Assembly: GCA_020346185.1 (NCBI GenBank)
Contig: CP070775.1
Coordinates: 2,056,988-2,101,019 of the forward strand
Source: Betaproteobacteria bacterium
Lineage (GTDB): Bacteria; Pseudomonadota; Gammaproteobacteria; Burkholderiales; Eutrophovitaceae
Reading direction: 5' to 3'
Length of the DNA stretch: 44,032 nucleotides
In this document: in pieces, positions 1 through 44,032 of the stretch
Numbering within the stretch: the first letter of the stretch is position 1
How the letters are laid out: every line of letters starts with the position of its first letter
Translations under genes and position numbers: made by a program
Notes under the pieces: generated by a model
Told to the model about the DNA's origin: nothing
Database searches by the model: none
Seen by the model: only the letters and a program-made list of their open reading frames with translations

Positions 1-192
1 ACCGGGGACTTCTTTTCTGATTGCTGTGACTGTCCGCCCGGCGCCGTTTGCGCGATCCCGGTGTCGGTTTTCGTCCCGACCTGAGCCACCGATGCGACCG
101 GGGACTTCTTTTCTGATTGCTGTGACTGTCCGCCCGGCGCCGTTTGCGCGATCCCGGTGTCGGTTTTCATCCCAGCCTGGGCCACCGTGGCC
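1..192. repeat. 96-bp direct tandem repeat inside the FHA gene (two copies visible)
   Basis: Bases 1-96 and 97-192 are nearly identical, differing at only a few positions, all in the right third of the unit. The period of 96 bp equals 32 codons, so copy number can change without shifting the frame. Translated on the minus strand the unit contains GIAQTAPGGQSQQSEKK. The sequence just right of 192 does not continue the repeat; it may continue left of the window. Confidence 0.9.
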
Positions 193-614
193 GGCGTATT
201 GGTCTGCCCGCCTTGCTTGGCGGCTGAATTATTGGCGTCAGTAGCTGTTTTCACATTGGGCGTGTCAGCAGCCGACGATCTCAGAACCATCGTTTTCTCG
301 AATTCTTGTTGACTCATCGCGTCGGCTTTTTCCTTGACGTACTTGAGCTTATACCTGCCGATTTCCACGACGTCGTCATTTTGCAGAAAATGCTTGTTGA
401 CCGGATTGCCATTGACCATCGTTCCATTGGTACTGTCCAGATCCTCCAGGAACGAATCATTGAGGATCGTCATAATCATGGCGTGCTCTCCGCTGACCGC
501 CAAATTGTCGATCTGGATGTCGTTATACGGCTTACGGCCAATGGTCATTCGCTCCTTGCCGATGTCGTATTCCTTGATGACCTGACCATCAAGACTTAGA
601 ACTAACTTCGCCAT
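1..614 (-). CDS. FHA-domain protein with 32-residue tandem repeats (partial, C-terminus off the window)
   Basis: The first ~95 residues form a forkhead-associated domain, a phosphothreonine-binding module: TIGRKPYNDIQID (residues 24-36, conserved GR), S41/H44 in the SxxH position, and DSTNGT at 60-65. A Gln/Ser/Lys/Pro-rich low-complexity tail follows, holding at least two copies of a 32-residue repeat before the frame runs off the left edge. The start (ATG at 614) has GAGGA about 8 nt upstream. It lies 18 bp downstream of a PP2C phosphatase gene on the same strand, so the two are probably co-transcribed. FHA plus PP2C pairs usually act with a Ser/Thr kinase, as in type VI secretion or general phospho-signalling; no secretion gene is visible here. 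The domain call is firm, the biological role unknown. Confidence 0.85.
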   Translation of the reverse strand, partial: MAKLVLSLDGQVIKEYDIGKERMTIGRKPYNDIQIDNLAVSGEHAMIMTILNDSFLEDLDSTNGTMVNGNPVNKHFLQNDDVVEIGRYKLKYVKEKADAMSQQEFEKTMVLRSSAADTPNVKTATDANNSAAKQGGQTNTPATVAQAGMKTDTGIAQTAPGGQSQQSEKKSPVASVAQVGTKTDTGIAQTAPGGQSQQSEKKSP

Positions 615-632
615 AACCGCTTCCTCGTGACT

Positions 633-1466
633 CTATACAAACCAAGAACGAGCTTTTGAAAACCAGTTGTTCCCGGCGGGAAAGCCCCTCTTGATCTTTA
701 CAAGCACCACTGAAATGTTGTCGCGTCCGCCCGCGTCGTTTGCCATCTGTACTAACTGTGCCGCGGCGAACGGCAAGTTCGTTAGCAACGAACTGAGCGT
801 GCGCTCGATGTCTTTGTCCTCAACCATGTCATTCAGGCCATCCGAACACATCAAGTACAGGTCTCCCGCCCGGACCTCGTGTACCTGAATTTCAGGTTTT
901 ACGTTTGGTTCGATACCAAGAGCACGGGTTACCAGATTCTTATAGGTGGAGCGCCGCGCCGCTTCCTTGGTAATCAGACCGGTATCTATTTGCTCCTGTA
1001 ACAGCGAGTGATCGCGGGTAATCTGCTCCAGCCTGTAATCGCGCAGACGGTAGCACCGGGAATCACCAATGTGCGCGACCGCTAACTTGTTGTCGCAGAA
1101 CAGGCCTACGACCAGCGTCGTACCCATACCCGCATATTGTGATTGGCTGTTGGCAGACTGATAGATTGATGAGTTCGCCTTGACCACCACATCATGGAGC
1201 AAGCCAAAGGCGGCCATTTCGCCGCTGTTCTGGTCGAGATCATGCGGACTCATGCGCGTGAGAGCCTGCCTCGTCTCCGTTGCGATCAGTGCCGTGGCAA
1301 TACCACTCGCCACTTCGCCGGCGTTATAGCCGCCCATTCCATCTGCCAGCACCGCCAGCCCAATATCAGTCTCAACATTCACACTGTCCTCATTGTGAGA
1401 ACGCACCATGCCGGTGTGCGTCGCGGTAGCCATTTCGAGACTGGTCCGAAGGTTCACTTCAGCCAT
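633..1466 (-). CDS. PP2C-family serine/threonine protein phosphatase
   Basis: A 277-residue, metal-dependent PP2C phosphatase of the bacterial Stp1/PppA type, with no membrane segment. Signature motifs are in order: RSHNEDS (22-28), the metal-binding DGMGG (42-46), GDSR (134-137), SDG (208-210) and GRDN (247-250). Family members remove phosphate from Ser/Thr and oppose Hanks-type kinases. The ATG at 1466 has only a weak ribosome site; Met12 (1433) is an alternative start that keeps every motif. The FHA gene follows 18 bp downstream, so they probably form an operon. A Hanks-type kinase gene lies 30 kb away in this window, but nothing in the sequence links them. The gene ends with TAG. Confidence 0.93.
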   Translation of the reverse strand: MAEVNLRTSLEMATATHTGMVRSHNEDSVNVETDIGLAVLADGMGGYNAGEVASGIATALIATETRQALTRMSPHDLDQNSGEMAAFGLLHDVVVKANSSIYQSANSQSQYAGMGTTLVVGLFCDNKLAVAHIGDSRCYRLRDYRLEQITRDHSLLQEQIDTGLITKEAARRSTYKNLVTRALGIEPNVKPEIQVHEVRAGDLYLMCSDGLNDMVEDKDIERTLSSLLTNLPFAAAQLVQMANDAGGRDNISVVLVKIKRGFPAGNNWFSKARSWFV

Positions 1467-2261
1467 CCTGCAGTTGCACGCGCAACGTCAACAATGCTCC
1501 CCTCGCGTAGGTGTAATGCCTGAGCTCTTTCGCCATTGGTTTCGCAACGTCGCGTGACATTCTTGGCCAGTGCTCGGCTGACGCCAGTAATGCTCCGTCC
1601 GTCAATTCGGGTGAGGGCAACGCTTTGCAACTGCCCGAGATCGCACACTGTTCCACCATCGCCATATGCCAATTTCTGTAGCTCTTGAAACACGGCGCTT
1701 GGAATCGCCATGAGCGTTAACAGGGCAGTACACAAGTTCAAGAACCAATCCGATCTGCACAAAACTAATCTCGTCGCAGTAATCTCCCCATATCGACGTC
1801 GCATTGTCCCAGCTAACCCATTGGATTTGAGCACAATATTGTGATCTAGCTCGAGATTCTACGATATTTCCGCGAAAAGTGTATGATTTTTTGAAAATAA
1901 AGGCATTTCGAGGCAACCTCAAAAATCACGTTCACGGGACCAGGCTGCGTTTGTGATGATTTCATTTGGGGTCAATCAAGCAGACTTCGGGCCCGAGGCA
2001 CGGCACTGCTGACCCAGGATAAGGTATTGTTTGTGGCGAGCAGTTTGTCTACGCGCGACTTCTGCCGCAGACTAAGAGCACCGATGTGGCCGGCTCCGCG
2101 AGACTTGCGGCAAACGATGCCGCCGCGCAGAGCGAGCCCTCCGCTTTCCGAGCCGGTTGCCCAGACGACGCACGGAACATGGTCATGGTCGCCACAAACG
2201 CCGGAGGGCGTTCAAGAAGCAGTGTGGAACGCAGACCTGCGACAAGCCCGAACCCGGCTTG
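1467..2261. other. Stretch of ~800 bp with no recognised gene
   Basis: This lies between the PP2C gene and dgkA. Several short open frames exist on both strands (for example minus 1454-1834, 1459-1665 and 1602-1922) but none resembles a family I know, and they overlap one another in different frames. The minus frame 1459-1665 ends 8 bp inside the PP2C start, so a small coupled gene cannot be excluded. A 12-bp palindrome sits at 1832-1843. The rest looks like promoter and leader sequence or gene debris. Confidence 0.5.
1832..1843. promoter_or_regulatory. Perfect 12-bp palindrome CACAATATTGTG, possible operator
   Basis: The dyad CACAATATTGTG is perfect and lies in an AT-rich patch about 370 bp upstream of the PP2C start. 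Such short AT-centred dyads are often dimeric repressor sites, but no regulator is identified and no clear -35/-10 pair was found around it. This is a seen palindrome with an inferred role. Confidence 0.3.
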
Positions 2262-2263
2262 TC
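2241..2263 (-). terminator. Hairpin at the dgkA stop codon, weak terminator candidate
   Basis: GACAAGCC and GGCTTGTC form an 8-bp perfect stem with a 7-nt loop, overlapping the last bases of dgkA. On the minus strand it is followed by a mixed sequence, not a T-run, so it is not a classical intrinsic terminator. It could stabilise the 3' end of the long upstream transcript. Confidence 0.35.
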
Positions 2264-2642
2264 AGCCGAAAAGCACCACCCCCCAAACTGTTGCCACGTT
2301 GATCAGCGAGACAAGTACCGCGGCACTGCCAATGTCCTTAGCGCGTTTGGCAAGTGAATGATTTTCCAATGATATCCTATCGACGGCTGCCTCTACCGCA
2401 GAGTTCAGCAACTCGACGACCAGCACCAGCAGGAGACTCGCTATCATCAATGCCTTGCCAACCGCGCTAACCTGCAGAAAAAGAGCGATCGGGATAAGCA
2501 CCAGCGCAAGCAGCGCCTCTTGGCGAAACGCATCCTCGTGACGAAACGCCGCCGCCATTCCATCGATTGAATATAGCAGGGCATTCCAGACGCGGCGAAG
2601 TCCTGTTTTGCCCTTGTGTGGACTCTCTATGTCGCCATCCAT
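2262..2642 (-). CDS. dgkA: Diacylglycerol kinase, DgkA type
   Basis: A 126-residue inner-membrane enzyme that phosphorylates diacylglycerol to phosphatidic acid, recycling the by-product of membrane-derived glucan or LPS modification. The family signature is clear: an amphipathic N-terminus with EDAFRQE, two hydrophobic helices in the middle, [15 protein letters not shown], then [11 protein letters not shown] and a last hydrophobic helix. Length matches the family (about 120 residues). The start overlaps the 3' end of gcvPB by 16 bp, so it appears translationally coupled as the last gene of the gcv run. A hairpin lies at its stop codon. Confidence 0.95.
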
Positions 2643-4072
2643 CTGAGATCAAGCTGTCGGGCGGCACGCACGTCATCCAGACGGCGAACCGGCATGGCGT
2701 GCGGAGCCTGTCTTACCAGTTCCGGTTGCGTCCGAGCCTCGTCGAGAATCTCTTTCATTGCTGCAGCAAATGCGTCAAGCGTTTGTTTTGACTCAGTTTC
2801 CGTAGGTTCGATCAGGAGACACTCAGGCACAAGCAACGGAAAATAGGTGGTCGGCGCATGAAACCCCTTATCCAGCAACCGCTTGGCAAAATCCATCGCC
2901 GTGACGCCCGTTTCGCTCTTCAAAGCCTGTAGCGTGACGATGAACTCGTGGCTGGCACGCCGTTCCGGGTAAGCGAGCTCGAACCCGAACCTTCGTAATT
3001 TAGCCATAAGATAGTTCGCATTCAAGGTCGCAAAGTCCGCGACTCGACGCATCCCCTCACGGCCCAGCATGCGCGCATAAACATAGGCTCGCAGCAGCAC
3101 CCCCGGATTGCCCATGAAAGCGGATAAACGACCGATGGTCTGAGGGCGCTGCACCTCATCGATCATGACGTAAGCATCTTCAACACGTTCGACGATCGGC
3201 ACCGGCAAAAACGGTTTCAATCGTTCGTTCACGCCAACCGGCCCAGCACCCGGACCGCCGCCGCCATGAGGCGTAGAAAAGGTCTTGTGCAAATTCATGT
3301 GAATGACGTCAAAACCCATGTCACCGGGGCGTACTCTGCCGAGAATTGCATTGAGATTGGCGCCGTCATAGTAAAGCAAGCCGCCAGCGTTATGCACGAC
3401 TTGGCGGATCTGCTCGATGGTGCGTTCGAAAACACCAAGCGTCGACGGATTGGTCAACATCAGACCCGCCGTTTGCGGGCCAACCACCGCACTCAATGCC
3501 GCCAGGTCGACATTGCCATCGCCATCGGTCGGAACCTCGCGAACTTTGTAACCACACATCGTCGCAGTGGCCGGGTTGGTGCCGTGTGCAGCGTCGGGAA
3601 CGATGATTTCACTTCGGCCCGAGTCACCACGAGATTCATGATAAGCGCGGATCATGGCGACGCCGGCGAACTCGCCTTGTGCGCCCGCCATCGGCGCAAG
3701 GCTTACCGCTTTCATGCCGGTAACCTCGCACAACATGGTCTGCAGTTCGTGCATGAAGCTCAGGAAGGCCTGACCGGTTTTGGCTGGCGCCAAAGGGTGA
3801 CGCCCCACAAAGCCCGGCAACATCGCCAGTGCGTTGCACGCCCGCGGGTTGTACTTCATGGTGCACGAGCCAAGCGGATAGAAGTGGGTATCGATCGAGA
3901 AGTTCTGCTGTGACAGCCGTGTGTAGTGCCTTACCACATCCATTTCCGACACCGCCGGTAACAACAGATCGTCTTCTCGAAGCAAGTTGCGAGCGATATC
4001 GATTTGCGCAGCCCGTTTCGGGCTCTGGGCCTGTGCGCGACGGCCGGTTCTTGATTGATCAAATATCAGCAT
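2627..4072 (-). CDS. gcvPB: Glycine dehydrogenase (decarboxylating) subunit 2, P-protein C-terminal half
   Basis: The PLP-binding subunit of the two-subunit P-protein of the glycine cleavage system. It decarboxylates glycine and passes the aminomethyl group to lipoyl-GcvH. The PLP lysine lies in [16 protein letters not shown] (K263), with HGTNPA at 163-168 and the conserved [11 protein letters not shown] at 66-76. The start chosen (4072) gives [13 protein letters not shown], the usual family N-terminus; ATG 4084 is an alternative. The 481-residue length is normal. It is separated from its partner gcvPA by tpx, and its end overlaps dgkA. The stop is TAG. Confidence 0.96.
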
Positions 4073-4171
4073 GCCAGCCAACATCCGCCGCAATGGAACC
4101 CACCGCCGTTTGCCGCCGTCACCGACAGCCTGTCAGTATTGACGCCACGCATTGCCAAAACCTTTCGCTCG

Positions 4172-4678
4172 TTAAATACTCGAGAGTGCATCTAGTGCGG
4201 CCTGATAGTCCGGCTCATTGGCGATTTCGGGAACCAGTTGCGAATGCAGCACGTTGTTGTTCTCGTCAAGCACCACCACCGCCCTTGCGGTGAGTCCCTT
4301 GAGCGGGCCGTCGAGTATGTCGACGCCATAACGCTCATGAAAATCCCTGCCACGGAAAGTCGACAAGGTAACCACATCCTCCAGCCCCTCGGCACCACAG
4401 AAACGTCCCATGGCAAACGGCAAATCGGCAGCGATCACCAATACCGTCGCATTCTTCATCGCCGACGCCCTCTCGTTAAAGACGCGGGTCGATTGCTGGC
4501 AGGTCGGCGTGTCGAGACTCGGCACGATATTGAGCACCTTGCGCTTGCCGGCAAAGTCGTCGAGCGAGACATCCTGCAAGTCTTTGCCGGTCAGATTGAA
4601 GTCCGCTGCCGCATCACCGACGGTCGGAAGTTTGCCGCCGACATTGACCGGGCTTCCTTTGAGAGTAACTGTCGCCAT
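4172..4678 (-). CDS. tpx: Thiol peroxidase Tpx (atypical 2-Cys peroxiredoxin)
   Basis: A 168-residue peroxiredoxin that reduces hydrogen peroxide and organic peroxides using thioredoxin. The peroxidatic cysteine is C60 in [13 protein letters not shown] and the resolving cysteine is C94 in MGRFCGAEG, the spacing seen in E. coli Tpx (C61/C95). AGGA lies about 10 nt before the ATG. It starts 12 bp after the gcvPA stop and is followed about 100 bp later by gcvPB, so it sits inside the glycine cleavage operon between the two halves of the P-protein. It is probably co-expressed with them, and I see no separate promoter. Identity is firm; the reason for the location is not known. Confidence 0.95.
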
Positions 4679-4690
4679 TCGCTATTGTTC

Positions 4691-6070
4691 CTATGTCACT
4701 TTTGTTTTCTGTGGTGCGCCTTCCAGGCAGCGCGCCATCGCCGCCGCGTAGAGCTGCAAATCCGTCTCGGTGCGTGTTTCCGTAGTGCAAATCAACAATG
4801 CCTCGCCCAGCTCCGGATACTGCGCTCCGAGTTGGTATCCGGCGATGACGCCTTCTTCGAGCAGTGATCGACACACCGTCTGCGCGGGTACACTCAGCAC
4901 GACGACCGCTTCGTGGAAATAGGCGCTGTCAAATCGCTGACTGGCGCCTTCAATACCCGAGATTATGCCAAGCAACCGCTTCATGTTTGCATGACTTTGC
5001 GCAGCAACACGACGCAACCCCTCGGCACCAAGTAGCGAAAGGTGGATCGCCGCTGCCGTCACGGCCAACCCCTGGTTGGTACAGATGTTGGAGGTCGCCT
5101 TGCTGCGCCGGATGTGCTGCTCACGCGCTTGCAGCGTCAGTGTGAAGCCAGGTTTCCCCTCGAGATCGACGGTCCGCCCGACGACGCGGCCCGGCATCTG
5201 GCGCACCAAATTCTGCCGGCACGCCAAGAATCCGAAATAAGGTCCGCCGCTCGATAGCGGAATACCGAGCGGCTGACCGTCGCCGACCGCAATATCGGCG
5301 CCCTGCTCGCCCCACTGGCCTGGAGGTTTTAGCAATGCGAGCGTAACCGGGTTGACGCAGCCGATCACCGTAACCCCGGCACCGTGTGCCAACTCAGTGA
5401 GCGCATCAACGTCCTCGAGCACACCAAAGAAATTGGGCTGCGCGATCACTAATGCCGCGGCCCCTGTACTGAGCTCCGTCTTTACGCTGTCGAGCAGGGT
5501 ACGGCCGCTATCCCGGCAGTAGGGAACTTCTACAATCTCGATTCCCTGGTTGGACACAATGGTCCGCACAGTGGCACGATAAGCCGGATGCAAAGCTGTC
5601 GGTAGCAGCACCCGCCGCGCCGACTTGTGCAGACGCACCGACATCAACACGGCTTCTGCCAGCGCCGATGCACCGTCATACAGACTTGCATTGGCGACGT
5701 CCATACCCGTCAAAGAGCACATCATGCTTTGATATTCGTACAGAACCTGCAGCGTGCCCTGGCTCGCCTCAGCCTGATAGGGAGTGTAGGCGGAGTAAAA
5801 CTCACCGCGCGTGGCGACCTGCCAAACTGCCGCCGGAATGTGGTGTTCGTAAGCACCGGCACCGATGAAATTCAGGAATACCCCCTCACGGCGTGATGCG
5901 TCATGCATCAGTCGGGAGACTTCCATCTCCGAGAGGCCCCTCGGGATCGCAGACAGCGATTTCGATATCAGGCTGTCGGGAATCTCATCGAAAAGTTCGT
6001 TAATGCGCTCGACACCGCATTCGGCGAGCATTTCCCGCACGTCATCATCGGTGTGGGGGATGAAAGGCAA
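4691..6070 (-). CDS. gcvPA: Glycine dehydrogenase (decarboxylating) subunit 1, P-protein N-terminal half
   Basis: A 459-residue subunit that pairs with GcvPB to form the active decarboxylase of the glycine cleavage complex. It begins [15 protein letters not shown], the standard N-terminus of this subunit, and contains [16 protein letters not shown] and the SLYDGASA motif. The start codon is TTG at 6070, preceded by AAGGA with about 6 nt spacing; the conserved N-terminus makes this start convincing. The stop is TAG. It sits between gcvH and tpx on one transcript. Confidence 0.96.
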
Positions 6071-6167
6071 TACAGTTCCTTAGCTGTGCGTTGTCTGCTT
6101 TCGACTTCGGCCCGGTAATCACTTTTCACCGCCAGTACCGGGACATCAAAGCGCCATCGGCGACCGA

Positions 6168-6557
6168 TCAGTGCTCTTGCGATTCGACGAGCGCACCGTA
6201 GCCGGCAGCGTCGAGGAGCATTTCATATTCGCGTGGTTCGGTCGGCTGCAGCCTGAACATCCAGGCATCGTAGGCGTCTTGATTGATCCGTTCCGGTGCA
6301 TCGGCCAGTTCGTTGTTAACTGCAACAACCCTCCCCGTTACTGGCGCATATATGTCGGACGCGGCTTTCACCGACTCGACAACGCCACACTCCTCGCCCT
6401 TGTTGACCTCACGGCCGACTTGCGGATTCTCCACATAGACCAGATCACCTAACAAGTCTTGCGCATGATGGGTAATGCCGACGCTAACCGAACCGTCAGC
6501 TTCCTTGCGTACCCATTCATGCGTGTCTGTGTACTTGAGCTCGGCAGGGATGCTCAT
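6168..6557 (-). CDS. gcvH: Glycine cleavage system H protein
   Basis: A 129-residue lipoyl carrier protein that shuttles the aminomethyl group between P-, T- and L-proteins. The lipoyl lysine is K64 in [10 protein letters not shown], and YTDTHEWV near the N-terminus is typical. The ATG at 6557 has AAGGA 9 nt upstream; the longer open frame to 6605 is an upstream extension without family similarity. It lies 31 bp after gcvT. No lipoyl synthase or lipoamide dehydrogenase gene is in the window. Confidence 0.97.
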
Positions 6558-6588
6558 CGCGTGGTTCCTTAGTTGTGGCCAAACCTGC

Positions 6589-7683
6589 TCAGGCCAACTG
6601 ATCATCTATCAAACTGTGACCATGACGGACGAAAGGATATTTTACCGTCTTCGCCGCCACATGCCGTCCGCGCACCTCTACACTGACATCTTCACCCAAC
6701 CCTACCGCCACAGGCAATCTGGCAAAGGCAATAGAAAGACCCAGCGTTGGAGAGAAGGTTCCACTGGTTACTTCACCCGTGCCATGCGCGGTGTTCACTT
6801 TCTGATGAGCACGCAGCACGCCGCGCTCGCGCAACACCAGTCCGACCAATTTTCGCGTTGGTTGAAGCACGCTGATTGCTTCCCTGCCAACAAAATCCCG
6901 CGAATCACCCAGATCGACAGTCCATTGCAAACCCGACTCGATCGGGGTCACGCTCTCGTCCATATCTTGGCCGTACAGGTTCATTCCAGCCTCCAGCCGC
7001 AGCGTGTCACGTGCCCCCAGTCCCACCGATTTGACACCAGCCACAAGCAACGCCTGCCATAATTGCTCGGCCTGACCTTCCGGCAGACAAATCTCGAAGC
7101 CGTCTTCACCAGTGTAACCGGTACGGGCAATCATCCAGTCTGCCGCTACCGCCGCTGAAAATCGTCCCAGATTCTCGGAATCCTTGCGGGCAGCAGGATT
7201 TGCCTGCCAGAACCTTTCCCGCGCATTTGGCCCCTGCACTGCGATCATCGCTAGATCACGGCGCGCGATAACATCGACCTTCAGACGGGATTCATCACGC
7301 TGACACGAAATCCACTCCAGGTCCTTTTCAGCGGTGCCGGCATTGACCACCAGTCGATAAACCCCCTCGGTGATGTAATAGGCAATCAAGTCATCAATAA
7401 TGCCGCCCCGGAAGTTGAGCATGCAGGTATAGAGCGCCTTGCCCGGTCGCACCAAGCGCGCCACGCTGTTAGCGAGCAACCGGAGCAAAAATTCCTTGGC
7501 ATCTGCGCCCAGCAGATCAATTACGAGCATGTGGGATACATCGAACATGCCCGCGTCGCGGCGAACGATATGATGCTCTTCGAGCTGCGAGCCGTAATGA
7601 AGAGGCATTTCCCAACCGCTGAAATCGACAAGCTTTGCGTTGCATTTACGATGCAATTCAAACAGCGGGGTGCGTTTTAGCAT
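6589..7683 (-). CDS. gcvT: Glycine cleavage system aminomethyltransferase (T-protein)
   Basis: A 364-residue enzyme that releases ammonia from the aminomethyl-lipoyl group of GcvH and transfers the methylene to tetrahydrofolate. It shows the N-terminal [20 protein letters not shown] block, FDVSHM, and [13 protein letters not shown] in the folate domain. The start at 7683 (MLKRTPL) is the usual one; the longer frame overlaps the gene upstream. It follows the zinc-ribbon gene by 14 bp, leaving no room for the glycine riboswitch that often controls gcvT, so expression must come from further upstream. Confidence 0.96.
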
Positions 7684-7697
7684 CGGCCGAATGACAA

Positions 7698-8624
7698 TCA
7701 ATCTGGTAAAGGGTAGAAAAGATAGATCCTGTAGCCCGCCGCGCGCAGCGGCCCCGTGTCGAGATACACATTAATGGCCAGCTCCCGACGTCCTGCAAGT
7801 CCAACGTCAGTTTGCGCAGTCTCGTCGAGGTAATCGCCAGGAAGAAACACTCGCCGCGCCACCACCTGTTGCTGAGCATTGGTCAAGGTTAGCTCGAATG
7901 CCGGATATTCTACTGGCACCGGAGCGCGATTGCGAACCAGCGCCGTCAGGTGCACCAGATTCGGCCACTGCGGATCAACCGATCTCAGGTCGGAAGCTTC
8001 AATGTTGAGCTGATCGCGCAGACGCGGAAGCCCGATTTCGCACGTCAGGCTGTCGCAGACCAATTGGTAGACCGATTTGAGCGGCGGATAAACGACCATC
8101 AACTCGGTGCGAAAAATGTATGCTGTCTGAACGAGGGCGGTTACGACAAGCAGCAGCAACAAACTCAACCATAGCCCTTCGTTCCGAGCCTTAGGGGCGG
8201 GTTTGAACTCCCATTCGTACAAGTTCGCCGCCGAATCCTCGGCAAGCTCATCCTCGTTGTGTAGCACTGACGTAACCTGTGCCTCGAGCACATCGCGAGT
8301 GCTGGCAACCTCAGCTCCCGGCGCTGGGTGTAGCTCATCCGACTCGACTGCCTCGCTGGCGTCCGGGTTGGTCGCTGGCCGCGCTTCTCGCCCCAATGGC
8401 TGAGCGTCTTGCAGCGCCTGCCCCTCATGCCGAGGTGCCAACTGGGTATCTTGTGAGAGGGTCTGACGTCGGCTTTGCGCCGGAGCCTTGGCAGTGAGGC
8501 TGGCAAACGCGTCGAACACGCTTTGACATCGACCGCAGCGTACCTGCCCGCCTGACACCTGAAGGTGGCGTGTCGTTACCCGAAACACCGTCTCGCAATG
8601 AGGGCAGCGCGTAAAAAGATCCAT
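7698..8624 (-). CDS. Zinc-ribbon membrane protein, DUF3426 family
   Basis: A 308-residue protein with an N-terminal CxxC...CxxC zinc ribbon (C7, C10, C30, C33; the MJ0042/FrzS-like finger). A long acidic, Pro/Ala-rich linker (40-140) and one transmembrane helix (about 151-170) follow, then a C-terminal domain of about 135 residues that probably lies in the periplasm. This architecture defines the DUF3426 family, commonly found next to prmA in gammaproteobacteria. Function is not established. It sits 5 bp after prmA and 14 bp before gcvT, which ties the accB/accC/prmA group to the gcv genes on one transcript. Confidence 0.88.
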   Translation of the reverse strand: MDLFTRCPHCETVFRVTTRHLQVSGGQVRCGRCQSVFDAFASLTAKAPAQSRRQTLSQDTQLAPRHEGQALQDAQPLGREARPATNPDASEAVESDELHPAPGAEVASTRDVLEAQVTSVLHNEDELAEDSAANLYEWEFKPAPKARNEGLWLSLLLLLVVTALVQTAYIFRTELMVVYPPLKSVYQLVCDSLTCEIGLPRLRDQLNIEASDLRSVDPQWPNLVHLTALVRNRAPVPVEYPAFELTLTNAQQQVVARRVFLPGDYLDETAQTDVGLAGRRELAINVYLDTGPLRAAGYRIYLFYPLPD

Positions 8625-8629
8625 GCTTC

Positions 8630-9526
8630 TCAGTCTTTTCGTCGAATCCCCTCCAACCGTACCCAGCCCTCCCGGGTGACAGCGGACAGCGCTTCAAACC
8701 AGGGTCGATAGAGGCTCCTCAATTCTTCCGCTTGCCATTCCAGTATCCCCGACAAGACCAAGCGACCCCCAATGCGAGTCAGCCCGGAGAGCAGAGGTGC
8801 TAACACTTTCAACGGACCGGAGAGAATGTTTGCAAGGACGACATCGGCAGCTCCAATATCACTCGCCTCAGTACCGACGAACCGCACTTGAACACCGTTT
8901 CGCTCCGCATTGTAGCGGCTCGTTTGCACTGCCTGCGCATCGATATCGACACCTGTGACAGTCAAGGCACCTAGTCTCGCGGCGGTAATCGCCAGAATGC
9001 CAGAGCCACAGCCATAATCGATGACACTCTGTCCGCGCTCAAGGTTGCGATCAAGCCAATCCATACACAGAAAGGTTGTCGGATGAGTGCCAGTACCAAA
9101 CGCCAATCCGGGATCCAACACTATGTTGACAGCATCCGGCTCGGGTGCGGCGTACCAACTTGGAACAACCCACAACCGTTGTGACACCGCGATGGGCTCG
9201 AACTGCCGTTGTGTCGTGCGGACCCAGTCTTGCTCCGCGACTGGATAGGTACGGTACGAGGGCACATTGGCCAGGCCAACGAAGCTTGCCGCTTCCTTGA
9301 CGGCACATTTAACATCGGCGCTTTCCTGGAACAGAGCGACTATCCGATTGTCTCCCCACGCTACGGTGACATCCTCGCCCGGTTCCATGTAAATCGCCTG
9401 CTCGTCTTCGCGACCGGAACGCGCATCGGCTATGTCCACCGAAATCGCGCCGAGCTCGAGCAACGCATCGGCGAACGGGTTCACGACCGGCGCCTCAAGC
9501 AACAACTCCGCGGCGACCCAAGGCAT
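8630..9526 (-). CDS. prmA: Ribosomal protein L11 methyltransferase
   Basis: A 298-residue class I SAM methyltransferase that trimethylates ribosomal protein L11. The SAM-binding motif DYGCGSGILAITAARLGA is clear, preceded by GLAFGTGTHPTT, and the catalytic-region motif NILSGPL is present. The start at 9526 gives MPWVAAELLL, matching the family N-terminus (E. coli 293 residues); the TTG at 9550 would add eight residues. The neighbours accC and the DUF3426 gene are the usual ones. Confidence 0.94.
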   Translation of the reverse strand: MPWVAAELLLEAPVVNPFADALLELGAISVDIADARSGREDEQAIYMEPGEDVTVAWGDNRIVALFQESADVKCAVKEAASFVGLANVPSYRTYPVAEQDWVRTTQRQFEPIAVSQRLWVVPSWYAAPEPDAVNIVLDPGLAFGTGTHPTTFLCMDWLDRNLERGQSVIDYGCGSGILAITAARLGALTVTGVDIDAQAVQTSRYNAERNGVQVRFVGTEASDIGAADVVLANILSGPLKVLAPLLSGLTRIGGRLVLSGILEWQAEELRSLYRPWFEALSAVTREGWVRLEGIRRKD

Positions 9527-9546
9527 CCTAGCCACACGCCTCGCGT

Positions 9547-10902
9547 TCAATCGGTCTTGCTCGATGCGGCGAGCTTCTTCTCCAGATAATGGATACTGAC
9601 ACCCCCTTCGGCAAATCCGCCGTCAACCATCAGATCCTGATGGAGTGCAATATTGGTTTGAATTCCCTCGATCACCATTTCGGAAAGCGCCACACGCATG
9701 CGTGCAACGGCCTGTTCACGCGTATCGCCGTAAGAGATGATCTTGGCGATCAACGAGTCGTAATGCGGCGGTACGAAGTAATTCTGATACACATGCGAGT
9801 CGACACGGATGCCTGGCCCGCCGGGCATATGCAATGTGGTGATTCGGCCCGGCGACGGAGTAAACTTGAATGGGTGCTCGGCATTAATCCGGCATTCGAT
9901 TGCGTGGCCCCGAAACGTGATGTTCTTTTGCCGAAAATTCAGCTTATCGCCAGCAGCGATCATGATTTGGTTCTTGACGATGTCGATACCGGTAATCAAT
10001 TCAGTAACCGGATGTTCCACCTGAACCCGCGTATTCATTTCGATGAAATAGAACTCGCCCTTCTCGTACAGAAATTCAAACGTGCCCGCTCCACGGTAGC
10101 TGATCTTCCGACATGCATCGGCGCATCGCTCGCCGATGCGCGCTCGATCCTTGGGCGCAATGAACGGCGCTGGCGCTTCCTCTATGACTTTTTGGTGTCG
10201 CCGCTGAAGGGAACAATCACGGTCTCCCAAGTACACCGCGTTGCGGTGTTCATCGGCCAGTACCTGGATCTCGACATGACGAGGGTGTTCGAGAAACTTT
10301 TCCATGTAGACCGTCGGATTGCCGAAAGCGCTGTGCGCTTCCGAGCGCGTCATTGTGACCGCATTGACCAATGCGGCTTCAGTATGCACGACGCGCATAC
10401 CGCGGCCACCGCCACCGCCAGCTGCCTTAATGATCACTGGGTAGCCGACCGTGCGAGCGATCCTGACAATTTCCTCGGAGTCCTCAGGCAGCGCGCCATC
10501 GCTACCCGGGACCACCGGAACACCAGCCTTGATCATCGTCTGTTTGGCGGTAACCTTGTCTCCCATCAGGCGAATGGTGTCAGCGCGGGGGCCGATGAAA
10601 ACAAAACCACTTTTCTCGACTTGTTCGGCGAAGTCGGCGTTCTAGGAAAGGAAGCCGTAACCAGGGTGGATTGCTTCAGCATCGGTCACTTCCGCTGCGC
10701 TGATGATGGCTGGTATGTTCAGATATGAGTCAGTGCTCGAGGCTGGTCCGATACAGACCGATTCGTCGGCGAGTCGCACGTACTTCGCATCCGCGTCGGC
10801 CTCCGAATGGACCGCAACAGTGCGAATCCCGAGCTCGCGGCAGGCCCGTTGCACGCGCAAAGCGATCTCGCCACGATTGGCTATCAGAATTTTTTCAAAC
10901 AT
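9547..10902 (-). pseudogene. accC: Biotin carboxylase subunit of acetyl-CoA carboxylase, interrupted by one in-frame TAG
   Basis: AccC carboxylates biotin on AccB, the first step of fatty acid synthesis. The frame from 10902 to 9547 is colinear with a normal ~450-residue AccC: ATP-grasp glycine loop [30 protein letters not shown]. It is interrupted at one codon only: 10644-10642 reads TAG where the family has GAG ([19 protein letters not shown]). The 25 codons after it are still conserved before the next Met. One base (plus-strand position 10644, A where C is expected) explains the break. The peptide before the stop is 86 residues and inactive by itself. Possible explanations are a sequencing or assembly error, a real recent mutation with suppression or a second copy elsewhere, or a C-terminal restart at ATG 10566 (ATP-grasp without the N-terminal domain). 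Confidence 0.9.
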
Positions 10903-10982
10903 GCGAGAAGGATGCTATGGAATCCAAGGCTACCGTGCCTCGTATGGTGAAGGTATGGTGAAGTTGCTTGCGTGACCAGTTT

Positions 10983-11456
10983 TCAAGCGATCACGAACAG
11001 TGGCTGGCCATACTCGACCGGCTGGCCATTGTCGACGAGGATAGCCTTGATTGTTCCACTGGCCTCGGCTTCGATCTCGTTTAGCAGTTTCATTGCCTCG
11101 ATAATGCATAGCGTATCGCCGGCACTAACCGACTGCCCGACTTCAACAAAAGGGCTCGCTCCTGGTGATGAGGCCCGATAAAAAATGCCGACCATCGGGG
11201 ACTTTATGGTGTTGCCTTCGCTCTCTTCGGTCACTGCAGTATCGTCCGGGACGGGTGGCTTAGCTGCGGCAGCTGCCGACACAGCGCTGATCGTGGTAAC
11301 GGGAGCGGGCGCCGCCTGTACCGTAGGCAAAACCGCCTGATCAGCGGAACCGACCCGGTTGATTCTGACCTTCTCTTCGCCTTCACTGATTTCCAGTTCA
11401 GCAATGCCAGACTCTTGCACCAGGTCAATGAGTTTCTTCAGCTTTCGCAGATCCAT
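10983..11456 (-). CDS. accB: Biotin carboxyl carrier protein of acetyl-CoA carboxylase
   Basis: A 157-residue protein that carries biotin between AccC and the carboxyltransferase. The biotinyl lysine is K123 in [14 protein letters not shown]. An Ala/Pro-rich linker (about 41-80) joins the N-terminal AccC-binding segment to the C-terminal biotinyl domain. The ATG at 11456 is preceded by a GGGG-rich ribosome site. The gene start lies inside the last 32 bp of aroQ, and accC follows about 80 bp downstream. Unlike accC it is intact. Confidence 0.96.
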
Positions 11457-11958
11457 GGTCAACCCCTTTTTTTAGGTACTGGATTGCAAAATCCAGAGCC
11501 GCGTCGTAGCCACCTGAGCCGAACCCGCAAATCACGCCCACCGCTCTATCGCTGAAATACGAGTGTCGCCTGAAAGGTTCGCGTGCATGCACGTTGGACA
11601 GATGAATCTCTACGTATGGAATTTGCACTGCCGAGAGAGCGTCGCGCAGCGCCACGCTGGTATGCGTATATGCGGCCGGATTGATGATGATAAATTGAAC
11701 ACCTTCGTGCCGAGCCCGCTGAACCCGATCGACGAGATTACCCTCCGTGTTACTTTGAAAGATCGACAACTGCGCCCCGGCGCGCTTCGCGCTGCCAGAG
11801 ATGCGGCTGTTTATGTCGTCGAGTGTCTCCGAGCCGTAAATCTCTGGCTCACGCTGGCCCAGCAGGTTCAGATTTGGTCCGTGAATCACCAGAATGTTTG
11901 GGTGTGGCGCCTCGCGGGAGCCCGGAGTCAGCGTTGATGTAGATTGATCGGTCAGCAT
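11425..11958 (-). CDS. aroQ: 3-dehydroquinate dehydratase, type II
   Basis: A 177-residue shikimate-pathway enzyme converting 3-dehydroquinate to 3-dehydroshikimate. It has the type II motif [16 protein letters not shown], the NPAAYTHTS loop and [12 protein letters not shown]. It carries about 20 extra N-terminal residues (Ser/Thr-rich) before ILVIHGPN, since no later ATG is usable. The 3' end overlaps the accB start by about 32 bp, so the two are likely translationally linked. This aroQ-accB-accC order is common in gammaproteobacteria. Confidence 0.95.
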
Positions 11959-11995
11959 GGCGACAAGTTTGCCGCAGATCGCTGCAAATTGTCCA

Positions 11996-12025
11996 GATTT
12001 AGCCGAAATTAGCTGTCGGGGTCAA
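11996..12025 (-). promoter_or_regulatory. Candidate sigma-70 promoter for aroQ-accB-accC
   Basis: On the minus strand TTGACC (12025-12020) is followed after 18 nt by TAAATC (12001-11996). The -35 is close to consensus and the -10 is poor. The position, about 30 nt before the aroQ ATG and in the 207-bp gap after tlpA, is sensible. Seen as motifs only. Confidence 0.35.
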
Positions 12026-12165
12026 CCCTCGACCGAAGTCTGCGCAAGTGATCCCATCTGGCCAGCACGCTAATCTCCACTGAGGCGCCCAAGACCTCGA
12101 CAGATTTACGTATCTCTCAACAAAACTCCGACATTAGCGGCTTTTGGCTACAAGTTTGCACACAT

Positions 12166-12684
12166 TCATAGCAGTTCGGCGACAATAGCCACAAGTGCCT
12201 GCTCCGTCAGTGCGCCATAGTGTTGGCTGACAACCCGTCCAGAGCGATCCAGCACAAGCGTGTAGGGTAGGCCACCTCTCTGATTTCCCGCTGTTTTTGA
12301 CAACTCGATCGCATCGAGCTGACCAATCATGATTGGGTAATTGATCCCATTTCGGCGCGCAAAATTGACAACCCTGTCTCGTTCATCGATCGCTATGCCA
12401 AGAAACTGCAATCCTTGTCCACCCATTTGTCGCTGCAGGCGCACGAAAACCGGGATCTCCTCGAGGCAAGGGGGACACCAAGTCGCCCAGAAATTAACCA
12501 CCAGTACGTGGCCCTTCCAGCGCGAGATGGTTTGCGGAACACCTTCCAGGTCAGGCAGCGTGGCTTTGAGAACACCGCTGGCATCTACTTGCGAGAACCC
12601 GTGCGGTGCAGTGAGTCGATAGCCAGCTATTCCTGCCAACAGCGCAAGGCCAACAAAGAGGGATATACCCAGCGCCCGAATCAT
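12166..12684 (-). CDS. TlpA/ResA-like membrane-anchored thioredoxin-fold protein
   Basis: A 172-residue protein with an N-terminal signal anchor (about residues 5-22) and a periplasmic thioredoxin fold. It contains FWATWCPPCLEEIP (active-site C70-P-P-C73) and the TlpA-type GLPYTLVLDRSG cis-proline loop. Such proteins keep periplasmic thiols reduced, for example during cytochrome c maturation. The start overlaps the stop of the DsbD-alpha gene by 4 bp (ATGA), so the two are translationally coupled and probably work together. No cytochrome c maturation gene is in the window. Confidence 0.9.
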   Translation of the reverse strand: MIRALGISLFVGLALLAGIAGYRLTAPHGFSQVDASGVLKATLPDLEGVPQTISRWKGHVLVVNFWATWCPPCLEEIPVFVRLQRQMGGQGLQFLGIAIDERDRVVNFARRNGINYPIMIGQLDAIELSKTAGNQRGGLPYTLVLDRSGRVVSQHYGALTEQALVAIVAELL

Positions 12685-13145
12685 CGCTCTTCAGTCGTAG
12701 CACCGAACGATCCCAGCAGCATGAGATCCATCGTTTGCGTGGTCGGCAGATAACAGATTCCCGCATCGGCGCAACCCTGTGATATGGCTACCAACCGTAT
12801 CGTCTGACCATGCTCCATGCCCGACACGATTGGAATCTCGATCGTCACGTCGCCACGAAAAATCTCGCTTCGGCCAAAGAACTCATCCTCGTGCCATTGC
12901 CCGGGCGGGAAGCGCGCAGCGCCCAGTACGACGGTTCCCGGCTCGACGTCGAATAGAAACCGATCCCGATACATGTAGTAGCCATCGGCGATGAGGTAGC
13001 GCACTTCGAGAACTCCGCCTGACGAGAGCTTTGCCGAGAAGCGAAACGCCTGCTCCGGCTCGAGGAAGTCACCATCTGCATGGGAAGGTAACGCAGAAAC
13101 GACCACGAGCAGCACACCCACCAGCCATCGCGTCAACATTATCAT
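12681..13145 (-). CDS. Stand-alone DsbD N-terminal (alpha) domain protein
   Basis: About 154 residues with a signal peptide (cleavage near SHA-DG, residue 23) followed by only the alpha domain of the thiol:disulfide interchange protein DsbD: FLEPEQAFRFS, IADGYYMYRDRF, DEFFG and the active-site pair C125/C131 in SQGCADAGICY. Full DsbD is about 570 residues, with an eight-helix membrane domain and a C-terminal thioredoxin domain; both are absent. The frame ends cleanly, overlapping the TlpA-like gene by 4 bp. In relatives a complete dsbD usually occupies this place between cutA and tlpA. Start choice is 13145 or 13139. It may accept electrons from another membrane carrier, or be a deletion relic. 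Confidence 0.85.
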   Translation of the reverse strand: MIMLTRWLVGVLLVVVSALPSHADGDFLEPEQAFRFSAKLSSGGVLEVRYLIADGYYMYRDRFLFDVEPGTVVLGAARFPPGQWHEDEFFGRSEIFRGDVTIEIPIVSGMEHGQTIRLVAISQGCADAGICYLPTTQTMDLMLLGSFGATTEER

Positions 13146-13194
13146 GTCACGGCCCAAATAATAGATTGGCAGATACCTTCTGACTGACAACGCG

Positions 13195-13533
13195 CTAGCC
13201 GGAAATATCCACCTCATCACTGAGCCACGCCAGGTAAGCTTCGAGCGCCCGCTCGGGCCGGAAAGCTATCAACTCGGGTAGCTCGTAAGGATGCAACGCG
13301 ATAATCGCCTCCTGTAACTTCTCAAAGCACTCGGCGCGCGTCTTGATCAGCATCGGAATTTCCGCCTCGGTCTGAACGACACCCTCCCAGCGATAGACCG
13401 AAGTGCACCCGTCGAGGACATTGACACAGCCCGCCAGCCGCCTTTCGATCAGCGTCTTCGCCAGTTCCAGCGCCCTACCCCGATCCGGCAGATTGGTCAG
13501 GACCAGAAGATATTTGTCGGCGACTTCAATCAT
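13195..13533 (-). CDS. cutA: CutA1 divalent-ion tolerance family protein
   Basis: A 112-residue small trimeric protein of the CutA1 family, linked in E. coli to copper and divalent metal tolerance, although its biochemical role is unclear. Recognisable blocks are VLTNLPDRGRALELAKTLI, RRLAGCVNVL, SVYRWEG, EIPMLIKTR and HPYELPELIAF. The ATG at 13533 overlaps the stop of the upstream epimerase-like gene (TAATG), so the longer open frame to 13665 is not the start. The neighbours downstream are DsbD-alpha and TlpA. Confidence 0.94.
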   Translation of the reverse strand: MIEVADKYLLVLTNLPDRGRALELAKTLIERRLAGCVNVLDGCTSVYRWEGVVQTEAEIPMLIKTRAECFEKLQEAIIALHPYELPELIAFRPERALEAYLAWLSDEVDISG

Positions 13534-14402
13534 TAGGCGCGAGCAGCAGCGATTCCTTGATGCACCGACGGATATCGCAAACGAACACGTAGTTCCTTCT
13601 TTAATCGCGCGTTTGACAGCCGGCGCGATTCGCACATGAACGACAACAGGGTTTGCGGGATACACGACTGCGCGGCTTCCCAGCTCACGCGCGGTGCATG
13701 CGGCAGCCCGAATCGGTCTGCAACGAGGTCAAAGTAGTCTCCCATTTTCATGGACGAATCGTCGGATGCATTGTAGGCGCGCCCGCCTTTGCCCCTAACC
13801 AATGCAGCCAACACAATGCGCGCGAGGTCGTCCGCGTGGATGTGATTGGTGTATGCATCCTGATCAGCCTCGAGCGCTGGCGTACCGGCTCTGAGTCGGA
13901 CAAGCGGTAACCTTTCCGAAGAATAGATTCCCGGCACCCTGAGCACAGTAACGCGCGTACCGCTCTCCATGCCCCATTGGCGCAGCACGCGCTCTGCATC
14001 CCGACGGCGACGAGCCCGTGGTGACATCGGCATCGTGGCACGCGTTTCTGACACGAGCGCACCGCGGCAATCGCCGTAAACGCCGCTGGTGCTAATATAA
14101 ACGAATCGCTGTGGTATGCTGCTGCCCTTTGCAAGGGTCCGGACCAGGTACGAAGTACGCGTATCGCGTGTGCCTGTTCGCGGCGGCGGCACTAGGTGGA
14201 CGATATCATGTGCAAGACCGGCAAGTCGCTCGAGCGTTTCAGGGCGGTCCAGATCAGCGACCACCGGCACTGCACCGAGGGCGCGCAGCCGCTCATGGTT
14301 TTGCGTGGAGCGGGATAGCGCATACACGCGCCAGCGACCGCATACGGATTGTGCGAGCCGGAGGCCGATGTCGCCACATCCCACAATTAACAGTCTTCGC
14401 AT
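13533..14402 (-). CDS. NAD(P)-binding epimerase/dehydratase-like protein (YeeZ type)
   Basis: A 289-residue Rossmann-fold protein with the nucleotide loop GCGDIG (8-13) right at the N-terminus and YISTSGVYGDCRG in the middle. TNHIHADDLARIVLAAL is typical of extended SDR epimerases. The usual YxxxK catalytic pair is not obvious, and the length matches the YeeZ-like SDR group of unknown substrate. It is the first gene of the minus-strand run, divergent from the ferredoxin reductase, with 69 bp between the two starts. It overlaps cutA by one base. Confidence 0.82.
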   Translation of the reverse strand: MRRLLIVGCGDIGLRLAQSVCGRWRVYALSRSTQNHERLRALGAVPVVADLDRPETLERLAGLAHDIVHLVPPPRTGTRDTRTSYLVRTLAKGSSIPQRFVYISTSGVYGDCRGALVSETRATMPMSPRARRRRDAERVLRQWGMESGTRVTVLRVPGIYSSERLPLVRLRAGTPALEADQDAYTNHIHADDLARIVLAALVRGKGGRAYNASDDSSMKMGDYFDLVADRFGLPHAPRVSWEAAQSCIPQTLLSFMCESRRLSNARLKKELRVRLRYPSVHQGIAAARA

Positions 14403-14471
14403 AGTTGTATTCTAGGGGAACTTCGCTCCCACGCACGCGATCGGACCCAAACAACCGAGGTGAAAGGAATC

Positions 14472-15500
14472 ATGCCCTTCGAGGTCAAGATCGAGCCAAG
14501 CGGACACAGCTTTACAACGGGTGAGAACGAAACCGTACTCGCAGCTGCACTTCGTCAGGGCTTTGTTTTACCCTACGGATGTCGCAACGGTGCATGCGGT
14601 TCATGCAAGGGCAAAATCCTATCGGGCACCGTCGACTACGGAAATCCGCAGCCGACTGCGCTCGCCGAATTCGAGAAAAGTGGCGGCTACGCCCTGTTCT
14701 GTCAGGCCAAACCGAGCAGCGATCTCGTCATCGAAGCGCGTGAAGTCGGTGGAGTTGGTGAACTGGAAGTCAGGCGCCTTCCGTGCCGTGTGCATCACAT
14801 GCACAAGGCGGCCGATGACGTAATGATTCTGAAACTCAAGTTGCCAGCAAACGAGCGCCTGCAATTCCTCGCCGGGCAATACCTGGATATTCTTCTTCGA
14901 ACCGGCAAACGACGCAGCTACTCCATGGCAAATCCACCGCATGACGATGAGTTCGTTGAACTGCATGTTCGGAACATGGAGCATGGCGCCTTCACCGAAT
15001 ACGTGTTCGCCCGCATGAAAGAGAAAGACATTCTGCGTTTCGAAGGTCCACTGGGAACATTCTTTCTGCAGGAGGACTCTGACAAGCCGATGATTCTGCT
15101 CGCCAGTGGTACCGGATTTGCGCCAATCAAGAGCATCGTCGAGCATGCGTTTTACGGTGGAATTGAGCGCCCCATGACGCTGTATTGGGGCGGGCGTCGG
15201 CCGCAGGATATCTACATGGGAAGGCTGGTCGGCCAGTGGCAAGAGCAGCACGACAACCTGACGTTTATCCCGGTCGTCTCCGATGCCCTGCCGGAGGACA
15301 ATTGGACCGGCCGCAGCGGCCTGGTGCATCGCGCTGTCATGGAGGATTTCCCAGATATGTCCGGATACCAGGTTTATGCCTGCGGCGCGCCAGTGATGGT
15401 GGAAGCCGCTCACCGAGACTTCACAGCACAATGCGGATTGCCTGAAGCAGAGTTCTACTCCGACGCGTTCACACCATCGGTTGACCCGACCCCTGCGTAG
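14472..15500 (+). CDS. 2Fe-2S ferredoxin / FAD / NAD(P)H oxidoreductase
   Basis: A 342-residue electron-transfer flavoprotein. The N-terminal plant-type 2Fe-2S domain has C37, C42, C45 and C77 (CRNGACGSC...FC). The FAD domain carries RSYSMAN (148-154), and the NAD(P)H domain has LASGTGFAPIKSIVE. This resembles the proteins annotated as CDP-6-deoxy-delta-3,4-glucoseen reductase or oxygenase reductase components. In gammaproteobacteria these are often general reductases near ubiquinone genes, so the sugar name should not be trusted. The ATG at 14472 has AGGA just upstream; a GTG at 14460 is possible. It is monocistronic and converges on ppc with a 13-bp gap. Confidence 0.88.
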   Translation: MPFEVKIEPSGHSFTTGENETVLAAALRQGFVLPYGCRNGACGSCKGKILSGTVDYGNPQPTALAEFEKSGGYALFCQAKPSSDLVIEAREVGGVGELEVRRLPCRVHHMHKAADDVMILKLKLPANERLQFLAGQYLDILLRTGKRRSYSMANPPHDDEFVELHVRNMEHGAFTEYVFARMKEKDILRFEGPLGTFFLQEDSDKPMILLASGTGFAPIKSIVEHAFYGGIERPMTLYWGGRRPQDIYMGRLVGQWQEQHDNLTFIPVVSDALPEDNWTGRSGLVHRAVMEDFPDMSGYQVYACGAPVMVEAAHRDFTAQCGLPEAEFYSDAFTPSVDPTPA

Positions 15501-15513
15501 CCGGTACCGCGAC

Positions 15514-18285
15514 TCAGCCGCTGTTCCTGAGCCCGGCGCTGATGCCGTTGATGGTCAACAGTATCGCCCTCTTCAGGCTGTCATCGTGCTCGCCCTTGCG
15601 ATAACGGAGCAACAAATCCACCTGCAGGTGATTGAGCGGATCAATATACGGTGATCGGCTTTGCAGGCTTCTGGCTAGCGCCGGATTGGCCTCAAGCAAG
15701 TTCTTCTGTCCGGTAATGGCCAACAGCCAATGCACGGTGCGATGCCACTCCTGCTCTATGCGCGCAAACATCTCCTCTCCGAGTCGCCTGTCGCTAACCA
15801 ATTCGACATAACGCGATGCAATGCTGATATCGCTCTTGGCGAGCACCATATCCATGTTTGACAAAAGAGCATGGAAGAATGGCCATTTCAAGTACATTTC
15901 TCGAAGGGTGTCTATGCTGTTCTCGCCGCTGACGGATACCCATTGCTCGACTGCCGATCCAAAACCATACCAACCCGGCAACATGATGCGCGCCAAAGAC
16001 CAGGAGAATACCCAAGGTATGGCTCGCAGATCCTCGATCTGACCCGATTTGCGGCGCGACGCGGGCCGACTGCCAACATTGAGATCGGCGATTTCTGCGA
16101 TCGGGGTTGCAGAACGAAAGAATTCAACAAATCGGGGCGTTTCGTAGACCAGTGCTCGGTACACCCTGTAGGCATAGGCACTCATCGCCTCCAGCGCCTC
16201 ATAATAGCCCGGCTGCTCGTGGCTGTGATCTCTTGACGCGAGCAAAGTCGCTTCCAGCGTTGCGGCGACCAGGGTTTCGAGATTGCGTCGGCCGATTTCC
16301 GAATCCGAGTACTTGCTGGCGATGACCTCGCCCTGCTCTGTGATGCGAATTTGCCCAGCGACACTGCCCGGCGGTTGCGCCAGGATGGCGTTGTAGCTGG
16401 GGCCACCGCCGCGACCGACGGTACCGCCGCGACCATGGAACAGTCGCAAAGCGATACCATGCTCGGCAAACACCTTCACCAGACCTACTTCGGCTTTGTA
16501 AAGCTCCCAATTCGCCGTCAGGAAGCCGCCATCCTTGTTACTGTCGGAGTATCCCAGCATCACTTCCTGAACATCACCGCGGCTTTCCAGCAGCGCACGG
16601 TAGTAAGGCTCACGAAACAAAGTATCCATTACCTTGCCAGAATTGCGCAGGTCATCGATCGTTTCGAACAACGGGATCAGATTCAGACCGAGACGCGGCT
16701 TGTCCCCGGTCACCAGTAGACCCGATTCCTTGAGCAGCAGTGCCACTTCAAGCAGATCGCTGACATCGTCGGTCTTGGAAACAATGTAATTGACCAGCGC
16801 CCGTTTGCCAAAGCGCTGCTGTAAGCGCGCCGCCGTGTCGATGATACGCAGTTCGTCTCTGGTCGCGTCAGTGTAGTCAAGAAATTGCGACCACAGGGGA
16901 CGAGGTACCTGTAACTCGTCAAGCAGCCACGCGCGTCGCTCATGCTCCGGCAACTCCGCATATCCCCCTCGCCCGGCGCCACGCAAGAACAATTCAGCGA
17001 TCACTGACTCATGGACGCCGGAGTGCTGACGCATGTCGAGCGCGGCAAGATGAAAGCCAAACACGTCAACTGCCCTGCGAAGCGCGCGCAATCGTCCGCG
17101 CGCAATGCGGCCACTACCATTTGACGACAACGATTGGGAGACCACCGAAAGGTCATCTGCCAACTCCGAAGGATTCACGTAAGGATCGACCCGATGCTCC
17201 GTGCTCTGTGACGGTGGTTGCAAGTCTAGCGATCGCGCCGTGGCCGAGAGTCGCGCGATGATACCGATCAACGCTCTGCGATACAGCTCATCGCGCCGAT
17301 GCAATGATGCGTCCGGCGAGCGTTCTGCCAACGACTTAAGCTCAGGGCTGACCTGCACCAGGCGAACCGATTGGGACAGCTCGCGGCCCAACTTCTCCAG
17401 CTCATCGAGGTAGTGATTCAGGATGGTGGAACCATGCCGCGCCAGCGCATGCTCCATCACTCTGTGCGTGACAAAAGGATTACCGTCGCGATCACCCCCA
17501 ATCCAACTACCAATCCGGAGAAACGTGGCGGTAATCGGATTCGCCGCACCGGCTGTGTCAAGCTCGTCCTCGACCTCGCTGTACAGTCGCGGTAATTCCG
17601 ACAGAAAGGTGTACTGATAATACGACAGACCGTTCTCAATCTCGTCCTCGACCGTCAACCGCAGCTCGCGCAGAATTCGCGTCTGCCAGAGGGTCAACAC
17701 AGCCCGCCGCAATGCGTCCTCGTTGCGCGCATCCTCCTCCGGGGTGAGTTGCAGTCGATCGCGCTCGGTTAGCAAGTAAGCGATTTGCTTCTGCAAGTCG
17801 AGGATGCTTTTTCGTTGCACCTCGGTCGGGTGGGCTGTAAGCACAGGCACAACCAACGCACTGGAAAAGAAAGAAACCAGCTTTGCGATCCGGACACCGG
17901 CATCCAGCGCTCGTTCCATCGCCAGCACAATTGAGCCGTCCCTGGCACGGGATCCGGCCAGATCATGAGCGCGCCGCCTACGAATATGGTGCTGATCCTC
18001 TGCGATGTTAGCCAACAACGAGAAGTAACTGTAGGCGCGAATGACGGCGATCGTGTCATCTGCATCGAGATCATTGAGAACCGACTCGAGCTGCTTCTTT
18101 GCGTTTGCGTCGCCGTCTCGCTGAAAAGCGATCGAGTTTTGGCGCGTCAGTTCGACGAGATCGAAGATGCGGTCACCCTCCTGCTCGCGGATCGTATCGC
18201 CCAGTATCCTGCCAAGCAACCGAATGTCCTCACGCAGCTGGTGATTCTTGTCCGCGCTGAGGGTGGGACTGATGAGTTCGTTCAT
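15514..18285 (-). CDS. ppc: Phosphoenolpyruvate carboxylase
   Basis: A 923-residue anaplerotic enzyme that makes oxaloacetate from PEP and bicarbonate. Catalytic signatures are intact: VLTAHPTEVQRKS (H152), GYSDSNKDGG and FHGRGGTVGRGGGP; it ends in GLRNSG, matching the family C-terminus. Length is normal (E. coli 883). It stands alone on the minus strand, with hemY ending about 40 bp upstream of its start, so readthrough from the heme genes is possible. Confidence 0.97.
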   Translation of the reverse strand: MNELISPTLSADKNHQLREDIRLLGRILGDTIREQEGDRIFDLVELTRQNSIAFQRDGDANAKKQLESVLNDLDADDTIAVIRAYSYFSLLANIAEDQHHIRRRRAHDLAGSRARDGSIVLAMERALDAGVRIAKLVSFFSSALVVPVLTAHPTEVQRKSILDLQKQIAYLLTERDRLQLTPEEDARNEDALRRAVLTLWQTRILRELRLTVEDEIENGLSYYQYTFLSELPRLYSEVEDELDTAGAANPITATFLRIGSWIGGDRDGNPFVTHRVMEHALARHGSTILNHYLDELEKLGRELSQSVRLVQVSPELKSLAERSPDASLHRRDELYRRALIGIIARLSATARSLDLQPPSQSTEHRVDPYVNPSELADDLSVVSQSLSSNGSGRIARGRLRALRRAVDVFGFHLAALDMRQHSGVHESVIAELFLRGAGRGGYAELPEHERRAWLLDELQVPRPLWSQFLDYTDATRDELRIIDTAARLQQRFGKRALVNYIVSKTDDVSDLLEVALLLKESGLLVTGDKPRLGLNLIPLFETIDDLRNSGKVMDTLFREPYYRALLESRGDVQEVMLGYSDSNKDGGFLTANWELYKAEVGLVKVFAEHGIALRLFHGRGGTVGRGGGPSYNAILAQPPGSVAGQIRITEQGEVIASKYSDSEIGRRNLETLVAATLEATLLASRDHSHEQPGYYEALEAMSAYAYRVYRALVYETPRFVEFFRSATPIAEIADLNVGSRPASRRKSGQIEDLRAIPWVFSWSLARIMLPGWYGFGSAVEQWVSVSGENSIDTLREMYLKWPFFHALLSNMDMVLAKSDISIASRYVELVSDRRLGEEMFARIEQEWHRTVHWLLAITGQKNLLEANPALARSLQSRSPYIDPLNHLQVDLLLRYRKGEHDDSLKRAILLTINGISAGLRNSG

Positions 18286-18326
18286 GGCTATGCTTGGCCT
18301 ACAGCAATCAACTTGCAGCTGATGGT

Positions 18327-19535
18327 TTAGATTACCGGGCGTCGGCGCCCGCCGGTTGCTTGCTTGAGACGCGGCAAAGTCTGCTCCAGCGCCTGACGAT
18401 ATTGCGCAGTTGCTTGTTCAGCTTTTCCTGTCCTCTCAAACAATCGAGCAAGTTCCAGATGCGCTGAATGCGTCGGCTGCACCGACAGGCTCGCTTCTAG
18501 GTAACTCTGCGCTTTGCCCCATAGTTCTTCATGCACGCATAGTCTGCCAAGGACCAGTAGTAGCACCGGATCCCGAGAATGCTCTTTGAGCCATTTTTCT
18601 GCTTGCTCTAGCTGTTTATCTACCCTGGCACCAAGGCACTCCGAGTAATAAGCAACAAGCGTAGAATCCCACTCCGAAGCCAGCGCCGCCTCGACAACCT
18701 TGTGCACGTCACTACAGCTGCCAAACGCTAGGAAGCGCTGCGCCGCCGTCGCCGCGATTTGCGGATCGCATCTTTGTCGGGACGACAAGCGCGACCAATA
18801 GGTGCGCAGTGCCTCGATGTCTGTTGCCTTGTCTCTCAGAGTCTCCATGCAGGCGTGGCGACGAATTTCCTCGAGCATCGCTCCATCGAAGACCTTGCGT
18901 TTCTCCAGTTTTGGCAGTAGCGCCAGCAATGCTTCCCAGTCGTGAGCCTGTTCTCTCGCGCGAAGTTCCAGTTTCAGCGCTTCGGTGTGTTTCTCCGGCA
19001 GCTGACGCAACGCATTAAGGGCATCGTGGTAACGCCGCTCATCAAGATACATCTCAGCCTGTGCCATCAGGCGCGCAACACTGACTTCGGGCGCCTGCTC
19101 TGCGGCCTTGGTCAAATACTCGTCACGCAGCGCATAGTCACGCCGGCCGTGGGCAGACCATGCACCCACCAGCGCCGCCAAGCCGGCTGAGGAGTCTGTC
19201 GACAGAACAGCAGCAGCGGCACGTTCGGCCTTGCCGAAACGTCCCTCGAAGTAATTGCGCAAAGCGTCTGCAAATGTCGCTCTTTCCTTGTTCTGCGCAC
19301 GCCTCTTCTGAAACTCGCGCACGCGGCCTGGCATGGAGGTCAATAGCATTACGGCACGGACCAACAGATACCCCGCGACAATGCTGGCCAGCACCAGGAG
19401 GATGGCAAGATTGAGTGAGAGTTCGATGCGGTGTAGCGGGGTTACCAGCAGCACGAATCCCTGGTTGACACGAGCCACCAGAGTCACTCCAATCGCCAAA
19501 GCAGCCAACGCAATAATCCACAACAACCAGCGCAT
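18327..19535 (-). CDS. hemY: HemY-type membrane TPR protein
   Basis: A 402-residue inner-membrane protein with two N-terminal helices (about 3-20 and 41-66) followed by TPR-like helical repeats (100-390), the architecture of gammaproteobacterial HemY. This is not the oxygen-dependent protoporphyrinogen oxidase also called HemY. It is associated with heme synthesis, but its exact task is unclear. The ATG at 19535 (MRWLLWII) is chosen over the upstream extension to 19577. It comes after hemX, as in pseudomonads and enterics. Confidence 0.9.
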   Translation of the reverse strand: MRWLLWIIALAALAIGVTLVARVNQGFVLLVTPLHRIELSLNLAILLVLASIVAGYLLVRAVMLLTSMPGRVREFQKRRAQNKERATFADALRNYFEGRFGKAERAAAAVLSTDSSAGLAALVGAWSAHGRRDYALRDEYLTKAAEQAPEVSVARLMAQAEMYLDERRYHDALNALRQLPEKHTEALKLELRAREQAHDWEALLALLPKLEKRKVFDGAMLEEIRRHACMETLRDKATDIEALRTYWSRLSSRQRCDPQIAATAAQRFLAFGSCSDVHKVVEAALASEWDSTLVAYYSECLGARVDKQLEQAEKWLKEHSRDPVLLLVLGRLCVHEELWGKAQSYLEASLSVQPTHSAHLELARLFERTGKAEQATAQYRQALEQTLPRLKQATGGRRRPVI

Positions 19536-19671
19536 CGCGTGTCCTATTCCAGACCGGGTGAATCCGAACAAGCGCAAATCACGTCGCTCGAGGATCTCTG
19601 GCGACCCGATTCTGCATAAGCGACGCTCGCTGCTGCCAAACCTGGCCCAATTGCCGTTGCCAGGGTCGAAT

Positions 19672-20865
19672 TCATCGCACGCTACGCTCTTTTACAAGGC
19701 GATATGTGCGTACCGCATCTAGGCTCGCACTAACGTCCGGCAGCTTAATCTGAATATTCGATTCAGCGAGTTCATTTAGGGTTTCAATTGACGAAGCTAC
19801 CGCCGGCGCGGCGGCGTCGAAGTAACGTCTCGACCACTCCACTGCGGCGGCCAGGTCAGCCCTGTATGCCTGCTGATCACGCGCCAACAGAGCCAGGCGC
19901 GCGCCGAGCAGCCTGAGTTTGAGGTTCTCTCTGAGGAAAAAGGCCTGATCGGGTGCCAGCAACGGCGTCTCAGGCGCATCGGATCGTCGAATGCGCACAA
20001 GGCTGCGCAGGTCATGCCACATTTCCGTAATCAGCAGACGCCAGCCTTCGTCAGAAGCATCGGCTGCCGCACCCCCATGTCCCGCGACGGGTCTGGTTTC
20101 CATCATCAGTGGCAGCTCGTCGACCCTCGCAATGACGCGTTCGAGCTTCAGACCGATACCAGTGACATCGACGAACGGAGATGCCTTCAGGCGCTCGATG
20201 TCTTCTGCAATTACCCGCCGAACCTGCGTTAGCTGCGGCCGATCCGACCTGGCAAGCCGCGCATCGGCTGCCTCTAGAGCAATCAACGCCGCTTTGACAT
20301 TGCCAGCGAGCTGTAGTTGCTGGCTGGCAACCAGCAGGATTTGCTCGACTTCGGCAAGCGTCCACTCATCTCTCGAATGTGACAGCTCTTCGTACAGCGT
20401 CTCGATCGCCAGACGCTGATTCTGCATCCCGGCTAGTCGCGCCTCGAGCTGACCGAGCCGTGCCTCGATATCGCGCATCACCTCTCTCGCGTCACTGGAC
20501 AGTCTGCGACTGTCATTGCCGATGGTTTCAAGCTGATCCAGTTTGCGCGCCAACTCGAGCTCCAACTGCGCTCTTTCGCGGCGTAGTTCATAGTTCTGCC
20601 ATGCAGTAAAGCCTGCCGCTGCCAGCGCAATCAGCAGCGCCAGCATAGCAATCACTGCAGATGCGCCGCGTCTTTGCCGGGGCGCGTCATCCGCCGTTTT
20701 TGATGGCGCCGAAGAAGTCTGCTCTGCAACCGGCCTGTCTGCCGTCGCCCCGGTGGAGAGCTTACGGTCCCCTTTTCCGGTCGCCACTTCCATCCCGCTA
20801 TCTTTGCTGTCTTCGCTTACCGAAACAGGACTTTCGGTTTGCTGATCAGTGCTTTTCTCGCTCAT
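19672..20865 (-). CDS. hemX: HemX-type membrane protein
   Basis: A 397-residue protein with a cytoplasmic Ser/Thr/Lys-rich tail (1-67), one transmembrane helix (about 68-89), a coiled coil (about 92-160, heptad-rich with QLELELARKLDQLE) and a helical periplasmic domain. This is the HemX layout; it was long annotated as uroporphyrin-III C-methyltransferase without evidence of that activity. The ATG at 20865 is chosen; the open frame to 20961 overlaps hemD. Position between hemD and hemY is the conserved order. Confidence 0.9.
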   Translation of the reverse strand: MSEKSTDQQTESPVSVSEDSKDSGMEVATGKGDRKLSTGATADRPVAEQTSSAPSKTADDAPRQRRGASAVIAMLALLIALAAAGFTAWQNYELRRERAQLELELARKLDQLETIGNDSRRLSSDAREVMRDIEARLGQLEARLAGMQNQRLAIETLYEELSHSRDEWTLAEVEQILLVASQQLQLAGNVKAALIALEAADARLARSDRPQLTQVRRVIAEDIERLKASPFVDVTGIGLKLERVIARVDELPLMMETRPVAGHGGAAADASDEGWRLLITEMWHDLRSLVRIRRSDAPETPLLAPDQAFFLRENLKLRLLGARLALLARDQQAYRADLAAAVEWSRRYFDAAAPAVASSIETLNELAESNIQIKLPDVSASLDAVRTYRLVKERSVR

Positions 20866-20881
20866 GAAGTATCCGTTCAGA

Positions 20882-21664
20882 TCAAGACGCTGAAGCCCGC
20901 AACCCGCGAAACCAGCTCGACAGACCTTGCACAAGGCCCTCGTCGCCGGCCTTGGTAACAAATATTACTTTGACTGCTTGCGAAAAACCGCGAACCGCAA
21001 CATGGGGGTGGTTAACGAACAACGGTGTATCGCGGAGCAACCAGCCATGCTCACCCGCTAGAACAAACAGATTTTCCAGTATCTCCCCACTGGTTGCCAT
21101 CCATGCCCCAATGCGCCCGCGGTGAAACAACGGTTCCACGGTAGTAAACGCCGCACGTGGCAACCGGCGCCGGTAACATTCAAGAAACGACACGCGGGCT
21201 CCGCGCAATTTCAGGATCGACGCCAGCGTGTCGCTACCGCCCTCTCCTCTGACTACCAGCACTGACCAACCGGCCACCTCACTCAGCCATGGCGAGGCAG
21301 CGAGTGCTTCTGAGCCACTCGCCTCGCACGGCACAATAATCTCGCTCCATCCGGCGGCCTCTAACGCCGCGGCCGTGCTCGGCCCTACTGCCGCAACGCG
21401 CAACTGATTGACACAACCATACTTCTCAACGAGCAATGGAACACCGAGGCGCACTGCCGTCGGGCTGACAAAAACCAGCAAATCAATATCCGCTTGCCGG
21501 CTCGGTAGCAAAGTAAAAGCCGCAGCAGACAACGGCTCGATCTCCACCCCAGGGAAAACCGTAGGCACGCCTCCCAGTTGCCGGATAGCACGCGCGAGCG
21601 GTAGCGCCTGTTCGGCCGGTCGCGTCACCAGCACACCCACACCATCAAGATCGCGATCACTCAC
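20882..21664 (-). CDS. hemD: Uroporphyrinogen-III synthase
   Basis: A 260-residue enzyme that closes and inverts ring D of hydroxymethylbilane to give uroporphyrinogen III. The family diverges strongly, but LLVFVSPTAVRLGVP, AVGPSTAAALEAAG, VLVVRGEGG and CYRRRLP are recognisable, and its place directly after hemC, with an ATGA overlap, settles it. It ends 16 bp before hemX. Confidence 0.93.
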   Translation of the reverse strand: MSDRDLDGVGVLVTRPAEQALPLARAIRQLGGVPTVFPGVEIEPLSAAAFTLLPSRQADIDLLVFVSPTAVRLGVPLLVEKYGCVNQLRVAAVGPSTAAALEAAGWSEIIVPCEASGSEALAASPWLSEVAGWSVLVVRGEGGSDTLASILKLRGARVSFLECYRRRLPRAAFTTVEPLFHRGRIGAWMATSGEILENLFVLAGEHGWLLRDTPLFVNHPHVAVRGFSQAVKVIFVTKAGDEGLVQGLSSWFRGLRASAS

Positions 21665-22605
21665 GCTGTCGTATCCAGCGAGGAAAGAATTTCCCCAGCG
21701 CCACGTTCTGTCAGCCGCTGCGCGAGCTCCTTGCCGATCTTGTCTTGCACAAAGGCAGAGTGGGGCAAACTCAACTCCTCCTCGATCAGTCTCGAACCGT
21801 CTGGCGATGCCACGAAGCCGCGCAACCGGATCTGCCCACCGATGAGCTGCGCGTATCCACCTAGCGGCACGGTACAGCTACCGCCGAGCGCTCGCGACAG
21901 GGAACGTTCGGCTTCGACGCAACAGCGCGTCTGGGCATCATCCAGCGGCGCCAGCAATTCGTGAAGTTCTATCCTGTCGTCGCGGCATTCTATGCCCAAA
22001 GCGCCTTGGCCCACCGCCGGCAGACTCTCCTCGGGCTCCAACAGATGCGTGATCCGATGTTGCAGCTCGAGACGGGTCAGTCCCGCAGCGGCAAGAATGA
22101 TTGCTGAAAATTCACCCTCGTCGAGTTTGCGCAAGCGTGTCTGAACATTGCCGCGCAAGGGTTTGACCTCAACTCTCGGATGACGAGCTTTGATCTGGCT
22201 TTGCCGTCGCAAGCTGGAAGTGCCCAAAATACAGCCCGGCACCAGCGACCGCAAATTGGCGAACTGGTTCGACACAAATGCATCGCGCGGTTCTTCCCGC
22301 GCCAAGATCGCCTCGATGCGAAACCCGCCCGGCAGTTGCATCGGCACATCCTTCATAGAATGGACCGCGATATCGGCCCGACCGTCGGCCAAAGCTTGTT
22401 CCAATTCCTTTACAAACAACCCCTTGCCGCCGATGCTTGCAAGCGAGCTATCCAGGCGGCGGTCACCTTCGGTCGTCAATCCCAGCAAGGATACCTCTAG
22501 TTCCGGATAATGGCGCTGTAGCAACGAACTTACGTAACGTGCCTGCCACAGCGCGAGCGCGCTTTGACGAGTAGCTATGACGATGGACTTGAACGTGTCT
22601 GACAA
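21661..22605 (-). CDS. hemC: Hydroxymethylbilane synthase (porphobilinogen deaminase)
   Basis: A 314-residue enzyme that polymerises four porphobilinogens on a dipyrromethane cofactor. The cofactor-binding cysteine is C244 in GGSCTVPLGG; VHSMKDVPMQLP and LGTSSLRRQSQ are conserved. The only start that fits the family N-terminus (SIVIATRQSALALWQA) is a TTG at 22605, with no strong ribosome site, so translation may be weak or regulated. It overlaps hemD by 4 bp. About 590 bp separate it from algR, compared with a short gap in pseudomonads. Confidence 0.95.
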   Translation of the reverse strand: MSDTFKSIVIATRQSALALWQARYVSSLLQRHYPELEVSLLGLTTEGDRRLDSSLASIGGKGLFVKELEQALADGRADIAVHSMKDVPMQLPGGFRIEAILAREEPRDAFVSNQFANLRSLVPGCILGTSSLRRQSQIKARHPRVEVKPLRGNVQTRLRKLDEGEFSAIILAAAGLTRLELQHRITHLLEPEESLPAVGQGALGIECRDDRIELHELLAPLDDAQTRCCVEAERSLSRALGGSCTVPLGGYAQLIGGQIRLRGFVASPDGSRLIEEELSLPHSAFVQDKIGKELAQRLTERGAGEILSSLDTTA

Positions 22606-22961
22606 GGTTACCGTTACAACCTGAACCCAAGAATCGACGATCGTCGGCCAACCAATCGCTTCAACTGCGTTAGCCGCAAATTGCTAGTCTAACCGGTTCC
22701 CAATAGTGGGTACTGCCGCCTCAGGCTAGACGGACTGATCGCAAGATGCGCTGGCGTGTGGCGGCTCATGACAGATCGCGCTCACCGCGAGATCGCTTAC
22801 TTTAGCGCTCGGACTGCAGCGTCGCAAACTCGGCATCGCCCAAGATCCAAAGACCGCTACTGGTAAGGCGCTCAAAGAATTGCTCGTAAAAGCCAGACTT
22901 GCCCATTCAGTTTCCAAACGTAATAACGATTATCGAACGCGCCCCCGTTGACGGCGAAAAC
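22606..22961. other. Stretch of ~350 bp with no recognised gene, between hemC and the algR side
   Basis: Both strands are broken by stops, with only short frames (for example minus 22726-22917) that match nothing I know. It should contain the hemC promoter, but I could not pick a convincing -35/-10 pair. It may be debris from a gene that once followed algR. Confidence 0.45.
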
Positions 22962-23198
22962 CTAGCGAAACAGCGTCTCCTCACGATAAAACAGTACCAG
23001 CAGGATGACCGACTCTTCAGCTATCCTGTCTGCCGGCCAAGCTTGGCGGCGGCACTTCAAGCCCGTTTTAAGGCTGCTACATTTGAACAGGTTTTGATCC
23101 AGATTACCCATTTTCCTGCCGGCTGCAGGGACTTGCGGCAACGTAGCCGCTGTTGCCGACCAGCTCGTGAGCAAGGCGATTGTCGCGAATCGATTCAT
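22962..23198 (-). CDS. Small putative secreted protein coupled to algR
   Basis: A 78-residue open frame whose ATG overlaps the algR stop by 4 bp (ATGA), which argues for a real coupled gene. It begins with a signal-peptide-like stretch, MNRFATIALLTSWSATAA, then turns basic and Cys-containing (NLFKCSSLKTGLKCRR). The second half does not look like a folded domain, so it could be the 5' remnant of a longer, frameshifted gene. I do not recognise it. Confidence 0.35.
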   Translation of the reverse strand: MNRFATIALLTSWSATAATLPQVPAAGRKMGNLDQNLFKCSSLKTGLKCRRQAWPADRIAEESVILLVLFYREETLFR

Positions 23199-23965
23199 GT
23201 ATTTTTCTTGCCCAACTGCCTGATCAAAGGTTGTTGACGGCGACTAACTGGAAGTGCTTCGTCAACGCAACGAACGCGCACCACCCAACGCGCCTCCCCC
23301 CCGCCTGCATATGATTCTCTCTCGAACGACTCAATGCGGTCTTTCGCGACCAGACAATTACGGTGAATACGTACGAAGCGGTCGCGGAACTCTTTTTCGA
23401 GGCGTGACAAGGACTCCTCGAGAACTAGCTCTCGCTGCTCTGTGCGGATCGTAACGTACTTGAGTTCAGCGCGCAGATACAGAATATCGGCGACCGGAAC
23501 CAGCTGGACTTTGCCACGCTCATGTACCGAAAGATGCGTTCGTGCGCTGCCAGCGATCTCGCTCAAGACGTCGAGCGAAATCCGCGTGATTGATCGCGCC
23601 CGAGCCAACGCATCATTGAGGCGTCGCAGTCGAATCGGTTTGACCAGATAGTCGATCGCGTGCAGCTCGAACGCACTGATTGCGTAATCGTCGTAAGCGG
23701 TCGTAAACACCACATGCGGCGGATCGTCCAGTTTCTGCAGGTGACGCGCCGTTTCGAGGCCATCCATTTCCGGCATTCTAATATCGAGCAAAACCACGTC
23801 CGCCGGACGGCGCTGAAGGAGTTCGAGTAATCTCTGTCCATTTTCCGCCTCGCCTACGACTTCAATCGGGATCATTTCGGCGATATCTTCGAGCAAGCTT
23901 CTGAGCCGATTGCGAGCGAGCGCCTCGTCATCGGTAATCGCGATTCTTAGCTCGGCACCGGCCAT
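23195..23965 (-). CDS. algR: LytTR-type response regulator, AlgR-like
   Basis: A 256-residue regulator. The receiver domain has acidic residues D12/D13, the phospho-acceptor D61 in VVLLDIRMPEMDG, and the conserved K in YLVKPIR. The C-terminal LytTR DNA-binding domain (about 150-250) shows ILYLRAELKYVTIRT and FVRIHRNCLV. The ATG at 23965 overlaps the kinase stop (TGATG). In pseudomonads AlgR controls alginate, pili and virulence and sits next to hemC as here; the target genes in this organism are unknown. Confidence 0.92.
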   Translation of the reverse strand: MAGAELRIAITDDEALARNRLRSLLEDIAEMIPIEVVGEAENGQRLLELLQRRPADVVLLDIRMPEMDGLETARHLQKLDDPPHVVFTTAYDDYAISAFELHAIDYLVKPIRLRRLNDALARARSITRISLDVLSEIAGSARTHLSVHERGKVQLVPVADILYLRAELKYVTIRTEQRELVLEESLSRLEKEFRDRFVRIHRNCLVAKDRIESFERESYAGGGEARWVVRVRCVDEALPVSRRQQPLIRQLGKKNT

Positions 23966-24984
23966 CACGCTGCCTTTACGTACGGAAGGACGATGCGCAC
24001 CTCAAAGCGCACATCCTCTGATTTGGTGGTCAGGCTGGCTTCGGCATCGAAGTGCAATTGAAGCCTTTCCCTGATGTTTGCCAACGCCATTCTGTTGCCC
24101 GACTGTTGCCGGCAGGACTGCGGTACAGGATTGCTCAGGACAACGTCCAGACGTTCACCTTTGCGATGGATGTCAATGGTGATCGTACCCGCTTTCGCAG
24201 ACGGCTCAATTCCATGATAGACCGCATTCTCCAGTAAGGGCTGCAGCATCAACGGCGGCACCATGGCATCTTCCGGCAGCTCATCGATGCGCCATTCAAC
24301 GTTGAGCCGATCTTCCAGCCGAAGCGATTCAATCTCCAGATACTGTCGACACAACAGCAACTCACGTTGGAGTGGTATTAACTTTCGGTTGTCTTCCATG
24401 AGCACGCGAAACAACTCGGAAAGGTCTTCGAGTGCCGTCTCGGCACGGCGCGGCTCGGTGCGCATGAGACTGAGTACCGCGTTGAGGCTGTTGAACAGGA
24501 AATGAGGCCGGATGCGCGCCTGCAGCGCCTGCAATCTGGCCTCCGTCAGGGCCGGAGACAGCGCCCTGTTGCGCAGATCGAAGTAAGCGATCAAGCTTAA
24601 AGTGAGGATCGCGGTGAAAAGCCAATAGCGCAAGAGCGTGTTGAATCCGTCAGCGTGCGGCAGCAACAACCATACGAACTGGACGAGTGCCGTGACCACC
24701 AGCAACTCGACGATCACGACACAGAGCACCGCGAAGCGAAAGTCGATGCGGCGCAACCAGGAAGCGCCAATCACGAGAACAAGCAGCGAAATTATCGTAA
24801 CTGGCAATACAAAAACGACCGCAACGGCGGACGCACCCAGCCAGGCTGCCAGCGAATCGTGGCGCAGCCCTTGGGCGATCAAGGTAGCTGTGGTCACGAA
24901 AACGAATATCGACAACATAACGCCAAGATTTCGGAAATCCGGCAACGTATTGGTCGACAGGTTCTGATTTATACTTGCCATCAT
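23965..24984 (-). CDS. algZ: LytS/AlgZ(FimS)-type sensor histidine kinase
   Basis: A 339-residue membrane kinase with four predicted helices (about 20-38, 50-74, 83-108, 118-136). A His_kinase domain follows with H161 in [12 protein letters not shown], and an atypical ATPase domain with [15 protein letters not shown] (N-box) and [10 protein letters not shown]. This is the AlgZ/FimS layout, without a large periplasmic sensor domain. It is translationally coupled to algR and divergent from argH, the same order as in Pseudomonas. The ATG at 24984 is preferred; upstream frame 24985-25023 is unlike the family. Confidence 0.92.
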
Positions 24985-25117
24985 TCCAAACAACGGATGC
25001 AAGCATTGGACCCGGACGGCCATATTTGCGAGTCTGCAAACCTTGCCGCCAATGCTAGACCCAAAAGCGCGCGACTCTCGTAACCTTGACCCAGATTCTG
25101 ATTTGGCGCCGAACAGG

Positions 25118-26524
25118 ATGACACCCGACGACCCCAGCCGCGTGAGTGAAGACCAAACCTGGTCCGGGCGATTCAGTGAACCCGTCGCCGATTTGGTGAA
25201 GCACTACTCCGCATCTATCGGATTTGACCAACGCCTTGCTGAGTTCGACATACAGGGCTCACTTGCGCATGCGAAGATGTTACATGCTTGCAACGTGCTC
25301 TCGGCTAAAGACCTTGCCGACATCGAGCGCGGCCTGGGGCAAATCTCCGAGGAGATCACTCGCGGAATATTTGAGTGGTCGGTCGATCACGAGGATGTAC
25401 ACCTGAACATCGAGCATCGCTTGACGGAACTGGTGGGTGACGCTGGCAAACGGCTGCATACGGCCCGCTCGCGCAACGACCAGGTGGCAACCGATATCCG
25501 GCTTTATTTACGGCATTCGATTGACAACATACTGCAACTGTTGCGCTCATTTCAAGCTAACCTGCTCGATCTCGCGGAACAGCATGTCGACACACTAATG
25601 CCGGGATTCACTCACCTGCAGGTTGCACAACCGGTGTCGTTCGCGCATCATCTGATGGCCTATTACGAAATGACATTGCGCGACGCGCAACGCTTCAGCG
25701 AATGCCGCGCAAGGGTGAACCTTTTGCCGCTTGGCGCCGCGGCGCTCGCCGGAACCACATTTCCCATTGACCGTGCGAAAGTCGCGCGAGAACTCGGCTT
25801 TGACGACGTGTGTCAGAATTCGCTTGACGCGGTATCCGATCGTGATTTCGCAATTGAATTCTGCGCCGACGCAGCTTTGTTGATGATGCACCTGTCGCGT
25901 CTGTCAGAGGAGCTGATACTGTGGATGAATCCTCGCTTTGGGTTCGTGCGTCTGGCGGACCGTTTTTGCACCGGTTCATCGATCATGCCACAAAAGAAGA
26001 ATCCCGACGTTCCCGAACTGGTACGCGGCAAGACCGGGCGGGTAAACGGCGACCTCATCTCATTACTCACACTAATGAAGGCTCAGCCACTGGCATACAA
26101 CAAAGACAATCAGGAAGACAAGGAGCCATTGTTCGATAGCATCGACACGGTCGTCACTTCACTGCGCATTTACGCCGACTTGTTGATGGGAATCGAGGTT
26201 GATCGCGACGCCATGCGCTCCGCCGCCTCGGAAGGCTTTGCCACGGCAACCGATCTTGCCGATTATCTCGTCAGGAAGGGTCTGCCGTTCCGGGAAGCAC
26301 ACGAGGCCGTTGCCCGCGCGGTGCGATCGGCGGCAGAAAAAGGCGTCGACCTCGCCGACTTGTCGGTCGAGGATTTGCGGCAGTTCTCTTCGTTGATCGA
26401 CGAAGATGCGCGCACCCAGCTATCGCTCGACGGCGCTCTTGCGGCGCGCAACCACGTTGGCGGTACGGCCGCGCAACAAGTCAAGCGCGCAATCGAGGCA
26501 GCGCGCAAATCGATTTTCGGTTGA
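25118..26524 (+). CDS. argH: Argininosuccinate lyase
   Basis: A 468-residue enzyme splitting argininosuccinate into arginine and fumarate. It has the signature loop [23 protein letters not shown] and [15 protein letters not shown]. The ATG at 25118 puts about 13 residues before the conserved DQTWSGRF; an ATG at 25052 would give a longer, unconserved leader. It is divergent from algZ, the conserved arrangement. No other arginine gene is in the window. Confidence 0.95.
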
Positions 26525-26588
26525 GCGTGTCGGCTCCGCGTGCAGCGTAGGCGGAGTGGGCTGGCGATAGCAGCAACGCGCCACCTCC

Positions 26589-27497
26589 ATGCCTGTTCCC
26601 GGTCGAGATGAACGTGTCTGGCAGACGATTGGTGCCGCGCTAAGCGCCTGCACCAAAAAGCCCTTTTCAGTTAAGCGCATCCGCCCGGTTTCGGGTGGCT
26701 GCATCAACAGCACCATCATCATCAGCAATGACGACAGTAACTACTTCGTCAAGCTGAACTCTGCAAGGTATGCGGAGATGTTCGCGGCCGAGGCCGATGG
26801 CTTGCGCTACCTGTCAGGTGCGCATGCGCTGCGAGTGCCGATGCCGTTATGTTGCGGCAGCGACGATGAACATGCCTGGCTCGTACTCGAGAAGCTTGGC
26901 GAGCTGGATTCGAAAACGACCCGAGACTGGCGTCAGCTCGGTCGTGGCCTGGCATCGATGCATCGCCACCAATACAAACAATACGGTTGGCATCGCGACA
27001 ATACCATTGGATCCACGCCGCAACGCAATCATTATTCTGACAATTGGATTGAGTTCGTGCGTAATCAACGCATCGGATATCAACTCGGTCTGGCAGACAA
27101 GAATTGCCACGACAAACGTTTGCAGTCGAACGGACGCCAGTTGCTCGATCGCCTTCCCCAGTTGTTAGCCGATCATGACCCGGCTCCTTCCTTGCTGCAC
27201 GGCGACCTGTGGTCCGGAAACATCGCATTCTGCGAAAATGGTCAACCTGTTGTGTTTGATCCGGCGGTCTATTACGGCGACCGCGAGACGGATGTCGCAA
27301 TGACCGAGCTGTTCGGTGGTTTCCCGCCCGAATTCTATAATGCATACAATGCGGAATGGCCGCTGGAGACCGGTTATCGCTTACGCAAGCACCTGTATAA
27401 CCTCTATCACTTACTGAATCACCTCAATCTGTTTGGCGGAGCTTACTTGGCACAATGCCAAGCAACCATTGACAGACTGCTGGCGCACGTCAACTGA
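26589..27497 (+). CDS. Fructosamine kinase family protein
   Basis: A 302-residue protein of the fructosamine/ketosamine-3-kinase family, a kinase fold related to aminoglycoside phosphotransferases. Motifs are VSGGCINST near the N-terminus, FVKLN (lysine K55), the catalytic HGDLWSGN (204-211) and the metal-binding FDPAVYYGDRETD (222-235). Bacterial members phosphorylate ribulosamines or similar glycation adducts on proteins, though the substrate here cannot be read from sequence. The start ATG at 26589 has a weak ribosome site. It stands 64 bp after argH on the same strand. Confidence 0.9.
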   Translation: MPVPGRDERVWQTIGAALSACTKKPFSVKRIRPVSGGCINSTIIISNDDSNYFVKLNSARYAEMFAAEADGLRYLSGAHALRVPMPLCCGSDDEHAWLVLEKLGELDSKTTRDWRQLGRGLASMHRHQYKQYGWHRDNTIGSTPQRNHYSDNWIEFVRNQRIGYQLGLADKNCHDKRLQSNGRQLLDRLPQLLADHDPAPSLLHGDLWSGNIAFCENGQPVVFDPAVYYGDRETDVAMTELFGGFPPEFYNAYNAEWPLETGYRLRKHLYNLYHLLNHLNLFGGAYLAQCQATIDRLLAHVN

Positions 27498-27647
27498 GCG
27501 CGAATCGCTCATCCAACGGTTGCTGATTGGTAGACGGACTGATACATTCGCCATCCGCAAAACCCCTCCGGAGCGCAGTACAGTGCGTTCATGCGCTGAA
27601 TCCGCATCGCTCGCCCGTCCGGGTGCAACGTGGGAGAACCAACGGAA

Positions 27648-29021
27648 ATGCGTACATTGTTTCGTGTTTTGCGGCCGCTGAGAACGGGTCTGGTTGCCAT
27701 CGCAATGCTTTTCGCAGGCGTGATCCTCGTTGGCGCGCCGGCGCACGCGTCTGACAAGTCGATTCGTATCGGCCTGGTCACTTTCCTTTCCGGCCCTGAA
27801 GCTGACCCATTCGGTGTCCCAGCGAGAATCGCCGCGGAAGCGATCGTTGAATCGCTCAATGCCGGAACGGCTCCGGCTCCGTACGGCTCGATTGGAATGT
27901 CCGGCGTGCCCATCGAATTGGTCATCGTCGACGAAGCGGGCGGCGCAACCAAACAGGTCGCGGAATTTCGTAACCTAGTCGAGCGGCAAAAGGTCGATTT
28001 CGTGATCGGTTATATCTCGAGCAGTGACTGTCTCGCCATCCCCCCAGTCGCCGAAGAACTGAAGAAACTCACCGTTCTTTTCGACTGCGGCACGCCGCGT
28101 GTGTTCGAGGATGCATCCTACAAGTACGTTTTTCGCACGCGCCCGCATGCCACAATGGATGCCGTTGCGGGGGCGCGTTACCTGCTTGAGGCCCGTTCTG
28201 AACTGAACTCTTATGCCGGCATGAACCAGAACTATGCCTGGGGTCAGGACTCATGGAATGACTGGAAAGCGGTGATGGAAGTTCTGCGCCCGAAGGCAAA
28301 ATTCACCACCTCGCAGATGCCCAAATTCGGCGCCGGCCAGTACAGTGCAGAGATTTCGGCGCTCATGCAAAGTCGCCCCGAAGTCATTCATTCAAGCCTG
28401 TGGGGCAGCGATCTCGAGGCATTCATGCTGCAGTCGACGCCGCGCGGCCTTTTCAAGCGCAGTGCTCTGTTATTGATTGCCGGGGAGCCGAATCTGCATC
28501 GTCTAGTGGGAAATATTCCGGATGGCACCATTGTTGGCGCCCGGGGACCACATGGAGTGTTTGCGCCAAACAGCGAATTGAATGACTGGCTGCGCCGTAT
28601 CTATAAGGCCAAGACTAGCCGCGAGCCGAATTACCCTGCGTACAGTGCTGCCCAGGCATTTCTCGGCCTGAAAGCGGCTTACGAGCGAGCGCGCCTCGAG
28701 AAAGTCAAAAGCGCCATACCGATGGGAGCGGCAAGGGGTGTCAAGGAAGGCATGGAGGAGGCCTATCGGATGCCAAACACCGAAGAGGTTATTGCCGCAT
28801 TCGAACATCTCACCTTTGCATCGCCCAGTGGCAAGGTCATGATGCGACTCGGTAAAGGCCATCAGGCCGTGCAGGGAACGGCCTACGGAACAACGCGCAC
28901 CGTTAATGGCAAAGTCATCATTGAAAACATCAAGTACTATCCGGTCGAGGAAGTTCAGCCACCGGAGGATGTCAGGAGCATTGACTGGATAAAAGGCGGT
29001 TTGAAACCGGGAAGATGGTGA
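27648..29021 (+). CDS. Branched-chain amino acid / amide-type ABC transporter substrate-binding protein
   Basis: A 457-residue periplasmic binding protein (Peripla_BP_6 / LivJ type). It has a long signal peptide (basic MRTLFRVLRPLRTG, hydrophobic core, cleavage near AHA-SD, residue 34), then IRIGLVTFLSGPEA and a two-lobed domain including DFVIGYISSSDCLAI and FRTRPHATMDAVAGARYL. The start at 27648 follows a GGGAG site; the open frame 18 bp further up is not needed. The gene is intact, while the permease and ATPase genes behind it are broken, so it may be an orphan receptor or be on its way out. The ligand cannot be told from sequence. Confidence 0.88.
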   Translation: MRTLFRVLRPLRTGLVAIAMLFAGVILVGAPAHASDKSIRIGLVTFLSGPEADPFGVPARIAAEAIVESLNAGTAPAPYGSIGMSGVPIELVIVDEAGGATKQVAEFRNLVERQKVDFVIGYISSSDCLAIPPVAEELKKLTVLFDCGTPRVFEDASYKYVFRTRPHATMDAVAGARYLLEARSELNSYAGMNQNYAWGQDSWNDWKAVMEVLRPKAKFTTSQMPKFGAGQYSAEISALMQSRPEVIHSSLWGSDLEAFMLQSTPRGLFKRSALLLIAGEPNLHRLVGNIPDGTIVGARGPHGVFAPNSELNDWLRRIYKAKTSREPNYPAYSAAQAFLGLKAAYERARLEKVKSAIPMGAARGVKEGMEEAYRMPNTEEVIAAFEHLTFASPSGKVMMRLGKGHQAVQGTAYGTTRTVNGKVIIENIKYYPVEEVQPPEDVRSIDWIKGGLKPGRW

Positions 29022-29085
29022 TCGAACCCAGATCAGCATGCAGTGCGCTGCGCTCGCCGTATAGCGTGCAAGAGTAGCGTTATCG

Positions 29086-29790
29086 ATGGCACAACTGGTC
29101 GCCGTCCTGGTCGACGGGGTGATTTACTCATGTTGGCTGTTCATCATGACCATCGGCCTGACGCTGATCTATGCAGTAATGAAGATTCTCAACATCGCGC
29201 ACCGCAGGGTGTTAGCTCTAGCTGCCTATAAGGCCGCATCGCTGGCCGGCCACTGGTTCGAACCGGGCGATCTGCCAATGGGTACCTGTGCGATCATGTT
29301 GCTGGCCATCTCATTTGCGATTGGCGGTTTGCTGGCCTGGACGTTGTGAGACGAACGCGCTACGGCAAAATCCTCATTGCAGTCATTCACGACCGGGAGA
29401 TGGCCGGGTCACAGGGCGTTAATGTCAGTCTGGTTTACTTTGTCGCGTTCACAGTTGGTGCCACGCTCGGCGCTGTCGGGGATTCGTTGACGGCACCGAT
29501 GGGTTCATTGCAGCCAGGTATTGGCGCCGAGATGATTGTGCTGGCGTTCGCGGTGGTCGTCATCGGCAGTCTCGGCAACTTACCGGGGGCAGCCCGCGCC
29601 GCCATGCTAGCCGACATTGTGCGCGCCGCAGCGATTCATTTCCGCTTTCGAAAGCATAGGCAGCATCGCTTATGAGCATTCACCTGATACCTGGCAGATG
29701 GCACTCGGCATCACCATGCTGATGGTGGTTATGCTCCCGCCCGGTGGACTCTGGTCGCTGTTTACACACGTTATCCGGAGGGTAGCGTGA
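29086..29790 (+). pseudogene. Remnants of the LivH/LivM permease genes of the same transporter
   Basis: Two blocks of a LivH-type permease lie in different frames. 29086-29349 begins with a LivH N-terminus (MTIGLTLIYAVMKILNIAH) and stops. 29346-29675 carries the C-terminal part (RRTRYGKILIAVIHDREMAG, GIGAEMIVLAFAVVVIGSLG). About 100 codons of the middle are missing between them. The conserved AHG is damaged (AHRR). From about 29658, in a third frame, comes a LivM-like tail (YEHSPDTWQMALGIT... GGLW) ending at 29790, so most of livM has been deleted. A working permease cannot be made from this. Confidence 0.85.
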
Positions 29791-30436
29791 GCGTCGTTGT
29801 CGAGGCGAAGAAGTCCGTACAAGAGTTTCAGCGCCGTCACCGCCGCTGGCGGCGTCAGCGTCGAGTCAGATGCGGTGGTCGGCCTGATCGGTCGCGACGG
29901 TGCGGGCAAAACAACGTTGATGTGTAGCGTCATGGGCTTGCTTGCTCCAAGCGCTGGTTCGGTCGAGTTCTCTGGAACAGCGCTCGCCAGGACGCCAACG
30001 CATGCTCGTGCCCGCAATGGCATCGGCCACATGCCCCAAGACCGGCGACTGTTACCAGATCTGACTGTAGAGCAGAGTGTCTTAATTCCAGCCTGGTCGG
30101 TCGGAATCAAAGACGCCACCGCGAGGCTGGGCCTTTACGTTGATCCCCGAGGTCCGCGAGTTTGCCTACCGCAAGGCCTTGCTGTTATCCGGCAGGCAGC
30201 AGAATCTGGTGGCTCTGGCTCCCGCTCTCATGTGCGGTATCAAGCTACTGCTGCGCAACGAGCCGTTAGACGGTGTCGGACCAGTACTGGCAGCTCGACT
30301 GGCAGAAGTGATTGGTGGCCTAGGTGAGGAGGGGGCTGCCATCATACGGCCTGAATCGGGCCAGACCCATTCGCGTGAATTGCTCTATCGCATCCACACC
30401 GCGGATCGTGACGACGTCAGTCTGGCGCGGGAATGA
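29787..30436 (+). pseudogene. Decayed LivF-type ATPase gene of the same transporter
   Basis: A GTG at 29787 follows a good GGAGG site and overlaps the livM remnant stop. The coding potential then changes frame near 29820: the ATPase continues in the frame giving VVGLIGRDGAGKTTLM (Walker A intact). It changes frame again near 30135, continuing with EVREFAYRKALLLSG. Key elements are eroded: the signature reads LSGRQQN instead of LSGGQQK, and Walker B reads LLLRNEP instead of LLLLDEP. A separate livG is absent. This is a pseudogene by both frameshifts and motif loss. Confidence 0.85.
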
Positions 30437-30525
30437 CTCTTGTTTGGCTTGACGGGCAGCTTAAACACAACATGCTGGGCGCGAAGTGATGCCGCCGATC
30501 TTGAATAGGCTCTGGGACGAATTTT

Positions 30526-31029
30526 ATGAAAATTGAGACTCGCTGGATTCATGCGGGCGTATTCGTGGCATGCGTCGGACTCATTGCATACGCAATGGTG
30601 CTGCAGCACTTCATGGACCTCGAACCTTGCCCGATGTGTATTCTGCAGCGCTACGCATTCGTCGGTGTCGGCCTTCTCGCGTTGCTGGCTGCCATTCACG
30701 ATCGGCGTGCATGGGGGCGGTGGGTCTACTCCGGGCTGATAATACTGGTATCCAGCCTTGGTGCCGGTGTGGCCGCCCGCCATTCCTGGCTGGAACACAA
30801 CCCGCCGCCGGTATATGACTGCGGCGCTGACCTAGGATTCGTGATTGACACGTTCCCGTTGGCAGAGGCGCTGCCTATGATTTTCCGAGGCACCGGCGAC
30901 TGCACAGAAGTACTGTGGCGTTTCCTCGGCTTGTCTATCGCCGAGTGGGCACTGATTTGGTTCCTGATTTTTGTTGTTGTCGAAGTATTTCTCGCGACGC
31001 GAAGAGAGCCCGAGTCAAAATCGACTTAA
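30526..31029 (+). CDS. dsbB: Disulfide bond formation protein DsbB
   Basis: A 167-residue inner-membrane quinone reductase that reoxidises DsbA. It has four transmembrane helices and two periplasmic loops with the working cysteines: C35/C38 in EPCPMCILQR, and C99 and C126 in the second loop. Length is normal (E. coli 176). Its stop is 12 bp from the convergent kinase gene stop. No dsbA is in the window; the reductive partner dsbD is present only as its alpha domain at 12681-13145. Confidence 0.95.
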   Translation: MKIETRWIHAGVFVACVGLIAYAMVLQHFMDLEPCPMCILQRYAFVGVGLLALLAAIHDRRAWGRWVYSGLIILVSSLGAGVAARHSWLEHNPPPVYDCGADLGFVIDTFPLAEALPMIFRGTGDCTEVLWRFLGLSIAEWALIWFLIFVVVEVFLATRREPESKST

Positions 31030-31041
31030 AAAACGGTCGGT

Positions 31042-32019
31042 TCAGGAGGAATTGGTCACGGCGGATAATTCACGCCAGAACCCCAATGCGGTCTGGGTAC
31101 GCCACTTAACATGGCGGCGCAACGCTCGCGCAATCACCGGTGCGTAGGGTGACGCGTTATCCTCGGCTACTTGTTGTGGAATTCCTTCGACGATCTCGTC
31201 ACTGGTGAAGTACGGAATTTCTTTCAGCAGCAGCGACAATAGCAACAGACCCGCCTGATAAATGTCGATCTGTCGGCCATTGGCGCCGAACGAGTGGGGG
31301 TCAATGATCTCAGGCGGACGCATCCATTCGGCCAACCTCGTCTGAAAAGCACGTACGTCAGTCTCGAGTCTGGTCAAGCCCAGATCGCCTATTTTGAACG
31401 AGCGCACAATGCGGTGTATGAACGTCGCCTGCTGCCGTGATTCAACCACAAACACGTTTCCTGGATGCAGATCCTTGTGAATGTAGCCATGCGCATGAAT
31501 GTAATCGAGCGCTTGCAGCACATCGCGAGCGACGTACGGCAACCAACGGTTCGCATCCAGACCGATGCTGGTGATAACCTGCATTAACGGAAAATTACAG
31601 CGTTCGATAATCAGGTAGAACGTGTCCTGATGCTCGAATGCGTCACGCACGAACGTGATGTTGGGATGCCGCAGGTCCATGAGCTTTCCGGCTTCCTGCA
31701 GCCAGCTCTCGCGCACTTCAGCATAGGCTCGATCGTGTGGCAGGATCACCTTGGCAACCAGCGCGTTGCCCCACTCATCACTACATTCGTATACCACGCC
31801 GAAGCCACCGCGACCGAGCTTCTCACCAATGTGGTATTTGCGATCACCATGCGAAATCGTTTCACCCGCATCGGGCAAGCGGAAACAGCGCGGCTGACGC
31901 TCCGTGACAGGCCGCTCGAGAACGGGTACGCCTTGTTTTAAGCCGTCCGGCGAAATCATCGGCAGAAACTGACTGTCAAGTATGCGCAGATCGGATGACA
32001 CAAACCCGCCTCCATTCAT
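31042..32019 (-). CDS. Hanks-type serine/threonine protein kinase
   Basis: A 325-residue cytoplasmic kinase without a membrane segment or extracellular sensor domain. About 60 N-terminal residues of unknown role precede the kinase domain. Motifs: glycine loop GRGGFG (69-74), VAK lysine K90, E109, the catalytic loop HKDLHPGN (D183, N188) and DLG (D212) in place of DFG. All key residues are present, so it is probably active. The start is the ATG at 32019; there is no better one in frame downstream, and the extension to 32190 looks non-coding. It lies on the same strand as, and after, the nitrile hydratase-like genes, but a hairpin and about 320 bp separate them. Confidence 0.88.
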   Translation of the reverse strand: MNGGGFVSSDLRILDSQFLPMISPDGLKQGVPVLERPVTERQPRCFRLPDAGETISHGDRKYHIGEKLGRGGFGVVYECSDEWGNALVAKVILPHDRAYAEVRESWLQEAGKLMDLRHPNITFVRDAFEHQDTFYLIIERCNFPLMQVITSIGLDANRWLPYVARDVLQALDYIHAHGYIHKDLHPGNVFVVESRQQATFIHRIVRSFKIGDLGLTRLETDVRAFQTRLAEWMRPPEIIDPHSFGANGRQIDIYQAGLLLLSLLLKEIPYFTSDEIVEGIPQQVAEDNASPYAPVIARALRRHVKWRTQTALGFWRELSAVTNSS

Positions 32020-32342
32020 CACCGGCAATGGTCGCCGCGAGATTCGGAACGCTCTAGCCTCGCTTCGGATGGAGGCTCTTGGCCACTTCAACGTCCTCGC
32101 CCATTGCTGAATCTGAGTTTCCTCGAGACCGCCACCTGCAATTACGGTGCCAGCATGGCTCGATAGCCAAAGCCGCGTCGAAACGGGCAAACGTCGTCAA
32201 CATCCCCTGCGCAAGCCCCCCACGAGACCGCGATCACGATCATCGACGGCTTCCAGGTGCTGACAACGGTCAGTTCATGACAGTCTTGAGGGTAAGTACC
32301 AACAAATGAGCCGAGCGCCCGGAAACCGCTCGGCCGAGAGCG
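32020..32342. other. Intergenic stretch of ~320 bp between the nitrile hydratase-like genes and the kinase
   Basis: No gene is recognised here. The minus frame continuous with the kinase (to 32190) lacks family similarity. It contains the hairpin at 32310-32334 and must hold any separate kinase promoter, but no clear -35/-10 pair was found. Confidence 0.5.
32310..32334 (-). terminator. Probable terminator after the nitrile hydratase-like genes
   Basis: GCCGAGCG (32310-32317) pairs with CGCTCGGC (32327-32334) in a perfect 8-bp GC-rich stem with a 9-nt loop, starting 8 bp after the alpha-type gene stop. On the minus strand it is followed by TCATTTGTTGG, a short T-rich tail, so intrinsic termination is likely though not ideal. 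Confidence 0.5.
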
Positions 32343-32981
32343 TCAGGGCTCAGCGGCGAAAGTGACACCAATCATGGCATCCCTGGTGACCAGCTCGGCC
32401 AGTTGCTCCTCGCTCCAATCGTCGGTGCCGGCGGGGCGCCTCGGCAGTACCAGATATCGCATATCAGCGTTGGAATCGTGCACACGGACAACGACATCGT
32501 CGGGCACGACCGTTCCAAACTCGCGCAGCACCTCACGCGGGCTATTGACCATGCGAGAGCGGTAGTTGCGGCTCTTGTACCAGTCGGGGGGCAGGCCGAG
32601 CAGGAAGCGCGGATAGCACGAACACAAGGTACAAACGACGACGTTGTGCACCTGATCAGTGTTCTCGACCACTATCAGCTTGTACAGCCCGCGCTCGAGG
32701 CCGAGCGCTTCACACGCTGCGTTGGCGTCCATTAGCAACAGTTGCTGGTATTGCGGATCAGTCCAGGCACGCGCAACCACCCGTGCACCATCTACTGGTG
32801 AGCGATTGTCCATTGCTTCGACTTCGCGGCGTACTTCATCAGCGCTGGTGAGCCGCTTTTCTATAAGCAATTCCCGCAACGCGATTTCCATCGCCCGCCA
32901 GTAGGTCAATGTGTCATCCTGATCGGGGCGTAGCGGATGCCGGTGGGGAACACCCTGTTCGTGTTGGTGCCGTTCAGTCAT
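32343..32981 (-). CDS. Nitrile hydratase alpha / thiocyanate hydrolase gamma family metal subunit
   Basis: A 212-residue catalytic subunit carrying the metal claw C117-T-L-C120-S-C122. In this family CTLCSC marks cobalt enzymes, while CSLCSC is typical of iron ones. Around it are NVVVCTLCSCYPR and LGLPPDWYKSRNYRSR, and later VRVHDSNADMRYLVLP, all hallmarks of the family. Two of the cysteines are normally oxidised after translation. The N-terminus is His-rich. The ATG at 32981 overlaps the preceding stop (ATGA). Nitrile hydratases make amides from nitriles; thiocyanate hydrolase makes carbonyl sulfide and ammonia. The substrate cannot be decided from motifs. Confidence 0.9.
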   Translation of the reverse strand: MTERHQHEQGVPHRHPLRPDQDDTLTYWRAMEIALRELLIEKRLTSADEVRREVEAMDNRSPVDGARVVARAWTDPQYQQLLLMDANAACEALGLERGLYKLIVVENTDQVHNVVVCTLCSCYPRFLLGLPPDWYKSRNYRSRMVNSPREVLREFGTVVPDDVVVRVHDSNADMRYLVLPRRPAGTDDWSEEQLAELVTRDAMIGVTFAAEP

Positions 32982-33280
32982 GCCGATTCCAACCAATGTT
33001 GGTAAATTTCGAGGTCTACTGTGTCACCGTCCTGGCCCCGATAATCGCGCCAGATGTCGGCTTGCCGGAAACGCACCCGGTATAGCGGTTGTTTGGGCAG
33101 CCCCGGACGGGCATAGGCAAGTTCCTCTGGGTTAGCATAAGTGCCACAGAAACGTTCGATCACGCCCGACTTTCCGCGAATGTAATACGGTGTGCGGACA
33201 TGACCGATTGGGTAAGCCTGACGAACTGTCACTCGCTCTCCGCTATGAAATCGCGGCGCAATTGATTCAGGTTCCGTCAT
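32978..33280 (-). CDS. Nitrile hydratase beta C-terminal half / thiocyanate hydrolase alpha-like subunit
   Basis: A 100-residue protein corresponding to the SH3-like barrel that ends nitrile hydratase beta chains: FHSGERVTVRQAYPIGHVRTPYYIRG, GVIERFCGTYANPEE and PLYRVRF, with a WRDY motif near the end. In two-subunit nitrile hydratases this is fused behind the helical part; here it is a separate gene, as in thiocyanate hydrolase. The ATG at 33280 overlaps the upstream gene by 14 bp and its own stop overlaps the metal subunit start, so the three genes are tightly coupled and expected to form one complex. Confidence 0.87.
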   Translation of the reverse strand: MTEPESIAPRFHSGERVTVRQAYPIGHVRTPYYIRGKSGVIERFCGTYANPEELAYARPGLPKQPLYRVRFRQADIWRDYRGQDGDTVDLEIYQHWLESA

Positions 33281-33584
33281 CACTTCTTGCCTGAACAGCA
33301 GAGATGCGCCGACCCAGTTCGTCGATGCTGATGACGCCTCGCTGTATCAGAGTCTGCGCAATCGCGTAGACCCAGCGTTCGTAGTAGCTCATCTCGTCAT
33401 AAGCGTCAGCACCGAGGCTTTCGATATTGCGGCGCAGTTCGTCGACTGTCATCAGCCCCTTCTTCGATAACAGTACCATCATGGCGTCGACGCGTTTTTC
33501 CCACAACGCGTAGTCGTGCTCACTCGGCACGACTTCACCGGCCGGCACACCACCGATATCGTGCACACCACGATAGTTGGACAT
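33267..33584 (-). CDS. Nitrile hydratase beta N-terminal half / thiocyanate hydrolase beta-like subunit
   Basis: A 105-residue helical protein that begins with the beta-chain hallmark GVHDIGGV and continues with ALWEKRVDAMMVLL and YYERWVYAIAQTLIQRGVIS, matching the first half of nitrile hydratase beta. Accessory (activator) proteins of these enzymes are related in sequence and similar in size, so a role as activator is an alternative. The GxHDxGG start favours a structural subunit. It is the first gene of the three, with a poor ribosome site, starting just 30 bp after the hairpin behind grxD. No separate activator gene is visible. Confidence 0.82.
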   Translation of the reverse strand: MSNYRGVHDIGGVPAGEVVPSEHDYALWEKRVDAMMVLLSKKGLMTVDELRRNIESLGADAYDEMSYYERWVYAIAQTLIQRGVISIDELGRRISAVQARSDDGT

Positions 33585-33613
33585 TTCTAGCGAATCAGCT
33601 TCCAGGAGAAAAC

Positions 33614-33637
33614 AAGGGCCAGCTCACGCCAGCCCTT
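33614..33637 (-). terminator. Intrinsic terminator between grxD and the nitrile hydratase-like genes
   Basis: On the minus strand AAGGGCTGGC, loop GTGA and GCTGGCCCTT form a 10-bp stem (two G-U pairs), followed by GTTTTC. It lies 16 bp after the grxD stop and 30 bp before the first nitrile hydratase-like start. It probably ends the hemA-prfA-prmC-grxD transcript. Confidence 0.65.
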
Positions 33638-33653
33638 ATCCCCGAAAGCCGTT

Positions 33654-33962
33654 CTATTTCTGAAACAGCTTGTGAAGTTCACCGGACTGATACATCTCAC
33701 GCATAATGTCAGCACCACCGATGAATTCGCCGCCAACGTACAGCTGCGGAATGGTGGGCCACTGCGAAAACTCTTTGATACCCTCACGGATGTCGTTATC
33801 GGCCAGAACATTCACCGTCGCGACATTGTCAGCACCGCAAGCTTCCAAAATCTGTACTGCGGCGGCAGAGAATCCACACATCGGCGCGTCCGGGGTGCCT
33901 TTCATGTAAAGCACCACCGGATTGTCCGTTACTTGTTTCCTGATTACTTCCTGAGTGTCCAT
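33654..33962 (-). CDS. grxD: Monothiol glutaredoxin, Grx4 type
   Basis: A 102-residue glutaredoxin with the CGFS active site (29-32) in TPDAPMCGFSAAAVQ and the glutathione-binding WPTIPQLYVGGEFIGGAD. CGFS glutaredoxins bind and deliver 2Fe-2S clusters rather than reduce disulfides. The ATG at 33962 follows a strong AAGGAAG site. It comes about 100 bp after prmC on the same strand, a common place in gammaproteobacteria, and ends at a clear hairpin terminator. Confidence 0.96.
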   Translation of the reverse strand: MDTQEVIRKQVTDNPVVLYMKGTPDAPMCGFSAAAVQILEACGADNVATVNVLADNDIREGIKEFSQWPTIPQLYVGGEFIGGADIMREMYQSGELHKLFQK

Positions 33963-34063
33963 AACTGCTTCCTTGACATTTGATTAGCGCGGATTCACAC
34001 CCGCCAACAACACAGACCAATCGCAAGCGATAGCTAGTCCGCCTTACCCGATTGCCCACCTAA

Positions 34064-34954
34064 TTATCCAGTGCCCACAGTACCCGTCAACCAGCGTCCG
34101 CCACTGACCCGCAATACGCCTGCCAAGTCGCGCTCTGAAACGATATCAGCCAGACCGGCCCGGCTCAGCATATGCCGAACCGCTTCGGCCTGGTCGTAGC
34201 CGTGTTCACAAAGCAGCCAACCTCCCGCGGCCAGATGGCGCGGCGCCACGCTCGTGATTCGCTCCAGGGCATCCAGTCCCTTGGGACCGCCGAGGAGGGC
34301 ATGCCTCGGCTCGAAGCGAATATCCCCTTGTTTGAGATGGTTATCGTCCTCAGCTACATATGGCGGGTTAGAGACGATCATCTCGAATGTCGTTCCCGCG
34401 AGTGCATCAAACCAGTCGCTGTGCAGCAGCTTTAGCCGCTCGCCATTTCCCAGTAAGCGCGCACAGTTAAACCTGGCCACCCTCAGGCAGGCCGCCGATG
34501 CATCAACTGCCGTTAGCATTACATGGGGCCGCTCAAGGGCGATTGCAATCGCAATCGCCCCGCTGCCGGTGCCAAGATCGAGCACCCTGACAGGCGCATC
34601 GGGCCGGATGCGCTCGAGCGCCATGTCGACCAATAGCTCGGTCTCCGGTCGCGGTATTAATACGTCAGGCGTGACCGCGAAAACATGTCCGTAGAACTCA
34701 CGCTCGGAAAGAATGTATGCGATCGGCTCTCCGGCAAGGCGCCGCTCCAATGATCGCAGGTAGATTTCGTTCGTTGCTGCCTGGGCAGCCAGTTCAGGTC
34801 GCGCAATCAGGCTGGCACGCGTCACTTGCAGGGCGCGAATCAACAACAGCTCGACTTCATTGCGCGCCTCGCGATTGGACAGCCCAAGGGCATCGCGCAG
34901 GCGTATCGCATCGTGCATCAGCGCTGTACCCGGTGGCGCCACCGTTGCACTCAC
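34064..34954 (-). CDS. prmC: Release factor glutamine methyltransferase
   Basis: A SAM-dependent enzyme that methylates the glutamine of the GGQ motif in release factors. It has [16 protein letters not shown] for SAM binding and NPPY (196-199), the active-site motif that binds the target glutamine; [11 protein letters not shown] is also conserved. The GTG start at 34954 overlaps the prfA stop (GTGA); Met13 (34918) is an alternative. Its substrate RF1 is encoded directly upstream. Confidence 0.96.
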
Positions 34955-36042
34955 AACGGCGCTGCTTCCTGTGATAGCGCAGCGAGCTGCTCGGTTTGAT
35001 GTTCTGTAGACAAAGCGTCGATCAACTCATCGAGATCGCCTTCCATGACCTGCGGCAGCTTGTACAGCGTCAGATTGATGCGGTGATCACTGACCCGGCC
35101 CTGCGGGAAGTTGTACGTACGAATTCGCTCAGACCGGTCACCGCTGCCTATCATCGTCTTTCTGCTAGCCGCTTCCTGAGCCTGTCGCTCTCGAATCTGG
35201 CGGTCCTTGATACGCGCGGCAAGTATAGACAATGCCTGCGCCTTGTTCTTGTGTTGCGATCGATCGTCCTGGCACTCGACAACGATGCCGCTCGGCAAGT
35301 GCGTAACGCGCACCGCTGAGTCGGTTTTGTTGACGTGCTGACCGCCAGCCCCCGACGCACGAAACGTATCGATGCGCAGGTCCGCGGGATTGAGCTCGAC
35401 ATCCTCGACGGCGTCTGCTTCCGGCATGATTGCCACCGTACAGGCGCTGGTATGAATTCGCCCTTGCGCTTCGGTCTCCGGCACCCGTTGCACACGGTGG
35501 CCACCGGATTCGAACTTCAGCTTCGAATAGGCGCCACTGCCGGTGATTTTGGCGATGATTTCCTTGTATCCGCCGAGTTCCGATGGGCTCTGCGATACGA
35601 GGTCAACTGCCCATCGCTGTCGTTCAGCGAAGCGGCTGTACATTCTGAACAGGTCACCGACAAACAAAGCTGACTCGTCACCACCGGTACCCGCGCGGAT
35701 CTCCAGGAAGATGTTCTTCTCGTCGTTCGGATCCTTCGGTAACAAATGCATCTGTAACTGCGCTTCCAGCTCGTGCATCTTCTCACGGCTGGCTGCAACC
35801 TCCGCTTCGGCCAATTCCTTCATTTCCGGATCGTTGGCCAATTCAAGCGCCGACTCAACGTCGCGCTCACATTCGAGATAGGTTTGATAAAGCTCGACGA
35901 TCGGGGTGATTTCGGCGTGCTCTTTGGCGAGCTGACGAAAACTGTCCATGTCACGTGCGGCGTATTCGGAACTTAGCAGCGCGTTAAGTTCCTCGAGCCT
36001 GGCGGCAAGCTGCGCTAGCTTGGACCCGATCGACGGTTTCAT
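34951..36042 (-). CDS. prfA: Peptide chain release factor 1
   Basis: A 363-residue factor that terminates translation at UAA and UAG. It has the catalytic GGQ (233-235) and the stop-codon recognition PxT motif, here P-E-T (188-190; P-A-T in E. coli). Length and domains are normal, so UAG should be read as stop in this organism. This matters for the TAG codons in accC and the BCCT gene. It overlaps hemA upstream (ATGA) and prmC downstream. Confidence 0.97.
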
Positions 36043-37301
36043 TCCTCGGCGTCGAGGCCGTGCAGGCGCGCCAGTGCGTTCAGCAACTGCCTGCGTTCGT
36101 TCGCATCAACCTGCTTGAGTGTGCTGGTTGGCGTATGCAGGAACTTGTTTGTCAGAGCGCGCGAGAGTTTCTCCATAACCTGCTTCGGGTCATCACCGCG
36201 CTCGATAGCGGCGATGGCGCGCTCGATTTCGTGCCTGCGCGTGCACTCAGCCTGCTCCCTGAGTGCGCGTATCGTCGGGATAACTTCCCTTGATTCCAGC
36301 CAGTGCATGAAGGTACTGACACCAACGAGGATGATCGCCTCCGCCTGCTCAACCGCCGCCAGTCGAGAATCCATGCCTTCCTGCACGGTCTTGCCAAGGT
36401 CATCGACGGTGTACAGAAATACATCGTCAAGATCGGCAGCCTCGGCCTCAATGTCCCGCGGCACGGCGAGATCGATCATCAGTGCCGGTCGATGCCGCCG
36501 CTTCTTCACGCTGCGCTCAATCATGCCTTTGCCCAAGATCGGTAACGGGCTCGCCGTGCAGGAAATGACGATATCAAATGACGGCAGCCGGTCCGGCAGG
36601 TCGTTGAGTGCAATCGTTTCAGCGCCGAAATGCTCCGCCAGCTCGGCTGCCCGCTCTGTCGTGCGATTCGCAAAACTGATGGCGCGCGGTTTGTTCGCAC
36701 TGAAGTGAGTCGCGCACAGTTCGATCATTTCGCCCGCGCCAATAAACAGAACCTTCTGATCGCCGATCGAGGGGAAGATCCGTTCCGCCAGTCTTACCGC
36801 AGCCGCGGCCATTGAGATCGAGTTCGATCCAATGTCGGTTCTGGTGCGCACGTCCTTGGCGACCGAGAAACTGGATTGAAACAGCTTGTGCAACACGCTG
36901 CCGAGCGTGCCCGCTTTCTCGGCGCTACGAACCGCGTCCTTCAACTGCCCGAGAATCTGCGGCTCCCCCAGCACCATCGAGTCGAGGCCACTGGCCACGC
37001 GGAAAGCGTGATCCACGGCACGCGACTCAGGCAGTCGATAGATGAACGGTTCCAGTTTGGCTGTGTCGAGATGATGAAAGCGCGCCAGCCAGTCGATCGC
37101 CCGGCGCGGCTGACTCGTACTGCAATAGATCTCGGTACGGTTGCAGGTAGACACAATAGCGGCTTCGCGAACGGGCTCGTGGTCAATCAAGTCCCGCAAC
37201 GCTTCGTCGAGCCGGGCCGGCTCAAACGCCACCTGCTCACGAACATCGAGCGGCGCCGTGTTGTGGTTGATCCCGAAGGCAAAAAGCTGCGCTATCGACA
37301 A
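36039..37301 (-). CDS. hemA: Glutamyl-tRNA reductase
   Basis: The first enzyme of the C5 heme pathway, reducing glutamyl-tRNA to glutamate-1-semialdehyde. It has [14 protein letters not shown], the catalytic cysteine C53 in [26 protein letters not shown] and [13 protein letters not shown] for NADPH. The start is uncertain: the open frame begins at TTG 37331, but a TATAAT box ends only 8 nt before that codon. TTG 37301 instead gives 420 residues (E. coli 418). No good ribosome site is seen at either. It heads the hemA-prfA-prmC operon. Confidence 0.94.
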
Positions 37302-37338
37302 GGGACTAAAGAATGCGGTGGCCGTATGCAAGTACGTA

Positions 37339-37361
37339 ATTATAGGTCAGAAATCTCTGTC
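37339..37361 (-). promoter_or_regulatory. Candidate hemA promoter
   Basis: On the minus strand a perfect TATAAT (37344-37339) lies just upstream of hemA, with a perfect TTGACA preceding it. The spacer is only about 13 nt, shorter than the usual 16-18, so the -35 match may be fortuitous or an activator may be needed. The -10 position supports the downstream TTG at 37301 as hemA start. Confidence 0.4.
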
Positions 37362-37912
37362 AAACGGATTCGGTCAGGATCCCAAAACGGCATCTGGCGA
37401 GGTAGCCGCGGACACCACGTTATTAGTAAGTTTGCCAAAACGCGACTGGGACCAGCAGTCGCCTCGGGGAGAGGCAGACTCGGCTCGCCAGCCCGTACTC
37501 GATATGCTCGATGCCAACCCAGAGATAAATCAGCCGGTGACCTCAGGCGCAAAGGCCGGCCGCGACTGCGTGCTACTGACATTGGCGATCCGAGATGGCG
37601 CAACCTGCGAATTCGCGATCGACAAGGCCAAATACGACCCTTATCAAGCTGCTCGGGATGATAGGGCAGCGTAACGGGGAAACTGTTCGGCTATTGCTTG
37701 ACCGGATGGAAGGACACCAGATGCACTAGATCGCGTCCAGTGATCAATTTCGATAGGGTCGACAACAATCCCTGCCTGCGCCTGACTGTTTCAATGAGTA
37801 TCGCCCTGCATTCTGGAGGTGACAGGTTTGAGCTTGCCAGTTGCCCGATCACTTGGTGTGGATAGGTGTGGATACGCAAGTTGGTCATTGACCAGACGAG
37901 GCTCTCGAGAAC
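37345..37912. other. Stretch of ~570 bp with no recognised gene, between hemA and the BCCT gene
   Basis: Open frames on plus (37141-37674, overlapping hemA antisense) and minus (37691-37888, 65 codons) match no family known to me. In relatives this site often holds an outer-membrane lipoprotein or TPR gene divergent from hemA, none of which I can find here. Confidence 0.5.
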
Positions 37913-39400
37913 ATGTGGAAAAATCTGACCATGATAGTGGGTGTCGCAATGACACTCTCGGTCGCACTATGGGGTTTGATCGACACGCATGGGCTTGGCG
38001 TCTTTGCCAGGCGCTACGCAGAGATTGCATTTCTGACGCGGGGGTGGTTCATCATGGTATTGATGACGGCAATCCTGTTCATTGTGGCGTTTCTGATGCT
38101 GTCCGGTTACGGAAAACTCAGACTGGGGCGCGATGACGAGAAACCGGAATTTTCCAACGTCACGTGGATCACCATGATGTTTGCGGCGGGCATGGGTGTG
38201 GGGCTGTTGTATTGGAGTGCAGCGGAGCCGCTTACGCACTTCGCTGTGGCGAGCGACTACGCGCCAGAAGCGACCGCCGCAAGGCAAGCGTTGTTTATTA
38301 CCAATTTTCACTGGGGTGTGCATGCGTGGGCGATGTTTGGCCTCACTGGCCTGGTGATCGCCTATTTCTCTTTCTGCCGTGGCGCGCCGCAACTGCTCAG
38401 TAGCCCGCTGACGGTGACGTTCGGCAACAAAATGTGGACCCGTTGACCGGGCAACCTTGTGAATGTGCTGGCCATCTATGCGGTGGCCATCGGTGTCGCC
38501 GGCACCATTGGCATGGGCGTGTTCTAGATCCAGAACGGCATCAACGTCATGCGCGGCGGCGAGTCATCGGGAATGGGTCTGACGACCGCCTTGTTCGTGC
38601 TGTTGTGTATCGGCTTCCTGATGCCGCTGACCGTCAACGTGGAAAAAGGTATGGGGCGGATATCGAACATCGCTTTCGGAATCGCGCTGTTTCTGGTGCT
38701 GTTCGTCTTGCTGTCTGGGCCCACGTACTACATCATGAGCGTCCTGGTGGATGCGTTCGGCGCCTATCTGGGTGGCGTAATTCATCAGGGCTTCAGAACC
38801 TACGCCCTGGCCGACGAGAACCTGCGCAGCTGGTTTGAAGACTGGACCCTGACCTATATGGTTTGGTGGATCTCGTGGGCGCCTTTTGTCGGGGTGTTCA
38901 TTGCGCGAATTTCTCGCGAACGAACGATCCGGGAGTACCTACTGGCAGTGACGTTGCTGCCCGCCTTGTTCTCAATATTCTGGTACGGCGTTTTCGGCGG
39001 TATTGCGTTCTATGAAACGCTGGAAGGCAAACGAAACCTGTTAGAGGCGGTTACAGGCAACATCGACAGCGTTACTTTCGTGCTACTCGACAAGTTACCG
39101 CTCTCGCCGCTGACGCAGACTGCAGTGGTCGTGTCCGGGTTTCTTTTCATTATCACGAGCGTGGTGAGCGCATCTCTGGTGCTCGCCATGTTCACCGAAC
39201 GGGGCAACCCGGACCCAAGCGTGCGTAATAAGCTGGTGTGGGGTTTGATCGTTGCCGCACTGGGTTTGACCATGATTCTGGCCGGTGATATCGAGGTAGT
39301 ACGGCGCATTATCGTGATGGCTGCCTTGCCGTTTGTGTTAATCCTGCCGCTTCTGTTTGTCAGTTTGCTGAAGGCCCTGAGGAGCGAGAAAACAGAATGA
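37913..39400 (+). pseudogene. BCCT-family (betaine/choline/carnitine) transporter gene with two in-frame stop codons
   Basis: The frame encodes a 495-codon BCCT transporter: WSAAEPLTHF, NFHWGVHAWAMFG in the first part, and WWISWAPFVGVFIARISRERTIREYL with LLPALFSIFWYGVFGG in the second. These symporters import betaine, choline or related osmolytes. Codon 178 is TGA (38444-38446) and codon 205 is TAG (38525-38527). Both lie in the same frame, and the sequence between and after remains BCCT-like, including TIGMGVF-stop-IQNGI where the family has Q. No frameshift or deletion is seen, so the lesions are recent, or are sequencing errors. A short coupled gene follows. As it stands only a 177-residue fragment would be made. 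Confidence 0.88.
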
Positions 39401-39501
39401 GCACCACTCTCTGGATCGTCGAGACCGCCGCCAACGTATTTCTGTTTGCCTACATCGGCTTACTGCTGTGGCTTTACTTTTGCTCGGAAGACGGCAACTG
39501 A
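39397..39501 (+). CDS. 34-residue single-helix membrane peptide coupled to the BCCT gene
   Basis: ATG at 39397 overlaps the BCCT stop by 4 bp (ATGA). The peptide starts MSTTLWIVETAANVFLFAY, continues as one hydrophobic helix (about residues 13-28) and ends in acidic CSEDGN. Such size and coupling suggest an accessory or regulatory peptide of the transporter. I do not know a named family for it, and its upkeep beside a broken transporter gene is notable. A large hairpin follows 34 bp downstream. Confidence 0.55.
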   Translation: MSTTLWIVETAANVFLFAYIGLLLWLYFCSEDGN

Positions 39502-39535
39502 GCTGCTAGTTGAGCCGAATCGAAAGCACAGAAAC

Positions 39536-39575
39536 GAGGGGCGGTCGTACAGAATCTCTGTCGGACCGGCCCCTC
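39536..39575 (+). terminator. Large hairpin after the BCCT unit
   Basis: GAGGGGC (39536-39542) pairs with GCCCCTC at the right end, continued by GGTC/GACC and ACAGA/TCTGT with a small bulge and internal mismatch. The result is a long stable stem closing 40 nt. There is no T-run directly after it on plus, but it sits between two converging units. A second dyad, GGTTGAT/ATCAACC, at 39580-39596 may serve the minus-strand gene. Probably a bidirectional termination region. Confidence 0.55.
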
Positions 39576-39603
39576 GCATGGTTGATCGGATCAACCGAAC
39601 AAC

Positions 39604-39846
39604 TTAGTTATGCGTGACCGAGTTGATGTCGCCGAAGCGGTAGTTGCCTGCCGACTGTGCGAACGGCTTGGCTTCGCTACGCGGGTTCATCGCATTGCGG
39701 TCACTCCACTTCGGCTCACTGATTTGGCCGACCTTCAACTCCTGGCCGGCTTGCGAGCCATGCGTGACGCTTGAAATGTCGCTAACGGCGGCAACGGCGT
39801 TGAGCGACAGACCGAAAAGAGCAGCAGCGATAATGGTTTTGATCAT
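39604..39846 (-). CDS. Small secreted protein with a repeated DIxSVTH motif
   Basis: An 80-residue protein with a clear signal peptide (MIKTIIAAALFGLSLNAVAA, cleavage near residue 20) and a polar mature part of about 60 residues without cysteines. The mature chain begins with DISSVTHG (23-30) and ends with DINSVTHN (73-80), an internal repeat flanking a QISEPKWSDRNAMNPRSEAKP centre. The start at 39846 has a strong AGGAGA site; the upstream extension lacks one. No family is recognised. It is probably periplasmic, with unknown function. Confidence 0.7.
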   Translation of the reverse strand: MIKTIIAAALFGLSLNAVAAVSDISSVTHGSQAGQELKVGQISEPKWSDRNAMNPRSEAKPFAQSAGNYRFGDINSVTHN

Positions 39847-40149
39847 GGTGGTATCTCCTGAAAAATAAAGTAAAGGGTCAGTAATCATCTCGCGTGAATC
39901 ATTAACCGTGCGAGTGGTTACAGATTAACGGTCAGGCGCTTGTAAAGCTGCGAAGCATGACGCAGCAAGAATGTGCGGAAATACCCTTGGCTCGAAAGCG
40001 TTACGAGCTCTGGCGCGGGTTCATGGCTGCCATGCTCAAATTCCTGATACGGCCACGAATGAGGCCTAAGCTCACTACCGCCAAGCGGCAGGACGGGTAG
40101 ATTGCTCTGTTAACCTATGCCCTTGTGCGGCGGCTGAACTGCGATTTGT
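39847..40149. other. Intergenic stretch of ~300 bp
   Basis: No gene is recognised. It holds the ribosome site of the small secreted protein and presumably its promoter; no consensus promoter stood out. Confidence 0.5.
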
Positions 40150-40536
40150 TTACCTTGGTGCAGTGGCGTCGTTTTCTGACTCGGAGCAGAGCTCTTTCTG
40201 GGCCGCCCAATGAGTGTAGCCATAGGCGCATAATGCGGCTCCCAGTGCGTTGGCCAACCAATCCCCAACGGACGCATCGCGACCGGCAATCATTGACTGA
40301 TTCCACTCATCTGCCAGTCCGACCAACAGCACAATCGCGACCGATAACCACAGCCAGCGCGGGCCAGTTGCATACAACAGGAGGAGAGTCATCAGACCGT
40401 AGTACGAGAAGTGCGCGAGCTTGTCGAGGGGCGGGGGAAACAGCCGAACGACGGCCGCTGTTTCCGCACCAGCGAATACGCAAAACATCATCGCTGCTGC
40501 TAAGCAAACAATGCTAAGAAAGCGTGATTCGAACAA
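40150..40536 (-). CDS. VanZ-like family membrane protein
   Basis: About 128 residues with three to four hydrophobic helices. The conserved VanZ-like motifs are DKLAHFSYYGLM and ADEWNQSMIAGRDASVGDWLANALGA. The start is uncertain: TTG at 40536 gives the complete first helix, whereas the ATG pair about 45 bp downstream would shorten it. Family members occur next to polysaccharide or exosortase genes, and most have no known function; the link to teicoplanin resistance applies only to VanZ itself. It stands alone here. Confidence 0.8.
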   Translation of the reverse strand: MFESRFLSIVCLAAAMMFCVFAGAETAAVVRLFPPPLDKLAHFSYYGLMTLLLLYATGPRWLWLSVAIVLLVGLADEWNQSMIAGRDASVGDWLANALGAALCAYGYTHWAAQKELCSESENDATAPR

Positions 40537-40764
40537 CGTACGAAGACCTCAACTCTCAGACTGCGTGGCTGCAACCGTATACAACGATCACACGCCCGCG
40601 TTTCCGGCAGCTATTTAAAACACTACTCATCTTTATAGCTAGCTTCCTTGATGTCAGCCGCCAATCGAGTACGTCTGTGGCAGAACAATAATCCTGTGTC
40701 CCCGTTGGGATGGCCTCGTTATGAAACTACTTTCCCGAAGTGGTGTACTCCGTTTGCTATGCGA

Positions 40765-40905
40765 TCAGGGCAGCAACAGTTGCTGCAGTCTGTCAGTGGC
40801 ACCAGTCAGGACAAGAGCTATCAGTAGCGCTGCTAGAGCAATTACGACGAGATACACCGTTGAAGCATTGGCGTACGTGGCTGAATTTGTGCTGATACCC
40901 ATCAT
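40765..40905 (-). CDS. 46-residue putative membrane protein
   Basis: On the minus strand ATG at 40905 is preceded by a strong GAGGGG ribosome site 4-5 nt away. The peptide has a short polar start (MMGISTNSATYANAS) and one long hydrophobic helix (about residues 16-35), ending in DRLQQLLLP. No family is recognised. The strong ribosome site together with a clean single-helix profile supports a real small gene, but no conservation can be tested here. Confidence 0.45.
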   Translation of the reverse strand: MMGISTNSATYANASTVYLVVIALAALLIALVLTGATDRLQQLLLP

Positions 40906-41510
40906 GGCCCCCCTCAATCAGGTTTGCGTTGAGCACTGAGTTGACATGTCTGGGGTTGCAATAAACGTGCGTCAGCCATGTGGTTTGCGTCTGCGCGAAG
41001 CACATCGCCCGACATGGCCTGTGCCCAGATACGGCATCCGCATCAAGCAACTGAAAGAATAGAATATTTCATTCTACCTTTTGAGAGCGTGTCCGCTCAC
41101 GGTGTGATGGTATGAAACAACTGCAAGATGAGCCGAGAAGGACATCGGGTTGAACTGTTGAATCTCAAGCAACGAACTGTCGAGTGACCGTCGCTATCGG
41201 TTGGCCGCTGGCGCCTTCGTAGGCGGAGGTGTGTGCAGGCGTTAAAGAATAGTTGGCGAACAGGACACGCTAGCAACAGAAGAGCAGGCTCAGTGAACGG
41301 TTGGCGTGAACTTTCCCGCCCGGGCTCGTCAACGCTCGCTGGCGTTCGGTCTTTCAGCAAGGGCTAGAATGCCAACGTAATACAAATCGCCAGCATCTGT
41401 TGGATAATTACCACAATTATGACGACACTCGGGTCGTCTAACACCAGTTGGCCGCGTATCGGGCCATCGGCTCGCGGTTCAAGTTGACCAATCTCTGAGG
41501 AGGGCAGTTC
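40906..41510. other. Stretch of ~600 bp with no recognised gene
   Basis: This lies between the 46-residue ORF and the methyltransferase. The frames present (minus 41097-41360, minus 41364-41600) show no similarity I recognise, and the base composition is more even than in the genes around it. It may be degraded accessory DNA. It should also contain the methyltransferase promoter. Confidence 0.45.
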
Positions 41511-42320
41511 ATGTCTGGTCTGAAAACACATTATGCGGCCTTCGACATCGAAGCCCGAATCCTCGCGGGCATCCGCGCAGCCGGACTGAATCCGGAACAA
41601 CGCTTGTCAGCGGAGGAACTGGGTGCACTCGACCATTTCCATACCGGCGGCCTTCGAGCCTCACACGAATTGTTGGCGATAACACCAATTGAAGCTGGGG
41701 ATCGGGTTATTGATGTTGGCGCTGGGTTGGCCGGTTCCGCCAGAATGCTCGCGTCCCAAATTGGCTGCCGCGTCGAGTGTATAGAAATGTCTGCCGACTA
41801 CTGCACCGGCGCAAGGCTGCTAAACCGGTTGACCGGCCTTGAGGACCGAATAAAGGTGCACGAGGGCAGTGCCCTCGACTTGCCCTTTATCGAAAGTTCG
41901 TTTGATGTTGCCTGGATGCAGAACGTCGGCATGAACATCGCGGATAAGCAAACGCTCTACGCGGAGATTGCCCGGGTGCTGAAGCCCGGTGGCCTTTTCG
42001 CCTTCCAGGAAATGGCTGCCGGCACGGCGGCGACGTCCTACTTCCCGCTGCCATGGGCAACCGAACCAACCGACAGCTTCCTCATCTCTGCCGAGGAGAT
42101 GCGATCGCTTCTGGGCACATGCGGGTTCAGCACCGAGCTATTCGAGGATACCAGCAACACGCATTTGAGCAGAACTAGCGCCCATGCCAACCCCGCCGCG
42201 CCGGGACAACTGGGCCTCGCAGTATTCGTCAATAACCTCGCAGAAAAAGCAGCAAACGCGCGGCGTAGTCTTGAGGAAGGCCAGGTCCGGCTTGTCCGAG
42301 GTGTCTGCCGGTTGAACTAG
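41511..42320 (+). CDS. Class I SAM-dependent methyltransferase
   Basis: A 269-residue methyltransferase with motif I VIDVGAGLAGSARMLA and ALDLPFIESSFDVAW. IARVLKPGGLFAFQEM is typical of small-molecule methyltransferases, and the HFHTGGLRASHEL segment before motif I is found in glycine/sarcosine or dimethylglycine methyltransferase-like proteins. The substrate is not determinable. A strong GAGGAGGG ribosome site precedes the ATG. It is followed 130 bp later by the insertion sequence; the reading frame ends naturally and is not truncated by it. Confidence 0.85.
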   Translation: MSGLKTHYAAFDIEARILAGIRAAGLNPEQRLSAEELGALDHFHTGGLRASHELLAITPIEAGDRVIDVGAGLAGSARMLASQIGCRVECIEMSADYCTGARLLNRLTGLEDRIKVHEGSALDLPFIESSFDVAWMQNVGMNIADKQTLYAEIARVLKPGGLFAFQEMAAGTAATSYFPLPWATEPTDSFLISAEEMRSLLGTCGFSTELFEDTSNTHLSRTSAHANPAAPGQLGLAVFVNNLAEKAANARRSLEEGQVRLVRGVCRLN

Positions 42321-42451
42321 GTTACTACTACACGGCAAGCGCAGAATGACTTCGCCAGCCTGACGGTGTTGGCGCTGGCCAGCATCGCACTCATGGCGCA
42401 CGCCCAGGTCGCCCCGGCGCGGCGGCGCGAGGCTGTGAGTCATGCGTAGGC

Positions 42452-44032
42452 CTATTCTGTTGAAAAACGCCGGAACCGCGAAGCGTTGAGCAAGTCTGAA
42501 GAGCTGACTCGGTAATCGGAGACTGTCAGCATGATGGGTCGGCAGGGTAGCAATCAAGCGCCGCTGTTTTATTCCTTCAGTCTCGAAGATCACGTTCCCG
42601 CCGATCATCTGCTTCGAGGCATCGACCACTTCCTCGATCTCAATGAGCTGCACCAGCACCTCGCGCCCCACTACAGCAACACCGGGCGCCCATCGATCGA
42701 TCCGGCGCTGATGATACGCATGCTCGTCATCGGCTACTGCTTTGGTATTCGTTCCGAGCGGCGACTTTGCGAAGAAGTGCACCTGAACCTGGCCTATCGC
42801 TGGTTTTGCCGACTGGGACTAGAGGACAAGATCCCGGATCACTCGACGTTCTCTAAGAATCGTCACGGGCGCTTTCGGCACAGCGACACCTTTCGCCACG
42901 TCTTCGAGACTGTGCTGCGTCGATGCATGACTGAGGGTCTGGTCGGTGGCGAAGGATTCGCCATCGATGCCAGTGTGATCAGAGCGGATGCGAACCGTGC
43001 GCGCGGCGTGCCTGGCGGTGAAGCGGCGCAGTGGAAAAGCCACCAGAATAGTTCACGCGCCGTGCGCGAGTATGTCGATGCCCTGGAGCTCGCCAACCCG
43101 CCCGAAGTCCCACCGAAATCGGTGTCGCTGACCGACCCGGGCGCACGCTACACCGCCGCACCCGGTGGCCCGGCCTTCTACGCCTACTCCACCAACTATT
43201 TGGTCGATGTCGACGCTGGCATCGTTGTCGATGTCGAAGCCACACCCGCGTTGCGCACCGATGAGGTCAATGCCACGCGGACCATGATCGAGCGCGTAGA
43301 GCAGCGCTTCGAGATGAAGCCGGGCAGACTGATCGGCGACATGGCCTACGGTGCGGCAGCGTTACTGGGCTGGATGGTCGACGATAAAGCGATCGAACCA
43401 CATGTACCTGTGTGGGACAAAACGCAACGCAAAGACGAAACCCTGTCCAGTACCGACTTCCATTGGGACGAACAAGCCGGCGAATACCGCTGCCCGCAGG
43501 GCCATGCGTTGCGCAGCCAATGGCGCACATTGAAGAACCTGCGGTCCCACATCACCAAGGCCGGCACGATCATCTATCGGTCCAGCCAAGCAGATTGCGC
43601 GAGTTGCCCGATGAAGGCTCGCTGCTGTCCAAACACAGCGATTCGCAAGATCACGCGCAGCGTGCATGAATCTGCGCGCGAAGTCGCTCGCACCATCGCC
43701 AAGACCGCGGCTTACAGGCAATCGCGCAAAGACCGAAAGAAAGTGGAGATATTGTTCGCGCACCTCAAGCGGATCATGAAACTGGATCGATTGCGATTGC
43801 GCGGGCTCAGTGGTGCCAATGACGAGTTCCTGATGGCAGCCACCGTGCAAAACCTCAGACGAATGGCGAAGTGGCTCGCACCCGATACACAAAATGGCGG
43901 ATTATTGCCCGCATAGGAGCAAACAAGGCGGTGAGACTCAACAAAAACAGTCGCAATACCGATCGAATTTCGTTACAGCTTTGCAGTAACCGCAACCTTC
44001 CATTCCAAAAGCCGAGTTTTTCAACAGAATAG
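42452..44032. mobile_element. IS1182-type insertion sequence with 17-bp perfect terminal inverted repeats
   Basis: The left end CTATTCTGTTGAAAAAC at 42452-42468 is repeated in inverted form at 44016-44032, giving an element of about 1.58 kb with one transposase gene between. The right repeat stops at the last base of the window, so the target duplication cannot be checked and the true end could be a little further. The window edge falling at an IS end suggests a contig or repeat-boundary break. Confidence 0.9.
42531..43916 (+). CDS. IS1182-family transposase
   Basis: A 461-residue DDE transposase, full length. The N-terminal DUF772-type domain shows SLEDHVPADHLLRGID, and IGYCFGIRSERRLCEEV and DHSTFSKNRHGRF follow. 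The likely catalytic acids are D in GFAIDASVIRADAN, D in LIGDMAYGAA and E in KKVEILFAHLKRI. A Cys-rich patch (CASCPMKARCCP) precedes the last segment, as is usual for this group. No frameshift is seen, so it is potentially active. It starts 79 bp inside the left inverted repeat. Confidence 0.94.
   Translation: MMGRQGSNQAPLFYSFSLEDHVPADHLLRGIDHFLDLNELHQHLAPHYSNTGRPSIDPALMIRMLVIGYCFGIRSERRLCEEVHLNLAYRWFCRLGLEDKIPDHSTFSKNRHGRFRHSDTFRHVFETVLRRCMTEGLVGGEGFAIDASVIRADANRARGVPGGEAAQWKSHQNSSRAVREYVDALELANPPEVPPKSVSLTDPGARYTAAPGGPAFYAYSTNYLVDVDAGIVVDVEATPALRTDEVNATRTMIERVEQRFEMKPGRLIGDMAYGAAALLGWMVDDKAIEPHVPVWDKTQRKDETLSSTDFHWDEQAGEYRCPQGHALRSQWRTLKNLRSHITKAGTIIYRSSQADCASCPMKARCCPNTAIRKITRSVHESAREVARTIAKTAAYRQSRKDRKKVEILFAHLKRIMKLDRLRLRGLSGANDEFLMAATVQNLRRMAKWLAPDTQNGGLLPA

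Follow-up and report, generated by a model that had tools for sequence, protein, structure and literature searches.

The accC gene is essential in model bacteria. In E. coli, rpoS is dispensable, and its amber allele is suppressed by supE. The amber alleles of rpoS, namely a TAG in codon 33 of some K-12 strains and the E200 amber in ECOR32, are the nearest published parallels that we found (PMC2700278, PMC3074542) to an interrupted accC gene analyzed in this study. Both cases represent a single amber codon in an otherwise intact conserved gene; however, the rpoS alleles were found by sequencing cultured strains, whereas the accC TAG is known from the assembly. A literature search at listing level, covering premature stops and pseudogenes of accC, amber codons in essential genes, and interrupted genes in metagenome assemblies, found nothing on an accC TAG. 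Compared with the AccC proteins of Pseudomonadota (TIGR00514/NF006367; PDB 1bnc, 2c00), the product of this gene is similar in its full-length match when read through, in the accB-accC gene order and in all invariant columns but one, and differs from them by one TAG at codon 87.

The window (the whole stretch of DNA analyzed, 44,032 nucleotides) contains the following features relevant to this gene:

9547..10902, minus strand: accC, encoding the biotin carboxylase subunit of acetyl-CoA carboxylase; 451 codons, one of them an internal TAG; both halves colinear with NF006367/TIGR00514
10642..10644, minus strand: in-frame TAG, accC codon 87, in GYGFLS(stop)NADF by translation; Glu in aligned relatives
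9547..10566, minus strand: longest open reading frame after the stop, from an ATG that is residue 113, 339 codons, lacking the first 112 residues
10983..11462, minus strand: accB (BCCP), intact, TIGR00531 187 bits (cut-off 115)
11425..11958, minus strand: aroQ, intact, above the TIGR01088 cut-off
8630..9550, minus strand: prmA, intact, above the TIGR00406 cut-off
34951..36042, minus strand: prfA, release factor 1 (RF1), which reads TAG as stop, intact, TIGR00019 538 bits, no stops

Read through the TAG, accC scores 776.6 bits in the profile search against an NF006367 cut-off of 597, and also 735.6 bits against a cut-off of 626.5. It thus exceeds the curated cut-off for AccC, with a frame that is interrupted at codon 87. 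Residues 1-86 align to positions 1-86 of the AccC profiles, and the part from M113 onward aligns to positions 113-448. Codon 87 encodes Glu in all 128 relatives with an aligned residue (70 GAA, 58 GAG); 130 loci were supplied for this count, 129 were matched, and one match was too short to include codon 87. The comparison does not include two genomes of the same genus, G001, where the accC match is cut off after 41 residues by the end of a contig, and G002, where no AccC-class match was found. In a third genome of the genus, G003, accC is open and 94.9% identical to the copy in the window. No internal stop was observed in 57 AccC-class matches of other genomes (bits >690; 56 genomes, one of them represented twice). 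Similarly, an order-wide AccC search revealed no stop among the matches listed, which are the best-scoring part, from 385 of 399 genomes, with the genome under study outside this part. A TAG common to relatives was therefore not found in the compared genomes. The original prediction of a colinear accC frame with a lone TAG at a conserved Glu is thus confirmed by translation, by the profiles and by the 128 Glu codons, and accB, aroQ, and prmA, which it had described as intact, are all open and above their family cut-offs.

On the phylogenetic tree of AccC, this copy groups with those of G003, G005, seven more genomes of the same family and a single genome from a different family, this group lying among betaproteobacteria; G006, G008, and G010 from the same family are placed elsewhere. 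The first 25 kb of the window are in the same order as in G003, mostly at 80-85% nucleotide identity (72% in one 431-base segment), and the protein matches remain in order up to about 37.3 kb. The region of approximately 37.4-44 kb has no matches in the compared stretches of G003, and a transposase gene (42531-43916, plus strand) is located near its end. The G+C content of the window, 0.57, is inside the range of the genome samples (0.557-0.586). Given this content and the collinearity with G003, an origin of the window from a foreign contig is unlikely.

Selective constraint was estimated from 33 gene pairs, which we chose from the stretch collinear with G003. The selection omits the broken liv genes, several small open reading frames and the FHA gene that lies at the edge of the window, and for gcvPA it covers 276 of 459 residues. 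The dN/dS ratio of accC, 0.034, is the lowest in this set (range 0.034-0.251), and the other 32 pairs contain no internal stop within their aligned parts. Among 124 accC columns that are invariant in 127 relatives, 123 are retained, the sole departure being the stop itself. Changes private to the genome at invariant columns are likewise absent from prmA (28 columns), accB (23), and aroQ (27); for prfA, one relative only was used in this test. The amino acid changes in accC that could be polarised are equal in number on both branches, seven on the branch of the studied genome (all downstream of the stop) and seven on that of G003. No direction could be assigned to the remaining differences. In particular, codons 88-112 differ from those of G003 at six third positions and by no amino acid, and this stretch must therefore have been translated until recently.

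An old pseudogene is ruled out by the dN/dS ratio of 0.034 and the retained invariant columns. Neither relaxed selection nor several lesions, the usual marks of a pseudogene, are observed in accC, where the lesion is single. In the absence of decay in the rest of the gene, the stop, if real, must be very recent, and a rough estimate from the sequence comparison would place it in about the last 5% of the branch.

We also compared samples of the genome (524,032 bases) with those of G003 (1,120,000 bases) in a scan for interrupted genes, which disregards the first 5% and the last 3% of every query. Of the 136 places matched from G003 to the genome under study, the scan flagged 11 because of a stop, a frame change or incomplete cover, and with the direction of the comparison exchanged it flagged 9 of 131. 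Among 103 matches of at least 200 amino acids (38,157 codons at most), a lone in-frame stop in a fully covered match was flagged in accC only. The four other flagged places of this length are two liv pieces, the FHA gene located at the edge of the window, and a 249-amino-acid match. The latter has a TAA and is one of two flagged partial matches in the same sample (L164), both without a Pfam match. The FHA gene and a flagged nitrile hydratase beta part are both only partly covered. The flagged stops of accB and the FolB gene are a TAA situated just upstream of the accB start and a TGA ahead of the FolB domain. Finally, two flagged matches are overlapped by longer open reading frames in other frames, and one of them, a 130-amino-acid match without a Pfam match, overlapped by frames of 261 and 302 codons, is the only flagged place besides accC with a lone TAG. 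A codon-score scan for internal stops flagged seven other places and not accC, and was dropped.

A random single-base substitution produces a stop in about 3.5% of cases. At error rates of 1e-5, 1e-4 and 2e-4 per base, the nonsense errors expected in 38,157 codons thus number 0.04, 0.4 and 0.8, respectively, and one would be expected at about 2.5e-4. One nonsense error is therefore plausible in a low-depth consensus and improbable in a well-covered one.

The genome is represented by one contig of 3.6 Mb (3,608,018 bases, 90.07% complete). A 400-kb sample of it contains 33 gaps of exactly 100 N each. Two such gaps flank the window, which coincides exactly with one gap-free piece. The genome appears to be a draft in which pieces were joined end to end, and the assembly is probably metagenome-derived. 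In one sample of this genome (L151), each piece is steadily shorter than the one before it, from 2,978 down to 2,740 bases; gaps of 100 N are also observed in the G003 samples (for instance, in L206).

The most likely reading, which we hold with fair assurance, is that this draft, metagenome-type assembly has a wrong base at the TAG, or that its consensus captured a minority or dead-end allele there. This reading is the best supported one since accC is the most constrained of the 33 genes and the genome looks like a gap-joined draft. The basis for a wrong base also includes the single stop in a gene otherwise under full constraint, the lack of a backup AccC above the cut-off and of any sign of recoding. 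The living population would then make a normal full-length AccC from the accB-accC pair, and sequencing reads would presumably not support the stop as the population state. On the other hand, the window is otherwise of good accuracy, as seen from the 32 stop-free gene pairs and the unchanged invariant columns of prmA, accB, and aroQ, and the error rate may thus be too low for a wrong base; furthermore, other genes of the same window look truly broken. From the list of explanations given in the original prediction, a wrong base, here extended to an unrepresentative allele, is the one that gained support, whereas a suppressor, a restart or a second AccC did not. As it stands, the TAG is mainly a warning that a lone stop in a draft genome should be supported by reads before a biological story is built on it.

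The broken genes encode two transporters. The remains of liv, an ABC transporter for branched-chain amino acids (permease and ATPase genes, 29022-30530, plus strand), have frameshifts and missing parts, whereas their counterparts in G003 (L197) are open; the liv binding-protein gene (27630-29021) is still open in the window. Similarly, a gene of the BCCT transporter family (37913-39400, plus strand) is interrupted in frame by a TGA at 38444 and a TAG at 38525, and is likely a pseudogene. Decay is thus likely present elsewhere in the window. These lesions suggest that gene loss in this lineage is real, and they keep alive, at low probability, the explanation that the accC stop is a genuine nonsense allele of very recent origin, carried by a lineage that is either at the onset of losing its de novo fatty acid synthesis or capable of lipid uptake. 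We consider this explanation unlikely. The decayed genes encode transporters and have at least two lesions each or missing parts, whereas accC has one lesion under the strongest constraint, and both accA and accB are intact in this genome. Moreover, by a rough estimate, a neutrally evolving downstream part would hold far more than seven changes unless the stop arose within approximately the last 5% of the branch.

If the stop is real, the gene would represent a natural amber allele in an essential gene, and thus a clean case for either suppression or loss of fatty acid synthesis. Read-through of the codon, with an amber suppressor tRNA or leaky termination yielding enough full-length AccC, would be consistent with the full constraint on both sides of the stop. 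In a specific form of this explanation, a wild lineage of the Burkholderiales type carries a genuine amber in its sole accC, and low-level suppression, by a tRNA encoded in the unassembled part or by a leaky UAG followed by A, would provide the essential enzyme at a reduced, termination-limited level. The listing for this genome contains 30 tRNA genes, so that their number is at least 30, and none of them is for Glu, His or Ile(GAT); a suppressor gene could be located in the same missing part. However, no CUA anticodon is observed in the 30 listed tRNAs, a list that is incomplete, and ARAGORN detected no tRNA beyond them in 608,408 of the 3,608,018 bases. A search with a CTA-anticodon pattern, which with an open anticodon would recover 28 of the 30 known tRNAs, gave 13 hits in comparison with 19 for the reversed control, and ARAGORN identified none of the 13 as a tRNA. 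The tRNA with a CUA anticodon proposed in the original prediction was thus not found in this incomplete set. A pattern for Glu-type tRNA had one hit (L271), the same number as the control, and ARAGORN sees no tRNA there.

In addition, RF1 is intact, and TAG terminates 31 of the 128 genes of this genome with a visible stop, all of which a strong suppressor would extend, and 18 of the 25 G003 counterparts that could be checked also end in TAG. The only other flagged place with a lone TAG is the overlapped 130-amino-acid match mentioned above. Read-through in its general form is therefore quite improbable, and the specific scenario of a wild lineage is more doubtful still. A genetic code with TAG reassigned was rejected, since RF1 is intact and TAG is an ordinary, common terminator.

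The last explanation retains a real stop and assigns the AccC function to a product restarted at ATG 10566, or to another biotin carboxylase of the genome. The frame of 339 codons from this ATG is the longest one after the stop, and the genome encodes two more long proteins that contain biotin carboxylase domains. However, the restart product would lack 112 conserved residues and aligns from residue 113 of the solved chains of 1bnc and 2c00; the first domain of AccC ends near residue 103. Codons 88-112, which a restart at M113 would leave untranslated, show the same degree of constraint as the remainder of accC, and the restart suggested in the original prediction is disfavored for both reasons. 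No GGAG-like ribosome site is found just upstream of ATG 10566; it is likewise absent before the accC start, and its absence is thus a weak argument.

The profile search identified accC as the only AccC above the family cut-off in this genome, and the second AccC that had been proposed was not found in the assembly; the two other biotin carboxylases are below the AccC cut-offs. One of them, a protein of 669 amino acids, is encoded next to an HMG-CoA lyase gene (above cut-off) and a crotonase-type open reading frame (below cut-offs), as in branched acyl-CoA breakdown; from these neighbors, we infer that it is an alpha subunit of 3-methylcrotonyl- or geranyl-CoA carboxylase. The other one has a carboxyltransferase-like part and adjoins a CoA-transferase-type open reading frame. 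Both look like catabolic or fused enzymes, with neighbors that suggest other pathways, and similar-sized frames are found in genomes of the same family with an open accC, for example, G003 and G014. Rescue of AccC function by a restart or by one of these enzymes is accordingly the least probable explanation considered here.

The frame with the carboxyltransferase-like part (L003, G000:C1:1189106 onward) is open over 1143 codons. Among the genomes of the same genus, G001 contains a gene with a biotin carboxylase domain that has a TAG and an apparent frame change (L173, G001:C33:3282-4636), and another such gene that is split across two matches (L174, contig C45).
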